Assembly: GCF_024806495.1 (NCBI RefSeq) | Contig: NZ_JANUFF010000003.1 | Coordinates: 398,015-462,014, forward strand | DNA: 64,000 nt | DNA from: Chryseobacterium sp. JUb7 | GTDB taxonomy: Bacteria > Bacteroidota > Bacteroidia > Flavobacteriales > Weeksellaceae | Reading direction: 5' to 3' | Shown here: piece after piece, positions 1 through 64,000 of the stretch | How positions within the stretch are numbered: position 1 is the first letter of the stretch | Layout: each line of letters starts with the position of its first letter | Position numbers and translations under genes: made by a program | The notes under the pieces: model-generated | Database searches by the model: none | What the model was told of the DNA's origin: nothing | Seen by the model: the letters and a program-made list of their open reading frames with translations, nothing else

Positions 1-740
1 GTATTTCTATTCACCAGGTTCGTCATATCGAAAGGGTGATGAAGTCTACAAATTTGAATGTGGAAGGTCTTCACATGCATACGGGAAGTGAGATCAAAGA
101 TCCGGACGTTTTCTTACAGGCTTTGGATATTATGCTGGAGCTTTCTGAGCATTTTCCAAACCTGAAATATCTTGATATGGGAAGTGGTTTCAAAATTCCT
201 TATCAGGACAGCGAAGAGGAAACTGATGTAAAGACTTTGGGTAAGAAAGTAGAAAAAGTAATTGCAGAATTTACAAAATCAACAGGAAAAAAATTCGAAC
301 TTTGGTTTGAACCAGGGAAATTTCTGGTTGGAAAAAGTGGATATTTATTAGTGAAAGCTAACGTGATTAAACAGACGACAGCAACGGTTTTCGTAGGGGT
401 GAATTCAGGATTTAACCATCTGATTCGTCCGATGTTCTATGATTCTTACCACACGATTGAAAACTTATCCAATCCAAAAGGAGCAGAGAGAATTTATACA
501 GTCGTTGGAAATATTTGCGAAACAGATACTTTCGCTTGGGACAGAAAGCTTAATGAAGTACGTGAAGGTGATATTTTGGCTTTCCATAACGCTGGAGCTT
601 ATGGTTTTGAGATGAGTTCAAACTTTAATTCAAGACTGAAGCCGGCTGAGGTTCTTTTATTAGACGGAAAAGCTCACCTAATCAGAAAAAGAGATGAATT
701 TGAAGATTTATTGAGAAATCAAATCGAAGTAATCAACTAA
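1..740 (+). CDS. lysA: Diaminopimelate decarboxylase, 3' part (5' end outside window)
   Basis: Last step of lysine biosynthesis: decarboxylation of meso-diaminopimelate to lysine by a PLP enzyme of alanine-racemase fold type III. The frame is open to the left edge (first full codon at position 3), so the N-terminal part with the PLP lysine lies outside. Visible are GLHMHTGSEI, typical of LysA/ornithine decarboxylase barrels, DMGSGFKIPY (phosphate-binding glycine loop), EPGKFLVG, and CETDTF followed by NAGAYGFEMSSNFN, the C-terminal substrate and dimer-interface motifs. The GTG at 36 is internal and not a real start. A strong terminator follows directly, so lysA ends its transcription unit. 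Family assignment is firm; LysA rather than another decarboxylase follows from the CETD and GAYG motifs. Confidence 0.93.
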   Translation, partial: ISIHQVRHIERVMKSTNLNVEGLHMHTGSEIKDPDVFLQALDIMLELSEHFPNLKYLDMGSGFKIPYQDSEEETDVKTLGKKVEKVIAEFTKSTGKKFELWFEPGKFLVGKSGYLLVKANVIKQTTATVFVGVNSGFNHLIRPMFYDSYHTIENLSNPKGAERIYTVVGNICETDTFAWDRKLNEVREGDILAFHNAGAYGFEMSSNFNSRLKPAEVLLLDGKAHLIRKRDEFEDLLRNQIEVIN

Positions 741-748
741 AATACAAG

Positions 749-777
749 AACTCCGCAGAAAATAGCGGAGTTTTTTT
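749..777 (+). terminator. Intrinsic terminator of lysA
   Basis: Stem AACTCCGC / GCGGAGTT with an 8-base loop, followed by a run of seven T. It lies 9 bases after the lysA stop. Confidence 0.9.
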
Positions 778-810
778 ATGGACTTAAGCTAATTTTAATA
801 CTAAAGAATC

Positions 811-839
811 TTTGAAATATTTATTATTCCCTAAATTTG
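811..839 (+). promoter_or_regulatory. Candidate Bacteroidota promoter for poxB
   Basis: TTTG at 811-814 and TAAATTTG at 832-839 match the Bacteroidota -33 and -7 boxes with a 17-base spacer. It lies downstream of the lysA terminator and would give a leader of about 80 bases. Seen as sequence match only. Confidence 0.5.
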
Positions 840-927
840 ATAGAGGCTTAATCTTAATAAGAAGTCTTGTTAATCCATATTCACATCCGTTTTTTTCGAA
901 TACATATAACCACCAAAAATATTAATT

Positions 928-2661
928 ATGGCTAAAAACATAGCTGAGCAAATTGTTGAAATGCTCGAAAACGCAAATGTGAAAAGAATTTATGCAGTAA
1001 CCGGCGACAGTCTTAATCATTTAAATATTGCCGTAAAAAAAAGCAGTATCGAATGGATTCATGTAAGGCATGAAGAGGTAGGAGCTTATGCGGCGGCGGC
1101 AGAAGCAGAGCTTGATGGCTTTGCGGTTTGTGCAGGAAGCTGCGGACCGGGACACGTTCATTTGATTAACGGGGTATATGAGGCACATCGTTCTCATGTT
1201 CCAATGTTGGTAATTGCTTCTACAATTCCAAGCGAAGAAATGGGGATGGACTATTTCCAGGAAACAAATACCATCAAGTTATTTGACGACTGCAGTCATT
1301 ATAACCAGATGATTACAAGACCGGAGCAGGTTCAAAGGACTTTGCAGACTGCGATTCAGCATGCTTTTTCTAAAAAGGGAGTTGCGGTAATCGGTCTTCC
1401 GGGAGATGTTTCTGAACTGGATGCTGAAGAAGCTACGACTTCGAATAAAATATTTAAAACAAATCCGGTTATTCGCCCTTCTGATGATGAATTGAATCAA
1501 TTGGCGAATTTAATTAACGAAAGCGAAAAAGTAACCATCTACTGCGGAATTGGAGCGGAACATTCCAATGCTGAGGTGGTGGCGTTATCAAAATATTTAA
1601 AAGCTCCTATTGGATATTCTTTCCGTGGAAAAATGGCTATTCAGCCAAATAATCCTAATGAGGTGGGGTTAACGGGGCTTTTGGGACTTCCTTCAGCCTA
1701 TCACGCAATGCATGAAGCCGATTTGCTGATTCTTCTGGGAACAGATTTTCCGTATCAGAAATTCATGCCTGTTAAAAATAAAATCGTTCAGATTGATGAA
1801 AGTCCTGAAAGATTAGGCAGAAGAGCTAAGCTCGAGTTGGGATTGACAGGTGATGTGAAAGAAACGATCAAAGCTTTATTGCCATTACTAAAAGAGAAAA
1901 CAGAAATTCATTTCCTGAATCAACAATTGGAATTTTATGAAAAAGTAAAAGAAACCCAATTGACGTATGTGAAAGATTTCGGAAAAGAAAATGCTATCCA
2001 GCCGGAATTTGTGGCTCATACTTTAGATCAGTTGGCTAAGAAAGATGCGATTTTTACAGTAGATACAGGAATGTGCTGTGTATGGGGAGCAAGATATATT
2101 ACAGGAACAGGAGAACGTAAAATGCTGGGTTCATTCAATCATGGATCCATGGCGAACGCAATGCCAATGGCAATTGGTGCTTCTCTGGCTCATCCGGACA
2201 AACAGGTAATTGCAATGTGTGGGGACGGTGGTTTATCAATGTTGCTGGGAGATATGGCGACGATTTTCCAATATAAACTGCCTATAAAGCTCATTGTTTT
2301 TAATAACAGAGCGTTGGGGATGGTAAAACTGGAAATGGAAGTCGGCGGGATGCCTGACAATGAAACGGATATGATCAACCCGGACTTTGGAATGATTGCT
2401 CAGGCAATGGGATACCCGGGCAAAAATGTTCATAAGCCTGAAGAAGTTGAAGCAGCGATCAAAGAGTGTCTGAATTATAACGGACCTTATTTATTAAACA
2501 TTTTTACCAATCCGAATGCATTGGCCCTGCCTCCTAAAATTGAATTCGATCAGGTTGTCGGAATGACAAAATCTATGGCACAGCTGATGCTTGGAGGGAA
2601 AATGGAAGAAGCATTAGATACTGTAAAAACAAACTATAAACATATTAAAGGATTGCTATAA
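928..2661 (+). CDS. poxB: Pyruvate dehydrogenase (quinone)/pyruvate oxidase-like ThDP enzyme
   Basis: Predicted to oxidatively decarboxylate pyruvate to acetate and CO2, passing electrons through FAD to quinone at the membrane. The 577 residues follow E. coli PoxB (572) end to end: VTGDSLN near residue 25, HVRHEE near 45-50 with the ThDP-activating glutamate, CAGSCGPGHVHLINGVYEAHR, YFQET, a central FAD/nucleotide domain (residues about 190-340), LGSFNHGSMANAMP, then the ThDP motif starting at GDG (about 431) and ending in VFNN. In E. coli the last ~20 residues bind membrane; the tail here (KTNYKHIKGLL) resembles that region. The start has an A-rich leader. The next gene starts on its stop codon (TAATG), so the two are translationally coupled. 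Acetolactate synthase is the main alternative but the match to PoxB is much closer. Confidence 0.88.
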   Translation: MAKNIAEQIVEMLENANVKRIYAVTGDSLNHLNIAVKKSSIEWIHVRHEEVGAYAAAAEAELDGFAVCAGSCGPGHVHLINGVYEAHRSHVPMLVIASTIPSEEMGMDYFQETNTIKLFDDCSHYNQMITRPEQVQRTLQTAIQHAFSKKGVAVIGLPGDVSELDAEEATTSNKIFKTNPVIRPSDDELNQLANLINESEKVTIYCGIGAEHSNAEVVALSKYLKAPIGYSFRGKMAIQPNNPNEVGLTGLLGLPSAYHAMHEADLLILLGTDFPYQKFMPVKNKIVQIDESPERLGRRAKLELGLTGDVKETIKALLPLLKEKTEIHFLNQQLEFYEKVKETQLTYVKDFGKENAIQPEFVAHTLDQLAKKDAIFTVDTGMCCVWGARYITGTGERKMLGSFNHGSMANAMPMAIGASLAHPDKQVIAMCGDGGLSMLLGDMATIFQYKLPIKLIVFNNRALGMVKLEMEVGGMPDNETDMINPDFGMIAQAMGYPGKNVHKPEEVEAAIKECLNYNGPYLLNIFTNPNALALPPKIEFDQVVGMTKSMAQLMLGGKMEEALDTVKTNYKHIKGLL

Positions 2662-3896
2662 TGAGTGCATCTTTGAAGAAATTCTATATCATAGCCTGGG
2701 TATTCGGGCTTGTTTTTTACTTTTTGGATTACGTCATCAGATCTGCTCCGGCAGTGATGATTCCTGAACTGGTAAGTAATTTTAACACGACTGAACTGAA
2801 GCTGATCAGCATGGTCGGAACCTATTATTATACCTATTCGACCTGCAGTCTGATTGCGGGAATTGCTCTGGACAAATTCGGAGGTAAAAAATCTCTTTTT
2901 GTAGGAACATTGATTTTAGGAATCGGATGTTTGTTATTTTTAATTTCAAGTCAGGTTGCTGGAGTTTCCGGAAGATTGTTACAAGGGGCGGGTTGCGCTT
3001 TTGCATTTCCCGGCTGTGTCTATCTGGCGAGTAAAGGTTTTTCTTCAAAGTCTTTGGCTACGGCAATCGGTTTTACGCAGTGTATCGGAATGTTGGGTGG
3101 AACTGCAGGTCAGTTTATTGTAGGTCCATGGGTGGAGCAAGGAGTAAATATTGATACTTTTTGGCTTTGGTCAGGAATAATAACGATTATTACGGCTTTT
3201 GCTTTATTTTTAGTTATTCCGAAAGAAAATAAATCTGAAGATTCAAAAGAAAATAAAACACATCATTTAGGATACTTAGAACCTTATAAGATTGTTTTTA
3301 AAAATCCTCAGTCATGGCTTTGCGGAATTATTTCCGGATTGTTATTTGCGCCTACCACAATATTTGCGATGACATGGGCGGTTGCATTTTTTCAGAAAGA
3401 TAAGCAGTTTGTTTTTCATGAAGCGGCAATTACCAGTGCGATGGTTGCTTTTGGATGGGTTTTTGGATGTCCGCTGTTGGGATTTATTACCGATAAAATA
3501 GGACGGAGAAAGCCTGTTTTAGTTGCCGGCGCAGTATTAATGATCATCAGTTTGCTTCAGCTAATCTATCTTCCGGATTTATATCCTGCAAAAATAAGTA
3601 TGTTTATTCTTGGATTGGGTTCAGGAGCAGCTATGATTCCTTATTCTGTTATTAAAGAGGCAAACCCTGATTTTGTGAAAGGAAGCGCAACAGGAGCAAT
3701 TAATTTCATCACTTTTGGAGTGACAACTTTATTGAGTCCGGTTTTCAGCAGATGGTTTGGAAAAAGCCTGGATGTTTCAGCAGGAGCACTTCATTTTCAA
3801 CATTCAATTTTATTTTGGATCGTAGGAATCGTTTTGGCAATTTTGGTTTCATTAATGTTGAAAGAAACAGGTAGTAAAGCTCAGCCGAGCCTTTAA
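2661..3896 (+). CDS. MFS transporter coupled to poxB
   Basis: A 411-residue major facilitator superfamily carrier with about 12 membrane spans. The MFS loop motif between helices 2 and 3 is seen as LDKFGGKK (residues about 70-77), and a second copy in the C-terminal half is ITDKIGRRK (about 273-281), so the two-fold repeat of the family is intact. ATG overlaps the poxB stop by one base (TAATG), so the pair is one operon. Substrate cannot be read from sequence; the coupling to a pyruvate-to-acetate enzyme suggests an organic acid such as pyruvate, lactate or acetate, but that is inference. Ends at a strong terminator. Confidence 0.85.
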   Translation: MSASLKKFYIIAWVFGLVFYFLDYVIRSAPAVMIPELVSNFNTTELKLISMVGTYYYTYSTCSLIAGIALDKFGGKKSLFVGTLILGIGCLLFLISSQVAGVSGRLLQGAGCAFAFPGCVYLASKGFSSKSLATAIGFTQCIGMLGGTAGQFIVGPWVEQGVNIDTFWLWSGIITIITAFALFLVIPKENKSEDSKENKTHHLGYLEPYKIVFKNPQSWLCGIISGLLFAPTTIFAMTWAVAFFQKDKQFVFHEAAITSAMVAFGWVFGCPLLGFITDKIGRRKPVLVAGAVLMIISLLQLIYLPDLYPAKISMFILGLGSGAAMIPYSVIKEANPDFVKGSATGAINFITFGVTTLLSPVFSRWFGKSLDVSAGALHFQHSILFWIVGIVLAILVSLMLKETGSKAQPSL

Positions 3897-3927
3897 ACAG
3901 GACAATTATTAAATAAAATATTTCAAT

Positions 3928-3958
3928 GAAACTTCACTTTTTAGTGGAGTTTTTTTTG
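3928..3958 (+). terminator. Intrinsic terminator of poxB-MFS
   Basis: Stem AAACTTCAC / GTGGAGTTT with a short T-rich loop, then eight T. Confidence 0.85.
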
Positions 3959-4007
3959 TTTTTTGGCGTAATTTTGGATTTTGTAAACTTGAACAAAAAA
4001 ATATACT

Positions 4008-4493
4008 ATGAAAGCAATAGCATTATTTATAGGGCTTTTTGTGGCAAATTTTATATTTGCCCAAACAGATTTAGAAGACAGGGATGATTCTTTTATCATA
4101 GAGAACAATAAAAATCTTTTAAAAATAGATATTAAAGAGCCGTTTTTACAGGTTGCTGTAAAGGGGTGTAATGATTTTAAACCTGCGGCTTTTGAAGGTG
4201 GAGCAGCTGCCTATAAAGAACTGTTAAGAAAGTATATGTACACTTATCTTAATTCAGATTTTTATACGCTGACAGGAGATTTTACCTTTACCTTAACTAT
4301 TGATGCTACAGGAAAAGTGATCGATATTGCGGGAGATCCAAAAGTTTTAAACAGTGATGTTTTTTTTGATGACATGCAATATGTGGTCAGAAGAATTAAG
4401 AAAAACTGGTCTCCGGCATCCTGCAATGGTCATCCTGTAAAATCTGAAATGAAAATGAAAATGAGTTTCTCTTCAATGTCTGCTGATATGTAA
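4008..4493 (+). CDS. Secreted TonB-C-like domain protein 1
   Basis: A 161-residue protein with a signal peptide ending near FIFAQ (residue 19). The mature part reads like the C-terminal domain of energy-transducer TonB proteins: FEGGAAAYKELL, a beta strand with DATGKVIDIAGDPKV, then RRIKKNWSPASCNGHPVKSEMKMKMSF, the W-x-P-A-x-x-N-G-x-P-V signature. It lacks a TonB transmembrane anchor and proline-rich spacer, so it is probably a free periplasmic relative and not a working TonB. First of three tandem paralogues, 3 bases before the next. Function unknown. Confidence 0.7.
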   Translation: MKAIALFIGLFVANFIFAQTDLEDRDDSFIIENNKNLLKIDIKEPFLQVAVKGCNDFKPAAFEGGAAAYKELLRKYMYTYLNSDFYTLTGDFTFTLTIDATGKVIDIAGDPKVLNSDVFFDDMQYVVRRIKKNWSPASCNGHPVKSEMKMKMSFSSMSADM

Positions 4494-4496
4494 TTT

Positions 4497-4910
4497 ATGA
4501 TAAAAACTATTTTAACCTTATGTATGTTCTTTATTGGTTTTAAAGGATATTCTCAAGAAAATCAAACTCAAAACGAACAGGTTTCCACATCTCAAAACGC
4601 GGAATTCCCTGGAGGAGATGATGCTTTTGCAAAAGAGTTCTTAAAAATGATTCATGCCTATATTGATATGAATAAATATGCTGCGAACGGACAGTTCGTT
4701 TTTGTGTTTGATATAGGTCCGAATGGTAAAATCGGAAATCTTGATGTGCTTCCAAAAGTAAAAAACAGTGAAATGTTCATCGAAGATATGGAGTTTGCCA
4801 TTAAAAGAGTAAAGAAAAAATGGAAACCAGCTACCCAAAACGGGAAACCTGTCGTTTCTAAAAAAGTGATTAAAATTAATTTTACGTCAGACCATTTTGA
4901 TCATGATTAA
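4497..4910 (+). CDS. Secreted TonB-C-like domain protein 2
   Basis: 137 residues; signal peptide MIKTILTLCMFFIGFKGYSQ, followed by FPGGDDAFAKEFLKMI, GQFVFVFDIGPNGKIGNLDVLP and KKKWKPATQNGKPVVSKKVIKINF. This is the same fold pattern as its upstream neighbour, with the W-K-P-A-x-x-N-G-K-P-V motif very clear. It starts 3 bases after the first copy and overlaps the third by 8 bases, so the trio is one operon. As with its neighbours there is no membrane anchor and no Ton-box-interacting architecture can be claimed. Confidence 0.72.
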   Translation: MIKTILTLCMFFIGFKGYSQENQTQNEQVSTSQNAEFPGGDDAFAKEFLKMIHAYIDMNKYAANGQFVFVFDIGPNGKIGNLDVLPKVKNSEMFIEDMEFAIKRVKKKWKPATQNGKPVVSKKVIKINFTSDHFDHD

Positions 4911-5631
4911 AAGGTTGTTGCTACTGTTTGGTTTTTTATTTGCTGGCTTTTTTAATGCACAGTTTTTAGATGCATATCCAGAAAAGCAGGATTTTTATGA
5001 AGGAGGTTTAGCTAATTTTTATCAAGAGGCGCATGATTATTTGACTAAAAATAATAGCAAAGAATGTGATGCTAAAGAAATTTACCAACCGAGATTTGTA
5101 ATTGCAAAAGACTCATCTGTAAAATTGATTAAAGATTCTGATACAGCAAACATTTCAAAAAATAAATGTGCATATAATTTATCCATCGAAATTATCAAAA
5201 ATCTTAAAAAATGGAAACCTGCAGAGGTGAAAGGTCTTAAAATTGGTGCTTTAACAGAGTTTATCTTTTACCCTAAAGATGTGATGGGCAATTATAAAAT
5301 GGGATATAATGCAGAGAATTTTGTGACTTCTGCTCAGTATCCGAAGGGATATGATATATTTAGAAAGGATTTTTACAATGAATTTATGACTCTTTTTGAT
5401 GATTATAGTATAAATGGAGATATAAATTTAGAATTTTATATTAATAAAGAAGGGCAAATTTCTAATCCAAGAATTTATCCTGAAATTAGCGACCAAAGGT
5501 TTAATATAGAATTTTTAAGAACCTTATCAAGGCTTAAAAAAGTTTGGAAGCCCGCATTATATAATAATATTCCAATTAAACAAAAAATTCTTTATCCTAT
5601 GAATTTTTCAACAAGATACTATGAAAGATAA
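4903..5631 (+). CDS. Secreted protein with two TonB-C-like repeats
   Basis: About 242 residues. An ATG at 4903 (MIKRLLLLFGFLFAGFFNAQ, a signal peptide) is preferred over the in-frame TTG at 4897; it overlaps the previous stop as ATGATTAA. Two copies of the domain seen in the two upstream genes appear: one ends with LKKWKPAEVKGLKIG (about residue 105), the second with LKKVWKPALYNNIPIKQK (about 220), each preceded by an FEGG/YPKG-type segment. It therefore looks like an internal duplication of the same unit. Third member of the tandem family; role unknown. Confidence 0.68.
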   Translation: MIKRLLLLFGFLFAGFFNAQFLDAYPEKQDFYEGGLANFYQEAHDYLTKNNSKECDAKEIYQPRFVIAKDSSVKLIKDSDTANISKNKCAYNLSIEIIKNLKKWKPAEVKGLKIGALTEFIFYPKDVMGNYKMGYNAENFVTSAQYPKGYDIFRKDFYNEFMTLFDDYSINGDINLEFYINKEGQISNPRIYPEISDQRFNIEFLRTLSRLKKVWKPALYNNIPIKQKILYPMNFSTRYYER

Positions 5632-5656
5632 TCTGCCATTCTGTCATAAGATTTTG

Positions 5657-5664
5657 TATCTTTG
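5657..5664 (+). promoter_or_regulatory. -7 box upstream of miaB
   Basis: TATCTTTG followed by CA, an exact Bacteroidota -7 box about 84 bases before the miaB start. No good -33 TTG at the usual distance, so support is moderate. Confidence 0.45.
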
Positions 5665-5747
5665 CAAATTCAACAAGTTCAAAGTTTAAAAAATTCAAAG
5701 TCGGAAAACCTTGAGCTTTAAATATTGAATTTTAAACAGACACTACA

Positions 5748-7187
5748 GTGCAAGAAAAATATATAGACGAAACAAAACAAGGAGAGGCATTTGCAATCGC
5801 TGAGAAAGACGGAAACTCTAAGAAATTATTCTTGGAGAGCTACGGTTGTCAGATGAACTTTTCTGATTCTGAAATCGTTGCATCAATCCTTAACGAACAA
5901 GGATACAATACCACTCTTAAAGTTGAAGAAGCAGATCTTATTCTTTTAAATACATGTTCAATCCGTGAAAAAGCTGAACAAACCGTAAGAATGCGACTTT
6001 CTCAGTTTAAAAATCTGAAAAAAGAAAGACCGAATATGACGGTGGGAGTTTTGGGCTGTATGGCTGAAAGGCTGAAAACCAAATTTCTAGAAGAAGAACA
6101 GTTGGTCGACCTAGTGGTTGGTCCTGATGCATATAGAGATTTGCCGAATCTTTTGAAAGAAACGGAAGACGGAAGAGATGCAATCAATGTAATCCTTTCA
6201 AAAGAAGAAACGTATGCAGATATTAATCCCGTTCGTTTAGGTGGAAATGGTGTTACTGCTTTTGTAACCATTACGAGAGGATGTGATAATATGTGTACAT
6301 TCTGTGTAGTTCCTTTTACGAGAGGTAGAGAAAGAAGCCGTGATCCACACTCTATTTTGGAAGAATGTAAAAGCCTTTGGGAGAGTGGATATAAAGAAAT
6401 TACTTTGCTGGGACAAAATGTAGATTCCTATCTCTGGTATGGAGGAGGTCCTAAAAAAGATTTTGCAAAAGCATCAGAAATGCAGAAAGCTACCGCAGTA
6501 GATTTTGCACAATTGCTTGATTTAGTGGCTAAGGCTATTCCTGAAATGAGAATCCGTTTCTCTACATCCAATCCTCAGGATATGAGTCTTGATGTATTCA
6601 GAATGATGGCTAAACATGATAATATCTGTAAATATGTGCACCTTCCGGTTCAGAGTGGAAGCAACAAGATGTTGGAAGCGATGAACAGGCAGCATACGCG
6701 AGAAGAGTATTTGGATTTAATTAAAAAAGCTAAAGAAATTGTTCCGGACATTTCTTTTTCTCAGGATATGATTATCGGTTTCTGCAACGAAACGGAGGAA
6801 GATCATCAGGATACCTTAAGTCTGATGAGAGAGGTTGAATATGACTACGGTTATATGTTTGCGTATTCAGAAAGGCCCGGCACTCCGGCACATAAGAAAA
6901 TGGAAGATAATATTCCGGCAGATGTTAAACAGAGACGTTTGGCAGAAGTAATTGCGTTACAGGGAGAATTGTCCAGAAACCGAATGAAATCTTATGTCGG
7001 AAAAAACCACCAGATTCTGATTGAAGGGATATCAAAAAAGAATAAAAATCAGTGGAAAGGAAGAAACTCTCAAAATGCTGTTTGTGTATTTGATATGCTG
7101 GAAGGACAAAAAATAGGTGACATTGTGGACGTTTTTGTATTTGATAACACACAAGGCACACTTTTAGGGGAAACAGTAAAAAGCTAA
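5748..7187 (+). CDS. miaB: tRNA-2-methylthio-N6-dimethylallyladenosine synthase MiaB
   Basis: Radical-SAM methylthiotransferase that converts i6A37 to ms2i6A37 in tRNAs reading UNN codons. 479 residues in the family order: N-terminal UPF0004 domain with Cys34 (SYGCQMN), Cys70 (NTCSIR) and Cys104 (LGCMAER) for the auxiliary 4Fe-4S cluster; radical-SAM cluster C179-x3-C183-x2-C186 (TRGCDNMCTFC) followed by FTRGRERSR; and a C-terminal TRAM domain (about residues 415-475). The chosen start is GTG at 5748; no ATG lies suitably close to it in frame, and the first ~25 residues are a variable extension as in other Bacteroidota MiaB. The C-V-V-P-x-T-R-G-x-E-R-S-R form separates it from RimO and MtaB. 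Confidence 0.95.
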   Translation: MQEKYIDETKQGEAFAIAEKDGNSKKLFLESYGCQMNFSDSEIVASILNEQGYNTTLKVEEADLILLNTCSIREKAEQTVRMRLSQFKNLKKERPNMTVGVLGCMAERLKTKFLEEEQLVDLVVGPDAYRDLPNLLKETEDGRDAINVILSKEETYADINPVRLGGNGVTAFVTITRGCDNMCTFCVVPFTRGRERSRDPHSILEECKSLWESGYKEITLLGQNVDSYLWYGGGPKKDFAKASEMQKATAVDFAQLLDLVAKAIPEMRIRFSTSNPQDMSLDVFRMMAKHDNICKYVHLPVQSGSNKMLEAMNRQHTREEYLDLIKKAKEIVPDISFSQDMIIGFCNETEEDHQDTLSLMREVEYDYGYMFAYSERPGTPAHKKMEDNIPADVKQRRLAEVIALQGELSRNRMKSYVGKNHQILIEGISKKNKNQWKGRNSQNAVCVFDMLEGQKIGDIVDVFVFDNTQGTLLGETVKS

Positions 7188-7257
7188 TTTGCCTGTATAT
7201 ATCCTGCTGCAAATTAATAAGTAATAAAAATGATCAATAATAACCTGTAAAAAGACA

Positions 7258-7686
7258 ATGGAAAAGCTTCAGAAATATTGCCTCAGTGTTTTATTGGTGA
7301 TCATATGCAGTAATGTTTCGGCACAGATCGGTCACGGATGTGTTGAAAACGAGGATTATAGGAGGCTTTATGAAGTTTATACTAAATTTTTAACCTCGCA
7401 GGGCTGTCAGGAAACTCAGGAAATTTCGCCTAAGAAAAAAATCAATCATTTTGCCATACACCAAAAGCAAAATGCTATTGATCTTATTGAAAATACCTTT
7501 CCAAATCGTCAGAATGACCATGGTTTTTATAAGCTTTGGCTAAACAATTTCAGCGAAGAAAGGCATAATCAGATTTTATCTAATTTTGAAAAACTAAGCA
7601 AAGAAAATCACTTTGCTGAAATGATATACTTTAAAAGTAAAGTTTCAAAAGTCAGAAACAAAGATTATTTAGAGGTAATTAGTTAA
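7258..7686 (+). CDS. Small secreted protein of unknown function
   Basis: 142 residues. A signal peptide is evident (hydrophobic LSVLLVIICSNVSAQ, cleavage near residue 23). The mature part is mostly charged and helical with two cysteines close to the start (GHGC and SQGCQ), which could form a disulphide in the periplasm, and ends in KSKVSKVRNKDYLEVIS. I recognise no domain. It stands alone between miaB and the sigma-54 activator with 70- and 84-base gaps and the same strand; co-transcription with miaB is possible since no terminator is visible after miaB. Confidence 0.6.
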   Translation: MEKLQKYCLSVLLVIICSNVSAQIGHGCVENEDYRRLYEVYTKFLTSQGCQETQEISPKKKINHFAIHQKQNAIDLIENTFPNRQNDHGFYKLWLNNFSEERHNQILSNFEKLSKENHFAEMIYFKSKVSKVRNKDYLEVIS

Positions 7687-7770
7687 TTTTTTAAACAAAT
7701 TTTTAACTAATTAAAAGATCTTCAGTTTATTATGAGGATCAAATTCAAATCAATAATCTAAAATTTACTT

Positions 7771-9057
7771 ATGAGTATCGAATTACAAAATATAAAAAAC
7801 CGTTTCGGAATTATCGGAAACTTTCCGGCATTAAACCGTGCCCTGGAAAAATCTATTCAGGTTGCCCCGACAGATATTTCCGTTCTGGTAATCGGAGAAA
7901 GTGGGGTCGGGAAAGAATTTATTCCGAAAATCATCCATTCAGAATCTAAAAGAAAACATCAGCCTTATATCGTTGTCAATTGCGGAGCTATTCCAGAAGG
8001 AACTATCGATTCAGAATTATTCGGTCATGAAAAAGGTGCTTTTACTGGTGCTACAGCAACAAGAAAGGGATATTTTGAAGTGGCAGATGGCGGAACTATT
8101 TTTCTGGACGAGGTTGGAGAGCTCCCTTTGCAGACACAGGTTCGTCTGTTGAGAGTACTAGAGAGTGGTGAATTTATGAAAGTAGGTTCTTCACAGGTTC
8201 AAAAAACAAACGTAAGAATTGTAGCGGCTACTAATGTGAATATGATGAAGGCAATTCATGACGGAAGATTCCGTGAAGACTTGTACTATCGACTAAATAC
8301 CGTGCAAATTGATATGCCTCCTTTGAGAGAAAGAAAAGGTGATATTCATTTGCTGTTCAGGAAGTTTGCTATAGATTTTGCAGAAAAATACAGAATGCCT
8401 GAGCTTGAACTTGATCCGAGCGCTGTGCATTATGTTGAAAATTATACATTTCCGGGAAATGTCAGACAACTGAGAAATCTGGTTGAGCAAATGACGGTTG
8501 TGGAGCGAAACAGACATGTCACGGTAGAAAAGCTGGCTGAATATATTCCTATGGAGACCCATCTGCCAATGGTGGTTAATCAGCCTAATAATTCGAAGCA
8601 GACAGATTTTGGGAGCGAAAGAGAAATTATGTATAAAATTCTCTTCGATATGAGAAACGATATTAATGATTTAAAATCATTAACTTCGGAATTAATTAAA
8701 AATCGCGGTGCGGGGGATCTTAGTAATCATGAAAAAAGCTTGATTAACAGGATTTATACTCCTGAGCCACAGCAAAATGCTGTCCCAAGTTCTTTAGTAT
8801 ATTTTGAAGAGAATCATCATCCGGCAGTGCAGACTCCCACTATTATTTCAAACCCTGAAGAAAGTTATGAGGATTTTGAAGATATTGAAATTGAGGAAAA
8901 CAGACCCGAATCTTTGTCTCTTCAGAATAACGAGAAGGATTTGATTATCAAGGCGTTGGAAAAGCATAAGGGACGCAGGAATAAAGCTGCTGATGAGTTG
9001 GGGATTTCGCAACGAACATTATACAGAAAAATAAAACAATATAACTTAGAAGAATAA
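7771..9057 (+). CDS. Sigma-54-dependent transcriptional activator (no receiver domain)
   Basis: 428-residue bacterial enhancer-binding protein. The AAA+ domain begins almost at the N-terminus: Walker A GESGVGKE (about residues 47-54), the sigma-54-contacting GAFTGA loop (about 90-95), Walker B with IFLDEVGELP (about 110-120), and the RFREDLYYRLN arginine-finger region. A long acidic linker (about 270-385) follows, then a Fis-type HTH at the C-terminus (KHKGRRNKAADELGISQRTLYRKI). There is no N-terminal receiver, GAF or PAS domain, so activity is not obviously phospho-controlled. It heads a run of four genes with an LptE-like lipoprotein. The first neighbour starts 7 bases after its stop. The target promoters are not evident in the window. 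Confidence 0.9.
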   Translation: MSIELQNIKNRFGIIGNFPALNRALEKSIQVAPTDISVLVIGESGVGKEFIPKIIHSESKRKHQPYIVVNCGAIPEGTIDSELFGHEKGAFTGATATRKGYFEVADGGTIFLDEVGELPLQTQVRLLRVLESGEFMKVGSSQVQKTNVRIVAATNVNMMKAIHDGRFREDLYYRLNTVQIDMPPLRERKGDIHLLFRKFAIDFAEKYRMPELELDPSAVHYVENYTFPGNVRQLRNLVEQMTVVERNRHVTVEKLAEYIPMETHLPMVVNQPNNSKQTDFGSEREIMYKILFDMRNDINDLKSLTSELIKNRGAGDLSNHEKSLINRIYTPEPQQNAVPSSLVYFEENHHPAVQTPTIISNPEESYEDFEDIEIEENRPESLSLQNNEKDLIIKALEKHKGRRNKAADELGISQRTLYRKIKQYNLEE

Positions 9058-9064
9058 AAAACAC

Positions 9065-9766
9065 ATGGGGAACTTTGATTTAATTACAAACAAAAGATAT
9101 AATTTTAACATAGGAAAGTATATTTCCGAAGGAATTGATCTGTTCAAAAAAGATATCGGAGGTTTTGTATTGGCGACCTTTTTGGCTGTTATTATGAGTA
9201 TTATCCCTTTTTGCGGAATATTGGCAATGGGAAATTTTTATAAGATCTGTAAGAAAGCTGATGAAGGTAGACCGGTACAGGCGGGTGATATTTTTGATTT
9301 TACAGATTTCTGGGTGTACTTTAAATTTTTTGTATTACTTCTGGTTGTAGTTTTTGTATTAATGATCCCGGTGCAGATCACATTAATTCCATTATTTGCT
9401 GCCGCACAGTATGGAGATGATCCCAGCGATATAGGAACAGCCTTATTTGCAGGAGGATTGGGAATCTGGTTCTGCTTATTTATATTATTGATGTTTGCAT
9501 TTTCTGTATCATTTTATTTTGTGCAGCCACTTATTTCAATTTACAGAATACAGAGTGTAAGACAGGCATATTCTCTATCATGGAAAATTGCTAAGAAAAA
9601 TTTCTGGATGATTCTTATTTTTATGATTCTTGCAGGAATTATTTCAGAAATTGGAATATTTGCATGTGGTATTGGTATTTTTCTGACGGCTCCTTTGGGC
9701 CTGTGCATTAAATACATGAGTTTTAAAGACGTTTTAGAAACGCAAAATCAAAAGGTAGGTTTATGA
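9065..9766 (+). CDS. Polytopic inner-membrane protein of unknown function
   Basis: 233 residues with about five or six hydrophobic spans (residues roughly 35-58, 80-105, 120-150, 175-200, 205-222). An N-terminal soluble stretch ends in NIGKYISEGIDLFKKD; this and the GDIFDFTDFW loop recall the DUF975-type and glycerophosphodiester-phosphodiesterase-associated membrane domains, but I cannot assign it to one family with confidence. It is 7 bases after the sigma-54 activator and overlaps the lptE-like gene by four bases (ATGA), so it belongs to the same operon. Confidence 0.7.
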   Translation: MGNFDLITNKRYNFNIGKYISEGIDLFKKDIGGFVLATFLAVIMSIIPFCGILAMGNFYKICKKADEGRPVQAGDIFDFTDFWVYFKFFVLLLVVVFVLMIPVQITLIPLFAAAQYGDDPSDIGTALFAGGLGIWFCLFILLMFAFSVSFYFVQPLISIYRIQSVRQAYSLSWKIAKKNFWMILIFMILAGIISEIGIFACGIGIFLTAPLGLCIKYMSFKDVLETQNQKVGL

Positions 9767-10284
9767 ATAAAATAAAAATAATTTTCGGATTTATTATTCT
9801 TACATTGTTTCATCAGTGTTATTCCTTTACGGGATCTTCTCTTACGGATGAAAAAACCGTGCAGATTAATGAATTTCCAAACAATGCTGCGTTGGTGAAT
9901 CCTGCTTTATCTCAGCAGTTTTCAACGGATATTCAAAACCGATTTTTACAAAGAACAACCTTAAAAGGAACTAAAGAAAACCCTGATATTCTGGTTGAAG
10001 GAGAGATTACAGACTACTCAATTTCGCCGACAACGATCAGCTCGACAACGACCACGACTACAACGGGAGGAGTGATCAATGAGTCTCAGAATAAATTAAC
10101 AATTACAGTGAAGGTGCATTATGAAAACAAAATTCATCCGGATTCCAGTTTCGACAGAACTTATTCCGATGAGGCGGTTTTCAACAATAACTTGTCTCAG
10201 ACAGATATAGAAACTTCACAGGTAAAAATTGTAACAGATAGAATTATCAATAAGATTTTTAACGATATTGTAGCAAACTGGTAA
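9763..10284 (+). CDS. lptE: LptE-like outer-membrane LPS assembly lipoprotein
   Basis: 173 residues with a lipoprotein signal: hydrophobic stretch then lipobox LFHQC (Cys about residue 19). The mature protein starts CYSFTGSSL and continues with KTVQINEFPNNA, LVNPALSQQFSTDIQNRFLQRT and a repeat-like Thr-rich loop, the pattern of the Bacteroidota LptE family in which LptE plugs the LptD barrel for LPS insertion. It overlaps the membrane protein upstream by four bases and is followed after one base by the TPR-like gene. LptE of this phylum is very divergent, so the call rests on pattern and context. Confidence 0.75.
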   Translation: MNKIKIIFGFIILTLFHQCYSFTGSSLTDEKTVQINEFPNNAALVNPALSQQFSTDIQNRFLQRTTLKGTKENPDILVEGEITDYSISPTTISSTTTTTTTGGVINESQNKLTITVKVHYENKIHPDSSFDRTYSDEAVFNNNLSQTDIETSQVKIVTDRIINKIFNDIVANW

Positions 10285-10285
10285 A

Positions 10286-12484
10286 ATGAATCCTAGAGTT
10301 TTAGAATTATTAAAGAACCCAAAAAATATTCAGTCAGAAGACCTCAATCTTTTGAAAGAAGAGATTGATTCTTTTCCTTTTATTCAAAATATCAGGGCAT
10401 TGCATTTGTATGGTATTCACCTTTATGATAAAGCGAATTACCAAAAAGAGCTTTCCATAACTGCCGCTTACACAACAGATAAAAAAATACTTTATCAGTT
10501 GATCAATGGTAAAATTCAACAAAAACAGAAGCCTAAAGTAGAAATTGCTGTTGAAGAAAAAATACCTGAATTCCCTAAAAATACATTTAATTACACCTAT
10601 AAAAGAAGTAATTTTCCTCTAAAAAGAGAGGATAAAGAAACTTCTGCTGAAAATATAATGATTCCCGTTCGACAGCCTGAATCTTCCATAAATCCGGAAA
10701 AGGAAATTATAGAAGAATCTGTAACGGAAAATAAATACGCAGAAGCATCATGTCTGGTTCAAAACAATACACCAGAAATCAAACATGTTTATGTAGATGG
10801 TGAAAGAAACAGGATTTTATTTGAAGGGGAAGAAAATTTCCTTAACGAAGAAAACTCTGAAACTATTGATCTGGAATCCACCTTAGAATCAGGATCTATT
10901 GTTACCCATAAACAGGATTTGGGACAGCTTCAAAATAGTACAGAGAAAGTTTCAGAAATCCCTGCCGAGCCTGAAATTACTGAAGAGTTGAATTCTGAAG
11001 TACCTATTGAATCTGAAAATATTTCGGATGAGAAAATTGCAGAGAGTAAGGAAAATGCAGCCATCAGTGAAGTAGAACCTTTTATGGAAGAGGTAAATAT
11101 TCCTGCAAATGATATTCCGGAAGAAAATACGGAAGAAAGTGCTTCGATTGAAGGTTCAGAAATCCTTCAGGAAGAAGGTGTTGAGTTTACTCCTGAAACT
11201 ATTATTAATGAGGATAAAATTTCCTCAGAAAAAATGGAGGATGAAGTTAAGGATGAGTCTGACATAAGCTTTCATGAAACACAGTCTTTCATGCCGGATG
11301 TGAATATTCCATCTGAAAAATTAGAAGCAACGGAAATTGCCTCCGAAAATAAAGAGTCTGCTGAAGGAAATTCTGATGTTGAATTAAATGACGTGCAGAA
11401 AGACCAGTTGAAAGCATCTGAGGATACTCAAAATGAGGAAGTTGCTGTGGCTGGATCCAATAAGCATGAAGATGAAATGAGACGTCTGATTGAGCGGGTT
11501 GAAAAGAAAATGAAAGAAAGCAAGAAAGTTTCTGATGATCAAAAAACAGAGGAGACTGATGCTGCCAACAATGATATCAGTTTTGCTGAAACTCAAAGTT
11601 TTGAGGTCATTTCTGCTGATGAAAAAACGGCTGAAGATAAACAAGAGGTATCTGACCCCACTGAAGAAGCTCAGGAAGTTGCAGAAGAACCTGTAGAAAC
11701 CAATCAGGAATCTGAAACAGAGAAAGAAATTATAAAAGAATGGAAACCGATGAGTTTTGAGGCTCATGTTCCTGATTCTCTTATTAATAAAGAACAAAAC
11801 AGTCCTCAGTCTGAAGCTGTCAGTAATGAAACTGAAATTTCAGAAAAAGAAAATACCTTACCGGAGCAAGAAGATGTTCAGGAAATCAAAGAAGATCAAT
11901 CTTCAGAACCTGAAATAAATGATGAAGGTTCTGGAAAGCAGGAAATAACAATGATAGAAGAACAGAAAGATGATGAAGCGCCCGTAATGAATGTTTCTTT
12001 CTTTAGTTCTGATATTTCAAGCTGGTCTGCGGAAAAATCTCAACCTGTGTCTGAGCCGGATGCCAAAGAAGAAATGAAAGAGATTCCGGAAAAAGAAGTG
12101 AAAACTCAAAGCGATATAGACAGCAATGTTCCAGGATTTATCAACACTTGGCAAAGCTGGCTGAAAATTGACAGAGAAGAGGAAGAAGAGCCTGTAGAAG
12201 AAAAGAAAGAAATTATAGAGATTAAGAATAAAGTGATTGAAACCTTTATCGAAAATAACCCGAAAATTTCTCAACTTAAAGAAGAGTCTGCTTACGTTAT
12301 AAAGGAAAGAAATGATGATATTTCACACTTAATGACCGAGACGTTGGCTACTTTATACTTCGAACAGAAATTGTATACAAAAGCGATCAAGGCATTTGAA
12401 ATATTAATTAAAAAGACACCTGAAAAGAAAGCTTATTTTGAAGAGAAAATTCAGAACATAAAAGATTTTAGAAGTAAAAACTAA
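10286..12484 (+). CDS. Long acidic protein with C-terminal TPR-like segment
   Basis: 732 residues. A short folded N-terminal domain (about residues 1-90: LLKEEIDSFPFIQNIRALHLYGIHLYDK) is followed by a very long, Glu/Ser/Asn-rich low-complexity stretch (about 120-660) with near-repeats such as FHETQSFMPDVNIPSEK and FAETQSFEVISADEK. The end (about 690-732) reads as one tetratricopeptide-type helical pair: TETLATLYFEQKLYTKAIKAFEILIKKTPEKKAYFEEKI. No signal peptide, so cytoplasmic. It starts 1 base after lptE and closes the operon. The acidic linker and the short TPR suggest a scaffold or adaptor; its role is unknown. Confidence 0.7.
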   Translation: MNPRVLELLKNPKNIQSEDLNLLKEEIDSFPFIQNIRALHLYGIHLYDKANYQKELSITAAYTTDKKILYQLINGKIQQKQKPKVEIAVEEKIPEFPKNTFNYTYKRSNFPLKREDKETSAENIMIPVRQPESSINPEKEIIEESVTENKYAEASCLVQNNTPEIKHVYVDGERNRILFEGEENFLNEENSETIDLESTLESGSIVTHKQDLGQLQNSTEKVSEIPAEPEITEELNSEVPIESENISDEKIAESKENAAISEVEPFMEEVNIPANDIPEENTEESASIEGSEILQEEGVEFTPETIINEDKISSEKMEDEVKDESDISFHETQSFMPDVNIPSEKLEATEIASENKESAEGNSDVELNDVQKDQLKASEDTQNEEVAVAGSNKHEDEMRRLIERVEKKMKESKKVSDDQKTEETDAANNDISFAETQSFEVISADEKTAEDKQEVSDPTEEAQEVAEEPVETNQESETEKEIIKEWKPMSFEAHVPDSLINKEQNSPQSEAVSNETEISEKENTLPEQEDVQEIKEDQSSEPEINDEGSGKQEITMIEEQKDDEAPVMNVSFFSSDISSWSAEKSQPVSEPDAKEEMKEIPEKEVKTQSDIDSNVPGFINTWQSWLKIDREEEEEPVEEKKEIIEIKNKVIETFIENNPKISQLKEESAYVIKERNDDISHLMTETLATLYFEQKLYTKAIKAFEILIKKTPEKKAYFEEKIQNIKDFRSKN

Positions 12485-12586
12485 ATCTATCTGGAAGACA
12501 AGCACTTTTGTGAGGGTATATAATAATGCTTTTCCTTTTGCATATGGAGTTTTATCAGCAAATATAATCGAGCATAAAAATAGCAA

Positions 12587-12618
12587 AAAAGACTGAGTGA
12601 TAAACTTAGTCTTTTTTT
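12587..12618. terminator. Bidirectional terminator between convergent genes
   Basis: Stem AAAAGACTGAG / CTTAGTCTTTT (one G-U pair) with A-run on one side and seven T on the other, about 100 bases after the TPR-like gene and at the very end of the leftward DUF4126 gene. It can serve both strands. Confidence 0.8.
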
Positions 12619-13225
12619 ATGTGTAATGAACTGGCTTTTTCCTGTTCCTTAATTTTTTCCATGCCTTTCTTCCCAGAATGACAATGCATACAATGGTTAA
12701 AATCGCGAGAATGACAGCAATTATAGGTGCAGCCATTGCCAAAATAGACATAATCCCTGCTCCGGCGGTTTCGGTTGTTCCTACCACAGAATTTCCTAAT
12801 CCTCCTGTTGTTGCGGTAGAGGCAGCACGGATTCCTGCAAAACCGGAACTTATCGTAGCCGCAGTTCCGCCCCCTGCAATTAATGCCAGTCCCCATTGTG
12901 CAAATGATCCGATATCAGCAAACTGGCTCGCAAATAATACGGAACCGGCAATCGTTGCCAGCGGAACCGATAAGGTATCCAACAGATGATCAATAAATGG
13001 AATGTAATAGGCTAGGACTTCAACAACCATTGCTATTGCAGTCGTAATAAGAGTGGGAAGCCCGGCAAGCCATTCGAACTGTTCACTCATCGGGATCCAG
13101 TTAAAATAAGACGCTAGACTGACGGCAAATAAAGGTAGGAAAACCCTGAAACCTGTTGCTGCAGCCAAACCGATACCTATAAAGGCACTTAAGATATAGG
13201 GTAAATAGGGAATATTGTCTAACAT
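12617..13225 (-). CDS. DUF4126-family membrane protein
   Basis: 202 residues, strongly hydrophobic with about five spans. The pattern IGIGLAAATGFRVFLPLFAVSLA near the N-terminus, then GLPTLITTAIAMVVEVLAYYIPFIDHLLDTLSVPLATIAG, is characteristic of DUF4126 proteins, small integral membrane proteins of unknown role. A glycine/alanine-rich stretch (residues about 115-150) follows and the C-terminus is basic (RKAWKKLRNRKKP), placing it in the cytoplasm by the positive-inside rule. A single-gene unit on the minus strand, convergent with the sigma-54 operon. An open frame on the opposite strand inside it is a shadow. Confidence 0.82.
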   Translation of the reverse strand: MLDNIPYLPYILSAFIGIGLAAATGFRVFLPLFAVSLASYFNWIPMSEQFEWLAGLPTLITTAIAMVVEVLAYYIPFIDHLLDTLSVPLATIAGSVLFASQFADIGSFAQWGLALIAGGGTAATISSGFAGIRAASTATTGGLGNSVVGTTETAGAGIMSILAMAAPIIAVILAILTIVCIVILGRKAWKKLRNRKKPVHYT

Positions 13226-13350
13226 ATTAATTTTCAGATTATTTGTTTCCTTTAAAGTTACAAAAAATAATATTCTTAAAAATTAATCTGTAGAACTACC
13301 GGAAAATATCCACAATTGACCAGTGAAAACTTATATAATTAAAATAAAAA

Positions 13351-13725
13351 TTAAGACTTTTTCTGGACCTGGCAAAGCTTAATAAACTGAGCCTCCACAT
13401 CCTGAAACTTTTGAGGCAATTCCGGAGAAGCCCAAAAAAGCATTGCCATTGTTTTTTCTCCGAAGGCTTCTTTAAAAAGGTCCTTGTTCAGACGGTAACA
13501 TTCACGTAGAAGTCTTTTTATACGATTTCTGTGAACTGCCTTTTTAAAATATCTTTTAGAAACTGAAACCGTAAATTTTGTAGATGCCACAGGAAAACGG
13601 GGCTTGTCTTTCAGTATAATTATTCTCAAATTTCCATGAGTTCTCCATTTACCTTTTTCAAAAAGTAAGGTGATTTCAGTTTTGGCTTTTAGCTTTTCTG
13701 CTCTGGGATATTTAGAATCTGTCAT
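13351..13725 (-). CDS. rnpA: Ribonuclease P protein component
   Basis: 124 residues, the usual length for RnpA, which assists the RNase P RNA in 5' maturation of tRNA precursors. The signature is intact: KRYFKKAVHRNRIKRLLRECYRLNK (residues about 58-82) is the basic RNR helix that binds precursor tRNA, preceded by RFPVASTKFTVSVSK for the central cleft strand. In many bacteria rnpA sits next to rpmH and dnaA; neither is present here, as is common in Bacteroidota. It is downstream of tcdA with a long palindromic repeat in between. Confidence 0.93.
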   Translation of the reverse strand: MTDSKYPRAEKLKAKTEITLLFEKGKWRTHGNLRIIILKDKPRFPVASTKFTVSVSKRYFKKAVHRNRIKRLLRECYRLNKDLFKEAFGEKTMAMLFWASPELPQKFQDVEAQFIKLCQVQKKS

Positions 13726-13759
13726 TTACGGGCTGTAAATATAGTATTTGTTTTTATGT

Positions 13760-13836
13760 TTTTCCCACAGGTTTCAAAAATCTATGACGAAAATATTCTC
13801 CGTCATTTGTGAAAACCTGTGAAATCTGTGGGAAAA
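13760..13836. repeat. Palindromic intergenic repeat between tcdA and rnpA
   Basis: Perfect outer arms TTTTCCCACAG (13760-13770) and CTGTGGGAAAA (13826-13836) with an inner pair ATGACG (13784-13789) / CGTCAT (13801-13806). The 77-base unit would fold into one long hairpin. It shares 19 identical bases (13769-13787) with a second palindrome at 59159-59177, so it belongs to a dispersed family. Confidence 0.8.
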
Positions 13837-13839
13837 TTT

Positions 13840-14565
13840 TTAGTCTTTATTCAATAAATGATTAATAACTTCCGAAGCGGTGTACAGACCGAAAATTGCG
13901 GGCATATAACTTATGGTCCCGTAAAAAGATCTTTTATAATTGGTTCCGTCAGTCATTTTCAGACTTTCTTCATCCTGAATGTCATTGGCAAAAACACAAC
14001 GTACTCCCTTATCGATTTTTTCTTTCTTCAATCTCTTTCTTACCTGTCTTGCAAGGTGGCAGTGTTCAGTCTTGCTGATGTCTCTTACCATTACCTTGCT
14101 GGGATCGGTTTTTCCACCAGCACCCATGGAGCTTACAATTTTTATTCTTCTTCTTTTGGCAGCGATAATAAGACAAAGCTTCGGCGTTACACTGTCAATA
14201 CAATCCAGAACATAATCAAATTTTGCAGAATCCAATACTTCATCCATTCTTTCAGGATTTAGAAATTCATTGATTTTAACTAAATTAAGCGTTGGATTAA
14301 TGTCTAAAAGTCTCTCTGCAACAACATCTACTTTGTGCTTTCCAACGGTGGAATGTAATGCAGGTAACTGCCTGTTAATGTTTGTGATGTCAACAGTATC
14401 TCCGTCCACAATTGTCATGTTGCCGACTCCGGCTCTTGCAAGAAATTCGGCTGCAAAAGAACCGACTCCACCTAAACCAACTACCAAGACGGTCGCCTTA
14501 TTAAGTTTTTCCAATCCTTCTTCTTTTATCAGAAGCTCCGTTCTTTCCAACCAGTACTTATCCAT
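13840..14565 (-). CDS. tcdA: tRNA threonylcarbamoyladenosine dehydratase (ThiF/MoeB fold)
   Basis: 241 residues, E1-like ATP-dependent enzyme predicted to cyclise t6A37 of ANN-decoding tRNAs to ct6A. The adenylation domain begins with VLVVGLGGVGSFAAEFLARAGVG (Rossmann glycine loop, residues about 25-47), then VDGDTVDITNINRQ with the conserved Asp and Asn-x-x-Arg that bind ATP, followed by DCIDSVTPKLCLI and SSMGAGGKTDPSKV, the latter diagnostic of TcdA (CsdL) rather than ThiF or MoeB. Its start overlaps the end of the TatD-like gene by eight bases (ATGGATAA), so they form an operon. Confidence 0.88.
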   Translation of the reverse strand: MDKYWLERTELLIKEEGLEKLNKATVLVVGLGGVGSFAAEFLARAGVGNMTIVDGDTVDITNINRQLPALHSTVGKHKVDVVAERLLDINPTLNLVKINEFLNPERMDEVLDSAKFDYVLDCIDSVTPKLCLIIAAKRRRIKIVSSMGAGGKTDPSKVMVRDISKTEHCHLARQVRKRLKKEKIDKGVRCVFANDIQDEESLKMTDGTNYKRSFYGTISYMPAIFGLYTASEVINHLLNKD

Positions 14566-15184
14566 TTTGTATTGTCTCTAAATTTTCTAAAATTTGTTCG
14601 TTTAACCTTTCCAAAGAAATTCCTTTGATTTCCGCAGCTTTCTGATACAGTTCTTCAATTATAAAATCATCATTATCTGTTTCCAAAAAGACTTTATCCA
14701 AAGGAGTCATTTTCAAAGTATTTTGCAAAGATAAATTATACAAAACTGCTTTTCCAAAACTCAGATAAAAATTATTTTTAAGTAAATCCTCTGCGATGCC
14801 CTGTTTTTTATTAAAACCATGAATAATCATAGCTTGTTCAGCGTATTTTTTAAAGGAAATGACCTCGTAAAATTTTCTTACGCAATGGATGATTAAGGGT
14901 TTTTTCACGTCATTAGATATTTTTATCTGTCTTAAAAAAACGTCTTCCTGGGTTTTTTGATCTACGTTGGAAAAAGAATCCAGCCCGCATTCTCCAATGG
15001 CAAAACATCGATCATTTATATTGGATTGCAGCCAGTGGAATTGAGAGTCCAGCATATCAATATTGATTTCTTTAGGATGAATTCCTACAGAAAACGCGAA
15101 ATCAGGCGGAATGTTTTCCGGGTTTACATTATAAATTCCGTACCCGATATATTTCTTATGGTGATGAAAATCAAAAAAATCCAT
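14558..15184 (-). CDS. TatD-family metal-dependent hydrolase (short)
   Basis: 208 residues of amidohydrolase-type barrel. Metal ligands can be followed: FHHHK near the start in place of the common D-x-H-x-H, then AIGECGLD (Glu about residue 93), LIIHCVR (His about 128), MIIHGF (His about 149) and FLETDND (Asp about 191). TatD proteins are typically about 255-265 residues, so this one is short, mostly by loss of loops and the N-terminal strand; such short versions are common in Flavobacteriia. TatD enzymes are 3'-5' DNA exonucleases or deoxyribonucleases in some species, but the substrate here is unknown. Overlaps tcdA downstream. Confidence 0.8.
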   Translation of the reverse strand: MDFFDFHHHKKYIGYGIYNVNPENIPPDFAFSVGIHPKEINIDMLDSQFHWLQSNINDRCFAIGECGLDSFSNVDQKTQEDVFLRQIKISNDVKKPLIIHCVRKFYEVISFKKYAEQAMIIHGFNKKQGIAEDLLKNNFYLSFGKAVLYNLSLQNTLKMTPLDKVFLETDNDDFIIEELYQKAAEIKGISLERLNEQILENLETIQNG

Positions 15185-15224
15185 TTGTCAAAAATAAGAT
15201 TATTTAGAATTAATGTAAAATTCT

Positions 15225-15238
15225 TAAACGAACGTTTA
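15225..15238. promoter_or_regulatory. Inverted repeat, possible TetR operator
   Basis: TAAACG-AA-CGTTTA, a 14-base inverted repeat in the 99-base region between the divergent TatD-like and TetR genes, 46 bases before the TetR start. Placement and symmetry fit autoregulation; binding is not shown. Confidence 0.45.
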
Positions 15239-15283
15239 TAAATTTGTTAAAAATTTCTTAACTTTACCTGAAAGCAACACTTC

Positions 15284-15913
15284 ATGAAAAAAAAATTTAC
15301 GGAAAAACAAATTCATATTTTAGACATTGCAGAAGAGCTTATCGCAAAAAAAGGCTATGAGGGAACATCGGTGAGAGATATCTGTTCCAAAGCCAATATC
15401 AATGTAGCGATGATCTCCTATTATTTCGGATCTAAGGAGAAAATGATGTCTTACCTTTACCAATACAGAGTTTTAAAAACCAGAGAAAATTTTTCTGAAT
15501 TTGCAGATACCATTAAAGATGGTAAGCCCGAAATGCAGATGAAGGAAATTATAAAGTACATTGTTTCTCAGTTATTTAAATATAATTATTTCCACGGATT
15601 TGTGACTCAGGAACTTCGTCATACAGAAAATCTGAAAGATGAATTGTTGGATTTCTATCAGTTATTTGTCAAAAAACTGGATGAGGTGATTAAAAAAGGG
15701 GTCACATCAGGAGTTTTTACTTTTACTCCGAAACCTGAAGATATTCTGACCACGATTATCGGGTCTACTTTATTTGTTATCCGAAACAAAAATTTTTACG
15801 AATTATATGTTCCGAGCAAAAATGAGGAAACTTACTCCAAAGAAGCCGAAAAAAAGGTAAGAATGAATCTCTTACTCAGTGTTTTTGCAATTTTGGGATA
15901 CGCTGCGGACTAA
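15284..15913 (+). CDS. TetR/AcrR-family transcriptional regulator
   Basis: 209 residues. The N-terminal HTH is textbook TetR: ILDIAEELIAKKGYEGTSVRDICSKANINVAMISYYFGSKEKMM (residues about 10-53), where YYFGSKE is the recognition-helix end. The C-terminal ligand and dimer domain (about 60-209) is not similar to any group I can name. Transcribed away from tatD-tcdA-rnpA; an inverted repeat lies between. No efflux pump or enzyme adjoins it, so the target cannot be inferred from neighbours. Confidence 0.85.
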   Translation: MKKKFTEKQIHILDIAEELIAKKGYEGTSVRDICSKANINVAMISYYFGSKEKMMSYLYQYRVLKTRENFSEFADTIKDGKPEMQMKEIIKYIVSQLFKYNYFHGFVTQELRHTENLKDELLDFYQLFVKKLDEVIKKGVTSGVFTFTPKPEDILTTIIGSTLFVIRNKNFYELYVPSKNEETYSKEAEKKVRMNLLLSVFAILGYAAD

Positions 15914-15960
15914 AATTACGTTAAATAATCATAAAAAAAAATCTATTGGCAAAAAAGTTA

Positions 15961-15968
15961 TATTTTTG
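15961..15968 (+). promoter_or_regulatory. -7 box upstream of bamD
   Basis: TATTTTTG followed by CA, about 48 bases before the bamD start. A TTG at 15946 is too close (12 bases) for the normal -33 element. Confidence 0.4.
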
Positions 15969-16016
15969 CAAATTAGTAAATCGGTGGTATAGTCCGAAAA
16001 CTGTTGAATTTTTTAT

Positions 16017-17012
16017 ATGAAAAAATATATTTTAGGTCTTTTTGCTGTAGCAGTGGTAACATCATGCGTGAGTCAGCAGGAAAAAGCAATGAAAAGTGCT
16101 GATAAAAATTTCATTTTAAAAGCAGCGAATGACAACTTTGCTAAAAAGAAGTGGAAGAACGCTTTGGCTCTTTATGACAGGCTTGCCAATCTTGTTGCCG
16201 GTACTGATGATTTTCCGAATGTAGGTTTTAATACGGCCTATGCGAATTATTACGATAAAAACTTTAAACTCGCGGGGCATCAGTTCAAAAACTTTGCGGT
16301 AAGTTTTCCAAAAGATCCGAGAGCAGAAGAGGCGGCTTATATGTCGGCTTTATGTTACTATGAAGGATCTATGGATTATAACCTGGACCAGACAAGTACT
16401 GAATTGGCGATTAATGAGCTTCAGGATTTCCTGAACAATTATCCGAATTCCGAGAGATCTAAGAATATCACGACATTAATCGATGAACTGTCTTATAAGC
16501 TTGAATTTAAAGCATATGAAAATGCAAGACAGTATTTCAATATGGGAGATTATAAAGCGGCAAACGTTGCTTTAGAAAATGTATTGGAAGATTTCCCAAG
16601 TACAAAGCTTCGTCCGAAAATTTATGATTATATGATGAAGTCTCGCTACGAACTGGCTGCGAAATCTATTTATGATCTTAAAGACGAACGTATTGAAAGC
16701 GCATTGTCATTTACAAGACAGGTAGAAAAAGATCTTCCAAATACGGAATATTCTAAAGCTGCTTTGGACTTGAGACAGAAACTGGAAAAAGAGAAGAAGG
16801 ATTTTGTTATTGTAAAAAAGAATACAGAAGCTAGAATTGCTGCATTAACGGCAAGACAGAAAAAAGAAGCAGATAAGCTGGCTACGCAGAATAAAACGGA
16901 GCAGCAAATGAAGGATCAGCTAGATGCACAGAAGAAAGCAATGCAGATCCAGAGGGATAGTGCGGCACTTCAGACACCTCCTCCCGCTGCGACTTTCAAA
17001 ATTCAAAGATAA
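16017..17012 (+). CDS. bamD: Outer membrane protein assembly factor BamD
   Basis: 331 residues, lipoprotein with signal MKKYILGLFAVAVVTSC and lipidated Cys about residue 17. The mature region is helical TPR-type: KKWKNALALYDRLANLV, FKLAGHQFKNFAVSFPKDPRAEEAAYMSALCYY, ELQDFLNNYPNSERSKNI and ALENVLEDFPSTKLRPKIYDYM, the hallmarks of BamD/YfiO, essential partner of BamA in barrel insertion. The last ~70 residues form a Lys/Glu/Gln-rich coiled coil (KKNTEARIAALTARQKKEADK) longer than in E. coli BamD (245 aa), as usual in Bacteroidota. Next gene rpoZ starts 41 bases later, an arrangement conserved in the group. Confidence 0.92.
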   Translation: MKKYILGLFAVAVVTSCVSQQEKAMKSADKNFILKAANDNFAKKKWKNALALYDRLANLVAGTDDFPNVGFNTAYANYYDKNFKLAGHQFKNFAVSFPKDPRAEEAAYMSALCYYEGSMDYNLDQTSTELAINELQDFLNNYPNSERSKNITTLIDELSYKLEFKAYENARQYFNMGDYKAANVALENVLEDFPSTKLRPKIYDYMMKSRYELAAKSIYDLKDERIESALSFTRQVEKDLPNTEYSKAALDLRQKLEKEKKDFVIVKKNTEARIAALTARQKKEADKLATQNKTEQQMKDQLDAQKKAMQIQRDSAALQTPPPAATFKIQR

Positions 17013-17016
17013 TTCG

Positions 17017-17024
17017 TAAATTTG
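17017..17024 (+). promoter_or_regulatory. -7 box upstream of rpoZ
   Basis: TAAATTTG followed by CC, 29 bases before the rpoZ start and right after the bamD stop, suggesting rpoZ has its own promoter as well as read-through. No clear -33 element. Confidence 0.4.
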
Positions 17025-17053
17025 CCATCTTAAAATAATTTAATTTTCTCAAA

Positions 17054-17377
17054 ATGAGTGTAAAAGATACAAAAGCAGAAGTAAATACTATCACTTACGA
17101 TAAGGATAAGATTGAAGATAAAGTAGGTTCAATCTATGAAGCTATTGTTATCATGGGAAAGAGAGCAGAGCAGATCAATGCTGAAATTCGTACTGAGTTA
17201 CACAACAAGTTAGACGAGTTTGCTGTTCACAATTCTACATTAGAAGAAGTTTTCGAAAACAGAGAACAGATTGAGATCTCTAAACATTACGAAAAACTTC
17301 CGAAACCAACTTCTATCGCTGTTGAAGAATGGCTGAATGAAGATATCTATTTCAGAAAAACAGAAGATAGAAAATAA
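17054..17377 (+). CDS. rpoZ: DNA-directed RNA polymerase omega subunit (Bacteroidota type)
   Basis: 107 residues. The Bacteroidota omega/Rpb6-like family is recognised by VGSIYEAIVIMGKRAEQINAEIRTELHNKLDEF (residues about 26-58), where the helix MGKRAEQI corresponds to the conserved A-R-A-x-Q motif of omega that latches onto the beta-prime C-terminus. The acidic tail (VEEWLNEDIYFRKTEDRK) is typical. Position between bamD and coaBC is the conserved location in Flavobacteriia. Confidence 0.88.
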   Translation: MSVKDTKAEVNTITYDKDKIEDKVGSIYEAIVIMGKRAEQINAEIRTELHNKLDEFAVHNSTLEEVFENREQIEISKHYEKLPKPTSIAVEEWLNEDIYFRKTEDRK

Positions 17378-17399
17378 ACATTCGTGTTTTTTATATATG

Positions 17400-17440
17400 A
17401 AGGTCATAAGAGAATCATTTCTTTTATGACCTTTGTTGTT
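17400..17440 (+). terminator. Terminator-like hairpin after rpoZ
   Basis: Stem AAGGTCATAA (17400-17409) / TTATGACCTT (17424-17433). The following T-run is interrupted (TTGTTGTTT), so it may be partial and let some transcription reach coaBC. Confidence 0.6.
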
Positions 17441-17498
17441 TAAGAAACGGGTTTGTGGGAAAAAATAAGTAATTTAGTATTTTAAAAATTTAAACTAC

Positions 17499-18701
17499 AT
17501 GAGTCTTTCCGGGAAAAAAATTCTCATTGCTGTTTCTGGAGGTATTGCAGCATACAAAATTCATTTTCTGATAAGAGATTTTGTCAAAAAAAATGCTGAC
17601 GTACAGGTGATCATGACACCGGATGCAGAAAATTTTGTCACAAAATTAAGCCTGTCTACATTGTCTAAAAAACCTGTTTATTCAGATTTTTATAGTGATA
17701 ACGGAACATGGAACAGTCATGTGGAATTGGGTTTATGGGCTGATGTACTTGTAGTGGCACCTTGTACGGCAAATACGCTGGCTAAAATGACTCATGGGAT
17801 CTGTGATAATCTGGTTATAGCAACCTATATGTCTGCAAAGTGTCCTGTTTTTATCGCTCCTGCAATGGATCTGGACATGTATGCACATCCGTCGACAAAG
17901 AAAAATTTAGAATGGGCAGAAAGCTTCGGACATATGATCATTCCTGCAGAAAAGGGTGAACTGGCGAGCGGTCTGGTTGGTCAGGGAAGAATGGCAGAAC
18001 CGGAAACCATTGCAAAGGCTGTAGAAGATTTTTTTGATAAAGAATATAAAAAAACACTGGAAGGAAAAGTCGTTTTAATTACCGCTGGACCTACTTATGA
18101 ATCTATTGACCCTGTGAGATTTATAGGAAATCATTCCTCAGGGAAAATGGGGTTTTCTTTGGCTGAAGAAGCTTCAAAACGAGGGGCAAAAGTAATTCTG
18201 ATTTCAGGACCTAGTGCTCAGGTTATCAATGACCAAAATGTAACCCTGCATAAAGTCACTTCTGCAAAAGAAATGCTGGCAAAAGTTTTTGAATTTTATG
18301 AAAATGTAGACATTGCTATTGCAAGTGCAGCCGTTGCTGATTATGCTCCGAAAGAAGTGGCGAAGGAAAAAATCAAAAAGAATGATGAGAATTTAACGAT
18401 TGAGTTGGTTAAAAATCCGGATATTCTGAAAACGATGGGTGAGCAAAAAAATCACCAGTTTTTGGTTGGTTTTGCTTTGGAAACTCAAAATGAAGAGGAA
18501 AATGCAAAAGGAAAGCTTCAAAAGAAAAATCTTGATATGATTGTTCTGAACTCTCTCCGTGATGAAGGTGCCGGTTTTAAAAATGATACCAACAAAATAA
18601 AAATATTCACAAAAACGGAAAAGAAAGAATTTGATCTGAAATCAAAAGATGAAGTCGCAACAGATATTCTCAATTTCGTTGAGGATCAACTTTTAAAATA
18701 A
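17499..18701 (+). CDS. coaBC: Bifunctional phosphopantothenoylcysteine decarboxylase/synthetase
   Basis: 400 residues covering two steps of coenzyme A synthesis. CoaC part (residues 1-180): FMN-binding VSGGIAAYKIHFLIRDF, active-site His in WNSHVELG, APCTANTLAKM, and the catalytic-Cys loop SAKCPVFIAPAMDLDMY. CoaB part (about 190-400): VLITAGPTYESIDPVRFIGNHSSGKMGFSLA, the CTP/phosphopantothenate site, followed by IAIASAAVADYAPKEV and K-x-K-K. Start ATG at 17499 begins the conserved GKKILIAVSGG. Followed at 36 bases by DUF4835 and then recN, a block conserved across Bacteroidota. Confidence 0.95.
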   Translation: MSLSGKKILIAVSGGIAAYKIHFLIRDFVKKNADVQVIMTPDAENFVTKLSLSTLSKKPVYSDFYSDNGTWNSHVELGLWADVLVVAPCTANTLAKMTHGICDNLVIATYMSAKCPVFIAPAMDLDMYAHPSTKKNLEWAESFGHMIIPAEKGELASGLVGQGRMAEPETIAKAVEDFFDKEYKKTLEGKVVLITAGPTYESIDPVRFIGNHSSGKMGFSLAEEASKRGAKVILISGPSAQVINDQNVTLHKVTSAKEMLAKVFEFYENVDIAIASAAVADYAPKEVAKEKIKKNDENLTIELVKNPDILKTMGEQKNHQFLVGFALETQNEEENAKGKLQKKNLDMIVLNSLRDEGAGFKNDTNKIKIFTKTEKKEFDLKSKDEVATDILNFVEDQLLK

Positions 18702-18737
18702 TTTTAATAAATTTCCGTTCTCAATTTTTAATCAATA

Positions 18738-19640
18738 ATGAAAAAGATCATAAGTTTATTTTTACTGCTTTTCATATATACGACAAGTTTTTCTCAGGAA
18801 TTACTGGCTACCGTGCAGGTAAATTCTCAACTGTTGGGTGGTAGTAACCAATCCGCTTATAAAGCATTGGAGAAAAGTCTGAGAGATTTTATTAACAATA
18901 CAAGCTGGACCGGAAAGAAGCTTCAGAATTTTGAGAAGATAAAATGTGGTTTTGCCCTTGTTATTAAAGAAAGAGAAGGTAACCGATTCAGAGGTGAGAT
19001 GGTGATTCAGGCGGTAAGACCTGTCTATAATTCATCATACGAATCTCCGTTGCTTAACGTTCAGGATAATAAAATTTCTTTTGATTATGTTGAAAATGAA
19101 AACCTTATTTTCAATGAAAGACAGTTTTCAGGTAAAAATTTAGTTGATATAGTAGGCTTTTATGTATATACCATTTTAGGATATGATGCAGATAGTTTTC
19201 AATCAATGGGAGGAACACAATGGTTTCAGAAAGCTCAGCAAATTGCTCAAAACGGAGAGTCTCAGAATACCTACGACGGCTGGAAACAGATTAATGAACC
19301 CAGAAGCCGTTCTATTTTAATTAAAGAAATTATGAGCCCGAACTGGAGCCAGACCCGCGCTACTGCTTACACCTATTATAGAGCCGGATTGGATAATTTA
19401 TTTAATCAGGATCAGACACAGGCCAAAAGAGCGATTTATGATGCGCTTACCCAGTTGAAAAACTACGAAAATACTTTCCAGCAAAGCTATTTCTTCAATA
19501 CATTTATGGATAATAAGAGTGATGAAATTTTTAATATTTTCAATTCAGGAAATAATGGAAATATTCCTATGACTGATCTTAAGCAGCTCATGAATACGAT
19601 TTCACCGAAATATTCTGAAAAATGGAATAAGTGGAAATAA
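18738..19640 (+). CDS. DUF4835-family secreted protein
   Basis: 300 residues with signal peptide MKKIISLFLLLFIYTTSFSQ. The mature start ELLATVQVNSQLLGGSNQSAYKALEKSLRDFINNTSWTGKKL and later FYVYTILGYDADSFQ and SRSILIKEIMSPNW match the DUF4835 family, known essentially only from Bacteroidota and almost always placed between coaBC and recN. Function unknown; secretion suggests a periplasmic or cell-surface role unrelated to the neighbouring cytoplasmic enzymes. Spacing to coaBC is 36 bases, so likely co-transcribed. Confidence 0.85.
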   Translation: MKKIISLFLLLFIYTTSFSQELLATVQVNSQLLGGSNQSAYKALEKSLRDFINNTSWTGKKLQNFEKIKCGFALVIKEREGNRFRGEMVIQAVRPVYNSSYESPLLNVQDNKISFDYVENENLIFNERQFSGKNLVDIVGFYVYTILGYDADSFQSMGGTQWFQKAQQIAQNGESQNTYDGWKQINEPRSRSILIKEIMSPNWSQTRATAYTYYRAGLDNLFNQDQTQAKRAIYDALTQLKNYENTFQQSYFFNTFMDNKSDEIFNIFNSGNNGNIPMTDLKQLMNTISPKYSEKWNKWK

Positions 19641-19648
19641 ATTCATTC

Positions 19649-19679
19649 TTGAATTCTGACATCTAAAGTTCTATATTTG
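19649..19679 (+). promoter_or_regulatory. Promoter of recN
   Basis: TTG at 19649-19651, 20-base spacer, TATATTTG at 19672-19679. Both Bacteroidota boxes at a normal distance, 28 bases before the chosen recN ATG. Confidence 0.6.
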
Positions 19680-19706
19680 CCATAGCCAAATAATTTGCTA
19701 TTATCC

Positions 19707-21356
19707 ATGCTTTCGAGAATTTACATTAAAAATTTTGCCCTTATTGATACGCTTGAAGTATCGTTAAACAATGGTCTACAGGTGATCACTGGTGAAACCG
19801 GTGCCGGAAAATCTATCATCTTGGGTGCTCTTAGGTTGATCTTGGGAGAAAGAGCAGATGTAAAGTCAATTTCAAAAGCAGAAGAAAAAAGTGTTGTAGA
19901 AACTGAATTTGCATTAAATAACCAGTTCAAAAAATTCTTTATAGAAAATGATCTGGATTATGAGCACCAGACGATCATCAGACGGGAAATTTTGCCTTCC
20001 GGTAAATCGAGAGCCTTCATCAATGATGTTCCGGTAACATTGGATATTCTAAGAGAACTGTCTTCCAAACTTATTGATATTCATTCCCAGTTTGAAACTT
20101 CGAATTTATTTACATCAGAATATCAGTTTAAAATTATAGACGGACTTTCGGAAAATAAAAAACTGGTTGAAGACTATCAAAATGAGTTTTCAGATTTTCA
20201 AAGTTTAAAAACCCAGCTTAAAAAATATCAGACTCAGCTTTTAGAAAATAATAAAGAAAGTGATTACAAGCAGTTCCTGCTTAATGAGCTGGAAGAACTG
20301 CAGTTGGATGATGTAGATTATGAAGAGCTCCAAAATCAGCTCTCTATTCAGGAAAATGCCGAAATGATTTCTGAGAATCTTGCACAGGTGCTGTCGAGAT
20401 TTCATCAGGAAGAAGTAGGGATTTTATCTTTCTTTAATGAGGCTAAAAATAAACTGTCCAAAATTGCAGAAGTTTCAACCAGTTTTGCAGAACTTGATGA
20501 AAGACTGGAAACATCTTTTGTGGATTTGAAAGATATTATCTCCGAACTTGAGAACGAATCTGAAAAAATTGAGATCAACCCGGCCAATCTGGCTTTACTC
20601 TCTGAGTTAAATAATAAAATTAACAGCTTACTGATTAAGCATAACGTTTCTGATGTTAATGAGCTAAAAGAAATCAGAGATCAGTTATCGGGAGATCAAA
20701 AAGAAGCTTCGGAATTGGAAGAGACAATTGCTGAAATTGAAGAAAACATTTCCGCGAAAGAAAAAATACTTCAGTCTCTTGCCGAAAAACTTTCAAAAAA
20801 CAGAAAGAAAAGTATTCCCATTTTTATTAAAAAAGCCGAAAACTTACTAAAACAGTTAGGTCTGGAAAAAGCAAAAGTAGATATTGAGTTACAGGATTCA
20901 TCAGAATTCAATCCTTTCGGAAAAGAAAATATTCAGCTTTTATTTCAGGCTAATTCAGGTTTTCCTTTAAAACCTATTCAGACCGCAATTTCAGGAGGTG
21001 AAAGGTCAAGAGTAATGTTGGCTGTTAAAAAGATTATTGCTGAAAGTGATGATCTTCCAACGCTTATTTTAGACGAAATTGATACCGGAGTTTCAGGAAA
21101 AGTAGCCGAAGAAATAGGAAATCTGATGCGCGAAATGTCAAAAGATATGCAGTTAATCGTTATTTCTCACCTGGCACAGGTCGCAGCAAAAGGAAACGAC
21201 AATTATAAAGTGGTAAAACAGGATATCGCGGGCAAGACCCAATCTACTATTATTCCTTTAAGTGATCAGGAAAAGCTGAACGAAATTGCCCAATTACTTT
21301 CCGGAAGTAAAATTACGGAGGCGGCTTTGGCACAGGCTAAGGAGCTGATTGGCTAG
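19707..21356 (+). CDS. recN: DNA repair protein RecN
   Basis: SMC-like ATPase of double-strand-break repair. About 549 residues. ATG at 19707 (MLSRIYIKNFALID) is preferred over an in-frame TTG at 19695 because it starts the conserved IKNFALID. Walker A is GETGAGKSI (about residues 29-37) with LILGERADV after it; Arg-rich RREILPSGKSRAFIND; central coiled coils (about 155-370); then the C-terminal ABC signature ISGGERSR (about 430) and Walker B LILDEIDTGVSGKVA with the D-loop, and VISHLAQVAAKG. Complete in all motifs. A promoter with both boxes lies directly upstream, so recN can be expressed independently of coaBC. Confidence 0.95.
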   Translation: MLSRIYIKNFALIDTLEVSLNNGLQVITGETGAGKSIILGALRLILGERADVKSISKAEEKSVVETEFALNNQFKKFFIENDLDYEHQTIIRREILPSGKSRAFINDVPVTLDILRELSSKLIDIHSQFETSNLFTSEYQFKIIDGLSENKKLVEDYQNEFSDFQSLKTQLKKYQTQLLENNKESDYKQFLLNELEELQLDDVDYEELQNQLSIQENAEMISENLAQVLSRFHQEEVGILSFFNEAKNKLSKIAEVSTSFAELDERLETSFVDLKDIISELENESEKIEINPANLALLSELNNKINSLLIKHNVSDVNELKEIRDQLSGDQKEASELEETIAEIEENISAKEKILQSLAEKLSKNRKKSIPIFIKKAENLLKQLGLEKAKVDIELQDSSEFNPFGKENIQLLFQANSGFPLKPIQTAISGGERSRVMLAVKKIIAESDDLPTLILDEIDTGVSGKVAEEIGNLMREMSKDMQLIVISHLAQVAAKGNDNYKVVKQDIAGKTQSTIIPLSDQEKLNEIAQLLSGSKITEAALAQAKELIG

Positions 21357-21643
21357 AAAATTTCTCAATGGAATACGCGAAATTTTTGAAATCTATCGAA
21401 AGACTTCGAGAGCTTCAGTCTGGCAGGCTTAAATGATCCATCCGATCTCATTTAGTTTGATGAATATAATATTGTTATGAAATTAATTAGAATTTTTAAT
21501 TAATGTTTTAAGTCTGTTCCTACATGATGTCATCAAAAGCTTGTTGAGGATTGATAAAACAAAAATTATCTTTTTTAGCTGGATTTTAATTAAAAATGTG
21601 TAACATACTTTGCTATATCCTTACTAATGTAAAAAAGATAACT
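21357..21643. other. 287-base gap with no gene
   Basis: Lies between recN and the ABC-2-like membrane gene. No tRNA, no repeat unit and no convincing terminator seen. The part from 21596 is open in frame with the next gene, but the reading MCNILCYILTNVKK looks non-coding and precedes the well-supported ATG at 21644. Confidence 0.5.
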
Positions 21644-23110
21644 ATGTTTTTAAAATTCCTCAGATTAGAATTCAAAAGTTTTTTTCGGGGCAGCTCTTTA
21701 GGAATCAATCTGGCAATGAAGATTTTTCGGTTTATCGGGATTCTTTATTTCATGGGATGTTTGATTGCGGGTGCATTTATTGCATTTTTTTATATTCAGG
21801 AAGAGATGCACGAAAATCCTTTAAAAATTGTTTCTAAATTTTTAATTGCAGCCTGGGCAGTTGATCTGATTTTAAAATATATGTGGCAGGAAATGCCAAC
21901 GCAGAATATTAAGCCATTTCTTACTTTAAACATACCTAAGAAAACATTGGTGAATTACATGCTGAGCAAGACTTTTCTGTCTGCTTTCAGCTGGCTGAAT
22001 TCTCTGTTTTTTATTACTTTTTCGGGGATTGCGCTCTTTAACGGTTATGATCCTGTGGGGGTTATAACCTGGCTTATTGGTGTGTCTTTATTGTTTTATC
22101 TCAATAATTTTATCAATATACTTTTTAATGATAAAGAAACAGTAGCCATTGTTATTGGCTGTATTTTCGCTGTTGTTGCAGCACTTAACTATTACGAAAT
22201 AGTGCCGGTACTGGAATATTCAGAAAGATTCTTCTTTAATTTTTATGAAAGACCTTACTTCGCAGTTATTTCGATCGTAGTGTTCGCGGGCTTGTGGAAG
22301 ATTTGTTTTAACCATGTACGGAAGGTATTTTATCTTGATCAGGGTCTGGAAGCTAAGAAAACAGTTGGTAAAACAGAAAATATTGCTTTCCTGAATAAAT
22401 ATGGAGCAATAGGAACGTTCATCAATAACGATATCAAAATGTTGAAACGAAATAAAGTTACAAAAGGGATTTTATTGGGAAGTGTGTTGTTTTTGTTCTA
22501 TGGGATGCTGATGTTTTCTTCTCCGATATATAAAACTCCTGCAATGACCATGTTTATGGGATTATTTGTGACGGGAGGATTTCAGTTTCTGTTTGGGCAG
22601 AGAGTTCCAGCATTCGACAGCTCGTATTATCCTTTGATGATGACGCTGAATGTTCCTTACAAAGAATATTTAAAAGCAAAATGGTGGCTGATGAATATTG
22701 TAACGGCAGCATCTATGGTTTTGGCGGTTTGTTATGCTTATTTTGGCTGGGAAATGTATGTGACTTTCTTTGCAGCGGGAATTTATAATATTGGAGTTAA
22801 TTCTCAGTTTACATTGTGGTCCGGAGCTTTTAATAAAATGCAGATCGATTTAAATTCCAAGGAAAAAAGATTCGGGCAGAAAAATAGCTTTAACATAAAA
22901 TCTTTATTGCTCCTGATCCCTAAAATGTTTTTACCAATGGGTGTTTTCGGGATTGTACAACATTTTTTTGGAATTACTGCCGGAGTTATAAGTGTCGCAA
23001 TCATGGGATTGGTCGGGTTTTTATTAAGAGAAAGAATCTTCGATATCATCGTAAAGCATTATAAAGTAGAGAAATACAGTACACTGGAAGCATTCAAAAA
23101 CAAAGACTAA
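21644..23110 (+). CDS. ABC-2-like exporter membrane protein (DUF5687 type)
   Basis: About 488 residues with roughly ten to twelve membrane spans. ATG at 21644 begins MFLKFLRLEFKSFFRG, the basic amphipathic start typical of this family, and is chosen over the further-upstream open frame. The pattern ASTGINLAMKIFRF-like segment, FLTLNIPKKTLVNYMLSKTFLSAFSW and PAFDSSYYPLMMTLNVPYKEYLKAKWW match DUF5687 proteins, which accompany an ATP-binding subunit in Bacteroidota. The next gene, 1 base later, is that ATPase, so together they form a two-component ABC exporter; the substrate is unknown. Confidence 0.82.
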   Translation: MFLKFLRLEFKSFFRGSSLGINLAMKIFRFIGILYFMGCLIAGAFIAFFYIQEEMHENPLKIVSKFLIAAWAVDLILKYMWQEMPTQNIKPFLTLNIPKKTLVNYMLSKTFLSAFSWLNSLFFITFSGIALFNGYDPVGVITWLIGVSLLFYLNNFINILFNDKETVAIVIGCIFAVVAALNYYEIVPVLEYSERFFFNFYERPYFAVISIVVFAGLWKICFNHVRKVFYLDQGLEAKKTVGKTENIAFLNKYGAIGTFINNDIKMLKRNKVTKGILLGSVLFLFYGMLMFSSPIYKTPAMTMFMGLFVTGGFQFLFGQRVPAFDSSYYPLMMTLNVPYKEYLKAKWWLMNIVTAASMVLAVCYAYFGWEMYVTFFAAGIYNIGVNSQFTLWSGAFNKMQIDLNSKEKRFGQKNSFNIKSLLLLIPKMFLPMGVFGIVQHFFGITAGVISVAIMGLVGFLLRERIFDIIVKHYKVEKYSTLEAFKNKD

Positions 23111-23111
23111 T

Positions 23112-23852
23112 ATGATCACTATAAACAATTTATCAAAAACATACGGAACAGCGACTGTTCTCAATATCGAAAATCTTGAAATTCCGAACGGAGAAACTTT
23201 TGGACTGGTAGGAAACAATGGTGCCGGAAAAACAACGCTTTTTAGCTTGATGCTTGATCTTATTCAGCCAACAACAGGTTCGGTAAGTATTGAAGGAATA
23301 AAAGTAAATGAATCCGAAGACTGGAAAAAGAAAGTTTCGGCCTTTGTAGACGATACTTTTTTAATAGGATATCTTACTCCGGAAGAATATTTTTATTTCA
23401 TCGGAGAGTTGAGAGGTCAGAATAAAGCTTCTGTGGATGAATTTTTAAAGCAGTTTCATGATCTTTTTAATGGAGAAATTTTAAATTCGGGAAAATATGT
23501 TAGAGATCTTTCAAAAGGAAATCAGAAAAAAGTAGGCATCGTTGGAGCAATTATCGGAAATCCTGAAATTATTATTCTGGATGAACCTTTTGCTAATCTG
23601 GACCCTTCTACTCAGATTAAACTGAAGAATTTAATTAAAGAACTGTCAAAACATGATGGCGTGACTTTTTTGATCTCCAGCCATGATCTTTCGCATACAA
23701 CAGAAGTTTGCAACAGAATTGTAGTCGTGAATAAAGGCCTGCTCGTAAAAGATATCCAAACCAATCCGGAAACATTGAAAGATCTGGAACAATATTTTGC
23801 GGATCAGGTTTCTAAGCCAGCAGAAACTGCAGATATGGGTGAATTGAAATAA
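23112..23852 (+). CDS. ABC transporter ATP-binding protein
   Basis: 246 residues with all ABC ATPase motifs: Walker A GNNGAGKTT (about residues 36-44), Q-loop region near SAFVDDTF, signature LSKGNQKKVGI (about 135-145) where K-G-N-Q replaces S-G-G-Q, Walker B IIILDEPFANLDP (about 153-165) and the H-loop ISSHDLSH. It starts 1 base after the DUF5687 membrane protein and pairs with it. A short helical tail (residues about 215-246, ending in PAETADMGELK) is extra to the core domain. Confidence 0.92.
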   Translation: MITINNLSKTYGTATVLNIENLEIPNGETFGLVGNNGAGKTTLFSLMLDLIQPTTGSVSIEGIKVNESEDWKKKVSAFVDDTFLIGYLTPEEYFYFIGELRGQNKASVDEFLKQFHDLFNGEILNSGKYVRDLSKGNQKKVGIVGAIIGNPEIIILDEPFANLDPSTQIKLKNLIKELSKHDGVTFLISSHDLSHTTEVCNRIVVVNKGLLVKDIQTNPETLKDLEQYFADQVSKPAETADMGELK

Positions 23853-23913
23853 TTGATTAAAAAAAATTAAACCTGTAAGGTTTGGATATTACACTTTAAT
23901 TTAAAAACGAATA

Positions 23914-24852
23914 ATGATGAATATAGAATCCCAAAATGTCACCGATTATCCTAACAGCAATACCATTTTTATGGTTTGGAGACTGATGGATGATCTGAAG
24001 TTGAAGGAGACCTTTCAACAATTGTGCGCTTTGGTATTGAATCTCAATAACTCAGCTTTTAATAGATTTCCAGACAGCAGATCAAGCTGTGTAATGGGAA
24101 TCGGATATGAAGCCTGGAAAAAACTGGAACTTCCCGAGCCTCTTCCCAAAGAGCTGGTTAATTTTGAGGAGATTAAGGGTGAGAAACATACTGCCGTGTC
24201 TACGCCAGGAGATCTGCATTTTCATCTGAGAGCCGATGATAAAAGTATTATTTTCGACATGGCTGTTGAAATTTCAAAATTATTAGCTCCTGTTGCAGAA
24301 AGCGTTCTGGAAATTCATGGCTTTAAATATTGGGATGACCGTTCAATTCTCGGGTTTGTAGACGGAACGGAGAATCCGCACAATGAAGACCGTGATTTTT
24401 TCGCTAAAATTGGTGATGAAGATGAGGTTTATAAAGGAGGAAGTTATCTTTTTACTCAAAAATACCTTCACAATATGAATGCGTGGCGAAGTCTGTCCAC
24501 GGAGGATCAGGAAAAAGTAATCGGAAGATCAAAAGAAAATGATATTGAAATGTCTGATGATGTAAAACCATCAAATTCTCATATCGCATTAGCCAATATC
24601 GAAGGTGAAAATGGCGAAGAATTAAAAATTGTAAGAGATAATATGCCTTTTGGAAGTCCTTCAGCAGGAGAATTTGGAACCTATTTTATTTCTTACGCAA
24701 ATACATTTTCCACAACAAAAAAGATGCTGACGAATATGTTCATTGGTAATCCTGTCGGAAATTATGATCGGATTTTAGATTTCAGTACAGCAGTTACAGG
24801 AAGTCTTTTCTTTGTCCCGACCAGAAATATGCTGGATGATTTTTCAGGATAA
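23914..24852 (+). CDS. Dye-decolourising (DyP-type) haem peroxidase
   Basis: 312 residues. Haem peroxidase of the DyP superfamily: GFVDGTENP (about residues 148-156) holds the distal-side Asp, SNSHIALAN (about 225) the proximal haem-ligand His, and VRDNMPFG (about 246) the distal Arg. No Tat or Sec signal peptide is present, so it is cytoplasmic, as in other YfeX-like (type B) enzymes. The start (ATG 23914 or 23917) has no strong RBS. Single-gene unit with a clear terminator. The physiological substrate cannot be told from sequence; peroxide-dependent oxidation or porphyrin-related roles have been proposed for the family. Confidence 0.9.
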   Translation: MMNIESQNVTDYPNSNTIFMVWRLMDDLKLKETFQQLCALVLNLNNSAFNRFPDSRSSCVMGIGYEAWKKLELPEPLPKELVNFEEIKGEKHTAVSTPGDLHFHLRADDKSIIFDMAVEISKLLAPVAESVLEIHGFKYWDDRSILGFVDGTENPHNEDRDFFAKIGDEDEVYKGGSYLFTQKYLHNMNAWRSLSTEDQEKVIGRSKENDIEMSDDVKPSNSHIALANIEGENGEELKIVRDNMPFGSPSAGEFGTYFISYANTFSTTKKMLTNMFIGNPVGNYDRILDFSTAVTGSLFFVPTRNMLDDFSG

Positions 24853-24857
24853 AATAT

Positions 24858-24884
24858 AAAGACAGAAATTTTTCTGTCTTTTTT
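24858..24884 (+). terminator. Intrinsic terminator of DyP gene
   Basis: Stem AAAGACAGAAA (24858-24868) / TTTCTGTCTTT (24871-24881) with T-run. Confidence 0.85.
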
Positions 24885-25008
24885 AATGTAAATGAAAAGT
24901 TTTTAACATCATGTTTGTTATACTATAGGGATTGAAATTTATTTTATTTAAAATGAGTGTGTTATATTTCTATTAGACGACAACAGGAATGTTGAATTTT
25001 AAACAGAT

Positions 25009-25032
25009 AAGCAATATAAATTGCTTTTTTTT
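25009..25032 (+). terminator. Orphan terminator upstream of ECF sigma gene
   Basis: Stem AAGCAAT (25009-25015) / ATTGCTT (25020-25026), loop ATAA, then eight T. It lies in the gap after the DyP terminator and before the sigma-factor promoter, so it would end a short transcript of its own; see findings. Confidence 0.6.
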
Positions 25033-25051
25033 CTAAAAAATATTTTTTTGT

Positions 25052-25077
25052 GTAACCTTTTTCAATTTTTGTTGTCT
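25052..25077 (+). promoter_or_regulatory. Candidate ECF-type autoregulated promoter
   Basis: GTAACC (25052-25057), 16-base spacer, GTCT (25074-25077): the arrangement of ECF sigma promoters (AAC-type -35 element and GTC-type -10). It lies just before the ECF sigma-factor gene, consistent with autoregulation. The general -7 box is not present. Confidence 0.5.
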
Positions 25078-25100
25078 TTACAATAGAAACAGTTTTAAGA

Positions 25101-25667
25101 ATGAAAATTTTGTTCGGAAATAAAAAAGAAGATTTGATAAGCCGTCTTAAGAAACAGGACCCGGCCGCTCAGAAAATTTTTTATGAGCAGAACGTTAAGA
25201 AATTTCTGAGTGTAGGGAAGAGCTACATCAGTGATCTGTATCAGGCTGAAGACTGCGTTATCAAAGCTTTCTGTAAAATTTTCAAGCATGTCGAAAGTTT
25301 TCGTGGTGAAGGTAATTTTGAAGGCTGGGCAAGAAGAATCGTAGTGAATGAATGTCTGAATTTTATAAAGACGCATAAGACTGTTTTTTATATCGATGAC
25401 ATCAATCCGTCTTTTATGGTGGAGGTTCAGGAGGAAGAAATTGTCTATGATTTTAATGCTCAGGAACTTTTGGATCAGCTTCCGGATGCTTACAGAATGG
25501 TTTTTAACCTTTATGTTTTGGAAGGCTATTCACACCAGGAAATTTCCGATACGCTGCAAATTTCGACGGCGGTAAGCAAAACGCAGCTGTTTCGTGCAAA
25601 AGAGAAGTTAAGAGTGCTTTATCTTCAACAACAAAAAACAATGAAAAATGAACACGCTCAAAGATAA
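25101..25667 (+). CDS. ECF RNA polymerase sigma factor
   Basis: 188 residues. Sigma region 2 (about 25-90): FYEQNVKKFLSVGKSYISDLYQAEDCVIKAFCKIFKHVESFRGEGNFEGWARRIVVNECLNFIK, a clear ECF region 2.1-2.4; region 4 HTH (about 125-175): LLDQLPDAYRMVFNLYVLEGYSHQEISDTLQISTAVSKTQLFRAKEKLR. The linker between is short, and there is no region 1 or 3. Its 3' end overlaps the putative anti-sigma gene by 20 bases, indicating coupled translation. The promoter in front resembles an ECF promoter, so it probably activates its own operon. Confidence 0.93.
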   Translation: MKILFGNKKEDLISRLKKQDPAAQKIFYEQNVKKFLSVGKSYISDLYQAEDCVIKAFCKIFKHVESFRGEGNFEGWARRIVVNECLNFIKTHKTVFYIDDINPSFMVEVQEEEIVYDFNAQELLDQLPDAYRMVFNLYVLEGYSHQEISDTLQISTAVSKTQLFRAKEKLRVLYLQQQKTMKNEHAQR

Positions 25668-26280
25668 TTTAGAAGACAAGATCAGACAGCAGATTGAAGA
25701 AAGAGAGATTGCTCCTTCACGAGATCTTTGGTCTGAAATAGAATTGCAGAAAGAGACTGCAAATTCCAAGTCAAATAGAAGCTGGCTTTTGGCTGCAGCG
25801 TGTGTTGTTCTGGCTTTCGGATTGTGGGTTATCCTTTTTTCAAATTCTTCGGAAAAGAATACGACTCAGAATGTAGAGATTGCTGAAGTTAAAGAACAGC
25901 CTTTTCAGGAAAAAGTTTCAGAAAAATCTACGGAGAATAGAACTTCTGAACCTGTTTACGCAGAAAAAAATGTAATTCAGAAAAATAAAACAGTTTCAGC
26001 TAAGGTTACCAGTGAAATTCCTCAAACGCCTGAAGTTTTAGCAGAACAGACAAAAGAACTTCCCAAAAAAGAAGAAGCTCAGGTGATTGTTCCTGAAACG
26101 CCTAAAGTATTGGCTCCCGCCGAAAAAATTATGGCTCAGTCAAAAGATACGTCCAAGATTCCGGCTAAAAGAAAAAAATATGTAGATCCTGCTACTTTGC
26201 TTTTCTCAGTAGAGCATAAGGATGTGATTGAAAAAACCAAAGAAAGCAATGTTGCTACCGTTGATCTTAACGGAAGATAA
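25648..26280 (+). CDS. Putative membrane anti-sigma factor
   Basis: 210 residues with a cytoplasmic N-terminal helix pair (residues about 1-45: LKDNLEDKIRQQIEEREIAPSRDLWSEIELQ), a single membrane span WLLAAACVVLAFGLWVILF (about 46-64) and a long Pro/Lys/Glu/Ser-rich periplasmic part. This architecture and the 20-base overlap with the ECF sigma gene are what identify anti-sigma partners in this phylum; no ZAS zinc motif is seen. The periplasmic part has no recognisable domain. Followed at 32 bases by an outer membrane protein in the same operon. Function inferred from context. Confidence 0.62.
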   Translation: MNTLKDNLEDKIRQQIEEREIAPSRDLWSEIELQKETANSKSNRSWLLAAACVVLAFGLWVILFSNSSEKNTTQNVEIAEVKEQPFQEKVSEKSTENRTSEPVYAEKNVIQKNKTVSAKVTSEIPQTPEVLAEQTKELPKKEEAQVIVPETPKVLAPAEKIMAQSKDTSKIPAKRKKYVDPATLLFSVEHKDVIEKTKESNVATVDLNGR

Positions 26281-26312
26281 ATAATCTGTTTAACAAATAA
26301 AAAATTAATAAT

Positions 26313-27350
26313 ATGATTAAGAAAATTATCATGATGGGATTCGTATGCCTAGTTTCCACATCAGTGTATGCACAAAGAAAACCATTACTCAATCTGCAGT
26401 CTAAAGAAGATACAGAGGTAAGCCCGATTGTAAAGGAAAAAGTGGATGAGTACGCAAAAAAAATAGACGCAATCATTCAGGAGGAAAAGAAAATGATGGA
26501 AGCTGAACTGCTTACCCTTCAGGCAAAAAATCTTGATAAAGCAGAATTTGATAAGCAAAAATCAATGATTGCGGATCGTTTTTCTGAAAAAATAGATCAG
26601 AGAATTGAAGATCTGGGATTTGATCTGGATACGGTGATTCAAAAGCAGGTAAGATATTCATTGTTGAACTCTGATGTAACTTCCAATGAGGAACTGAAAG
26701 CAAACTTGTTGAAAAAATTCAGACCGACAAAAGATTTAAGTGGATATATTTCTTACGGAATTATGACACTTACCAACAATAAAACGGATAACACTTTAGA
26801 TAAAAATTTAAAGTATGCAGGAAATTTTGAATTTGGCTTAAAGTTTAACTATCAGTTTAGCAGAACAAGTCCGTTAGGATTGATTACCGGTATTGGTTTC
26901 TCTTGGAGAACATTAAGTATTGATAATAATATGTATTTTTCAAAAGATGCCAACTCAGATGTTGTCTTAGCTAATTATGAAAAAGGTTTAGAGAAAAGTA
27001 AATTGAGAACAGGATATATCGTTGTTCCTTTAGGACTGCAGTATAATTTTTCAAGATTGAAGAATGCTGGAATGGACATTCAATACAGAGACTATCAAAA
27101 AGGATTTAAAGTAGGCGCAAATGTTTACGGAGGTGTAAAAATGTCTACCAACAATATTGTAAAAGGTGAAGGAATAAGTGATAGGGAAAGAAGTAATTAT
27201 GAGGTGAGCCCTTTTATTTATGGTGGTCAGTTCACTGTTTCTTACAATGATTTTAGTATTTTCGTGAAAAAGGATTTTGGAAATTTCTTTAAAAGCGGAA
27301 ATTTTGAAAATGATAAAGCATTGATTTTTGGGGCATCGCTTTGGTGGTAG
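26313..27350 (+). CDS. Secreted outer-membrane beta-barrel-like protein
   Basis: 345 residues. Signal peptide IIMMGFVCLVSTSVYAQ, then a predicted helical, highly charged segment (residues about 25-120, likely coiled coil: DEYAKKIDAIIQEEKKMMEAELLTLQAKNLDKAEFDKQ), then alternating strands to the C-terminus such as YISYGIMTLTNN, GNFEFGLKFNYQFS, GFSWRTLSIDN, GYIVVPLGLQYNF, GANVYGGVKM and ALIFGASLWW with aromatic end, which suit a small barrel. Third gene of the sigma/anti-sigma operon, so probably part of its envelope-sensing circuit or its target. No named family. Confidence 0.62.
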   Translation: MIKKIIMMGFVCLVSTSVYAQRKPLLNLQSKEDTEVSPIVKEKVDEYAKKIDAIIQEEKKMMEAELLTLQAKNLDKAEFDKQKSMIADRFSEKIDQRIEDLGFDLDTVIQKQVRYSLLNSDVTSNEELKANLLKKFRPTKDLSGYISYGIMTLTNNKTDNTLDKNLKYAGNFEFGLKFNYQFSRTSPLGLITGIGFSWRTLSIDNNMYFSKDANSDVVLANYEKGLEKSKLRTGYIVVPLGLQYNFSRLKNAGMDIQYRDYQKGFKVGANVYGGVKMSTNNIVKGEGISDRERSNYEVSPFIYGGQFTVSYNDFSIFVKKDFGNFFKSGNFENDKALIFGASLWW

Positions 27351-27399
27351 ACCTTTCAATATTTTATCCGAAAGCCATGAACTTAATATTGATATTGAA

Positions 27400-28452
27400 A
27401 TGATTTTGAGAAACAAAGGTAAAAGCATACTCATTCTGTTTTCTATTCTGGGAATGTCGGTTCATCTGAATGCACAAAAGGCGAAAACATCACAAGACAG
27501 CATTAATGTGTTCTATAATCAATTGTTTTTCAATTTAAAAAAAGCCTATCTTCTTAGGAAATCGGTTGACTGGAAATCTGTTGAATCTGATACTAAAGAG
27601 AATTTAAAAAAGTATAATAGTTTTAAAAATTCTTTAGACGAGATAAAAGTTTTATTTGGCAAAATCGATGCAACTCATTGTACTGTATTTAAAGGTAATA
27701 AAAGATATTCATTGGCTGCAAATATCCCTTTAGGTGATCAGTTTAGCGAACAATGGAAGAGAAAAAATAGTACTAAGCCAGGTTTTGAAGTCAAAGTAAT
27801 CGACGGAAAATATGGATATATTCTGATGCCAAAAATAGCTTATATTGATCAGACCCCAGAAAATACTCATAAAATAGCACAACCTTTATATGACCAGATA
27901 ACAGAATTAAAAGCTAAGAATAAACTGGAAGGCTGGATTGTAGATTTGCGTTTTAATACCGGTGGAAATTCTGAGCCGATGCTTCTGGCCTTGTATGATT
28001 TTCTGGGTAATAATGTCGTCTGGGGATCTCTAGATGTGAACAAAAAGCCGACAGATAAAATGAAGCTGTCAAATGGGACATATATTTATAATTCTAAAAA
28101 ATTATCTTATATAAATCCCAAAGGAGAATTGCTGGATAATGCAAAAGTGTCTGTGATTACCGGATTGATGACTGCAAGTTCCGGAGAAATAACAGCTCTA
28201 GCATTCAGAGGCAGACCGAATACTTTATTAATCGGAGAAACGACACTGGGCTATACCACAGGAAATATGCAGGTAAAATTACCTTTTGATTTTGATATGG
28301 CTTTAACGAGTTCTTATAACAGTGACAGAAATGGAATATATTACGAGAGAATCGTTCCGGACATTAGTGTTTCAAAAGGAGATAATTTCGATGATTTGCT
28401 ATTAGACAAAAATATTCAGAAAGCCATAAAATTCTTTCAGAAGCCAAATTAG
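27400..28452 (+). CDS. S41-family peptidase, NSR-like
   Basis: About 350 residues. ATG at 27400 is chosen because it gives a signal peptide (KGKSILILFSILGMSVHLNAQ); an upstream in-frame TTG at 27328 lies inside the previous gene. The C-terminal protease domain has GYILMPKIAYIDQ, then EGWIVDLRFNTGG, VSVITGLMTASSGEITALAFRG with the nucleophilic serine at about residue 260, and LIGETTLGYTTGN. A His in IDATHC (about 92) precedes the domain. The Lys that other C-terminal proteases use is absent (T-x-G-Y), and the T-A-S-S-G-E plus G-Y-T-T-G-N pattern with upstream His resembles the nisin-resistance protein (NSR) dyad. Secreted; substrate is unknown, but a double-glycine peptide gene follows. Confidence 0.78.
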   Translation: MILRNKGKSILILFSILGMSVHLNAQKAKTSQDSINVFYNQLFFNLKKAYLLRKSVDWKSVESDTKENLKKYNSFKNSLDEIKVLFGKIDATHCTVFKGNKRYSLAANIPLGDQFSEQWKRKNSTKPGFEVKVIDGKYGYILMPKIAYIDQTPENTHKIAQPLYDQITELKAKNKLEGWIVDLRFNTGGNSEPMLLALYDFLGNNVVWGSLDVNKKPTDKMKLSNGTYIYNSKKLSYINPKGELLDNAKVSVITGLMTASSGEITALAFRGRPNTLLIGETTLGYTTGNMQVKLPFDFDMALTSSYNSDRNGIYYERIVPDISVSKGDNFDDLLLDKNIQKAIKFFQKPN

Positions 28453-28483
28453 ATACAATTTAACATTCATAGATCAATTGATG

Positions 28484-28516
28484 AAAGGCCGGAAAATTTA
28501 TGTTCCGGCCTTTTCC
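28484..28516. terminator. Bidirectional terminator
   Basis: Stem AAAGGCCGGAA (28484-28494) / TTCCGGCCTTT (28503-28513), then TTTTCC. Lies between the S41 gene and the convergent peptide gene; an A-rich 5' flank lets it act on the minus strand too. Confidence 0.85.
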
Positions 28517-28543
28517 TGTTTTTGAATTTTATTGATCTGTTAA

Positions 28544-28738
28544 TTAGTTAAGACCTCCGTCACACATATCAACAGGAATCAGACATGATGTTCCGTTGCA
28601 AGGGTTTCCACCTGGAGGAGGCGTGATACAGCAGGCATGATACCCATTCCATGTAAGGTGGATTAAGTTTCCGGGACAGGTATGGCCTCCTAAAACCTGC
28701 TTCAGATTTTGTCTTGTGATTTTCTTTAGATTTTTCAT
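28544..28738 (-). CDS. Bacteriocin-like peptide with double-glycine leader
   Basis: 64 residues. The N-terminal part MKNLKKITRQNLKQVLGG is a classic double-glycine leader cleaved after GG by peptidase-C39 exporters (residues 1-18). The core of 46 residues is rich in cysteine (six: HTCPG, HACCIT, NPCNG, TSCLI, DMCDG), Gly and Pro, and has no membrane span. In Chryseobacterium-type genomes such short GG-leader peptides are annotated as bacteriocin-like. No C39 transporter or modification enzyme adjoins it, so export would rely on one elsewhere. Leader and cysteine pattern are clear; whether it is antimicrobial is not known. Confidence 0.72.
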   Translation of the reverse strand: MKNLKKITRQNLKQVLGGHTCPGNLIHLTWNGYHACCITPPPGGNPCNGTSCLIPVDMCDGGLN

Positions 28739-28827
28739 AATGTTTTGTAATTAATCACTAAAGTATGAAAAATTTTAACTCTAAAAAAATGTTATCATAA
28801 AAATCATAAGGAGATCGTTATGAAAAT

Positions 28828-28858
28828 AGAAAACCTCAGAATTTCTCTGAGGCTTTCT
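28828..28858 (-). terminator. Intrinsic terminator of fumC
   Basis: Read on the minus strand: AGAAAGCCTCAGA / TCTGAGGTTTTCT followed by TATTTTC, 30 bases after the fumC stop. Confidence 0.7.
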
Positions 28859-28888
28859 AACATTTAATCTATAATTTATTTTAAATCA

Positions 28889-30283
28889 TTATTTCAGACT
28901 TCCGACCATGTCTTCAGGTTTTACCCACTCATCAAACTGTTCGGCAGTTAAAAGTCCAAGATTTACAGCTTCTTGTTTTAAAGTTGTTCCGTTTTTATGA
29001 GCAGTTTTTGCAATTTTCGCCGCATTTTCATAGCCGATATGTGTATTCAAGGCTGTTACCAGCATCAGAGATTTATCAACAAGTTCTTGGATTCTCTCAT
29101 GGTTCGGCTCGATTCCCACAGCACAGTGATCATTAAATGAGATGCATGCATCAGCAATCAGCTGGGCAGATTGCAGGAAGTTGTAAGCCATCACGGGCTT
29201 GAAAACATTAAGTTCATAATTTCCCTGAGTTCCTGCAAATGAAATAGTAGTGTCATTTCCTAAAACCTGGGCACACACCATTGTCATTGCTTCGTTTTGT
29301 GTAGGATTCACTTTTCCGGGCATAATGGATGATCCCGGTTCATTTTCCGGAATATGAATTTCTCCGATTCCGGAGCGAGGTCCTGAAGCCATTAACCTTA
29401 TATCCTGAGCGATTTTATATAAAGAGACTGCCAGTTGTTTTAAAGCTCCGTGAGTTTCTACAATAGCATCATGCGCAGCCAATGCTTCGAATTTATTTTC
29501 TGCGGTTACAAAAGGAAGATTGGTGAATTTTGAAATATATTCCGCCACTTTTACATCATATCCCTGGGGTGTATTTAATCCTGTGCCAACTGCCGTTCCT
29601 CCCAATGCCAATTCAGAAAGATGAGGTAATGTATTTTTTAATGCTCTAATTCCGTAATTCAGTTGAGCCACATATCCTGAAAATTCCTGACCTAGAGTCA
29701 AAGGTGTTGCATCCATTAAATGGGTTCTTCCGATTTTAACGATATCTTTAAACGCAGCTGATTTTTCAGCTAAAGTATCTCTTAGTTTTTCAACTGCAGG
29801 AATTGTAGTTTCCACTACTTTTTTGTAAGCAGCGATATGCATTGCCGTAGGATAGGTATCGTTGGAAGATTGAGATTTATTGACATCGTCATTTGGATGA
29901 ATTTCCGATTTATCGCCCAAAGTCCCGCCATTGTTTACGTGAGCCCTGTTGGAAACCACTTCATTTACATTCATATTAGACTGTGTTCCCGAACCGGTTT
30001 GCCAGATCACCAAAGGAAATTGATCATTCAGCTTTCCTTCAAGAATTTCTTCACATACTTTTGCGATCATATCTCTTTTTTCGGCAGGAAGAACTCCCAA
30101 ATCGGTATTGGTGAAGGCTGCTGCTTTTTTTAAATAAGCAAAAGCTTCGATAATTTCGTGCGGCATCGAACCTTCAGGTCCGATTTTGAAATTGTTTCTT
30201 GAACGTTCTGTCTGCGCGCCCCAAAACTTATCAGCAGGAACCTGCACTTCACCCATGGTGTCTTTTTCTATTCTGTAATTCAT
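28889..30283 (-). CDS. fumC: Class II fumarate hydratase
   Basis: 464 residues; iron-independent, oxygen-tolerant fumarase of the TCA cycle (fumarate + water to malate). The superfamily signature [13 protein letters not shown] (about residues 317-329) is intact, with substrate-binding [19 protein letters not shown] (about 96-114), [21 protein letters not shown] and [20 protein letters not shown] (catalytic His about 187). The tail ends in [12 protein letters not shown]. Divergently arranged with a class I fumarase 216 bases away, an unusual pairing. A repeat-rich spacer separates the two. Confidence 0.96.
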
Positions 30284-30311
30284 TGTGATTGAAATTTTTA
30301 TTTAGTATTTA

Positions 30312-30374
30312 AGGTTAAGATGGAGGCTTAGTTTAAGATAAAATTTTTAACCTAAATCTTAACCTCAATCTTAG
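30312..30374. repeat. Short tandem and inverted repeats between the fumarases
   Basis: AGGTTAAGAT (30312-30321) is inverted as ATCTTAACCT (30356-30365), and AACCTAAATCTT / AACCTCAATCTT (30349-30360, 30361-30372) form a 12-base tandem pair. The region could fold into an imperfect hairpin. Function unknown. Confidence 0.6.
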
Positions 30375-30446
30375 ATTATAAAATTACTCAATAATCAAAA
30401 ACCTCACAATTTATAATCATTATAAATATCAATCTAAATCACTGAT

Positions 30447-30481
30447 TTTGCTCATGTTTTTTTGTGTAAGCCGTATTTTTG
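30447..30481 (+). promoter_or_regulatory. Candidate promoter of class I fumarase
   Basis: TTTG at 30447-30450 and TATTTTTG at 30474-30481, 23-base spacer, 18 bases before the ATG at 30500. The -7 box is exact; the spacing is long. Confidence 0.5.
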
Positions 30482-30499
30482 CACCAAGAAAAAATTGAA

Positions 30500-32107
30500 A
30501 TGGAATTTAGATATCAGGATCCGTATCCGATTCAGAAAGATGATACGGTGTATAAGAAGCTTACATCAGATTATGTAAAAATTGAACAATTAGGAGACAG
30601 AGAAATCTTAACGGTAGATCCGAAGGGGCTTGAGCTATTGGCTGAAGAAGCGATGGCAGATGTTTCTTTCATGCTTCGTTCTTCGCACCTGGAAAGTCTT
30701 AGAAAAATCATTGATGATCCTGAAGCTACAGATAACGACAGATTCGTTGCTTATAACTTGTTACAGAATGCTGCGGTGGCTGCGGAAGGAGCTTTACCTT
30801 CTTGTCAGGATACAGGAACAGCGATTGTAATGGGTAAAAAAGGGGAAAATGTTTACACTGGAGTAGATGATGGTGAATATTTAAGTAAAGGAATATACAA
30901 TACCTACCAAAAAAGAAACTTAAGATATTCTCAGGTGGTTCCTTTGACGATGTTTGATGAAAAAAACTCGGGTTCAAATCTTCCTGCACAGATTGATATT
31001 TATGCTAAAAAAGGAGATTATTACGAATTTTTATTTTTAACAAAAGGAGGCGGTTCTGCCAACAAAACTTTTCTTTATCAGAAAACAAAATCTTTACTGA
31101 ACGAAAAATCTTTGGAAGCTTTCGTAAAAGAAAGAATTTCAGATTTGGGAACAGCTGCCTGCCCGCCTTATCACTTGGCTTTGGTTATCGGTGGAACTTC
31201 CGCTGAAGCGAATCTGGCAGCGGTAAAAAAAGCATCAGCAAAATATTACGATAACCTTCCGACAGAAGGAAACGAAGCAGGTCAAGCTTTCAGAGACCTT
31301 GAATGGGAGGCAAAAGTTCAGAAAATCTGTCAGGAAAGTTCTATTGGGGCTCAGTTTGGAGGAAAATATTTGACACACGATGTTCGGGTAATCAGACTTC
31401 CTCGTCACGCGGCTTCTTGTCCTGTGGGAATGGGAGTTTCCTGTTCGGCAGACAGAAATATTAAAGGAAAAATTACAAAAGAAGGAATTTTCCTGGAGCA
31501 GCTGGAGCAGAACCCTAAAAGATTTTTACCTGCTACACCGCCACATTTGGAAGAAGCAGTTGAGATTAATTTAAATCAGCCGATGTCTGAAATTCAGGCA
31601 GAACTTTCTAAATATCCGATCAAAACAAGATTAAAATTAAACGGAACGTTGATCGTTGCAAGAGATATTGCTCACGCAAAAATCAAAGAACTGTTGGATG
31701 CAGGACAGCCAATGCCGGAATATTTCAAAAACCACCCGATTTATTATGCGGGACCTGCGAAAACTCCGGAAGGAATGGCTTCAGGAAGTTTCGGACCTAC
31801 AACGGCAGGAAGAATGGACGTTTATGTGGATGAATTCCAGAGTCACGGCGGAAGTATGGTGATGCTGGCAAAAGGAAATAGAACAGCAGATGTAACCAAT
31901 GCTTGTGGAAAATATGGAGGCTTTTATCTTGGTTCAATCGGCGGACCCGCTGCCATCCTGGCAAAAGACAATATTTTGTCTGTTGAGGTGGTGGACTTTC
32001 CGGAATTAGGAATGGAAGCAGTAAGAAAAATTGAAGTAAAAGATTTCCCTGCATTCATCATTACAGATGATAAAGGGAACGATTTCTTCGCAAATCTTGC
32101 GCATTAA
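30500..32107 (+). CDS. Class I (4Fe-4S) fumarate hydratase
   Basis: About 535 residues. ATG at 30500 ([15 protein letters not shown]) is preferred over an upstream TTG at 30479, which lies in the promoter -7 box. The N-terminal (alpha) part has [16 protein letters not shown] with the first cluster Cys; [14 protein letters not shown] and [19 protein letters not shown] hold the second Cys and substrate residues; [17 protein letters not shown] the third. The C-terminal beta part has [31 protein letters not shown] and [17 protein letters not shown], as in fused FumA/B-like class I enzymes. Oxygen-labile cluster, so complementary to FumC under low oxygen or iron-replete conditions. Confidence 0.93.
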
Positions 32108-32121
32108 GAAAGATAGAAAAT

Positions 32122-32178
32122 AGACAAAAAGAGTAAGCCATCTATTATCTATCCGTCTATCATCTTTTTGTCTTTTTA
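32122..32178 (+). terminator. Terminator after class I fumarase
   Basis: AGACAAAAAGA (32122-32132) pairs with TCTTTTTGTCT (32163-32173) across a 30-base loop; T-rich tail follows. Confidence 0.6.
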
Positions 32179-32217
32179 ATTAAAATCAAAATAAATTACA
32201 AAATAGGACTTGTATCT

Positions 32218-32249
32218 TTTGTGTAAAAAAATAAAAAGTCCTATTTTTG
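32218..32249 (+). promoter_or_regulatory. Promoter of the His-rich membrane protein gene
   Basis: TTTG at 32218-32221, 20-base spacer, TATTTTTG at 32242-32249; both boxes at canonical distance, 18 bases before the ATG. Confidence 0.65.
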
Positions 32250-32267
32250 CCTAAAATCTTTAAGAAA

Positions 32268-32564
32268 ATGATAACGATTTTATCAGCATTTTGGCCGTTT
32301 TACCAGTTCCTATGGACGATCTTCTTTGTAACGATGTTCCTAGTGGGATTCTGGTGTATCTTTATGTTCTTCGGGTTGGTAATCCCAATGTGGTTGACAG
32401 AAGGTTTAAAAGAATATTTCGGAAAAGTAAAACCTTTTGATCCTGAGCAGATTAGAAGCAAAATGATCTATGAGCAGGAAGGTGTGGAAGTTATCTACAA
32501 CGAGCCTAAAGGTCACGGTCCTTTTATTCATGACCACGGTCACGATAGTCACGGACATCATTAA
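32268..32564 (+). CDS. Small membrane protein with His-rich C-terminus
   Basis: 98 residues. ATG at 32268 (MITILSAFWPFYQFLW) is used, since the TTG at 32247 overlaps the promoter. Two closely packed hydrophobic stretches (about residues 5-45) suggest a hairpin of two spans, then a cytosolic or periplasmic tail (KPFDPEQIRSKMIYEQEG) ending in HGPFIHDHGHDSHGHH, a potential metal-binding patch with eight His in the last 17 residues. Not a known family to me. Single-gene unit with promoter and terminator. Confidence 0.6.
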   Translation: MITILSAFWPFYQFLWTIFFVTMFLVGFWCIFMFFGLVIPMWLTEGLKEYFGKVKPFDPEQIRSKMIYEQEGVEVIYNEPKGHGPFIHDHGHDSHGHH

Positions 32565-32629
32565 TTGATTGTCATTGCTTTTTCACCTGAATTCTGAAAA
32601 AGTAATATCAAAGCAAAACAACATATACG

Positions 32630-32660
32630 AAACCACTTAATTTATTAGGTGGTTTTTTTT
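32630..32660 (+). terminator. Intrinsic terminator of the small membrane protein gene
   Basis: Stem AAACCACTTAA (32630-32640) / TTAGGTGGTTT (32645-32655, one G-U) and eight T. Confidence 0.85.
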
Positions 32661-32662
32661 AT

Positions 32663-33580
32663 TTATTCAGTTCTTAATTTTTCTGGAGATACGCCGAATT
32701 TTTTCTTAAATGCCCGGGTAAAATTTTGTACATATTCGTATCCGCATTCGATGGCTATTTCTTTGATCATCATATTTTTATCGATGATCAGTTTTTTTGC
32801 CTTCAGCATTCTCAGCTCAAAAATATAATCGGTTACTGTAATGTGATAATGGGCTTTGAATTCTTTCCGGATTTTATTTTGATTGATACCGATTAATTTC
32901 CCGATTTCTTCAGCTTTAATATTCTTATGGTAATTTTCGTCAATGAATTTTTTAATGATGGATGGTGCTTTTGGGGTGGCATCTATCATATTTTTTTCGT
33001 TAAACTGCTCAAAAATAAGAATGAGAAGTTTAATCACTTTAGCTTCTATAAATAACTTCTGCATGACCCCCTTTTTAGAATAACTGATGATTTCTCTGAG
33101 AATCATATGCATTTCTACGGTCATATCCGGAGGGGTTTCTTTGTGAAGAAAAATATAATTGTTTTTAATCATACCTTCCAGAATATCAGCATTTTCTTTA
33201 TTAGATTCTGGATTGATCAGGTTAAAAATATACTGGTAATTGATTTGAACCTGAAGATATTTTAAAACTTCCTGATTTTCCGCCCAAAGTTCTGCGGTAC
33301 TTTCTTCGGGGGAGTAATGAAGTATATACTGATTTTTTTTAAATGAAAATTTAGTTCCGCAGTCATGAGCTTCCAGATTTATATTCGGACTCAGCAAAAA
33401 AAGCAGATTAAAGCTCGACTTGCCTTCAATCATATTTGATTTCGATATATTTTCAGGGCATGAGTCTTCCTGCATTAAGATTTTGATATCTTCAGACCTG
33501 AACAATAATCCTTTTTTAGATTGATTCTTCATACGAAACGTTTTACGGGCATGGTACAAATTGAAATAAAAGCTTCGCAT
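32663..33580 (-). CDS. AraC-family transcriptional regulator
   Basis: 305 residues. The last 100 residues carry the double HTH of AraC/XylS: IDENYHKNIKAEEIGKLIGINQNKIRKEFKAHYHITVTDYIFELRMLKAKKLII and then IKEIAIECGYEYVQNFTRAFKKKFGVSPEKLRTE, the second HTH with the G-Y-x-x-x-x-x-F-x-R-x-F-K signature and G-x-S-P. The N-terminal ~190 residues hold no cupin signature and are not assigned. Convergent with the small membrane protein and divergent from the T9SS gene, so it may regulate that gene from the 102-base shared spacer; inference only. Confidence 0.87.
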   Translation of the reverse strand: MRSFYFNLYHARKTFRMKNQSKKGLLFRSEDIKILMQEDSCPENISKSNMIEGKSSFNLLFLLSPNINLEAHDCGTKFSFKKNQYILHYSPEESTAELWAENQEVLKYLQVQINYQYIFNLINPESNKENADILEGMIKNNYIFLHKETPPDMTVEMHMILREIISYSKKGVMQKLFIEAKVIKLLILIFEQFNEKNMIDATPKAPSIIKKFIDENYHKNIKAEEIGKLIGINQNKIRKEFKAHYHITVTDYIFELRMLKAKKLIIDKNMMIKEIAIECGYEYVQNFTRAFKKKFGVSPEKLRTE

Positions 33581-33609
33581 AGGATAACAAAAAGTTTGAA
33601 AATGATAAC

Positions 33610-33637
33610 TTGAGGTTAATAATGTGAAGTATTTTTG
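33610..33637 (+). promoter_or_regulatory. Promoter of the T9SS Fib-succ-major gene
   Basis: TTG at 33610-33612, 17-base spacer, TATTTTTG at 33630-33637, followed by CG; 46 bases before the ATG at 33683. Confidence 0.55.
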
Positions 33638-33682
33638 CGCAAAATTAAATATAATTTAGAATAAATAAAAATAATATTAGTT

Positions 33683-35761
33683 ATGTTCGAACATTTACAT
33701 TTTGCGATGCGAAAAATTGGTGCAGGATTAGGATTGCTGACCATCGCGGGGAGTTTTGCATATGCCCAGCAATGGGAAGATGTTGGAGGCGTGCAAACGG
33801 TTTCAGCGGGAGGCAGCAGCTACAATAATCTTGTAGTAAATACAGCGGGAAAATATTATCTTTCTTATTATGATACATCGGTAGCTAAAGGTTCTGTTCA
33901 GACTTTTGACGGAGCTGCATGGTCTTATGTAGGCGGTTCGGCAGGAATCACAACGGGTACGGCTACTTTCAATTCTCTGTCTATTGACGGCTTGGGAAAT
34001 ATTTATTATACTAATCAGTTGGGATATCCGGGATCCGGAATGGAGGTTCGACAGTTCAACGGGACGGCTTGGAATCAGTTGCCCAATGCAACCAATACTT
34101 CGATAAATTATCATGCTTCGGCAGTTTCACCTTCCAATGTGTTGTTTACATTTGGTGGTCAGGACTCCGGAACGGTGATGCGTTATGTAAACGGAGTCTG
34201 GGAGCAGGTTGGAAATAAAGGATTTTCAAGTGGTGCATCGTATGCAGAAATGGCAATAGGAACAAATGGTAAAGTATATACATGTAATATTTCAAGCGGA
34301 TTAAGAGTTTACGAAAACCTAACAACGGCAGGTTCTTCAGATAACTGGACTTTAGTAGGGGGAAGCATCGTGGATGCCGCTTCTAATTCGGAGCAGTATA
34401 ATTGTGACATTGCTCTTGACGCTAATAATAATATTTATGTTGCCTATGTTTCCAATTCTGCAGGCGGACAAAAATTAAATGTTAAAAAGTTTGACGGAAC
34501 ATCTTGGGTGCAGTTAGGGGCGGCTAATTTTTCAGACGGAAAAGTGCAGCATGTATCTATTGCTGTTACCCCATCTGGTCAGCCTTATGTAGCGGCAAGC
34601 CGTTGGGAAAATGACAACCTGTTGAAAAATATGGTTTATAAATTTGATACGGCAACTCAGAACTGGGCAACTTTCGGAGGAGCTTTCGTGTCAGACGGAC
34701 AGGCAACTTATAATGATATTGCTATTGATAATGCCAATAATTATCTGGTGCTGGCTTATTCACAGTCAGGAACAAAAGTAAAGAGAATTGCGATTACAAA
34801 TTCATCTCAAAATACATGTAATAATAACGATCCGGGAAGCAATCCGGGGGATTTAGGATGTGTTACATTTACATACAGAGGGCAGTCGGTTTCTTATACT
34901 ACGGTAAGAGGTGGTGATGGGAAAATCTGGTTACAGCAGAACTTAGGAAGCTCAAAAGTAGCAACAGCTATGACGGATGCAGATTCTTATGGAGACTTAT
35001 TCCAGTGGGGAAGATGGGACGATGGTCACCAGTTGAGAAACTCGGCGACATCATCAGCGCCATCTCCAAACTCACCAGATGGTCTGGCAGGCAGCAGCTC
35101 TTTTGTTATCGGAACAGGTTCGAGCTCTTGGTGGGCAACTAATGCAACAAGTGATGCGTGGACTGCAAAAGATAATACAGCGGTAACAACAGCAATCGGA
35201 GCAGATCCTTGTAAAGCAGTCGGACAGGATTGGAAGATGCCATCTCAGGCAGACTGGACATTGTTGGTAGGCTCTGAAACAATCATGAATCCTGCATCAG
35301 CATATGCCAGTACATTAAAAATGCCGGCTTCAGGATATAGAAGCAATACAACGGGAGGATTTACTTTTGTTGACCAGAGAGGCTATTACTGGAGTGCAGA
35401 TACGGCCAGTACAGGAGGAAAATATTTATACATCGGAAGCACGCTTGCCAATCCTTCTTCCGGAGCACCGAGAGGACAGGGGGCAGCAATAAGATGTATT
35501 AAGGAAACGACCTCATTAAGTACATCAGATATTAAATTAAATACCATCGGAATTTATCCAAATCCAACAAATGGTATTCTGAACATTAAAGCAGATTCTA
35601 AAGTAGAAAATGTAAATGTTACCAATATTGTAGGTCAAAAAATAAACGTTAGAATTTCTGATAACCAGATTGATATGCAGGGACTTCCAAAAGGAATTTA
35701 CATTGTAGAATTAAAATTAAAGAACGGGCAGACATTCTCTAAGAAAATTATTAAAAACTAA
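33683..35761 (+). CDS. Secreted T9SS cargo with FISUMP-like domain
   Basis: 692 residues. Signal peptide with hydrophobic GAGLGLLTIAGSFAYAQ; ATG at 33683 is taken, though the ATG at 33707 (MRKIGAGL) is a plausible start too. Residues about 30-380 are repeat-like beta-rich segments (GTAWNQLPNATN, GTSWVQLGAANF, IAVTPSGQPYVAAS) as in beta-propeller or jelly-like arrays. Then a Fibrobacter-succinogenes-major-paralogous-like domain (GGDGKIWLQQNLGSS, WGRWDDGHQLRN, WKMPSQADWTLLVGSE). The last ~80 residues are a type A T9SS sorting domain (IYPNPTNGILNIKA, KIIKN). Surface or secreted; activity unknown. Confidence 0.82.
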   Translation: MFEHLHFAMRKIGAGLGLLTIAGSFAYAQQWEDVGGVQTVSAGGSSYNNLVVNTAGKYYLSYYDTSVAKGSVQTFDGAAWSYVGGSAGITTGTATFNSLSIDGLGNIYYTNQLGYPGSGMEVRQFNGTAWNQLPNATNTSINYHASAVSPSNVLFTFGGQDSGTVMRYVNGVWEQVGNKGFSSGASYAEMAIGTNGKVYTCNISSGLRVYENLTTAGSSDNWTLVGGSIVDAASNSEQYNCDIALDANNNIYVAYVSNSAGGQKLNVKKFDGTSWVQLGAANFSDGKVQHVSIAVTPSGQPYVAASRWENDNLLKNMVYKFDTATQNWATFGGAFVSDGQATYNDIAIDNANNYLVLAYSQSGTKVKRIAITNSSQNTCNNNDPGSNPGDLGCVTFTYRGQSVSYTTVRGGDGKIWLQQNLGSSKVATAMTDADSYGDLFQWGRWDDGHQLRNSATSSAPSPNSPDGLAGSSSFVIGTGSSSWWATNATSDAWTAKDNTAVTTAIGADPCKAVGQDWKMPSQADWTLLVGSETIMNPASAYASTLKMPASGYRSNTTGGFTFVDQRGYYWSADTASTGGKYLYIGSTLANPSSGAPRGQGAAIRCIKETTSLSTSDIKLNTIGIYPNPTNGILNIKADSKVENVNVTNIVGQKINVRISDNQIDMQGLPKGIYIVELKLKNGQTFSKKIIKN

Positions 35762-35786
35762 TGTCCATAAACATTTGATTGATGAA

Positions 35787-35822
35787 CAAAAAGGCTTTAT
35801 TAGTGTAAAGCCTTTTGTTTTT
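35787..35822 (+). terminator. Intrinsic terminator
   Basis: CAAAAAGGCTTTA (35787-35799) / TAAAGCCTTTTG (35806-35817) with T-run. Confidence 0.85.
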
Positions 35823-35845
35823 CCCTGATTTAGATAAAATATATT

Positions 35846-38089
35846 ATGAAAAAGTTTTTACTAACAATTTTAGTTGTTTTATTATGTGTCTGTGGCAATT
35901 TCAATGCTCAAACTTACCAGTTATCCGGAAACCCGGTGAATACGACGGGATGGAGTTTAGTTCCTTCTGCTACCGTAAATACTGATTTTATCCAGCTTAC
36001 GGGAGATCAGATCAGTCAGGTAGGAGGAATTAAGCTTGATGATCCTATCAATCTGAAATACTGTGATAAATGGAAAGTGGAGTTTGATTTCAGAATAGAC
36101 GGAAACGGAACAACAAGCTATGGAAGAGGGGATGGTTTTGCATTTTGGTATTTGGCTAACCCTCCGGCTGCGTATGTTCAGGGTGGCGGATTGGGAATTC
36201 CTGGTAATGCAAGCGGTCTGATGGTTGCTTTTGATATTTTTAATAACAGCACAGAAGGTCAGATGAGTAAAGTTCATGTATTGTACGGAACCAATCCTAC
36301 CGGAGGAAATATTGAGTTTAACAATACTGCCGGAAGTACCTATCATACGCCGGATCTTATTTCTACGATTCCTTTTGTAGGAGCCAGCTACAGACATGTC
36401 GAGGTGAATGGAGAAATAGATCCGAATAACACGGCAATCTGGAACATTACTATAAAAATTGATAATACAACGGTTGTTGTGCAATCGTTTACCTCGACAG
36501 GTGGAGCTGTAAATATGACGCAGGGATATTTTGGATTTTCAGCTTCTACAGGAGCTGCAAGTGCAAGGCATTCCATTAAAAATGTAAAGATTTATGTAGA
36601 TAAAGTTCCTTTGCTCCAGGCTACGGTAACGCCTGCTGAAACCTGTCCAAATGCATTGACTGGTATTGTTTCTACTGACCTTACTTCATATAATGCTCAG
36701 TTTGTAAATAACCCGGGCAATTATACTTTTACTTATGCTGTAAACGGGACTGTGATTTCCAATCCTGCCAATTTTCAGTTCACGGCAAATACAACAGTGA
36801 ATGTTACGGTGAGAGATAACAGCGGAACTTTTTGTGATAATCCTGATGCCAGAATTATTTTAGTGCCGAAAGCAGTTCAGAAAACAGATGCCGCTTTATT
36901 TGGTTGCCCCATCAATGGTCTGGCTTTGTTTAATCTGACGCAGGCTAATGTGACCACGCTGACCAATGTTACCAAGCAGTATTATCCCACATTGGCAGCT
37001 CTGAATGCAGGAACAAGTGAAATTACCAATCCTGCGGCTTATTCATCGGTTCAGGGAGATGTTTTTGTTAAAATTAATACTTCAACCGGTTGTGTAGGAA
37101 TCGCGAAAATAACACTGACTTTTTATCCGGTTCCTGCTGTGACAGACGCGGCTTTGAGAATTTGTTTTAATGCCGGTGATATTTCTACCGGAACGTTCAA
37201 CTTAACAACGGCTTCGGTTACATCAGCAACGGGAATTTCTAAAAAGTATTTTACTAATTACAATGATGCTCTTGCGGAAACGAATGAAATACCCAATCCT
37301 GCGGCTTATATTTCTACAACAGGGTTTGCTTATGTCAAAGTTTTAAATGCACAGGGCTGCGGAAGTATTGCTAAAGTAACATTGACTGTGATTCCTCCAG
37401 TGTATTCAACAATATTAAAAGATAAAACAATCTGTATCGAAGACCGTACAACACTGGATGCCGGAGCGGGTTTTACGAGTTATCTCTGGAGTACGGGAGC
37501 GACAACGCAGACTGTCAGTAATGCAGGAGTTGGCTCCTATTGGGTTGATCTTACCAGTGGAGGATGTACATTGAGACAGGAAGTGACAGTTTATGCGGCA
37601 GAATCTCCTGTGGTTAAAGAAATTCATATTGACAGTAAAACGGCTACAGTTGAGGTTAAAGGAGGACAACCGGCTTATCAATATTCTTTGGATGGTATTC
37701 AGTGGCAGGATTCAAATGTATTTTCCGGATTGACAAGAGGCGAAAATACTTTTTATGTAAGAGATGCTTACAGCTGCGAGCCAGTTCGGATAACGGTAAC
37801 GGTTCCCGGTTTGGTTAATGTCATTACTCCTAATGGAGACGGCTATAATGACGTGATTGATTATTCTGCTCTAGGATATAAAAAGAATCTTCGGTTTACT
37901 GTTTCAGACCGATATGGAAACCAAATTTTTGATGGCACCAAATTCAATAATTATAAATGGGACGGAACAATTCAGGGAAGAAAAGTTCCTACGCAAACCT
38001 ATTGGTATGAACTGAGGTGGGACGAAGATTCAAAATACAAAACTGAAGTGAAATTCAACGGCTGGATTCTGGTGAAGAATAGAGATTGA
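35846..38089 (+). CDS. Secreted lectin-like protein with T9SS type B sorting domain
   Basis: 747 residues, signal peptide KFLLTILVVLLCVCGNFNAQ. Residues about 25-250 look like an L-type (legume-lectin-like) beta sandwich: WKVEFDFRIDGN, GRGDGFAFWYL, GLGIPGNASGLMVAFDIFN, then VNMTQGYFGFSASTGAASARHSIKNVKIY. The middle (about 260-655) has repeated Ig-like modules, each with CPNALTG/CPINGLALFNLTQ/CFNAGDISTGTFNLTTA and NPAAYSS or NPAAYIS. The end (VNVITPNGDGYNDVIDYSALGYKKNLRFTVSDRYG and WDGTIQGRKVPTQTYWYEL) is a type B T9SS C-terminal (gliding-motility-associated) domain. Probably an adhesin or polysaccharide-binding surface protein. Confidence 0.85.
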   Translation: MKKFLLTILVVLLCVCGNFNAQTYQLSGNPVNTTGWSLVPSATVNTDFIQLTGDQISQVGGIKLDDPINLKYCDKWKVEFDFRIDGNGTTSYGRGDGFAFWYLANPPAAYVQGGGLGIPGNASGLMVAFDIFNNSTEGQMSKVHVLYGTNPTGGNIEFNNTAGSTYHTPDLISTIPFVGASYRHVEVNGEIDPNNTAIWNITIKIDNTTVVVQSFTSTGGAVNMTQGYFGFSASTGAASARHSIKNVKIYVDKVPLLQATVTPAETCPNALTGIVSTDLTSYNAQFVNNPGNYTFTYAVNGTVISNPANFQFTANTTVNVTVRDNSGTFCDNPDARIILVPKAVQKTDAALFGCPINGLALFNLTQANVTTLTNVTKQYYPTLAALNAGTSEITNPAAYSSVQGDVFVKINTSTGCVGIAKITLTFYPVPAVTDAALRICFNAGDISTGTFNLTTASVTSATGISKKYFTNYNDALAETNEIPNPAAYISTTGFAYVKVLNAQGCGSIAKVTLTVIPPVYSTILKDKTICIEDRTTLDAGAGFTSYLWSTGATTQTVSNAGVGSYWVDLTSGGCTLRQEVTVYAAESPVVKEIHIDSKTATVEVKGGQPAYQYSLDGIQWQDSNVFSGLTRGENTFYVRDAYSCEPVRITVTVPGLVNVITPNGDGYNDVIDYSALGYKKNLRFTVSDRYGNQIFDGTKFNNYKWDGTIQGRKVPTQTYWYELRWDEDSKYKTEVKFNGWILVKNRD

Positions 38090-38112
38090 TTCATTTTTTT
38101 ATTATATAAGTC

Positions 38113-38175
38113 CCCGCAGTGTATTGTAAACAATTTTCGTCCAGAATTTGTTTTGTCTACACTGCGGGTTTTTTA
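38113..38175 (+). terminator. Terminator after the lectin-like gene
   Basis: CCCGCAGTGTA (38113-38123) pairs with TACACTGCGGG (38158-38168), then TTTTTT. The loop is 34 bases. Convergent with ohr downstream. Confidence 0.8.
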
Positions 38176-38197
38176 TTGAGAAAATATAAGCTGAATT

Positions 38198-38629
38198 TTA
38201 AAGGATACTAATTTTTACATTGATATTTCCGCGAGTGGCTTTAGAATAAGGACATGTGCGGTGTGCCTCTTCTGTTAAAAGTCTTACAGTCTTTTTGTCA
38301 ATATTCGGAATACTTACATTAAGACGGGCTTGTAAAAAATAAGCATCATCTTCTATGCAGAGATCTACTTCGGCGTCAACAAAAGTTTCTGCAGGCAGCT
38401 TAATTCTTAATTTTCTGGCAGCGATTCCCAATGCCCCTATGTAACAGGCTGACCATCCTGCCGCAAAAAGCTGCTCCGGATTGGTTCCTGGTTCAGTTCC
38501 TCCAGGTGTTGAAAGTTTGATGTTGAGATTTCCGTCAGAGCTTTCTGATGCTCCTTCACGACCTCCTGTTGTGCGGGTTTTTCCGGTATATAACACTTTT
38601 TCTGCTTCTGAAATGTTTGTATCTTCCAT
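38198..38629 (-). CDS. ohr: Ohr/OsmC-family organic hydroperoxide resistance protein
   Basis: 143 residues, cytoplasmic thiol peroxidase of the OsmC/Ohr fold, detoxifying organic hydroperoxides. The redox cysteine pair is seen: GWSACYIGAL (Cys about residue 70) and EAHRTCPYSKATRGN (Cys about 126). The N-terminal start EKVLYTGKTRTTGGREG and NPEQLFAAGWSACY are typical of Ohr rather than OsmC, which lacks the VLYTGKTRTTGGREG motif. Same strand as the alpha/beta hydrolase upstream of it with an 80-base gap. Confidence 0.88.
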   Translation of the reverse strand: MEDTNISEAEKVLYTGKTRTTGGREGASESSDGNLNIKLSTPGGTEPGTNPEQLFAAGWSACYIGALGIAARKLRIKLPAETFVDAEVDLCIEDDAYFLQARLNVSIPNIDKKTVRLLTEEAHRTCPYSKATRGNINVKISIL

Positions 38630-38708
38630 GATGTAAATATTTTAAATTGTTGATAGTATTTTCCTTGCTTTATTTAATGAGATTGATAGTATTTCCGGCT
38701 TCCTGTAC

Positions 38709-39722
38709 CTACTTTTTTGAATAGCCGTCGACTTCGATAATTGCGTCTGCGAATGCTTTAGGATCTTCCTGAGGAACATTATGTCCGATTCCTTTTAAAA
38801 TTTTATGTGAATATTTTCCTGTAAATTTATCTGCATATGCCTTCCCGTCGATAGCAGCTCCGTCAAAATCACTGCTTATGGTTATGGTAGGAACTTTGAT
38901 GGCAGGTCTCGCCGATAAAAGCTTTTCCATTTGATCGTATTTTGCTTCCCCACTGGCCAGTGATAGTCTCCAGCGATAATTGTGAATAACAATAGCTACA
39001 TGATCAGGATTTTTGAAAGATTCTGCTGTTCTGTTATAAGTTTCTGTATCAAAATTCCATGTGGGGGACGCTGTTTTCCAAATAAGTTTATTGAAATCGT
39101 ACGTATTGTCAGCATACCCTTTCAAGCCGCGTTCGGTTGAAAAATAGTATTGGTACCACCATCCCAGTTCTGCTGAGGGAAGAAGAGGTTTTTTATTGGC
39201 TTCTAGGTTGGTAATTAAATATCCGCTTACTGAAACTAAACCTTGTACGCGTTCAGGCCAGAGAGCAGCCATCACATCTGCCGTTCTTGCTCCCCAGTCA
39301 AAACCGCCGATAATGGCTTTTTTAATTTTAAGAGCATCCATCAGAGCGATAATATCACTTGCTACTGCTGCCTGCTGACCGTTTCTCATTGTTTTTTCAG
39401 AAAGAAAACGGGTTGTCCCGGATCCTCTTAAATAAGGAGTGATTACTCTGTATCCTTTTGCGGTTAATAAAGGAACTACTTCTTCATAACTGTGAATATC
39501 ATAAGGCCATCCGTGAAGCAGAATTACTGGAGTTCCGGTTGAAGGACCTGCCTCGGTGTATCCGATATTGAGAACGCCTGCGTCAATCTGTTTTAGTTTT
39601 CCTAATGAATTTTCTGTGTTTTGAGCCTTCACAGATCCGATGCTGAGAAGTATAAGCACGATAGTGCTGATTACATATTTTTTGAGAGAAAAATAATGCT
39701 GAGGTAAGATATTCTGGATCAT
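38709..39722 (-). CDS. Secreted alpha/beta hydrolase, epoxide-hydrolase-like
   Basis: About 337 residues with the ATG at 39722 chosen so that the signal peptide (YFSLKKYVISTIVLILLSIGSVKAQ) lies within the first 40; an upstream ATG at 39764 is also in frame. Catalytic features: VILLHGWPYDIHSYEEVVP (oxyanion-hole HGWP), IIGGFDWGARTADVMAALWPERV where Asp of GFDWG is the expected nucleophile, as in epoxide hydrolases and haloalkane dehalogenases, and GIGHNVPQEDP with the catalytic His. A haloalkane dehalogenase is possible; the halide-binding residues cannot be judged from sequence alone. Periplasmic. Transcribed divergently from the amylase gene. Confidence 0.75.
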   Translation of the reverse strand: MIQNILPQHYFSLKKYVISTIVLILLSIGSVKAQNTENSLGKLKQIDAGVLNIGYTEAGPSTGTPVILLHGWPYDIHSYEEVVPLLTAKGYRVITPYLRGSGTTRFLSEKTMRNGQQAAVASDIIALMDALKIKKAIIGGFDWGARTADVMAALWPERVQGLVSVSGYLITNLEANKKPLLPSAELGWWYQYYFSTERGLKGYADNTYDFNKLIWKTASPTWNFDTETYNRTAESFKNPDHVAIVIHNYRWRLSLASGEAKYDQMEKLLSARPAIKVPTITISSDFDGAAIDGKAYADKFTGKYSHKILKGIGHNVPQEDPKAFADAIIEVDGYSKK

Positions 39723-39969
39723 AATTATTAAGATTTTATATTGTTTTTTTAATTGATGATCCAAAGGTAGTGTGGCTATTTACTGTATGAAATGATAGAA
39801 TAGGTGAAGAGGGCAAAATACACGGTGAAATAGACATGGCTTCATGCGAAAAGTGATCGTTGTCGCATAATATATAGATGTTTACATAATGGTTTTTGGC
39901 TAAAAAAATTAATATTTTTCAAAAAATAAACTACATTCGTATAGATACTAACTGAAAAAGCAAAATTTT

Positions 39970-42804
39970 ATGAAGAAATTTTATTTCGGTGTTTTATTGT
40001 TTATCATGACTCTGGCCTTTGGGCAGATTAGTTATACAATTACACCCAATCCGTTCAATGAGACGGATCAGATTACTCTTTCTGTGCCAGGCAGTCAAAT
40101 TGATGAGTCGGCATGGGGAGTTTCGAATAATGCGATTTACTTTTGGTCGTGGTCGTTGGATGCTAATTATCAGAACAGTCAGGATTGTCCTACCAATGGG
40201 AGTTGGAACAGTTCCAGTGAGGTTAATAAGCTAGCCTATAATTCTGTCACGGACACTTATTCATTAACATTTACACCTGCTGCTTTCTATGCAAGAACCG
40301 GAATCGGGAGGTTTGGATTTTTATTAAAAGATAAAACAGGGGCTCATCAGACCTCTCCGGATATTTTTGTGAATGTAGGAGTGCTAACTTTAAATATGAC
40401 CAATCCTGCGGCCAACAGTCTGACTTCAGTTCCTGCGGGAAGCTCAATTGCAGTCACTGCTACGACGAATGTGAATGCTACTTTCCAGCTTAAAGCTAAC
40501 GGAACGGTTGTTAATTCAACAACCACACCGTCTGCTTCTTATTCTTATAATTATACCGTCACGGAAGATGCTAATATGGAGTTGATTGCTACCCAGGGGT
40601 CAACTTCCAAAAATTCGACATTTATCCTGCAGGTTCCACGAAGTGTTGTTTCTGAAGCAGTTCCGGCTTGGATTAAACAAGGAATAAATTACCATCCTAC
40701 AGATAATACAAAAGTTGGACTGGCATTATATGCTCCATCTAAAAATTTCGTTCATATAATCGGAAGTTTTAATAACTGGGCGGTGAATGATGCTTATCTG
40801 ATGAAAAAAGACACTGCAAATCCAGATTTGTACTGGTTGGAACTGTCGGGGCTGACTCCTCAACAGCTGTATACATTTCAATACAGAACAAATGATCTGA
40901 AAAAAGTTGCAGATCCTTATTCACCACAGATCTTATCTTCTTATGATGATCAGTGGATTTCACAGGCTACTTATCCGAATCTGCCCCAGTTTCCGGCAGG
41001 GCAGGAATTTGAAGTTTCAATGTTCAAAACGGGCCAGACTCCTTATAACTGGCAGATAACCAGCTTCCAGAGACCTCCGAAGGATAATCTGGTAGTGTAT
41101 GAGTTGTTATTAAGAGATTTTACCCAGGAAAAAAACTGGCAGTCGCTGATTAATAAAATCACTTATTTAAAAGGATTAAATATCAATGCCATTGAGCTTC
41201 TTCCTATTATGGAGTTTGAGGGAAATCTTTCATGGGGTTACAATACATCTTTCCATTATGCATTGGATAAGGCGTACGGAACACCGGAAAAATTTAAAGA
41301 GTTTGTTGATCTTTGCCATCAGAATGGTATTGCTGTGATTCTTGATGTGGCTTTTAATCATGCTACAGGCCGTTCTCCTCTGGTGAGGCTTTGGAATGTA
41401 GACCCTGATGGAGATGGCTATGGAGATGTGGCTTCAGATAATCCTTATTTTAATACGGTTCCGAAGCATTCATACAATGTTTTCAATGATTTTAACCATA
41501 CCAGTTATTCAACTAAGTATTACGTTGAAAGATGCCTGAAACAGTGGTTGACGGAATATAAGATTGATGGTTTCCGTTGGGATCTGACTAAAGGCTTTAC
41601 GCAAAACTGCTCTGAAAGCGATGAGGCTTGTACGAATGCTTATCAGCAGGACAGGGTAGAGATCTTAAAATATTATGCAGACAGACAATGGGCTATTGAT
41701 CCTAATTCTTATATGATTTTTGAACATTTGGGAACGGATCAGGAAGAGCAGGAGTGGGCGAATTACAGAATTGCAGAAGGAAAAGGGGTGATGCTTTGGA
41801 ATAAACAGACGGAACCTTATAATCAAAATACCATGGGATATAAGGAGAATAGCAATTATGACAGAATGAGTCATGCATTGCACGGCTTTACAAATATGCA
41901 TGCTGTAGGCTATGGAGAAAGTCATGATGAGGAAAGGTTGATGTTTAAAAACCTTGAATATGGTGCTGTAAACGGACCTTATAGTGTAAAAGATCTTAAT
42001 ACGGCGCTTTCCAGAATGAAAACCTTTGGAGCAACTTTCTTTACGATTCCCGGACCTAAAATGATTTGGCAGTTTGGGGAGCTTGGATATGAATTCAGCA
42101 TCAACAGGTGTGCGGACGGATCTGTAAATAACGGTTGCAGAACTGATGAAAAGCCGGTTGCTTTCACATTAGGATATGATACCAATGTCAATAGAAAGTC
42201 GGTGTACGATACCTGGGCACAAATTATTAACCTTAGAAACACGTATCCCGTATTTAAATCTAAAACCTATACTGTAGAGTCTAATAATCTGGCGAACGAT
42301 CCGAACGGTCTGATTACCAGGATTTATGTATATGATAACATGATTAATGGTGTGAAAAACGTTGTGGTACTGGCGAATTACAATACCTCATCGCAAAATG
42401 TAGTTCCTTATTTTCCGTATGCAGGCCAATGGAAAAATTTAATGGATAATACGGTTTCTGACATTACTTCAACTACGGCTCCGATTACACTTCAGCCAGG
42501 CGAATTCAGAATTTTTGGGAATAATTCTTCTACTTTATCCACAATAGATGAAAATGTGGGCAATAAGTTATCGATTCAGATTGTGGATAACCCGGTGAAA
42601 AATGGTTCAGCAAAATTAATCTACCATAAAGTAAAGAATGGAGAGATTGTAATTTATGATATAAGCGGAAAAAAAATGGACTCGTTTAAGCTTACCCATG
42701 AAAACGGGACTTATGAAATGAAGATAAATTATCCTACTGGAATCTATTTGGTTCATTTAAAATCAGATACAGGGGTTTCGATTCAGAAAATGATTGTAAA
42801 ATAA
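39970..42804 (+). CDS. Secreted GH13 alpha-amylase-family protein with T9SS type A domain
   Basis: 944 residues. Signal peptide KFYFGVLLFIMTLAFGQ; N-terminal carbohydrate-binding modules including a CBM48/starch-synthase-like segment (VGLALYAPSKNFVHIIGSFNNWAV, about 235-330). The GH13 barrel starts about residue 370: DVAFNHATG (region I, about 458), DGFRWD with the nucleophile Asp (about 535), FEHLG with the acid/base Glu (about 583) and GESHDEER (region IV, about 650). The C-terminal ~80 residues (LSIQIVDNPVKNGSAKLI, YPTGIYLVHLKSDTG) are a T9SS type A sorting domain. Secreted starch or alpha-glucan hydrolase; specificity not determined. Confidence 0.87.
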   Translation: MKKFYFGVLLFIMTLAFGQISYTITPNPFNETDQITLSVPGSQIDESAWGVSNNAIYFWSWSLDANYQNSQDCPTNGSWNSSSEVNKLAYNSVTDTYSLTFTPAAFYARTGIGRFGFLLKDKTGAHQTSPDIFVNVGVLTLNMTNPAANSLTSVPAGSSIAVTATTNVNATFQLKANGTVVNSTTTPSASYSYNYTVTEDANMELIATQGSTSKNSTFILQVPRSVVSEAVPAWIKQGINYHPTDNTKVGLALYAPSKNFVHIIGSFNNWAVNDAYLMKKDTANPDLYWLELSGLTPQQLYTFQYRTNDLKKVADPYSPQILSSYDDQWISQATYPNLPQFPAGQEFEVSMFKTGQTPYNWQITSFQRPPKDNLVVYELLLRDFTQEKNWQSLINKITYLKGLNINAIELLPIMEFEGNLSWGYNTSFHYALDKAYGTPEKFKEFVDLCHQNGIAVILDVAFNHATGRSPLVRLWNVDPDGDGYGDVASDNPYFNTVPKHSYNVFNDFNHTSYSTKYYVERCLKQWLTEYKIDGFRWDLTKGFTQNCSESDEACTNAYQQDRVEILKYYADRQWAIDPNSYMIFEHLGTDQEEQEWANYRIAEGKGVMLWNKQTEPYNQNTMGYKENSNYDRMSHALHGFTNMHAVGYGESHDEERLMFKNLEYGAVNGPYSVKDLNTALSRMKTFGATFFTIPGPKMIWQFGELGYEFSINRCADGSVNNGCRTDEKPVAFTLGYDTNVNRKSVYDTWAQIINLRNTYPVFKSKTYTVESNNLANDPNGLITRIYVYDNMINGVKNVVVLANYNTSSQNVVPYFPYAGQWKNLMDNTVSDITSTTAPITLQPGEFRIFGNNSSTLSTIDENVGNKLSIQIVDNPVKNGSAKLIYHKVKNGEIVIYDISGKKMDSFKLTHENGTYEMKINYPTGIYLVHLKSDTGVSIQKMIVK

Positions 42805-42806
42805 AC

Positions 42807-43114
42807 TGTGGATAAGTCTGCGGATTAAAGATGAAAGAGGTCATGCGAGTGATCTCTTTTTTGTTTGTCCATATTTTATCCGCAGCGGAAGATAGGCTTA
42901 TCCACGCGTTATTAATATTTTTTCAATACTTTATTCACAGATTTATCCGCATGTAAATGATGGTTTATCCATGTCTTATTAATAGCTTATTAAGAAGTTT
43001 TCCATAGGTTATCCACGATTTTAAAGTTGAAAATTTTTAATGATTTATACTTATTAATAAGCAATTCACAAGCTGCTAATAGGCAACTAACAGCTTATCC
43101 ACAAGTTATTCACA
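42807..43114. other. Candidate replication origin: cluster of DnaA-box-like 9-mers
   Basis: Within 308 bases without any gene lie four exact TTATNCACA boxes: reverse-strand TGTGGATAA at 42807-42815, TTATTCACA at 42931-42939, TTATCCACA at 43095-43103 and TTATTCACA at 43106-43114. Near matches are TAATCCGCA (reverse, 42819-42827), TTATCCGCA (42876-42884, 42943-42951), TTATCCACG (42898-42906, 43009-43017) and TTATCCATG (42965-42973). AT-rich segments with three copies of TTATTAATA alternate with the boxes. No dnaA is in the window; see findings for the argument and counter-argument. Confidence 0.65.
42834..42864 (+). terminator. Intrinsic terminator of amylase gene
   Basis: AAAGAGGTCA / TGATCTCTTT (one G-U) with six T. 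It falls between the first two DnaA-like boxes. Confidence 0.75.
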
Positions 43115-43153
43115 ATCAGAAAAACGATGAATATATCCGGAAAATTGATATTT

Positions 43154-43184
43154 TTTGCTATATAAAATTATTAGTCTACCTTTG
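43154..43184 (+). promoter_or_regulatory. Promoter of the riboswitch transcript
   Basis: TTTG at 43154-43157, 19-base spacer, TACCTTTG at 43177-43184. The predicted start lies just before the riboswitch P1 at 43191. Confidence 0.75.
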
Positions 43185-43190
43185 CAGTAG

Positions 43191-43297
43191 ATTTATCAAG
43201 AAAGGTGGAGGGATTTGGCCCTGTGAAACCTTAGCAACCGACACCATTCATAGATGTAAAGGTGCTAATTCCAACCCGTTTGGGGGAAGATAAGTGA
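43191..43297 (+). ncRNA. SAM-I (S-box) riboswitch
   Basis: The SAM-I core is present: AGGTGGAGGGATTTGGCC (43203-43220), CTGTGAAACCTTAGCAACC (43221-43239), and GGTGCTAATTCC (43261-43272), closing with GGGGGAAGATAAG. P1 forms between ATTTATC (43191-43197) and GATAAGT (43289-43295). SAM-I elements sense S-adenosylmethionine and switch methionine genes off when it is high. A standard transcription terminator is not obvious in the 90 bases that follow, so the expression platform may act differently in this phylum. Confidence 0.92.
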
Positions 43298-43349
43298 AGT
43301 CAATATTCTTATATTTATTCCATTTCTTGAACAATCTTTGTTGGCGGGT

Positions 43350-43379
43350 TTTGTCCGTTCGGGTATATTATTAATTTTG
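43350..43379 (+). promoter_or_regulatory. Second promoter-like site after the riboswitch
   Basis: TTTG at 43350-43353, 18-base spacer, TAATTTTG at 43372-43379, only 13 bases before the receptor ATG. If active it would bypass the riboswitch. See findings. Confidence 0.4.
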
Positions 43380-43392
43380 CAAAAAACAAAAG

Positions 43393-45834
43393 ATGAAAAA
43401 ACTAAGCATATCTGTATTATTGCTTGGAGCGGTTTTCGTATCGGCTCAGGAACAGGAAAAAGAAAAACAAATTGAAGATGTAGTCATTGTCGGTAACCGA
43501 AATGTTAAAAGAACAAAACTGGAAACTCCTGTTCCGGTAGATGTCATCAATATTGAAAAAATTCAGCAGTCTGCACCACAGACAACGGTTCAGGATCTCT
43601 TAAATTATGTCATTCCATCCTTTAATTCTGTCAGACAATCGGCTTCTGACGGCACCGAACATATTGATCCGGTGACGCTGCGAGGGATGGGTCCCGATCA
43701 GGTTTTAGTTCTGGTCAATGGTAAAAGACGCCATACGACTTCATTAGTCAATTATCAGAATACTGTAGGAAATGGATCTGTAGGAACGGATTTAAGCACT
43801 ATTCCTGTGATTGCGATCGACAGGATAGAGGTTTTGAGAGACGGAGCTGCAGCTCAATATGGTTCTGATGCTATTGCCGGAGTTATTAACATTATTCTTA
43901 AAAAAAATATAGGCGCTTCTGCCAGCCTCAATTATGGAATTACAGGGAGAAATGATGGTGAAACTTATCAGGGAGGTGTTAACTACGGAGCTTCATTAGG
44001 AAAAGATAAAAGTTATATCAACCTTTCTCTTCAGCTGAACTACCGTGGAAAAACAACAAGAACCCAGAACCATAACCTGGATATTTACGGAGATAATTTT
44101 GCATATGATTTTGCGGATAATCCGGATAAAGCACGAGCTGATGATGATGCTTTGATTGCTCAAAACGGGTTAACGCGGGATGATTTTAATTTCCAGATCG
44201 GAGATGCCCAGATAAAGCAGGCTCAGTTATTTTTTAATTCAGAATATCCTGTCAATGATCAGTTCAAAATCTACTCTTTCGGAGGTTTCAGTATAAAAGA
44301 AGGACAGGGTTTCGGATTCAGAAGGCTTCCTAATGAAAAATCAAATATTGTAGAATCCATTTATCCAAATGGGTTTCAACCTACTTTAGGCTCTAAGGTG
44401 TATGATTTTTCTTATGCTGTAGGAGCGAAATATGATGTTAATAACTGGCTGTTTGATTTAAGCAATACTTTTGGAAGCAATACCTTCAATTATGATGTAA
44501 GTAATACCGTGAATGCTTCATTAGGTTCAAAGTCTCCGACAAGTTTCTATGCCGGTGCCCATAATTTCCTTCAGAATACAATTAATCTTGATGTGTCTAA
44601 GAACCTTAATAAGTTTAATATTGCTTTTGGTGGTGAATTCAGATTTGAACAATATGAAATCAAAGCAGGAGAAGAAGCTTCCTATGCGAGATATGATGTG
44701 AACGGTAATATAGCGGTGCCGGGAGCTACAGTAGAAGGCAATGGTGGTGCTCAGTCTTTCATTGGTTTTTCGCCAGAGAATGCTTTGAGAAAATCCAGAA
44801 ATTCGACAGCGGTGTATGCAGATGTTTCTTATGATTTAGATAAAAAGTTGAATATCGATGCCGCCGCAAGATTTGAAAATTATTCAGATTTTGGAAGTAC
44901 ACTGAACGGAAAGCTGGCTATCAGATATGAATTTCTGAAAAATTATGCTATTCGTGGTTCTGTGGGAACTGGTTTCAGGGCACCTTCCTTGCAACAGCAA
45001 TATTTTAATAATTCTTATGCTGACATTGCTACAGACGGAAATGGGATTGTTACAAAAGGGATTTTTACCAATGATAGTAAAGCCGCTCAGGTTCTTGGTT
45101 TTGATAAATTAAAACAGGAGACGTCTGTCAACGGAAGTGTAGGATTTACTTTAAAACCTGCAAAAGGATTATTTATAACTTTAGATGGATATTTGATTAA
45201 AGTGAAAGATCGAATTGTCATCACAAGTAATATTACTGATGACCGATTAAAAAATCCGGATATTGTAGGTGTTGGAAATGAAGTTGAAAGCGCAAGGTTT
45301 TTTGCCAATGCTATTGATACAGAGACAAAAGGAGTAGATCTTGTAGTTTCTTACGACTGGAAATTAGGAAAAGGAAACTTAAATGTGAACCTTGCCGGAA
45401 ATTATACGGAAACAAAAATTACGGATTTCCATTTTCCCGCAAACTTACAGACGCCTCAGGAAGAGTTTTTCGGACCGGACCAGGTCAATATAATCGAAAC
45501 ATTATCTCCGAAAACAAAAGCGACATTAGGTCTGAATTATGGAATCGGGAAATTTAATTTTCTGGTAAGAAATACATATTTTGGAAAAGTGACGAGGGAT
45601 GGATATCCGTTTGGCGGAGTTCAGGAATTTGCTCCCAAAGTGGTAACGGATGTAAGTGTAGGGTATAATCTTACAAAAAATGTTAACTTGACCGTCGGAG
45701 CAAATAATGTGTTCGATGTATTTCCGGATTTACAGATTTATGAAAATTCATATTATGGAGTATTTAAATATGCGCCAGTTCAGATGGGAACATTGGGAAG
45801 TTATTTCTTCGGAAGACTTAATTTTAATTTTTAG
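43393..45834 (+). CDS. TonB-dependent receptor under SAM-I riboswitch
   Basis: 813 residues. Signal peptide KLSISVLLLGAVFVSAQ. The plug domain has IEDVVIVGNRNVKRTKLETPVPVDVINIEKIQQ and DPVTLRGMGPDQVLVLVNGKRRH followed by IEVLRDGAAAQYGSDAIAGVINIILKK, the standard TonB plug end; the rest is beta-barrel with a TonB_dep_Rec ending PVQMGTLGSYFFGRLNFNF (terminal Phe). No carboxypeptidase-regulatory-like N-terminal extension, so it is not a SusC-type nutrient receptor. Sitting downstream of a SAM-I riboswitch suggests it imports methionine or a related sulphur compound; cargo is inferred. An amino-acid permease follows 92 bases later. Confidence 0.85.
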   Translation: MKKLSISVLLLGAVFVSAQEQEKEKQIEDVVIVGNRNVKRTKLETPVPVDVINIEKIQQSAPQTTVQDLLNYVIPSFNSVRQSASDGTEHIDPVTLRGMGPDQVLVLVNGKRRHTTSLVNYQNTVGNGSVGTDLSTIPVIAIDRIEVLRDGAAAQYGSDAIAGVINIILKKNIGASASLNYGITGRNDGETYQGGVNYGASLGKDKSYINLSLQLNYRGKTTRTQNHNLDIYGDNFAYDFADNPDKARADDDALIAQNGLTRDDFNFQIGDAQIKQAQLFFNSEYPVNDQFKIYSFGGFSIKEGQGFGFRRLPNEKSNIVESIYPNGFQPTLGSKVYDFSYAVGAKYDVNNWLFDLSNTFGSNTFNYDVSNTVNASLGSKSPTSFYAGAHNFLQNTINLDVSKNLNKFNIAFGGEFRFEQYEIKAGEEASYARYDVNGNIAVPGATVEGNGGAQSFIGFSPENALRKSRNSTAVYADVSYDLDKKLNIDAAARFENYSDFGSTLNGKLAIRYEFLKNYAIRGSVGTGFRAPSLQQQYFNNSYADIATDGNGIVTKGIFTNDSKAAQVLGFDKLKQETSVNGSVGFTLKPAKGLFITLDGYLIKVKDRIVITSNITDDRLKNPDIVGVGNEVESARFFANAIDTETKGVDLVVSYDWKLGKGNLNVNLAGNYTETKITDFHFPANLQTPQEEFFGPDQVNIIETLSPKTKATLGLNYGIGKFNFLVRNTYFGKVTRDGYPFGGVQEFAPKVVTDVSVGYNLTKNVNLTVGANNVFDVFPDLQIYENSYYGVFKYAPVQMGTLGSYFFGRLNFNF

Positions 45835-45926
45835 TAAAGCTGAATGATGATCAATAAAATTTTTGAAAACATAATGATCCGAATGCGCGTTTCGATGCCT
45901 CATTTTTTATTTTTAAAATCTGAATA

Positions 45927-47225
45927 ATGAGTGCGCCTTCACATCAGATCGGCTGGAAAACTGCCGTTGCTATTGTTGTTTCGAGTATGATTGGTACCGG
46001 AATTTTTACGACCTTAGGATTTCAGCTGGTAGATATTACAAACACCTACAGTATATTTTTACTCTGGATTATTGGTGGGATGTTGGCCTTATTTGGTGCT
46101 TTTTGTTATGCCGAATTGGGCTCTCATTTTAAAGGTAACGGAGGCGATTATCTTTATTTAAAAGAAACATACCATCCTATTCTGGGCTATCTGGTCAGTT
46201 GGGTTTCTCTGATTATCGGCTTTTCGTCTCCAGTAGCTTTGGCTGCGCTGGCAATGTCGAAATATCTTTCTGTTTTTGATTATACTTTCGGAACAGGCTT
46301 TTCGATAGCGATTATTATTTTGGTATCGATGTCTTTGTCGTTTAGCTTAAAATCATCGAGTAAATTTCATAATTTTTTCACCTTTATCAAAGTCGCTTTT
46401 GTTATCGTCCTGATTATTTTGGGAGTTGTGCTTTCAGGTCCTGAAACGGGAAACAGTCTTAGTTTTGGAGAAGGCTGGCAGAAAGAAATGATGCTGCCGG
46501 CGTTTGCTACTTCATTGGTTTTTGTGACCTATTCTTATACGGGATGGAACTCAGCTTCTTATATTGCAGGGGAAATTAAAGACGTTCAGAAAAACTTGCC
46601 GAAATCTTTAATTATAGGAACTGTTTTTGTGACGGTTTGCTATGTTTTAATTAACTATATTATGCTAAAACATGCGTCTCTGGATCAGCTGGTCGGCAAA
46701 GAAGACGTGATGGACAAAGCAGCTAATAATATGCTTGGACTAAGCTTTGGAAAGGTGGTGAATATTTTTATTGCATTGCAGCTGGTGGCAACGATCAGCG
46801 GATATTTATGGGTAGGTTCGAGACTTACTCAGGCTTTTGCAAAAGAAAATCATCTGTGGAAAACGTTGTCTGTTAATAACAAAAAAGGAATTCCGGTACG
46901 TGCTATTTTTGCCCATACCGTCATTGCTATCTTAATTATTCTTACCGGGACTTTTAAAGAAATTTTTGTATATACTGCTTTTTTATTACAGCTGTTTGCG
47001 AGTCTTTCAGTATCTACGGTTTTCTTTCTGAAAAAGAAAGACCGGAAGATTTTTAAGTCGGATCTGTTTTATATTTTCCCTACGGTTTTCTTATTGTTCA
47101 GTATTTACATATTGTATTTTACATTTATTCATAATCCCAGAGAAAGTGTTATCGGGCTCGGAATTGTAGCGTTTGGAATTGTTCTGTACCTGATTGATAA
47201 AAGACTTTCTAAGCCTGAATCTTAA
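45927..47225 (+). CDS. APC-superfamily amino-acid permease
   Basis: 432 residues with about 12 membrane spans. The N-terminal APC hallmark is seen: TAVAIVVSSMIGTGIFTTLGFQ (residues about 12-33, G-x-G-I-F substrate loop) and SYTGWNSASYIAGEIKDVQKNLPKSLI (about 205-232), the consensus of the amino-acid/polyamine/organocation family. It is oriented with the SAM-riboswitch receptor and separated by a 92-base gap without a terminator, so co-regulation is plausible; its substrate would then be methionine or a related amino acid. The substrate cannot be read from the sequence alone. Confidence 0.82.
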   Translation: MSAPSHQIGWKTAVAIVVSSMIGTGIFTTLGFQLVDITNTYSIFLLWIIGGMLALFGAFCYAELGSHFKGNGGDYLYLKETYHPILGYLVSWVSLIIGFSSPVALAALAMSKYLSVFDYTFGTGFSIAIIILVSMSLSFSLKSSSKFHNFFTFIKVAFVIVLIILGVVLSGPETGNSLSFGEGWQKEMMLPAFATSLVFVTYSYTGWNSASYIAGEIKDVQKNLPKSLIIGTVFVTVCYVLINYIMLKHASLDQLVGKEDVMDKAANNMLGLSFGKVVNIFIALQLVATISGYLWVGSRLTQAFAKENHLWKTLSVNNKKGIPVRAIFAHTVIAILIILTGTFKEIFVYTAFLLQLFASLSVSTVFFLKKKDRKIFKSDLFYIFPTVFLLFSIYILYFTFIHNPRESVIGLGIVAFGIVLYLIDKRLSKPES

Positions 47226-47425
47226 TCTTCTTTAATATTCATTGTGCTCAGAGTATCTCTAAACAAATACTTTTACGAAAGAAAACCAACACCGATAGTT
47301 TAAAAAAATTAGCCTGAAAATATTCTTTATTATGCTTTAGAATCCGGATTATCGACCTGTGATCTGTATTCGGAATAATAAACTGCGAAATTTGTAACTA
47401 AAGAATAATGTAATGAGATGGGTTA

Positions 47426-47456
47426 TTGAGTTTTGAATTAATTATTCTTATCTTTG
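47426..47456 (+). promoter_or_regulatory. Promoter of prfA
   Basis: TTG at 47426-47428, 20-base spacer, TATCTTTG at 47449-47456 followed by CA; 19 bases before the prfA ATG. The 250-base gap 47226-47475 otherwise holds no gene. Confidence 0.6.
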
Positions 47457-47475
47457 CAGCCACAAAAATTCCATA

Positions 47476-48561
47476 ATGTCTAAATCATTAATTCCAAAAC
47501 TAGAAGCTATAAAACAAAGATATAATGAGGTGGCAGACCTTATTATTCAGCCTGATATCATTTCAGATCAGAAAAGATATTCTTCTCTGAACAAAGAATA
47601 TAGCGATTTGGGAAAAATTGTAAGAGTATACGATCAATATAAAGGAGCTTTGGATACGATCGAAGAATCTGATGAAATCATTGCTGATGGTTCAGATAAA
47701 GATTTTGTTGAATTGGCAAAAATCGAAAAAAACGAAGCTTTAGATAAAATTCCGGGACTGGAAGATGAGCTAAAAGTGTTATTAATTCCGAAAGATCCTG
47801 CTGATGATAAAAACGTCATCGTAGAATTACGTGCCGGAACTGGTGGTGATGAGGCTGCTATTTTCGTAGAAGATGTTTACAGAATGTACACCATGTATTT
47901 CAAAACGAAAGGCTGGAGACATGAAGTGACAGATTCCAACGAAGCAGCTAAAGGCTACAAAGAATTAATCATGAAGGTGGAAGGTGAAGGCGTATACGGA
48001 ATCATGAAATTCGAATCCGGAGTTCACCGTGTACAGCGTGTTCCTGAAACAGAGTCTCAAGGTAGAGTTCACACTTCTGCCATTACAATTGCCGTTTTAC
48101 CGGAAGCTGAGGAAGTAGATTTTGAACTGAATCCTGCAGATATTGAAATGCAGACTTCGCGTTCAGGTGGAGCCGGAGGTCAGAACGTTAACAAGGTTGA
48201 AACGAAAGTACAGCTTACCCACAAGCCTTCAGGAATGGTAGTGGTTTGTCAGCAGGCACGTTCCCAGCTGGCTAACCGTGAACTGGCAATGGAAATGCTG
48301 AGAACAAAATTGTATGATATAGAACTGCAAAAAGTTCAGGGCGATATTGCCGCACAGCGTAAATCTATGGTATCTACCGGTGACCGTTCTGCAAAGATTA
48401 AAACCTACAATTATCCTCAGGGAAGGGTAACCGATCACAGGATCAATAAATCAATGTACAACCTCGATGCCTATATGAATGGTGATATCTCCGAAATGAT
48501 CGATGCCGTGATCATGGCTGAGAATGCCGAGAAGATGAAAGGTGAGGAAGATAACTACTAA
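47476..48561 (+). CDS. prfA: Peptide chain release factor 1
   Basis: 361 residues, usual for RF1, which reads UAA and UAG. The GGQ loop is seen as [24 protein letters not shown] (about residues 228-253). The codon-reading tripeptide is [16 protein letters not shown] (P-E-T at about 186-188 where E. coli has P-A-T), which is RF1-type, since RF2 has S-P-F. N-terminal helical domain 1 is intact. ATG at 47476 follows a good promoter. A terminator ends the unit. Confidence 0.95.
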
Positions 48562-48580
48562 TACGAATCTAAAATAAATC

Positions 48581-48608
48581 AAGCTCTTGTGAATCAAGGG
48601 CTTTTTTT
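48581..48608 (+). terminator. Intrinsic terminator of prfA
   Basis: Stem AAGCTCTTG (48581-48589) / CAAGGGCTT (48595-48603, one G-U) and a T-run. Confidence 0.85.
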
Positions 48609-48648
48609 GGCGATAAAAACTATGGAAATGTAACAATTTTTTTAAACT

Positions 48649-49326
48649 ATGGGACGAATTAAAAGTATGCTGTTTTTGATGCTAATTTTTTGTGTTGAAA
48701 ACCTAAATGCACAATCAACTGTTTTAAAACCTGAAAAAGTATTCGGTTTATACTTTAATACTTTCGTGAAGCATGATGAAACTTCTCTTGGAGAGCTTAA
48801 TGGCTATCTGAAAAACTTTGTTGAGGCTGACGCTGTTTACAATAATAACATAAAAGCAACTTATGAGCAGGAAATAACAAGCTTAACGAATCTTTTCCTT
48901 TCCGGATTTTCTGAAAATATCGGGAAAGAATGCAGCGAGGATGTTAAAAATTATTTTACGGCTTTATTCGACCGTTTTAAAACAGCCAGCTATACCATAA
49001 AAAATATTGAGACCATGAGAAATGATTATTCTCAGAGTCAGGATGTGTCGGAAGTATTTTATGATGTTGTGATTAAAATTCCGGGTAAAGTTTCTGTCAT
49101 AGATTTTAAAAACGGAAAAAAAATTAATGCCAAAGAATTAAAAAGTTATTTAAAAAATTTGACGAAAGAGCTTTTGAACGCCAATAAAGAAGTATCTTTT
49201 GGAGAAAAGTTTAATTTATACCAGATTTACAAAGGAAATAATGTTTTTTACTGGAATGGAGGCCCTCAGGAGCTTTTGTGGAAATTGAATAATTTTTATT
49301 TTAAAAATATTAACTCGGGTAATTAA
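48649..49326 (+). CDS. Secreted protein of unknown function
   Basis: 225 residues with signal peptide KSMLFLMLIFCVENLNAQ. The mature part is mixed alpha and beta with no known domain: FGLYFNTFVKHDETSLGELNGYLKN, KECSEDVKNYFTALFDRFKTASYTIKN, YDVVIKIPGKVSVIDF. Single-gene unit between terminators. The fold of two similar halves cannot be excluded. I recognise no family. Confidence 0.6.
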   Translation: MGRIKSMLFLMLIFCVENLNAQSTVLKPEKVFGLYFNTFVKHDETSLGELNGYLKNFVEADAVYNNNIKATYEQEITSLTNLFLSGFSENIGKECSEDVKNYFTALFDRFKTASYTIKNIETMRNDYSQSQDVSEVFYDVVIKIPGKVSVIDFKNGKKINAKELKSYLKNLTKELLNANKEVSFGEKFNLYQIYKGNNVFYWNGGPQELLWKLNNFYFKNINSGN

Positions 49327-49344
49327 TTATTTTATAAAAAACTA

Positions 49345-49372
49345 TGAAGCAGCCAATATTGGCTTCTTTTTT
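49345..49372 (+). terminator. Intrinsic terminator
   Basis: GAAGC and CCA pair with TGG and CTTC around AATAT, a hairpin with a small bulge, then eight T. Confidence 0.65.
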
Positions 49373-49508
49373 TGATCTAAATTCGAATCTATGTTTCGGT
49401 TATATCCTTTCTGAAAATAATGTTTTGTTTTAAGCTTTATATTTTTGAATGAAAAGCCTTTTTTTTATTTAACACAGATTACGTATTTTTGATAAAATCG
49501 AATTTGAT

Positions 49509-51620
49509 ATGAACTTTAAACCGATCTTGTTAACAGCCGGGGTTTTATTCTCGGCATCATTTTACTCTCAAAAGATGAATTATCCTAAACCTTTAAAAGG
49601 AAATCAGACAGATACTTATTTCGGAACTGCGGTGGCGGACCCGTTCAGAGATCTGGAAAACGATTCTGAAGCTACCAAAAAGTGGGTGGATGAAGAAGTA
49701 GCGTTTACGCAGAACTATCTTTCAAAAATACCTTTCAGAGATCAGATCAAAAAACAATTGACAGATATCTGGAATTATGAAAAAATTTCAGCTCCTTTCA
49801 AAGAAGGGGATTATACGTATTATTATAAGAACAACGGTCTTCAGGCTCAGTCTGTTTTATACAGAACCCATAACAAAACAAAAGCAACAGAAGTTTTCCT
49901 GGATCCCAATAAGTTTTCGGAAAAAGGAACGACTTCTTTAGCCAACCTGTCTTTCAATAAAAAAGGAAATCTGGCAGCTTATTCTATCTCAGAAGGAGGT
50001 AGCGACTGGAATAAGATTATCATCATCGACGCAGTTTCAAAAAAACAGATCGACGAAACTATAATTGATGTAAAATTCAGCGGAATTTCCTGGCAGGGAG
50101 ATGACGGTTTCTACTATTCAAGCTACGACAAGCCAAAAGAAGGAACTGTACTTTCCGGAATGACAGATAAGCACAAAGTGTATTACCACAAACTGGGAAC
50201 GAAGCAGTCTGAAGATAAATTAATTTTCGGAGGTGAAAAAACACCGAGAAGATATTTAGGGGCTGGTGTTACAGAAGATCAGAGATATTTAATTATTTCT
50301 GCAGCAAATGCTACCAACGGAAATGAATTGTACATTAAAGATTTAAAAAACGGAGGTGACTTTGTTCAGATCAACAAAGGTTTTGATATCAACGCCCATA
50401 TTGTAGATACAGAAGGTGATGATATCTTCATCTACACAGATAAAGACGCTCCAAACGGACGTCTGGTAAAAACAACGATTAAAAACCCGGCTCCGGAAAC
50501 CTGGAAAAATGTAATTCCTGAAACTGCAAACGTATTGTCTGTTTCTTCAGGAGGCGGATCTTTCTTTGCGACCTATATGGTTGACGCTATCGATCAGGTT
50601 AAACAATATGATAAATCCGGAAAACTGATCAGAGATATTGCTCTTCCCGGAAAAGGAAATGTCGGTGGTTTCGGTGGTAAAGAAGAAGAAAAAGATCTTT
50701 ATTTCTCTTTCAGTAATTATATCATGCCGGGAACGACTTATAAATTTAATGTAGACTCGGGAAAATCAGAAGTATACCAAAAACCAAAAGTAAAATTCAA
50801 TCCTGAAGATTATGTTTCAGAACAGGTATTTTACACTTCAAAAGACGGAACAAAAGTTCCTATGATGATCAATTATAAGAAAGGAACAAAACTTGACGGG
50901 AAGAACCCTACGATTCTTTATGCCTATGGAGGTTTTAATGTAAGTTTACAGCCAGGTTTCTCTGTTACCAATGCCATCTGGATGGAAAATGGCGGTATAT
51001 ATGCCGTTCCAAACATTCGTGGAGGTGGAGAATATGGTAAAAAATGGTATGATGCAGGAACGAAGCTTCAGAAGAAAAATGTGTTTAATGATTTCATTGC
51101 TGCAGGAGAATATCTACAGAGCAAAGGATACACTTCTAAAGATTATATGGCTATTTCGGGAGGTTCAAACGGGGGTCTTCTGGTAGGAGCAACCATGACG
51201 ATGCGTCCTGATTTGGCAAGAGTGGCATTCCCGGCAGTGGGTGTATTGGATATGTTGAGATACAATAAGTTTACTGCAGGTGCAGGATGGGCATATGATT
51301 ACGGAACAGCTGAAGACAGCAAAGAAATGTTTGAATACTTAAAATCTTACTCACCTTTGCACAATGTAAAAAAAGGAACTTGCTATCCTTCAACTATGGT
51401 GACGACAAGTGATCATGATGACAGAGTAGTTCCTGCGCATTCATTCAAATTCGGTGCAGAATTGCAGGAAAAACAAAGCTGTGATAAACCTGTATTGCTG
51501 AGAATTGAAAAAAATGCAGGACATGGAGCAGGAAGATCAACCGAACAGGTTATTGGTGAAAGTGCCGATAAATTATCTTTCGCTTTATACGAAATGGGAA
51601 TTAAGAAATTAGGTAAATAA
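49509..51620 (+). CDS. Secreted prolyl oligopeptidase (S9A)
   Basis: 703 residues. Signal peptide ILLTAGVLFSASFYSQ. A seven-bladed propeller (about residues 60-420) precedes the catalytic alpha/beta-hydrolase domain: ISGGSNGGLLVGATMTMRPDLARVAFP with the active-site Ser about residue 555, TTSDHDDRVVPAHSFKF with the Asp (about 637), and KNAGHGAGRSTEQV with the His (about 675). Cleaves short peptides after proline. Periplasmic or surface form; the family is common in Flavobacteriia (the Flavobacterium meningosepticum enzyme is the classic). Confidence 0.92.
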   Translation: MNFKPILLTAGVLFSASFYSQKMNYPKPLKGNQTDTYFGTAVADPFRDLENDSEATKKWVDEEVAFTQNYLSKIPFRDQIKKQLTDIWNYEKISAPFKEGDYTYYYKNNGLQAQSVLYRTHNKTKATEVFLDPNKFSEKGTTSLANLSFNKKGNLAAYSISEGGSDWNKIIIIDAVSKKQIDETIIDVKFSGISWQGDDGFYYSSYDKPKEGTVLSGMTDKHKVYYHKLGTKQSEDKLIFGGEKTPRRYLGAGVTEDQRYLIISAANATNGNELYIKDLKNGGDFVQINKGFDINAHIVDTEGDDIFIYTDKDAPNGRLVKTTIKNPAPETWKNVIPETANVLSVSSGGGSFFATYMVDAIDQVKQYDKSGKLIRDIALPGKGNVGGFGGKEEEKDLYFSFSNYIMPGTTYKFNVDSGKSEVYQKPKVKFNPEDYVSEQVFYTSKDGTKVPMMINYKKGTKLDGKNPTILYAYGGFNVSLQPGFSVTNAIWMENGGIYAVPNIRGGGEYGKKWYDAGTKLQKKNVFNDFIAAGEYLQSKGYTSKDYMAISGGSNGGLLVGATMTMRPDLARVAFPAVGVLDMLRYNKFTAGAGWAYDYGTAEDSKEMFEYLKSYSPLHNVKKGTCYPSTMVTTSDHDDRVVPAHSFKFGAELQEKQSCDKPVLLRIEKNAGHGAGRSTEQVIGESADKLSFALYEMGIKKLGK

Positions 51621-51642
51621 TATTTAAATATCTTTTAAATAC

Positions 51643-51677
51643 AAAGAGGCAGCTTTTTTTGGCTGCCTCTTTTTTTA
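51643..51677 (+). terminator. Intrinsic terminator of the prolyl oligopeptidase gene
   Basis: AAAGAGGCAGC (51643-51653) / GCTGCCTCTTT (51662-51672), then eight T; strong. Confidence 0.9.
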
Positions 51678-51691
51678 TTTTTAAATGTGAA

Positions 51692-52468
51692 TTAATTCTT
51701 TGTAAACTTCGAACTCAATTCTCCTATTTTGTAAATATAAATTCCTTTTGGAAGACTTTCAACGTCAATAGAGATTTTAGAATCTGATACCGAAAAAGAC
51801 TGAGCCGAAACCAGTTTTCCGGTGATGTCATAAACCTGTACCTTATTGGCTCCGTTTCCGGGATTCATAATGTGTAATATTTTGCTGGTGGGAACAGGAA
51901 ATGCCGACAACTTACTTGCTGCCTGGATTTCTTTTGCGGCTAATACAGAGGTTGGCAATACATACACATCAGACTGCAAAACAGGATTAAGACCAAGGGT
52001 ATTGCTATAAACGATTATTTTATTAATATTGGTTACCGAATCATGGAAAATTTCAAAATTTAGTCCATAAGGTAAAGTCGAATTTTGATGGAAATCTTTT
52101 AATAAATTTCCGTCTTCATCTATTAATAGTAGCTTTCTGTCCGGGTTTTGTGTGGGGCCATAAGCTTCTACCAGAAATTCGAACTTATTATCCGTATTGA
52201 AAACATGTTTTGAAATCGTCAGCAAATTATTCTCAGGATAAAAGATCATATTGTAATTGGCCGGAACGGGAACATTTACTGTTTTATAAAGGGAATAATC
52301 AGAATTATAAATTTTTAAGTTATTGTTATTTGATTTGGCAATATAGTAAGTTTCAGTTGATGTTATGTAAGGATATGCTTTTTCATTCGTAAATGTATGC
52401 TCCAGTGTAATTTGTCCAAAAACAAGATTGGCGGAAACTAATGCTGCAGAAAATAATAATTTTTTCAT
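51692..52468 (-). CDS. Secreted T9SS type A protein of unknown function
   Basis: 258 residues. Signal peptide KKLLFSAALVSANLVFGQ. The body is beta-rich with short strands (ITSTETYYIAKSNNNNLKIYNSDYSLYKTVNVPVPANYNMIFYPENN) and no enzyme motif. The last ~75 residues (LSAFPVPTSKILHIMNPGNGANKVQVYDITGKLVSAQSFSVSDSKISIDVESLPKGIYIYKIG) form a type A T9SS sorting domain. Convergent with the prolyl oligopeptidase. Its propeller-like strands resemble the repeat regions in other T9SS cargo, but no named domain was recognised. Confidence 0.75.
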   Translation of the reverse strand: MKKLLFSAALVSANLVFGQITLEHTFTNEKAYPYITSTETYYIAKSNNNNLKIYNSDYSLYKTVNVPVPANYNMIFYPENNLLTISKHVFNTDNKFEFLVEAYGPTQNPDRKLLLIDEDGNLLKDFHQNSTLPYGLNFEIFHDSVTNINKIIVYSNTLGLNPVLQSDVYVLPTSVLAAKEIQAASKLSAFPVPTSKILHIMNPGNGANKVQVYDITGKLVSAQSFSVSDSKISIDVESLPKGIYIYKIGELSSKFTKN

Positions 52469-52690
52469 GGTTTTTATTAATTAAGAATTAAATAAATCGA
52501 ATTCGCAAAAGTACTGAAATTTATATTGGGAAAAGAGCTGAAATGACTATTGGTAAATGCTTAATAATCGTTTTAAAAGAAATTTGATGAGCATTGATTA
52601 TGATTTAAAATGCACTTATTCATTAAATTATAAAGATGAATCTGTTATTTCAAAAATGCTTAATTTTAGCCATCTAATAAATCTGAAAGT

Positions 52691-54808
52691 ATGAGACGGG
52701 AAGTTCAAAATAAAACTCCTCAATTTAACATCACTGAAAAACAGACTGAAGTTTATCCATTTGAAAAAGACGGACTACAGCTGAAATCTTCTTACAAAAA
52801 AGAAGATGTGAAAAATGAAACGTTAACACAAACTTCTCCGGGGATTGCTCCTTATTTAAGAGGCCCGTATTCTACCATGTATGTTCAGAAGCCTTGGACA
52901 GTCCGTCAGTATGCCGGATTTTCAACGGCAGAAGAATCCAATGCTTTTTACAGAAGAAATCTGGCAGCAGGACAGAAAGGTCTTTCAGTGGCATTCGATC
53001 TGGCAACGCACAGGGGTTATGATTCAGATCACGGAAGAGTGGTAGGAGATGTTGGGAAAGCTGGAGTTGCTATCGATTCTGTGGAGGATATGAAGATTCT
53101 GTTTAATGAGATTCCATTAGATCAGATTTCGGTGTCAATGACTATGAATGGGGCCGTTTTACCGATTTTATCTTTCTACATTGTTGCTGCAGAAGAGCAG
53201 GGTGTTTCTCAGGAATTGCTTTCAGGAACGATTCAGAATGACATTCTGAAAGAATTCATGGTGAGAAATACCTATATCTATCCACCGGCACCTTCCATGA
53301 AGATTATTGCTGATATTTTTGAATATACTTCTAAGAATATCCCGAAGTTCAATTCAATTTCGATTTCAGGATACCACATGCAGGAAGCAGGAGCGACTCC
53401 GGTCCTGGAAATGGCATATACGCTGGCAGACGGTCTTGAATATGTGAGAACAGGGATAAAAGCAGGGATGAATGTTGATGATTTTGCCCCTAGATTATCG
53501 TTTTTCTGGGCCATTGGAATGAATCATTTCATGGAAATTGCAAAAATGAGAGCGGCAAGATATATCTGGGCTGAGCTTTTAAAGCAATTCAATCCTCAGA
53601 ATCCAAAATCTTTAGCATTAAGAACGCATTCTCAAACATCAGGATGGTCTTTAACGGAGCAGGAACCATTTAATAATATTACCAGAACGGCTATTGAGGC
53701 TTTATCTTCTGCTTTAGGAGGAACTCAGTCTCTTCATACGAATGCTTTGGATGAAGCGATTGCCTTGCCTACAGATTATTCAGCGAAAATTGCCAGAAAT
53801 ACTCAGATTATCCTTCAGCAGGAAAGTGGTATTTGTGATGTTGTAGATCCGATGGGCGGAAGCAATCTTGTGGAAAGTCTTACGCAGCAGATGATCGAAG
53901 AAGCGATGAAATACATCGATGAGGTAGAGCAGGAAGGCGGAATGACAAAAGCTATTGAAGCCGGAATTCCAAAAATGAGAATTGAGGAAGCAGCAGCAAG
54001 AAAGCAGGCTAAAATTGATAGTGGTGAAGAGTTTATTATCGGAGTCAATTCTTTTAAATCAGATTTAAAACAGGATCAGATTGAGATTCTGGATATTGAT
54101 AATACAGAAGTTCGAAGAAAACAAATCGAAAGATTAGACTCTATAAAATTAAATAGAAATACCGAAGCGGTAAACCAAATTCTGGATGAAATCCGTGAAA
54201 GTGCAAAGTCTGGAAAAGGAAATCTTCTGGCATTGTGTATCGAAGCAGCCCGCAGAAGAGTCACGCTGGGAGAAATGAGTGATGCCATGGAAGAAAGTTT
54301 CGGCAGGTATAAAGCTAATATCAGAACAATTTCTGGAGTATATGCGATGAATGCAGGAAAAAATGAATATTTCGAAAAAGCCCTGAATCTGACTCAGAAA
54401 TTTGAGGAAGAAGAAGGCCGCCGTCCAAGATTGATGGTTGCAAAAATGGGACAGGACGGGCATGACAGAGGGGCCAAAGTAGTAGCAACGGCATTTGCCG
54501 ATATGGGATTTGATGTAGATGTTGCCCCATTATTCCAGACTCCGGAAGAAGTGGCAAAACAGGCGGTGGAAAATGATATTCATATTTTAGGGGTTTCTTC
54601 TTTAGCGGCCGGTCATAAAACACTGGTTCCGCAAGTGGTTGAAGAATTGAAGAAACTAGGTGCCGACGATATTACCATCGTTGTCGGTGGAGTAATTCCT
54701 CAGCAGGATTATGAGTTTTTATATGCCAACGGAGCTGATTTTATTTTCGGCCCCGGAACAAACCTTCCTAAGTGTGCTGTAGATATTTTAGAGAAATTTT
54801 TAAACTAA
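52691..54808 (+). CDS. scpA: Methylmalonyl-CoA mutase large (catalytic) subunit
   Basis: 705 residues. B12-dependent isomerisation of methylmalonyl-CoA and succinyl-CoA. N-terminal barrel starts [37 protein letters not shown], and has [31 protein letters not shown] and [24 protein letters not shown]. Cobalamin-binding domain (about residues 560-705) with the B12 His in [26 protein letters not shown] (about 591), then [20 protein letters not shown] and [12 protein letters not shown]. Length is that of the alpha (MutB/ScpA) subunit. A small subunit gene is not adjacent, unlike usual. Confidence 0.93.
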
Positions 54809-54874
54809 ATTAATCTTTTTAACGAATAAATTGCATGGCATTTGTACTGTAGACCATAACCAAAACAAAATATT

Positions 54875-55366
54875 ATGGCTTATACAGTAGTTTCAGTATT
54901 TCCACAAACTGTAGACACAGAGGAAATAAAAAAAGATTTAAGAGAAAAAGGTTTTAGTGAAGCAAATATTATTGTTTCAAAATCAAATGTTGAAGCAGGG
55001 CTCAACCATTATCAGGAAGACGAAAAAACAAGAGGATTCTTTGATTATGTCTTTGCCCACGATGCAGAAATGTTGGATGCTTACAGAACACACAGCGTAG
55101 GAAAAAATAATGTTGTTGTATATACTGATGATCTTGATAAGGCCAGATTGGCAAAATCTGTTCTTAATGAAAAAGGTGCTCTTGAAGTATACAGAAAACC
55201 ATCAGATCAGCAGAAAGATATTCCTGAGGGGATGACTGAGCAGGAATATGACGGTATTATCGCAAAGGCGAAACACAATATTTATTTTCTTGATCCGGAA
55301 AGAACCTATAGCCCAAACAGCAGAGGAATGGGAGATACAATGGATGATTTGGGATCCAAGGATTAA
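54875..55366 (+). CDS. Cytoplasmic protein resembling general-stress-protein domain
   Basis: 163 residues, no signal peptide. N-terminal ~80 residues form a ferredoxin-like repeat: TVVSVFPQTVDTEEIKKDLREKGFSEANIIVSKS, then YVFAHDAEMLDAYRTHSVGKNNVVVYTDDLDKARLAKSVLNEKGA, a strand-helix-strand pattern found in heat-induced/general-stress YflT-like proteins. The C-terminal 60 residues are hydrophilic and charged, ending MGDTMDDLGSKD. Single unit with a terminator. Stress role is inferred. Confidence 0.6.
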   Translation: MAYTVVSVFPQTVDTEEIKKDLREKGFSEANIIVSKSNVEAGLNHYQEDEKTRGFFDYVFAHDAEMLDAYRTHSVGKNNVVVYTDDLDKARLAKSVLNEKGALEVYRKPSDQQKDIPEGMTEQEYDGIIAKAKHNIYFLDPERTYSPNSRGMGDTMDDLGSKD

Positions 55367-55387
55367 AAATAATTTCCAGTTGAAATA

Positions 55388-55418
55388 AAAACGACCATCA
55401 ATCTGATGGTCGTTTTGT
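55388..55418. terminator. Bidirectional terminator
   Basis: AAAACGACCATCA (55388-55400) / TGATGGTCGTTTT (55404-55416): a long stem with a 3-base loop, A-rich on one side and T-rich on the other, serving the stress-like gene and the convergent ABC permease. Confidence 0.85.
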
Positions 55419-55422
55419 TATA

Positions 55423-56583
55423 TTAGATTTTCCATGACCTTATCAGCCATCGGTAGATCAGTTCTTTTACAAAGAAATAAACCAATATCGGAATGACAAC
55501 AATAGCCAGCCAAAGCAACGGATTGATATAAGCAGATAATAATCCGTTGGAAACACTTGATTTTGCTACAAAATATTGCCCGGCAGCAATTAAGCCCAAA
55601 CTTAACGTCAAAACAATCATTAAATTGATGCTGAAACGTCTGCTGATATCGCTTACCATCTTTTTAGGAGAATAACCCAGACTGTTTTTAATAGAAACTT
55701 CTTCCTGTGTTTCCAGAAACTGGATTTTAATGAAGCTTACAATAATATAAAGGCAAAGAGCAAAAATGAAAATCCCCAGAACTGCAATTACTTTTAAAAC
55801 AAGAAACAGTTTAGATTTGATCTTCGCAGAGCGCAGACTTTCCTGATTGGATTCATAATTGTTTTCTTTCATTTTAGCGATCAAACCTTCATCACCGGAA
55901 TCTTTGACCTGTACCAAAACTCTGTTGTAGATTTTTGGCTGGTTGGCCAATTCAGGTTTTGCAGCTAAATTCAGAGAATCAAGAAATTTTTTCGGAATCA
56001 GAACAGAATGAATTCTATCCGAAAGCCCTACCATTCGTCCTTTATAGCTTTTATTCTCTTTGTTGACAACAATATTGATGTTTACATCAATTTTTTTTGC
56101 AAAATCTTCCGAAATCTGCGGCAGACCTTGGTTTAAAGCAAATCCGTAATTATAAAGATTCAGATATTCTCTTGAAATAATAATCGGAATTTCATCACCT
56201 CTTACCTGGAAATCTTCCTCAGTTAAAGGAACGTCAATGGCTTTGATATCAACACCTTCAAAATAAAGATCCGTGTAAAAAGGAATAAAATCTCCCCCAT
56301 TGGCAGATGCTTTAAATTCGTTGGCTGAGAAAGGATAAATGCTCTTTACTTCTTCCCATTGTTTCAGCTTTGCAATATCATTTTCATTAAACCCGAGAAG
56401 CTCTTTTCTTCCAATATTATCAGGCGTAATTTTCTTGCTGAAAGTCAGCCAGTAATTACTGTCACTGCTTTTACTTCCAAAAAGCCTGTTGGCATTTTCA
56501 TACAACTGCAGACAGGAAAGCACTAAAATAAATGCTATAAATAATCCTGCATACAATATCATTGAATTAAAAATTTTCTTCAT
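55423..56583 (-). CDS. ABC transporter permease, FtsX/MacB-like
   Basis: 386 residues, transcribed last in a three-gene leftward operon. One membrane span near the N-terminus (MILYAGLFIAFILVLSCLQLY), a large extracytoplasmic domain (about residues 30-260), then three C-terminal spans with FIFALCLYIIVSFIKIQFLETQEEVSIKNSLGYSPKKMVSDI, the FtsX-family conserved loop (E-x-S-I-x-x-x-L-G). This is a type VII/MacB-FtsX-like permease. It lies 5 bases after the ATPase gene. The substrate is unknown; FtsX-type permeases often act mechanically rather than as transporters. Confidence 0.82.
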   Translation of the reverse strand: MKKIFNSMILYAGLFIAFILVLSCLQLYENANRLFGSKSSDSNYWLTFSKKITPDNIGRKELLGFNENDIAKLKQWEEVKSIYPFSANEFKASANGGDFIPFYTDLYFEGVDIKAIDVPLTEEDFQVRGDEIPIIISREYLNLYNYGFALNQGLPQISEDFAKKIDVNINIVVNKENKSYKGRMVGLSDRIHSVLIPKKFLDSLNLAAKPELANQPKIYNRVLVQVKDSGDEGLIAKMKENNYESNQESLRSAKIKSKLFLVLKVIAVLGIFIFALCLYIIVSFIKIQFLETQEEVSIKNSLGYSPKKMVSDISRRFSINLMIVLTLSLGLIAAGQYFVAKSSVSNGLLSAYINPLLWLAIVVIPILVYFFVKELIYRWLIRSWKI

Positions 56584-56588
56584 ACGCT

Positions 56589-57236
56589 TTATAAATGAAG
56601 AATTTGGTATTCATGCTCAAAAGGGAATTCATTCAGTTCAAAAAATATCACTGAGCTTCCGCTTTCCTGAGACACTTCGTTAATGAGTGAAAACGCAATT
56701 TTTTTGTTGTTTAAATCCAGATGACTGAAACATTCATCATAGATCAGAAAATGAGTAGGATTTACTAAACTTCTTACAATAGCGCTTCTCTGTCTTTCAC
56801 CATACGAACAGTTTTCCGCTTTTTTATGAAGCAGATTTTCTATTCCTAATCTTGTTGCATACTCTTCCATTTTAGGAATGAATTTTTTTCGGTCTTTATT
56901 AAAAACCCGAAGCAGTATATTCTCAGAAATTGTAAGATTTTTAATCAGTCTTACATCCTGAAAAAGTAAGCTCACGCCGTCTTTTCTATTCTCTACAATT
57001 TTTTCGAGATGAAGTTTTTTTACAACCTGTTGGTCATATTTTATATCTCCGTCATATTGAAAGTGGGTACCGAGAATAGCGGTAGCCAGTGTAGATTTTC
57101 CACTCCCGGAAGGGGCGACAATCAGGAATTTATTCCCTTTCCGGAAAGAGATATTCTTTTTCCAGATCTCAGATTGCTCGATATTTCTGGGAGTGAAATA
57201 TTTAGGTGAAATATTTTCTAAAACAATATTATCCAT
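56589..57236 (-). CDS. ABC ATPase, FtsE/MacB-like, divergent
   Basis: 215 residues. Walker A APSGSGKST (about residues 41-49); signature NCSYGERQRSAIVRSLVNP (about 138-156, S-Y-G-E in place of S-G-G-Q); Walker B FLIYDECFSHLDLN (about 158-171) with the catalytic Glu. Where the H-loop His is expected after the D-loop (about 190-200) the sequence is VIFFELNEFPF with no His, unusual for an active ABC ATPase. Its start overlaps the lipoprotein gene by eight bases, and it is followed by its FtsX-like permease, so these three form one operon. Confidence 0.8.
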   Translation of the reverse strand: MDNIVLENISPKYFTPRNIEQSEIWKKNISFRKGNKFLIVAPSGSGKSTLATAILGTHFQYDGDIKYDQQVVKKLHLEKIVENRKDGVSLLFQDVRLIKNLTISENILLRVFNKDRKKFIPKMEEYATRLGIENLLHKKAENCSYGERQRSAIVRSLVNPTHFLIYDECFSHLDLNNKKIAFSLINEVSQESGSSVIFFELNEFPFEHEYQILHL

Positions 57237-58677
57237 TCATTATTAAATAATACAGTGCGTTTTCATCTTTTTTATCTAAAGTGAATACGGTTTTTGAAAC
57301 CAGATTTCCTCCTTCCTCTTTAGATTCATTAACCATATCTACAACTTTTACACTCGCTTTTTCTCTCTGATTATAGTCATTTCCATCAGACCATGAATAA
57401 GCTGTGATTCCGGATTTTTTATCAAGCTTGGCATTTTTTCCGGCTTTCTTGTTCTGAAACTGATAAATCACATTGTTGTCATCAGAGAAAATTACCTGAT
57501 TGTCACCAATCATATATTTTTTGCTGGCACCTAGCGGTCCTTGTAATAATGAAGTAATATTATCTTTTTTCTTTGGATTAAATCCTAAAACAACAGCATT
57601 GTTAGCTCTGTAATATTCCAAAGAATCAGCAGGATTAGCCTTAAAGTCTACAAAAGCATAATCACCTGTGAAAGTAGATGTAATGTCTTCCAGTGTTTTG
57701 TTGGTAGAAGCTAAATAATGGTTAACCGTAGCTTCAAAACCTGCTTCTTTTACCAGATATCTCATGAAATCTAAGCTGAAGAATCCGATCGTGAAAGATT
57801 TGGCATTATCCAATTCTACATTTTTTACAAGATCATAATCTACCTTGTTTTTGTCGTAATATTTTTCAACCACTTTCTTCATATCTGCATTAAAGAAAGT
57901 TTTCGTATCCATTTCAGCTTTTCCTTTATCAAAATTGAAATCAAAACCTACTCCGGAATCTTTAATTAGTTTATTCACAGCAAGAGTTTCGATATATCCT
58001 TTGGATGCATAACTCGCTACGGCAGCAAGATTTATCCATCCACTGATGTCTTTATTGTCTACCAAAGATTGATTGACCTGGTCTTTAATTGCTGCATTAG
58101 TTGTTCCTTTTCTTCCCCAGAAATCTGTGAAATATTTTTCATTAAGCTTTGCGGATGGCTCAGGAGTATTGTAAGAATTGTATCCTGCATAAGGGTTGTA
58201 TGACTTTTCGCTGGAAACAATAGCCATGTCTCCTTTGATGCTTCCTGTTAATTTTCCGTCAGCATAGATGTAATCTTTTTTGTCAACGGTAATTTTACTT
58301 TTTGTAAGATCAGACATACTTTTCTGGAACTTCGCTTTGTCGCTGATCCAGAAAAAAGCTTTTGCATCAGGATCTGAAGTAGATTTTCCCTGATCAATAA
58401 TAAAATAAAGAGGCTTATCTGTATCGATACCCGATTCTTGTGGTTTGTTTACCAGTTGCAGAAAAAATTTTTCATCCTCTTTCAGATCTTTTTTTTCCTT
58501 TAAAATTTTGTCGACAGGAATTTTGCCGGAAATTGTTTTCAGATTCACTCTTGACAACCCTAAGGTAGCATCTGTAGTGTACGTTAAAACTTCGTCATTA
58601 TTCTTGTTGGAATTACAGGAAAAAAGAATGGCCAATGTAAATACGTAAAATAACGATTTCATTAAAGTGTTTTTCAT
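57229..58677 (-). CDS. DUF4836-like lipoprotein
   Basis: 482 residues. Lipoprotein signal: hydrophobic SLFYVFTLAILFSC with Cys about residue 21 then NSNKNNDE. The mature part is mixed, with repeats of DNKDISGWINLAAVASYASKGYIETLAVNK, FNADMKKVVEKYYDKNKVDYDLVKNVE and SFTIGFFSLDFMRYLVKEAGFEATVNHYL, resembling DUF4836 proteins of Bacteroidota (unknown function, outer-membrane or periplasmic lipoproteins). It leads the operon: its 3' end overlaps the ATPase start by eight bases. The lipoprotein-ATPase-permease order suggests a machine acting on an envelope substrate. Confidence 0.65.
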   Translation of the reverse strand: MKNTLMKSLFYVFTLAILFSCNSNKNNDEVLTYTTDATLGLSRVNLKTISGKIPVDKILKEKKDLKEDEKFFLQLVNKPQESGIDTDKPLYFIIDQGKSTSDPDAKAFFWISDKAKFQKSMSDLTKSKITVDKKDYIYADGKLTGSIKGDMAIVSSEKSYNPYAGYNSYNTPEPSAKLNEKYFTDFWGRKGTTNAAIKDQVNQSLVDNKDISGWINLAAVASYASKGYIETLAVNKLIKDSGVGFDFNFDKGKAEMDTKTFFNADMKKVVEKYYDKNKVDYDLVKNVELDNAKSFTIGFFSLDFMRYLVKEAGFEATVNHYLASTNKTLEDITSTFTGDYAFVDFKANPADSLEYYRANNAVVLGFNPKKKDNITSLLQGPLGASKKYMIGDNQVIFSDDNNVIYQFQNKKAGKNAKLDKKSGITAYSWSDGNDYNQREKASVKVVDMVNESKEEGGNLVSKTVFTLDKKDENALYYLIMNG

Positions 58678-58781
58678 AATTATTTAGTATAAGAAAGCAA
58701 ATATAGCATTTTGTCTTGAATGACAACCAATTGGAAAAAAATAGAAATCAATAAAAAAGTTTTCATTTTAAGAAAAATTTA

Positions 58782-58789
58782 TATATTTG
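58782..58789 (+). promoter_or_regulatory. -7 box of the 58.8 kb small transcript
   Basis: TATATTTG followed by CA, an exact match. TTTTCATT at the expected -33 distance is a weak match. Predicted start about 58795. Confidence 0.5.
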
Positions 58790-58794
58790 CACCA

Positions 58795-58965
58795 GAAAAT
58801 AAAGTTTAACCATTTAAAAAAACAACGAAGCAATGTTCAAATTCAATCTACATTCAACAGTAGGATTGCCTTTTGCAAAGGCGAGGCTTCGTGGTATGGT
58901 ACATTCTTAGAATAATAGTATAATGATATATCAAAACCCGAAGTCGTAGAGATTTCGGGTTTTTT
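58795..58965 (+). ncRNA. Structured short transcript with 25-codon frame
   Basis: The stretch from the -7 box to the terminator at 58934-58963 is about 170 bases. ACGAAGC (58825-58831) pairs with GCTTCGT (58886-58892), enclosing a hairpin GCCTTT-TGC-AAAGGC (58868-58882). The paired stretch includes the start codon region of the small frame at 58833. It may be a regulatory RNA or a leader-peptide RNA. No gene follows on the plus strand before 59287. Class unknown to me. Confidence 0.5.
58833..58910 (+). CDS. Possible 25-residue leader or small peptide
   Basis: ATG at 58833, stop TAG at 58908. It encodes 25 residues beginning MFKFNLHSTVGLPFAKARL and ending RGMVHS. Too short to be certain and overlapped by stem structure. 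It sits between a promoter and a terminator, so it is either a translated leader or chance. Confidence 0.35.
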   Translation: MFKFNLHSTVGLPFAKARLRGMVHS

Positions 58966-58966
58966 A
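58934..58966 (+). terminator. Intrinsic terminator of the small transcript
   Basis: AAACCCGAAGTC (58934-58945) / GATTTCGGGTTT (58951-58962, one G-U) with loop GTAGA and TTTTTT. Confidence 0.85.
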
Positions 58967-59050
58967 TTGCGCAATATTTCAAAACTCAAATCAAGTTTTC
59001 CCGAAATCTTTTTTTATAAAATTTAGGAGCTTATCCGAAGAGTAGTTTTT

Positions 59051-59132
59051 AGGAGCTGTTTCCCGCTATCCACTGTATCTTTTTTATTACGGCCGCAACA
59101 AAAAAGGATGCCGTTTCTATCGGGGCTAGGAG
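59051..59132. repeat. Probable dispersed intergenic repeat unit
   Basis: An 82-base segment from AGGAGCTGTTTCCCGCTATCC (as 59051-59071; key part CCCGCTATCC) to CTATCGGGGCTAGG (59117-59130). The internal 'CTTTTTT...AAAAAAGG' arms (59088-59106) pair, and GAGCTGTTTCCCG pairs loosely with CGGGGCTAGG. I recall this unit as common between genes in Chryseobacterium and relatives; a genome search would settle it. Confidence 0.55.
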
Positions 59133-59149
59133 AAGGTTACCGCTAAACG

Positions 59150-59182
59150 AAACCTCATAGGTTTCAAAAATCTATGAGGTTT
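59150..59182. repeat. Palindrome sharing a 19-base core with 13.8 kb repeat
   Basis: AAACCTCATAG (59150-59160) pairs perfectly with CTATGAGGTTT (59172-59182). The segment 59159-59177 is identical to 13769-13787. Confidence 0.75.
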
Positions 59183-59286
59183 AAATAGAAAGTCAACTAA
59201 AAGTTAAGTTGATAAAGATTTAATACAAAAATACAGTTTCAGAAAATCTGAAATCTGATGTCTTGTATCTAAGATCTAATTAATAA

Positions 59287-60036
59287 ATGGAAAAAGATAA
59301 CCTTCTGTTTTCAAGATTGAGAAATCTGAGAAGCAGAAAAAGAGCAATTAAAAAAGATGTAGAAAAACAGATCAGGAAAAAGTATAAGCGTAGTAGCAGG
59401 CTTTGGAAATTAAGAAGGGAAATTCCGTTGCTTCCTTTAGAAAAGCCTTATCAGAAGGGATTTGTAAGATCCTTTGTGGTAAGAGATGAAGTGATGAGAA
59501 CAAAAGACGGAGAATTTTTCAACAGCATTTTGAATAAAATCAACACGAAAATGTATTCTGAAACCCGAAAGTTCTTAAAAAAGAAAAGAAAATCCGGACG
59601 AAGAATTTATGTTGAGAGAGAACAAAAAATGGCCAGCCTTTCAACCTATCAGTGGAATGATCCAAAATTGGGATTGACGGCTAGAGACAGACAGTATTTT
59701 CTGAAAAGAGAAGAGTATTGCCCCATCAGAAAAGCAACAAATATCTACTACGAATTTATTGAACCATGGAGGTTTGTATTGAGGGTAAAGCCTTATATGA
59801 TCACTCATTATAAACCTTTAGACTCAGATTTGGAAAAAGAAATTGATGAACTCGATTATTTTTTAAGTCAGTATAAAGTGGCGGGAATTATTCATAAAAC
59901 GATTTATGGAAAACGCAATCCATGGAAAGAAAAATACAAGCGTGATCAGAAGAAAAGCAGAAAATGCTTTCACTACAATGGGTCTGCAACAGAGATTGCA
60001 GAAAATTCAGAGGACGAAAATGTCCTGAAATTTTAA
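59287..60036 (+). CDS. Basic protein of unknown function, first gene of rtcB-prfH operon
   Basis: 249 residues, no signal peptide and no recognised domain. Very basic: the first ~50 residues contain about 20 Lys/Arg (SRLRNLRSRKRAIKK, KKYKRSSRLWKLRRE), and the C-terminal part again (KRNPWKEKYKRDQKKSRK). The middle holds a mixed alpha/beta stretch (EYCPIRKATNIYYEFIEPWRFVLRVKPYMITHYKPL). It looks like an RNA-binding protein. It ends 10 bases before rtcB on the same strand, so it is probably the first cistron of the repair operon. Function unknown; I would not assign one from sequence alone. Confidence 0.55.
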   Translation: MEKDNLLFSRLRNLRSRKRAIKKDVEKQIRKKYKRSSRLWKLRREIPLLPLEKPYQKGFVRSFVVRDEVMRTKDGEFFNSILNKINTKMYSETRKFLKKKRKSGRRIYVEREQKMASLSTYQWNDPKLGLTARDRQYFLKREEYCPIRKATNIYYEFIEPWRFVLRVKPYMITHYKPLDSDLEKEIDELDYFLSQYKVAGIIHKTIYGKRNPWKEKYKRDQKKSRKCFHYNGSATEIAENSEDENVLKF

Positions 60037-60046
60037 AACAGAAACA

Positions 60047-61438
60047 ATGGGAAATTTAAAACTTAAAGGTAAAGATATATTAAAAATAGGCTATCCAAAT
60101 AATCAGAGTGTCAATATTGCTTTGGAAGTCATGAAAAGAAATTTTGCAACGAAAAATATTCATCATGTAAAATCTCTTTTAAAAGAAATTCTGACTAATC
60201 CGCAACAATTCGAAAATGATTTAACGTTCGGACAAATTGCAGAAGCTTTGCTTTCATCAAAGAAAACAGAAAAAAGATTGCTCAATACAAACAGAGCGAC
60301 GTTCAATATTTTTGGGAATAATATTTCAGAGGAAGCAAAAAACCAGTTGTACACGGCTTTAAAACTTCCAATTTCGACGCAGGGCGCTTTAATGCCCGAT
60401 GCGCATAGCGGTTACGGGCTTCCGATCGGTGGAGTTCTGGCGGTAGAAAATGCCGTGATTCCTTATGGGGTCGGTATGGATATAGGCTGTAGAATGTCAC
60501 TCAGTATTTTGGATACTCCGGTTTCATATCTTGACGGAGCGAGAGATAAATATGAAAAAGCTCTTGCTGAGCATACCAAATTCGGAATGTACGAAACGCA
60601 TAAATCTCATGTCGAACACGAAATTTTCGACAGGGATACTTTTGATCTGATTCCGATTTTGAGAAGATTAAAAGGAAAAGCGATCAAACAAATGGGTAGT
60701 TCCGGAGGTGGAAATCACTTCGTAGAATTCGGAGAGGTTGAAATTACAGAAGAAGATGTACAGATCGGACTTCCAAAAGGAAAATATCTCGGAATATTAT
60801 CACACAGCGGTTCGCGTGGTTTGGGTGCAGAAATCGCACAATATTATTCAAGAGTGGCAACAGAGCAGTGTCCGTTGCCAAAAGAGGCGCAGCAATTTGC
60901 GTGGCTGGATTTGAGTACACATCTCGGTTTAGAATATTGGACCGCCATGAATTTAGCCGGAGATTATGCTTCAGCCTGTCATGATGATATTCACCGAAGA
61001 TTGGTAAAAGCGGTTGGAGGACGAGTAAAAGCCAGAATCGAAAACCATCACAATTTTGCATGGAAGGAAATTCACAATGGAAAAGAAGTGATTGTCCACA
61101 GAAAAGGAGCCACTCCTGCCAATGAAAATGAATTGGGAATGATTCCCGGTTCAATGACGGCAAAAGGATTCATTGTTCGTGGAAAAGGAAATCCGGATTC
61201 TTTGAATTCGGCTTCACACGGAGCCGGAAGAGCTCATTCGAGAGGAGAATGCAGAAATCTTTTCACTCAAAATGATATTAAAAAGGAATTAAAACTCAAG
61301 AATGTCACGTTGATGGGTGGAAATACCGAAGAAGCACCCATGGCGTACAAAGATATCAACGAGGTGATGAATGCCCAAAGTGAATTGGTCGATATCCTTG
61401 GAACTTTTCAGCCTAGAATTGTAAGAATGGATAGGTAA
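60047..61438 (+). CDS. rtcB: RtcB-family RNA ligase
   Basis: 463 residues. RtcB joins RNA ends 2',3'-cyclic-phosphate/3'-phosphate to 5'-OH using GTP and manganese. Full motif set: MPDAHSGYGLPIGG (about residues 116-129), VGMDIGCRM (Cys148 is a metal ligand), GGGNHFVEFGEV (His224), LSHSGSRGLGAEIA (His253), NHHNFAWKE (His334-335), VHRKGATPA (351-358), GMIPGSM and SASHGAGRAHSR with His391, the residue guanylylated in the family. Its operon includes prfH, not archease, which marks it as the PrfH-associated (RtcB2-like) type. Confidence 0.95.
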   Translation: MGNLKLKGKDILKIGYPNNQSVNIALEVMKRNFATKNIHHVKSLLKEILTNPQQFENDLTFGQIAEALLSSKKTEKRLLNTNRATFNIFGNNISEEAKNQLYTALKLPISTQGALMPDAHSGYGLPIGGVLAVENAVIPYGVGMDIGCRMSLSILDTPVSYLDGARDKYEKALAEHTKFGMYETHKSHVEHEIFDRDTFDLIPILRRLKGKAIKQMGSSGGGNHFVEFGEVEITEEDVQIGLPKGKYLGILSHSGSRGLGAEIAQYYSRVATEQCPLPKEAQQFAWLDLSTHLGLEYWTAMNLAGDYASACHDDIHRRLVKAVGGRVKARIENHHNFAWKEIHNGKEVIVHRKGATPANENELGMIPGSMTAKGFIVRGKGNPDSLNSASHGAGRAHSRGECRNLFTQNDIKKELKLKNVTLMGGNTEEAPMAYKDINEVMNAQSELVDILGTFQPRIVRMDR

Positions 61439-61449
61439 ATGAGTTGAAA

Positions 61450-61494
61450 GGCTGGAGTTGTTGGTTGATAGATTTTGATTAACAACTACCAGCC
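61450..61494. repeat. Stem-loop between rtcB and the nucleotidyltransferase-fold gene
   Basis: GGCTGG (61450-61455) / CCAGCC (61489-61494) and GTTGTT (61457-61462) / AACAAC (61481-61486) can form a bulged stem. It lies in the only long gap (83 bases) of the operon, so it may be a repeat or a processing or attenuation site. Confidence 0.5.
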
Positions 61495-61521
61495 ATCAAC
61501 AATCAACAAAAATTAACAAAA

Positions 61522-62067
61522 ATGGGAGCACCACACAATATAAAAAGATACGGTGAAGTCTGGCCGGAATTTAGAATTGAACACGGACTGGAAATTTTAG
61601 AAAAATTAAAAGATAAAGTTATTTTATCAGGAGGATGGGCGTGGCATTTTATGTCTGAAATCGGGCATACAGAATATAAGCATGCTCATGACCACAAGGA
61701 TATTGATGTTTTTGTAAGGAAAGAAAATGTGGCTGAAGTGGTTATGATTCTTCAGCAGGAAGGGTTTCAGAAAGTTTGGACACGCTATGATCATTTACCA
61801 AGTAAAGAGAACTTTCGCAGATATGAGAAGACAATCGAATTGGGAAGCGGAAAATTTCACAGAATTACAATTGATTTTTTTGAAAGAAATGATTTAGAAA
61901 CTGTTGAAACAAACGGATTTACTGTTGTAAAACCTGATGTTTTACTTTCGTTTTACAGAAATATTCATTCCAGCGATAAATGTTGGGCGGTGATGGCTGC
62001 AAAAAATTTATTACAAAAGGGAATTGATCCTGTAGGTCATCCGCGATTAAGTGAAATGCCAAAATAG
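61522..62067 (+). CDS. Nucleotidyltransferase-fold protein
   Basis: 181 residues. The pattern of a pol-beta-type nucleotidyltransferase is visible: LSGGWAWHFMSE (Gly37-Gly38 then helix), DHKDIDVFV with the first Asp pair (Asp60, Asp62), and FHRITIDFFE with the third Asp (about residue 116). This matches the minimal or MNT-like nucleotidyltransferase core seen in aminoglycoside and tRNA-modifying enzymes. The active-site aspartates are all present. It follows rtcB in the repair operon, so it may add or repair RNA ends; substrate unknown. Confidence 0.6.
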   Translation: MGAPHNIKRYGEVWPEFRIEHGLEILEKLKDKVILSGGWAWHFMSEIGHTEYKHAHDHKDIDVFVRKENVAEVVMILQQEGFQKVWTRYDHLPSKENFRRYEKTIELGSGKFHRITIDFFERNDLETVETNGFTVVKPDVLLSFYRNIHSSDKCWAVMAAKNLLQKGIDPVGHPRLSEMPK

Positions 62068-62069
62068 AA

Positions 62070-62657
62070 ATGAAAAAAATATACAAACAAGAATATTTCA
62101 ATTATCATGAAAGCATTCTCGTTGTCTGTCAGGATTGCGAGAACGATGCAACTGTGAAAAATGAATATTGTCATAAACAGACAACTTTAGAATGCAGGCA
62201 TTGTGATTTGAAGAAAACGGGATTGGATTTAATTGCTTATAAAGCTTTTATCAATCTTTATTGTCCGGTTTGTGCACATCAAATTCGTTATGAGCAAGGA
62301 AATTTTAAAGAAAAGCCTAAGAATATTAATGTAAAGTGTGATGAGTGTGATTCTTCATTTCAAATTCAGCCAAAAACAGAGAAATATTTGAACTCTTATC
62401 CGAAAGAAGAGGGCTTGATCCATGATCCTGTTTTCGGATGCCCGTATTATTTTCAGACAGATTTTAAAGGAAAATTATTCTGGGCAAAAAATATGGAACA
62501 TCTGTTGGAAATGGAAAATTATGTTTCGTCGGATCTTAGGATAAGGCTGCCTTACAAAATGCGGATGGTAGAAAAATTACCAACATTTATTAAAGATGCT
62601 AAAAACAGAGAAGCCATCTTAAAAATTTTACAAAAATGGAAAAACTTATACAAATAA
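62070..62657 (+). CDS. Double zinc-ribbon protein
   Basis: 195 residues. Four CxxC pairs: C20-x2-C23 (VVCQDCEN), C42-x2-C45 (LECRHCDL), C65-x2-C68 (LYCPVCAH) and C90-x2-C93 (VKCDECDS), enough for two structural zinc ribbons. A C-terminal stretch (about 110-195: FGCPYYFQTDFKGKLFWAKN) follows. Zinc ribbons in such proteins bind RNA or proteins. It begins 2 bases after the nucleotidyltransferase-fold gene and overlaps prfH by 22 bases, so it belongs to the operon. No named family. Confidence 0.7.
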   Translation: MKKIYKQEYFNYHESILVVCQDCENDATVKNEYCHKQTTLECRHCDLKKTGLDLIAYKAFINLYCPVCAHQIRYEQGNFKEKPKNINVKCDECDSSFQIQPKTEKYLNSYPKEEGLIHDPVFGCPYYFQTDFKGKLFWAKNMEHLLEMENYVSSDLRIRLPYKMRMVEKLPTFIKDAKNREAILKILQKWKNLYK

Positions 62658-63334
62658 CTTCAGGAAGAGGACCTTTAGAGTGCCAGTGGGTAGTCGCTAA
62701 AGTTCTGAAGGTCTTTCTTGAGGAAGCAAAAGATAACAATATAGACTACGAAATTATTCATCGTGAAAATGGTGATGAAAACCTGACCTTAAAATCTGTG
62801 ACTCTGCTTTTAAAAGGAAAAAAAGTAAGCGAATTTTTAAAAACCTGGCTGGGAAGTATTTCCTGGACAGGGAAAAGCACATTCCGAAAGCTGCATAAAA
62901 GAAGTAATTGGTTTATCGGAATTTTTGAACTGGAAGGTTTGGAGAAAGTTGGTTTTAATGAAAAAGATATTCAGTTTCAAACAACAAGAAGTCAGGGAAG
63001 TGGCGGACAGAATGTGAATAAAGTGAATACGGCTGTTCGTGCGACGCATATTCCCACAGGACACAGTGTTTTCGTACAGGATTCCCGTTCACAATTGGAA
63101 AATAAGAAACTGTCGGTCACAAGATTGAAAGAAAGGGTTTTGGAACAGAATATTATCCGGCTTCAGAAAAGAATGCAGGAAACCTGGAACAACCATCTCC
63201 AGGTACAAAGAGGAAACCCGATCCGTACATTTTCGGGAACAGATTTTAAAAAGAATTATCAGGAAAAATCTTTTAAAAAACAGAGAAATATCCTGAAAAA
63301 CGAATTAAAAAACTACAAAAATGACCTTAACTAA
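62636..63334 (+). CDS. prfH: Peptide chain release factor H
   Basis: 232 residues, matching E. coli PrfH nearly throughout: SGRGPLECQWVVAKVL (N-terminal), LGSISWTGKST, KRSNWFIGIF, then [44 protein letters not shown] with the GGQ (residues 123-125), and HLQVQRGNPIRTFSGTDF at the end. PrfH lacks the stop-codon-reading domain of RF1/RF2 and acts on damaged ribosomes; with RtcB2 it has been reported to repair the 16S rRNA decoding centre after ribotoxin cleavage. Overlaps the neighbours on both sides (22 and 14 bases), indicating tight coupling. Confidence 0.94.
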   Translation: MEKLIQITSGRGPLECQWVVAKVLKVFLEEAKDNNIDYEIIHRENGDENLTLKSVTLLLKGKKVSEFLKTWLGSISWTGKSTFRKLHKRSNWFIGIFELEGLEKVGFNEKDIQFQTTRSQGSGGQNVNKVNTAVRATHIPTGHSVFVQDSRSQLENKKLSVTRLKERVLEQNIIRLQKRMQETWNNHLQVQRGNPIRTFSGTDFKKNYQEKSFKKQRNILKNELKNYKNDLN

Positions 63335-63818
63335 AAGTAAATATTACTTCGAGGCTTTAGATAATTATCCCTATAGTTTACCGGATTGTCTGGAAGCGCT
63401 AAATTATGCATTGTCCTATGATCCCGAAGATGCAGACAGTCTGTGTCTGATGGGAAGGATCTACAGCGAGATGCTCATCGATTATGAAAAAGCAAAGCTG
63501 TATTTTGAAGAAGCGATGCTGTGCGATGTAACGAATTTAAATGTTCCTCAATATTATATCAAATGTCTGTTAGACAATGAGGATTTTAGGGAAGCTGAGA
63601 AGCTGATCCAATATTCATTGAAAATAAAAGGAATTGATAAAGCAACATTATGGTTTTACAGATCTTTGCTTTCAGAAAAAAGAGGAAGTTTTGCGAATGC
63701 TTTGAAATTTTTAGATGATGCAGAAAAGTTTTGCTTTACCGAATATAGCTTGAATGTTATAAAGGACCGCAAGAAATTTATCAAATCAAAAATGCCCAGA
63801 AAAAAGCAAAATGACTAG
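63321..63818 (+). CDS. TPR-like protein, last gene of the operon
   Basis: 165 residues of tetratricopeptide type: LPDCLEALNYALSYDPEDADSLCLMGRIYSEMLIDYEKAKLYFEEAMLCD (about 19-68), then YYIKCLLDNEDFREAEKLIQYSLKIKG and LWFYRSLLSEKRGSFANALKFLDDAEKFC. Three TPR-type helical pairs. It overlaps prfH by 14 bases. Its stop at 63816-63818 lies at the boundary with the IS element, so its true 3' end could have been changed by the insertion. Probably a partner-binding subunit; function unknown. Confidence 0.75.
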   Translation: MTLTKSKYYFEALDNYPYSLPDCLEALNYALSYDPEDADSLCLMGRIYSEMLIDYEKAKLYFEEAMLCDVTNLNVPQYYIKCLLDNEDFREAEKLIQYSLKIKGIDKATLWFYRSLLSEKRGSFANALKFLDDAEKFCFTEYSLNVIKDRKKFIKSKMPRKKQND

Positions 63819-64000
63819 TCCTAAAATAGGTTTACAAGTTATCAATTACAATATTAATCCGGAAGATGTTAATTTTCCGGATTTTTTATGCATTGTTTCC
63901 GGGGTTTTCATCTTCAGACTCAGATGTGGTCTTTTGTTGTTGTAAATATAAATACTTTCTTTAACCATTTGTTTTAAATCATGAATATTTTTGCATTTAT
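63815..64000. mobile_element. 3' end of an IS3-family insertion sequence (rest outside window)
   Basis: The transposase fragment at 63846-64000 and the immediate flank CTAGTCCTAAAATAGG (63815-63830), which reads like an element terminus. The left boundary is estimated and not proven by a matching inverted repeat, since the other end is outside the window. Confidence 0.7.
63846..64000 (-). CDS. IS3-family transposase, C-terminal part
   Basis: On the minus strand the frame runs from the right edge to TAA at 63846-63848 (about 51 residues). The stretch YIYNNKRPHLSLKMKTPET followed by MHKK is the end of the retroviral-type integrase core of IS3/IS150 transposases (the Y-N-x-x-R-P-H-x-S-L motif). 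The N-terminal part and catalytic DDE residues lie outside the window. It is not in phase with any plus-strand gene. Confidence 0.88.
   Translation of the reverse strand, partial: KCKNIHDLKQMVKESIYIYNNKRPHLSLKMKTPETMHKKSGKLTSSGLIL

Follow-up and report, generated by a model that had tools for sequence, protein, structure and literature searches.

In this study, we revisited an rtcB-prfH operon of Chryseobacterium sp. JUb7 within a stretch of 64,000 nucleotides (the window). We propose, at a probability of about 0.65, that this RtcB-PrfH operon, whose likely role is ribosome repair, stands behind a conserved leader-peptide attenuator, which would be off when a ribosome finishes an ORF of 24-29 codons and on when it does not. 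The leader in front of the rtcB-prfH operon is new here; the gene content is not, because all four genes that accompany rtcB and prfH were described in 2019 (PMC6514570).

A conserved leader RNA upstream of the operon

The structured RNA leader lies at positions 58782-59016, 5' of the region with which the original prediction dealt, and contains a promoter box, a 25-codon ORF and a terminator (Table 1). Folding z-scores are -3.0 for positions 58798-59018 and -4.5 for 58798-58968. The promoter box matches TAnnTTTG, the -7 consensus of Bacteroidota, and such a box stands at the 5' end of all 88 distinct leaders retrieved through DNA similarity to the window leader; in a set of 23 leaders, 8, all from outside Chryseobacterium, are without an exact box. 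The predicted layout resembles that of trp-type attenuators, which consist of a promoter, a short ORF, mutually exclusive strands and a terminator with a U run; unlike in the trp type, no regulatory codon run is seen here and the downstream genes are those of probable rRNA repair. Between leader and first gene there is a spacer of 48-361 bases, which in the window holds an inverted repeat (59193-59212) with a similar one in most of 14 relatives.

Table 1. Positions in the window of the leader elements and the operon genes
Feature	Position	Strand	Remarks
Promoter -7 box TATATTTG	58782..58789	+	TAnnTTTG match
Structured RNA leader of the operon	58798..59016	+	Folding z; covariance model R1
Strand 1 (ACGAAGC)	58825..58831	+	Partner: strand 2
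25-codon leader ORF MFKFNLHSTVGLPFAKARLRGMVHS	58833..58910	+	Conserved frame and stop
Strand 2 (GGCTTCGTGGT)	58885..58895	+	Partner: strand 1 or strand 3
Strand 3, terminator 5' arm	58936..58945	+	Alternative partner of strand 2
Strand 4, terminator 3' arm with six T	58951..58966	+	Pairs with strand 3
Arm C (CCCGAAATC and T run)	59000..59015	+	Complementary to strand 4; possible second terminator
Basic protein (RFH/RtcB-associated)	59287..60036	+	249 aa
rtcB, 3'-phosphate RNA ligase family	60047..61438	+	463 aa; PF01139
Pol-beta type nucleotidyltransferase (NTase)	61522..62067	+	181 aa; motif residues
Double zinc-ribbon (Zn) protein	62070..62657	+	195 aa; four CxxC pairs
prfH, release factor H	62636..63334	+	232 aa; TIGR03072
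TPR protein	63321..63818	+	165 aa; weak TPR matches

According to the model that we favour, RNA polymerase would start at the TAnnTTTG promoter and transcribe the leader. A ribosome that reaches the leader stop codon would cover strand 2, and therefore strands 3 and 4 would form the terminator and transcription would end; an early stall of the ribosome would instead let strand 2 pair with strand 3, thereby blocking the terminator and allowing transcription of the operon. PrfH would then release the stuck peptide, after which RtcB would reseal the rRNA, as has been reported for E. coli. It had been suggested that one of the additional proteins might sense the damage; sensing more likely resides in the RNA leader.

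Conservation of the leader, of its frame and of its pairing potential is observed directly in the genomes; the regulation and its signal we infer. Seven of the 24 consensus pairs show changes on both sides. When strands were swapped among 23 chosen leaders, all helices became weaker (1:2 from -10.8 to -9.1, 2:3 from -13.1 to -10.7 and 3:4 from -17.5 to -13.2 kcal/mol), and none of 5000 permutations was as good as the real pairing, a count that ignores kinship between the leaders. One G in strand 3 is kept in 45/45 aligned leaders, where it forms a wobble pair in the terminator and a G-C pair with strand 2. We conclude that a predicted antiterminator and a predicted terminator, each excluding the other, are kept in evolution, as would be expected of an attenuator. 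The ORF keeps its frame in 116 of 118 distinct leaders and ends four codons past LRx in 114 of them; its peptide mostly keeps LR[GDAV], which is encoded by strand 2, and its end is also kept. Within Chryseobacterium-type leaders, the ORF frame shows a small excess of synonymous changes (20:83), the other frames giving 14:89 and 10:88.

When a ribosome footprint was blocked during folding, a footprint at codons 17-26 abolished the 2:3 pairing before strand 4 is made, and one at codons 1-14 left it intact. With no ribosome, and before strand 4 exists, 2:3 is favoured over 1:2. At equilibrium the terminator is always favoured in the full-length leader, and the predicted switch must therefore be kinetic. 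In Chryseobacterium, strand 4 has a further potential partner in arm C, behind which T's follow; if arm C is a terminator, it would undo antitermination.

The distribution of the leader was followed with a covariance model, R1, trained on 37 leaders that comprise the Chryseobacterium type and three from Capnocytophaga. Of 63 genomes, 56 contain a single R1 match. Fourteen matched genomes lie outside the training genera, 13 of them in genus g3 (apparently Flavobacterium) and one in another family, and in all 14 the match sits just upstream of the operon. The model matches 57 of 61 loci selected through prfH and all 80 selected through the basic protein, 36 of which supplied training rows, versus two of 39 prfH-negative control genomes, where the matches are weak and at what look like ordinary terminators. 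A leader also precedes operons without prfH in two genomes (G003 and that of locus L229). Loci L116 and L117, which belong to other orders of the class, have no leader, and at L034 R1 gave a weak match only.

The RtcB-PrfH core pair and four additional genes

The ORF list of the window contains six plus-strand ORFs between 59287 and 63818, all real, co-directional and tightly packed, with spacings in gene order of +10, +83, +2, -22 and -14 bases; the operon thus has the six genes, single direction and overlapping or near-touching arrangement originally described. The end of the window is also that of the contig, so that genes beyond the TPR gene are out of view. Gene content and linkage are observed here, and the activity of every protein we infer. 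The identities given to rtcB and prfH were borne out by family models. PrfH scores 213.8 bits against TIGR03072 (cut-off 166.65), is 67% identical to a solved PrfH (9mor) and carries the catalytic GGQ motif, as GSGGQNVNK, in alignment with the solved protein. RtcB scores 271 bits against PF01139 (cut-off 27), and its Cys/Asp/His active-site blocks, which we take to be metal and guanylate residues, align with those of solved RtcB. With 139.7 bits it lies below the curated cut-off of 271.8 for the release_rtcB subfamily TIGR03073, of which the RtcB2 of E. coli RtcB2-PrfH is a member. The probable function of the operon is to repair ribosomes whose decoding centre has been cut.

Among the additional proteins, the assignment of a nucleotidyltransferase fold and of a double zinc ribbon agrees with the conserved residues. 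The NTase is a borderline match to PF10706 (21.7 bits, cut-off 21), and it has the G[GS] motif, the DxD and the third acidic residue of Pol-beta nucleotidyltransferases, with G37 G38, D60 D62 and D118 invariant in 10/10 aligned proteins. The Zn protein (model pLDDT 87) carries four CxxC pairs, and each of these eight Cys is invariant in 17/17 sequences; when the set was widened to 41, six Cys remained invariant and the other two were kept at 90%. For the TPR protein, the TPR matches all fall below the Pfam cut-offs. Structure prediction, which had been suggested for the basic protein, yielded a model with pLDDT 83, for which Foldseek gave no match to a solved fold at E<=0.001. Binding to rRNA is the likely function of both the basic and the zinc-ribbon protein, and the TPR protein is likely a scaffold.

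Gene order was surveyed in 62 loci selected through prfH and in 80 found through the basic protein alone. For the genes present, the order basic>rtcB>NTase>Zn>prfH>TPR and the strand are kept in 62/62 prfH-selected loci, a conservation that exceeds chance, and the order is kept in 74 of the 80 others. A phylum sample of 395 genomes (28 prfH-positive, 367 prfH-negative) contains the basic protein in 12 genomes and the NTase in 8, every one beside prfH. Coupling of the additional genes to rtcB-prfH is thus well supported, and the original prediction, in which they would join the process of the pair, is partly supported. However, they come and go: the basic protein is found in 34, the NTase in 32, the Zn protein in 12 and the TPR protein in 58 of the 62 prfH-selected loci, and on a tree of 60 prfH-selected loci the minimum numbers of presence changes are 15, 13, 11 and 3. 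Because all six genes occur together in just 4/62 loci, changes on the tree are repeated and the Zn family is also found apart from prfH, the additional genes are modular and not a fixed six-part machine.

Alternative explanations

The leader might be a free-standing small RNA gene with one or more terminators of its own, linked to but separate from an operon that has another promoter. Arm C could then be a back-up terminator. The length of the spacer and its inverted repeat also speak for this explanation, and of 90 spacers behind the terminator, 57 contain a box with a single mismatch to the -7 consensus and 11 a GG-N10-GC core. However, an exact TAnnTTTG between terminator and first gene is found in 1 of the 88 leaders and absent from the other 87, a full sigma-54 type site is found in none of the 90 spacers, and a small RNA needs neither the 2:3 pairing nor a fixed frame and stop position, which makes this explanation unlikely. 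A somewhat smaller chance still is given to an attenuator that senses one amino acid or drug and not general ribosome failure. There is precedent for it, since classical leader-peptide attenuators read runs of a single codon and some drug-resistance leaders answer one drug, but neither 27 distinct leader peptides nor the Chryseobacterium-type peptides contain a one-codon regulatory run, and it is mostly LR[GDAV] and the end that are kept.

With respect to the genes, the four additional ones could be passengers at a gene-rich spot that have no part in repair. Their frequent gain and loss, the insertion of other genes at these loci and the lone Zn relatives in five prfH-negative genomes would all fit. 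It is nevertheless improbable, as the basic protein and NTase are absent from all 367 prfH-negative genomes searched (hypergeometric p 1.2e-15 and 2.3e-10, with kinship ignored), some linkage outlasts the rearrangement of gene order in Capnocytophaga, and the median dN/dS of the four to their relatives is 0.05-0.16. A 2019 proposal (PMC6514570), which the original prediction shared as a possible step, is that the NTase re-adds nucleotides lost from the cut RNA before ligation, and the active-site motifs intact in 10/10 proteins speak for it. However, the NTase is missing from 30/62 prfH-selected loci, and a family-model search matched none of the six proteins to a kinase or cyclase family. As RtcB requires a 3'-phosphate and the NTase leaves a 3'-OH, re-addition fits RtcB poorly, and we doubt it.

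Relation to known systems

In Pseudomonas aeruginosa, the PA5471.1 leader peptide precedes the RtcB-like gene armZ (PA5471) and PA5470/prfH, is described as induced by impaired or stalled ribosomes and has been proposed to act by transcription attenuation (PMC12057347; PMC3516279). We read the leader reported here as a putative attenuator that would, in parallel, sense failing ribosomes. Both systems place a leader peptide 5' of an RtcB-like gene and prfH; however, PA5471.1 has 13 residues compared with 24-29 here and belongs to another phylum, and the likeness is one of description and not of sequence. Pseudomonas armZ is, in addition, described as lifting MexZ repression, and these descriptions mention no additional genes, versus four in our operon. 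In E. coli ATCC25922, the same core pair, RtcB2-PrfH, is reported to protect against colicin E3 (PMC9223846) with two genes instead of six. Burroughs and Aravind described TPR, Pol-beta NTase, zinc-ribbon and charged helical genes beside RtcB-PrfH in 2019 (PMC6514570), and the window operon holds the same four, matched by description and not by sequence. The idea of an expanded repair machine, to which the original prediction assigned these genes, was thus already published; section 2.4 of that paper gives no leader, no per-lineage frequency and no test of specificity, unlike the present survey.

As a broader reading, for which we see an even chance, the operon could be a self-contained detect-and-repair device, in which one Flavobacteriales leader would test whether a ribosome completes a 25-codon message and, if it fails to, switch on a modular rRNA-repair cassette; together with PA5471.1, two phyla would then share this logic of control over RtcB-PrfH. 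On the basis of the survey, the first proteins of unknown role to test are the basic one and the NTase, because in the phylum sample they are found only with prfH, and one leader per genome is a strong marker for locating such operons. Conservation of the leader through a large order of a second phylum suggests that control by ribosome performance may be general to RtcB-PrfH repair systems, which is directly testable.

The rtcB-prfH operon and its accessory genes

Six open reading frames on the forward strand, encoding RtcB, PrfH and four extras (a basic protein, a Pol-beta type nucleotidyltransferase (NTase), a double zinc-ribbon (Zn) protein and a TPR protein), were found where the original prediction had placed them, with spacings, in order, of +10, +83, +2, -22 and -14 bases. 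By family models, PrfH scores above the curated TIGR03072 cut-off and RtcB above that of PF01139; the GG, DxD and third D residues of the Pol-beta superfamily are kept in the NTase in 10/10 aligned relatives, and the eight cysteines of the Zn protein, forming four CxxC pairs, are invariant in 17/17 sequences. The window ends with the contig, and an open-ended ORF there (63846-63998, reverse strand) resembles by eye the end of an IS3-type transposase. The gene content is not new, since all four extras, with guesses on their roles, were described in 2019 (Burroughs and Aravind; PMC6514570, section 2.4), including the proposal that the basic and Zn proteins bind rRNA; for RtcB and PrfH, a role in repair is adopted from work in E. 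coli (PMC9223846).

PrfH exceeds the cut-off in 39 of 59 relatives, a count that takes in 35 of 36 genomes from the window's genus, its own counted, and a close PrfH (E 1e-25 or better) occurs in 28 of 395 genomes sampled from the phylum. Co-occurrence of all six genes in one order in many genomes would have supported the original prediction; the order proved conserved, but the full set is rare. Among 62 loci selected by prfH (61 fetched and the window, genes labelled by profile HMMs, one locus, L068, cut by a contig end), the genes present follow the order basic, rtcB, NTase, Zn, prfH, TPR without exception, with prfH in 62, rtcB in 61, TPR in 58, basic in 34, NTase in 32 and Zn in 12, and all six together in only four. 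In a set chosen from GTDB genomes by the basic protein alone (the best 80 of 155 relatives, sharing some species with the prfH-selected set), the fetched stretch contains rtcB in 78/80 and prfH in 77/80 loci, and the order is canonical in 74/80. All six exceptions are Capnocytophaga, where the operon genes are re-ordered or spread: prfH lies approximately 11 kb (genome of locus L231) or 10 kb (L227) from the leader preceding the basic gene, and a search of the L229 genome for prfH did not find it.

Two of the partner families were found only with prfH, a third also without it. At E 1e-4 or better, the basic family (12/395 phylum genomes) and the NTase (8/395) always adjoin prfH, lie within the 28 prfH genomes and are found in none of the 367 prfH-negative ones, the p values for this restriction ignoring kinship; the Zn family, in 18/395 genomes, adjoins prfH in seven, has full-length relatives in five prfH-negative genomes and gives partial matches in six, and the neighbours of its relatives are mixed. 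On a tree of rtcB and prfH (60 prfH-selected loci), presence changed at least 15 times for basic, 13 for NTase, 11 for Zn and three for TPR. Median dN/dS values of the window genes against relatives, drawn from 70 of the 80 basic-selected loci after exclusion of pairs whose dS reached 2, whose identity was low, whose genes were split or whose lengths differed by more than 60 bases, were 0.16 for basic (52 pairs), 0.03 for rtcB (51), 0.06 for NTase (43), 0.12 for Zn (6), 0.09 for prfH (46) and 0.05 for TPR (11); all six genes are therefore under purifying selection, the basic gene least. RtcB requires a 3'-phosphate, with which nucleotide addition by the NTase sits badly.

Further genes were seen in related loci. 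Capnocytophaga felis and C. cynodegmi carry, between prfH and rtcB, a gene for a Tpt1/KptA RNA 2'-phosphotransferase (L226:8826-9395, PF01885, 162.7 bits; L228:8991-9566, by likeness), and in C. periodontitidis an RNase T-like exonuclease gene occupies this place (L232:8012-8563, PF00929, 60 bits). The L232 PrfH is 97% identical over 212 residues to PrfH in PDB entries 9mor and 9mq4; a literature search found no papers naming either entry. A 162-aa protein encoded between basic and rtcB in four of the best 80 of 155 basic-selected loci (L170, L176, L187, L198), with a relative in L042 and no Pfam match for the two members scanned, is a further accessory gene. Four of the same 80 loci (L165, L176, L198, L216) encode a protein of 206-209 aa directly after the NTase, with no Pfam match for the L176 member. 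Locus L105 encodes a 190-aa protein with CxxC pairs between rtcB and NTase (L105:5992-6564; no Pfam match at E 0.01), and its genome has two basic-protein genes.

A leader RNA upstream of the operon

In Chryseobacterium-type loci a few hundred bases upstream of the operon are approximately 70-90% alike, independent of the gene further upstream. This leader was recognized by DNA likeness in 106 of 141 loci, 90 times before basic and 16 times before rtcB; the window genome holds one full copy, two other matches spanning only 26 and about 50 bases. It folds better than shuffled sequences (z -4.5), and in 7 of the 24 consensus pairs both partners have changed. At gathering scores no Rfam family matched it. 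The Flavo-1 RNA close by, partial copies of which occur elsewhere in the window genome, is a separate, dispersed element on the opposite strand. A SAM riboswitch lies elsewhere in the window (43190-43296; RF00162, 80.6 bits).

Coordinates of the leader and operon features in the window
Feature	Position	Strand	Remark
-7 box	58782-58789	+	TAnnTTTG type
Strand 1	58825-58831	+	can pair with strand 2
Leader ORF	58833-58910	+	
Strand 2	58885-58895	+	alternative partners: strands 1 and 3
Strand 3	58936-58945	+	alternative partners: strands 2 and 4
Strand 4	58951-58960	+	T run ending at 58966
Arm C	59000-59015	+	potential partner of strand 4
Flavo-1 RNA (RF01705)	59055-59131	-	68.9 bits; lies after the leader and before basic
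Inverted repeat	59193-59212		TCAACTAAAAGTTAAGTTGA
basic	59287-60036	+	
rtcB	60047-61438	+	
NTase	61522-62067	+	
Zn	62070-62657	+	
prfH	62636-63334	+	
TPR	63321-63818	+	

A covariance model, R1, built on 37 leaders (the window's, 33 Chryseobacterium-type and three from Capnocytophaga), gave exactly one match in 56 of 63 whole genomes (42/42 of the window's family, 14/21 others). The 14 matched genomes outside the training genera, 13 of one genus (g3, apparently Flavobacterium) and one of another family, each carry the match just upstream of the operon by position, and six genomes reached through named loci had one match each. R1 matched all 80 basic-selected loci (the best 80 of 155; nine from Flavobacterium records), 36 of which had supplied training rows, and 57 of the 61 fetched prfH-selected loci. 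The four misses comprise L034, with a weak match at the correct place (E 0.45); L068, whose genome has its leader on another contig; and, with no match, L116 and L117, which belong to other orders of the class. Among 39 prfH-negative control genomes, two gave weak matches, at apparent ordinary terminators adjoining other genes. The leader is retained in two genomes that lack prfH, that of L229 and G003 (L256), the sole genome of 36 in the genus lacking prfH; in the latter the leader, basic and rtcB remain, and three repeated reverse-strand ORFs resembling the rtcB 3' end replace the other operon genes.

Predicted alternative pairing and the leader ORF

In the window the duplexes 1:2, 2:3 and 3:4 have energies of -9.9, -14.6 and -17.2 kcal/mol. 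When partners were exchanged between 23 selected leaders (a 24th did not fit the pattern), own pairs were better in all three helices and 0/5000 permutations did as well. In these leaders the last bases of strand 2 vary together with the first bases of strand 3. The combination is GGT/ACC in L104 and Chryseobacterium, GAC/GTC in L105, GAT/ATC in L033 and, for most Flavobacterium, GGC/GCC, with a GGT/GCC wobble in L242 and L114. The AGTC of strand 3 is kept in 45/45 leaders aligned without the strand pattern, and its G forms a G-C pair with strand 2 and only a wobble in the terminator.

Among 118 distinct leaders, found by strands, start codon and terminator with neither frame nor stop demanded, strand 2 is in frame with a start codon just after strand 1 in 116. 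The ORF has 24-29 codons, and the stop codon lies four codons past LRx, the leader-peptide residues encoded by strand 2, in 114/118 (three codons in three, six in one). Six loci fall outside the motif set, two of which, L105 and L229, do show such an ORF. At this fixed distance strand 2 would lie under a ribosome that has reached the stop codon. In folding calculations, blocking the footprint of a ribosome at codons 17-26 left no 2:3 pairing before strand 4 exists, and with the ribosome at codons 1-14 this pairing forms. Two results count against this reading: at equilibrium the terminator is always the favoured fold of the full leader, and codon changes among Chryseobacterium-type leaders give only a slight coding signal.

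Probable regulation by leader-peptide attenuation

The operon is likely under leader-peptide attenuation. Of 88 distinct leaders recognized by DNA likeness, all 88 have an exact TAnnTTTG box at the 5' end and only one has such a box in the stretch from the terminator to the first gene, so the best recognizable promoter precedes the terminator, and an operon transcript from it would have to pass the terminator. This argument is weakened by one-letter-off boxes behind the terminator in 57/90 spacers, and by the lack of an exact box in 8/23 leaders, all eight outside Chryseobacterium. In Chryseobacterium and some other relatives arm C, which has T's behind it, can pair with strand 4; any termination there would work against the switch. 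Approximately 75 bases upstream of the first gene, the inverted repeat TCAACTAAAAGTTAAGTTGA, with similar repeats at the same place in most of 14 relatives and three such sites in the window genome, is a possible operator or hairpin.

A literature search found no description of this leader. The available passages of a Flavobacterium psychrophilum transcriptome paper report leader-peptide attenuation for amino-acid operons and do not describe the leader, and rtcB and prfH are absent from its main text (PMC9723704). A close parallel is reported from Pseudomonas aeruginosa, where the leader peptide PA5471.1 precedes armZ, an RtcB-like gene with prfH next to it, and ribosome-targeting drugs induce armZ via a proposed attenuation; a truncated homologue in E. 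coli K-12 is also inducible by 4-azaleucine, a disturber of translation (PMC12057347, PMC3516279). In the proposed mechanism, competent ribosomes would finish the leader ORF and the operon would be kept off, and ribosomes stalling early in the leader would turn it on. Because of the leader geometry and the parallel in P. aeruginosa, we infer that the signal for the operon may be failing ribosomes.
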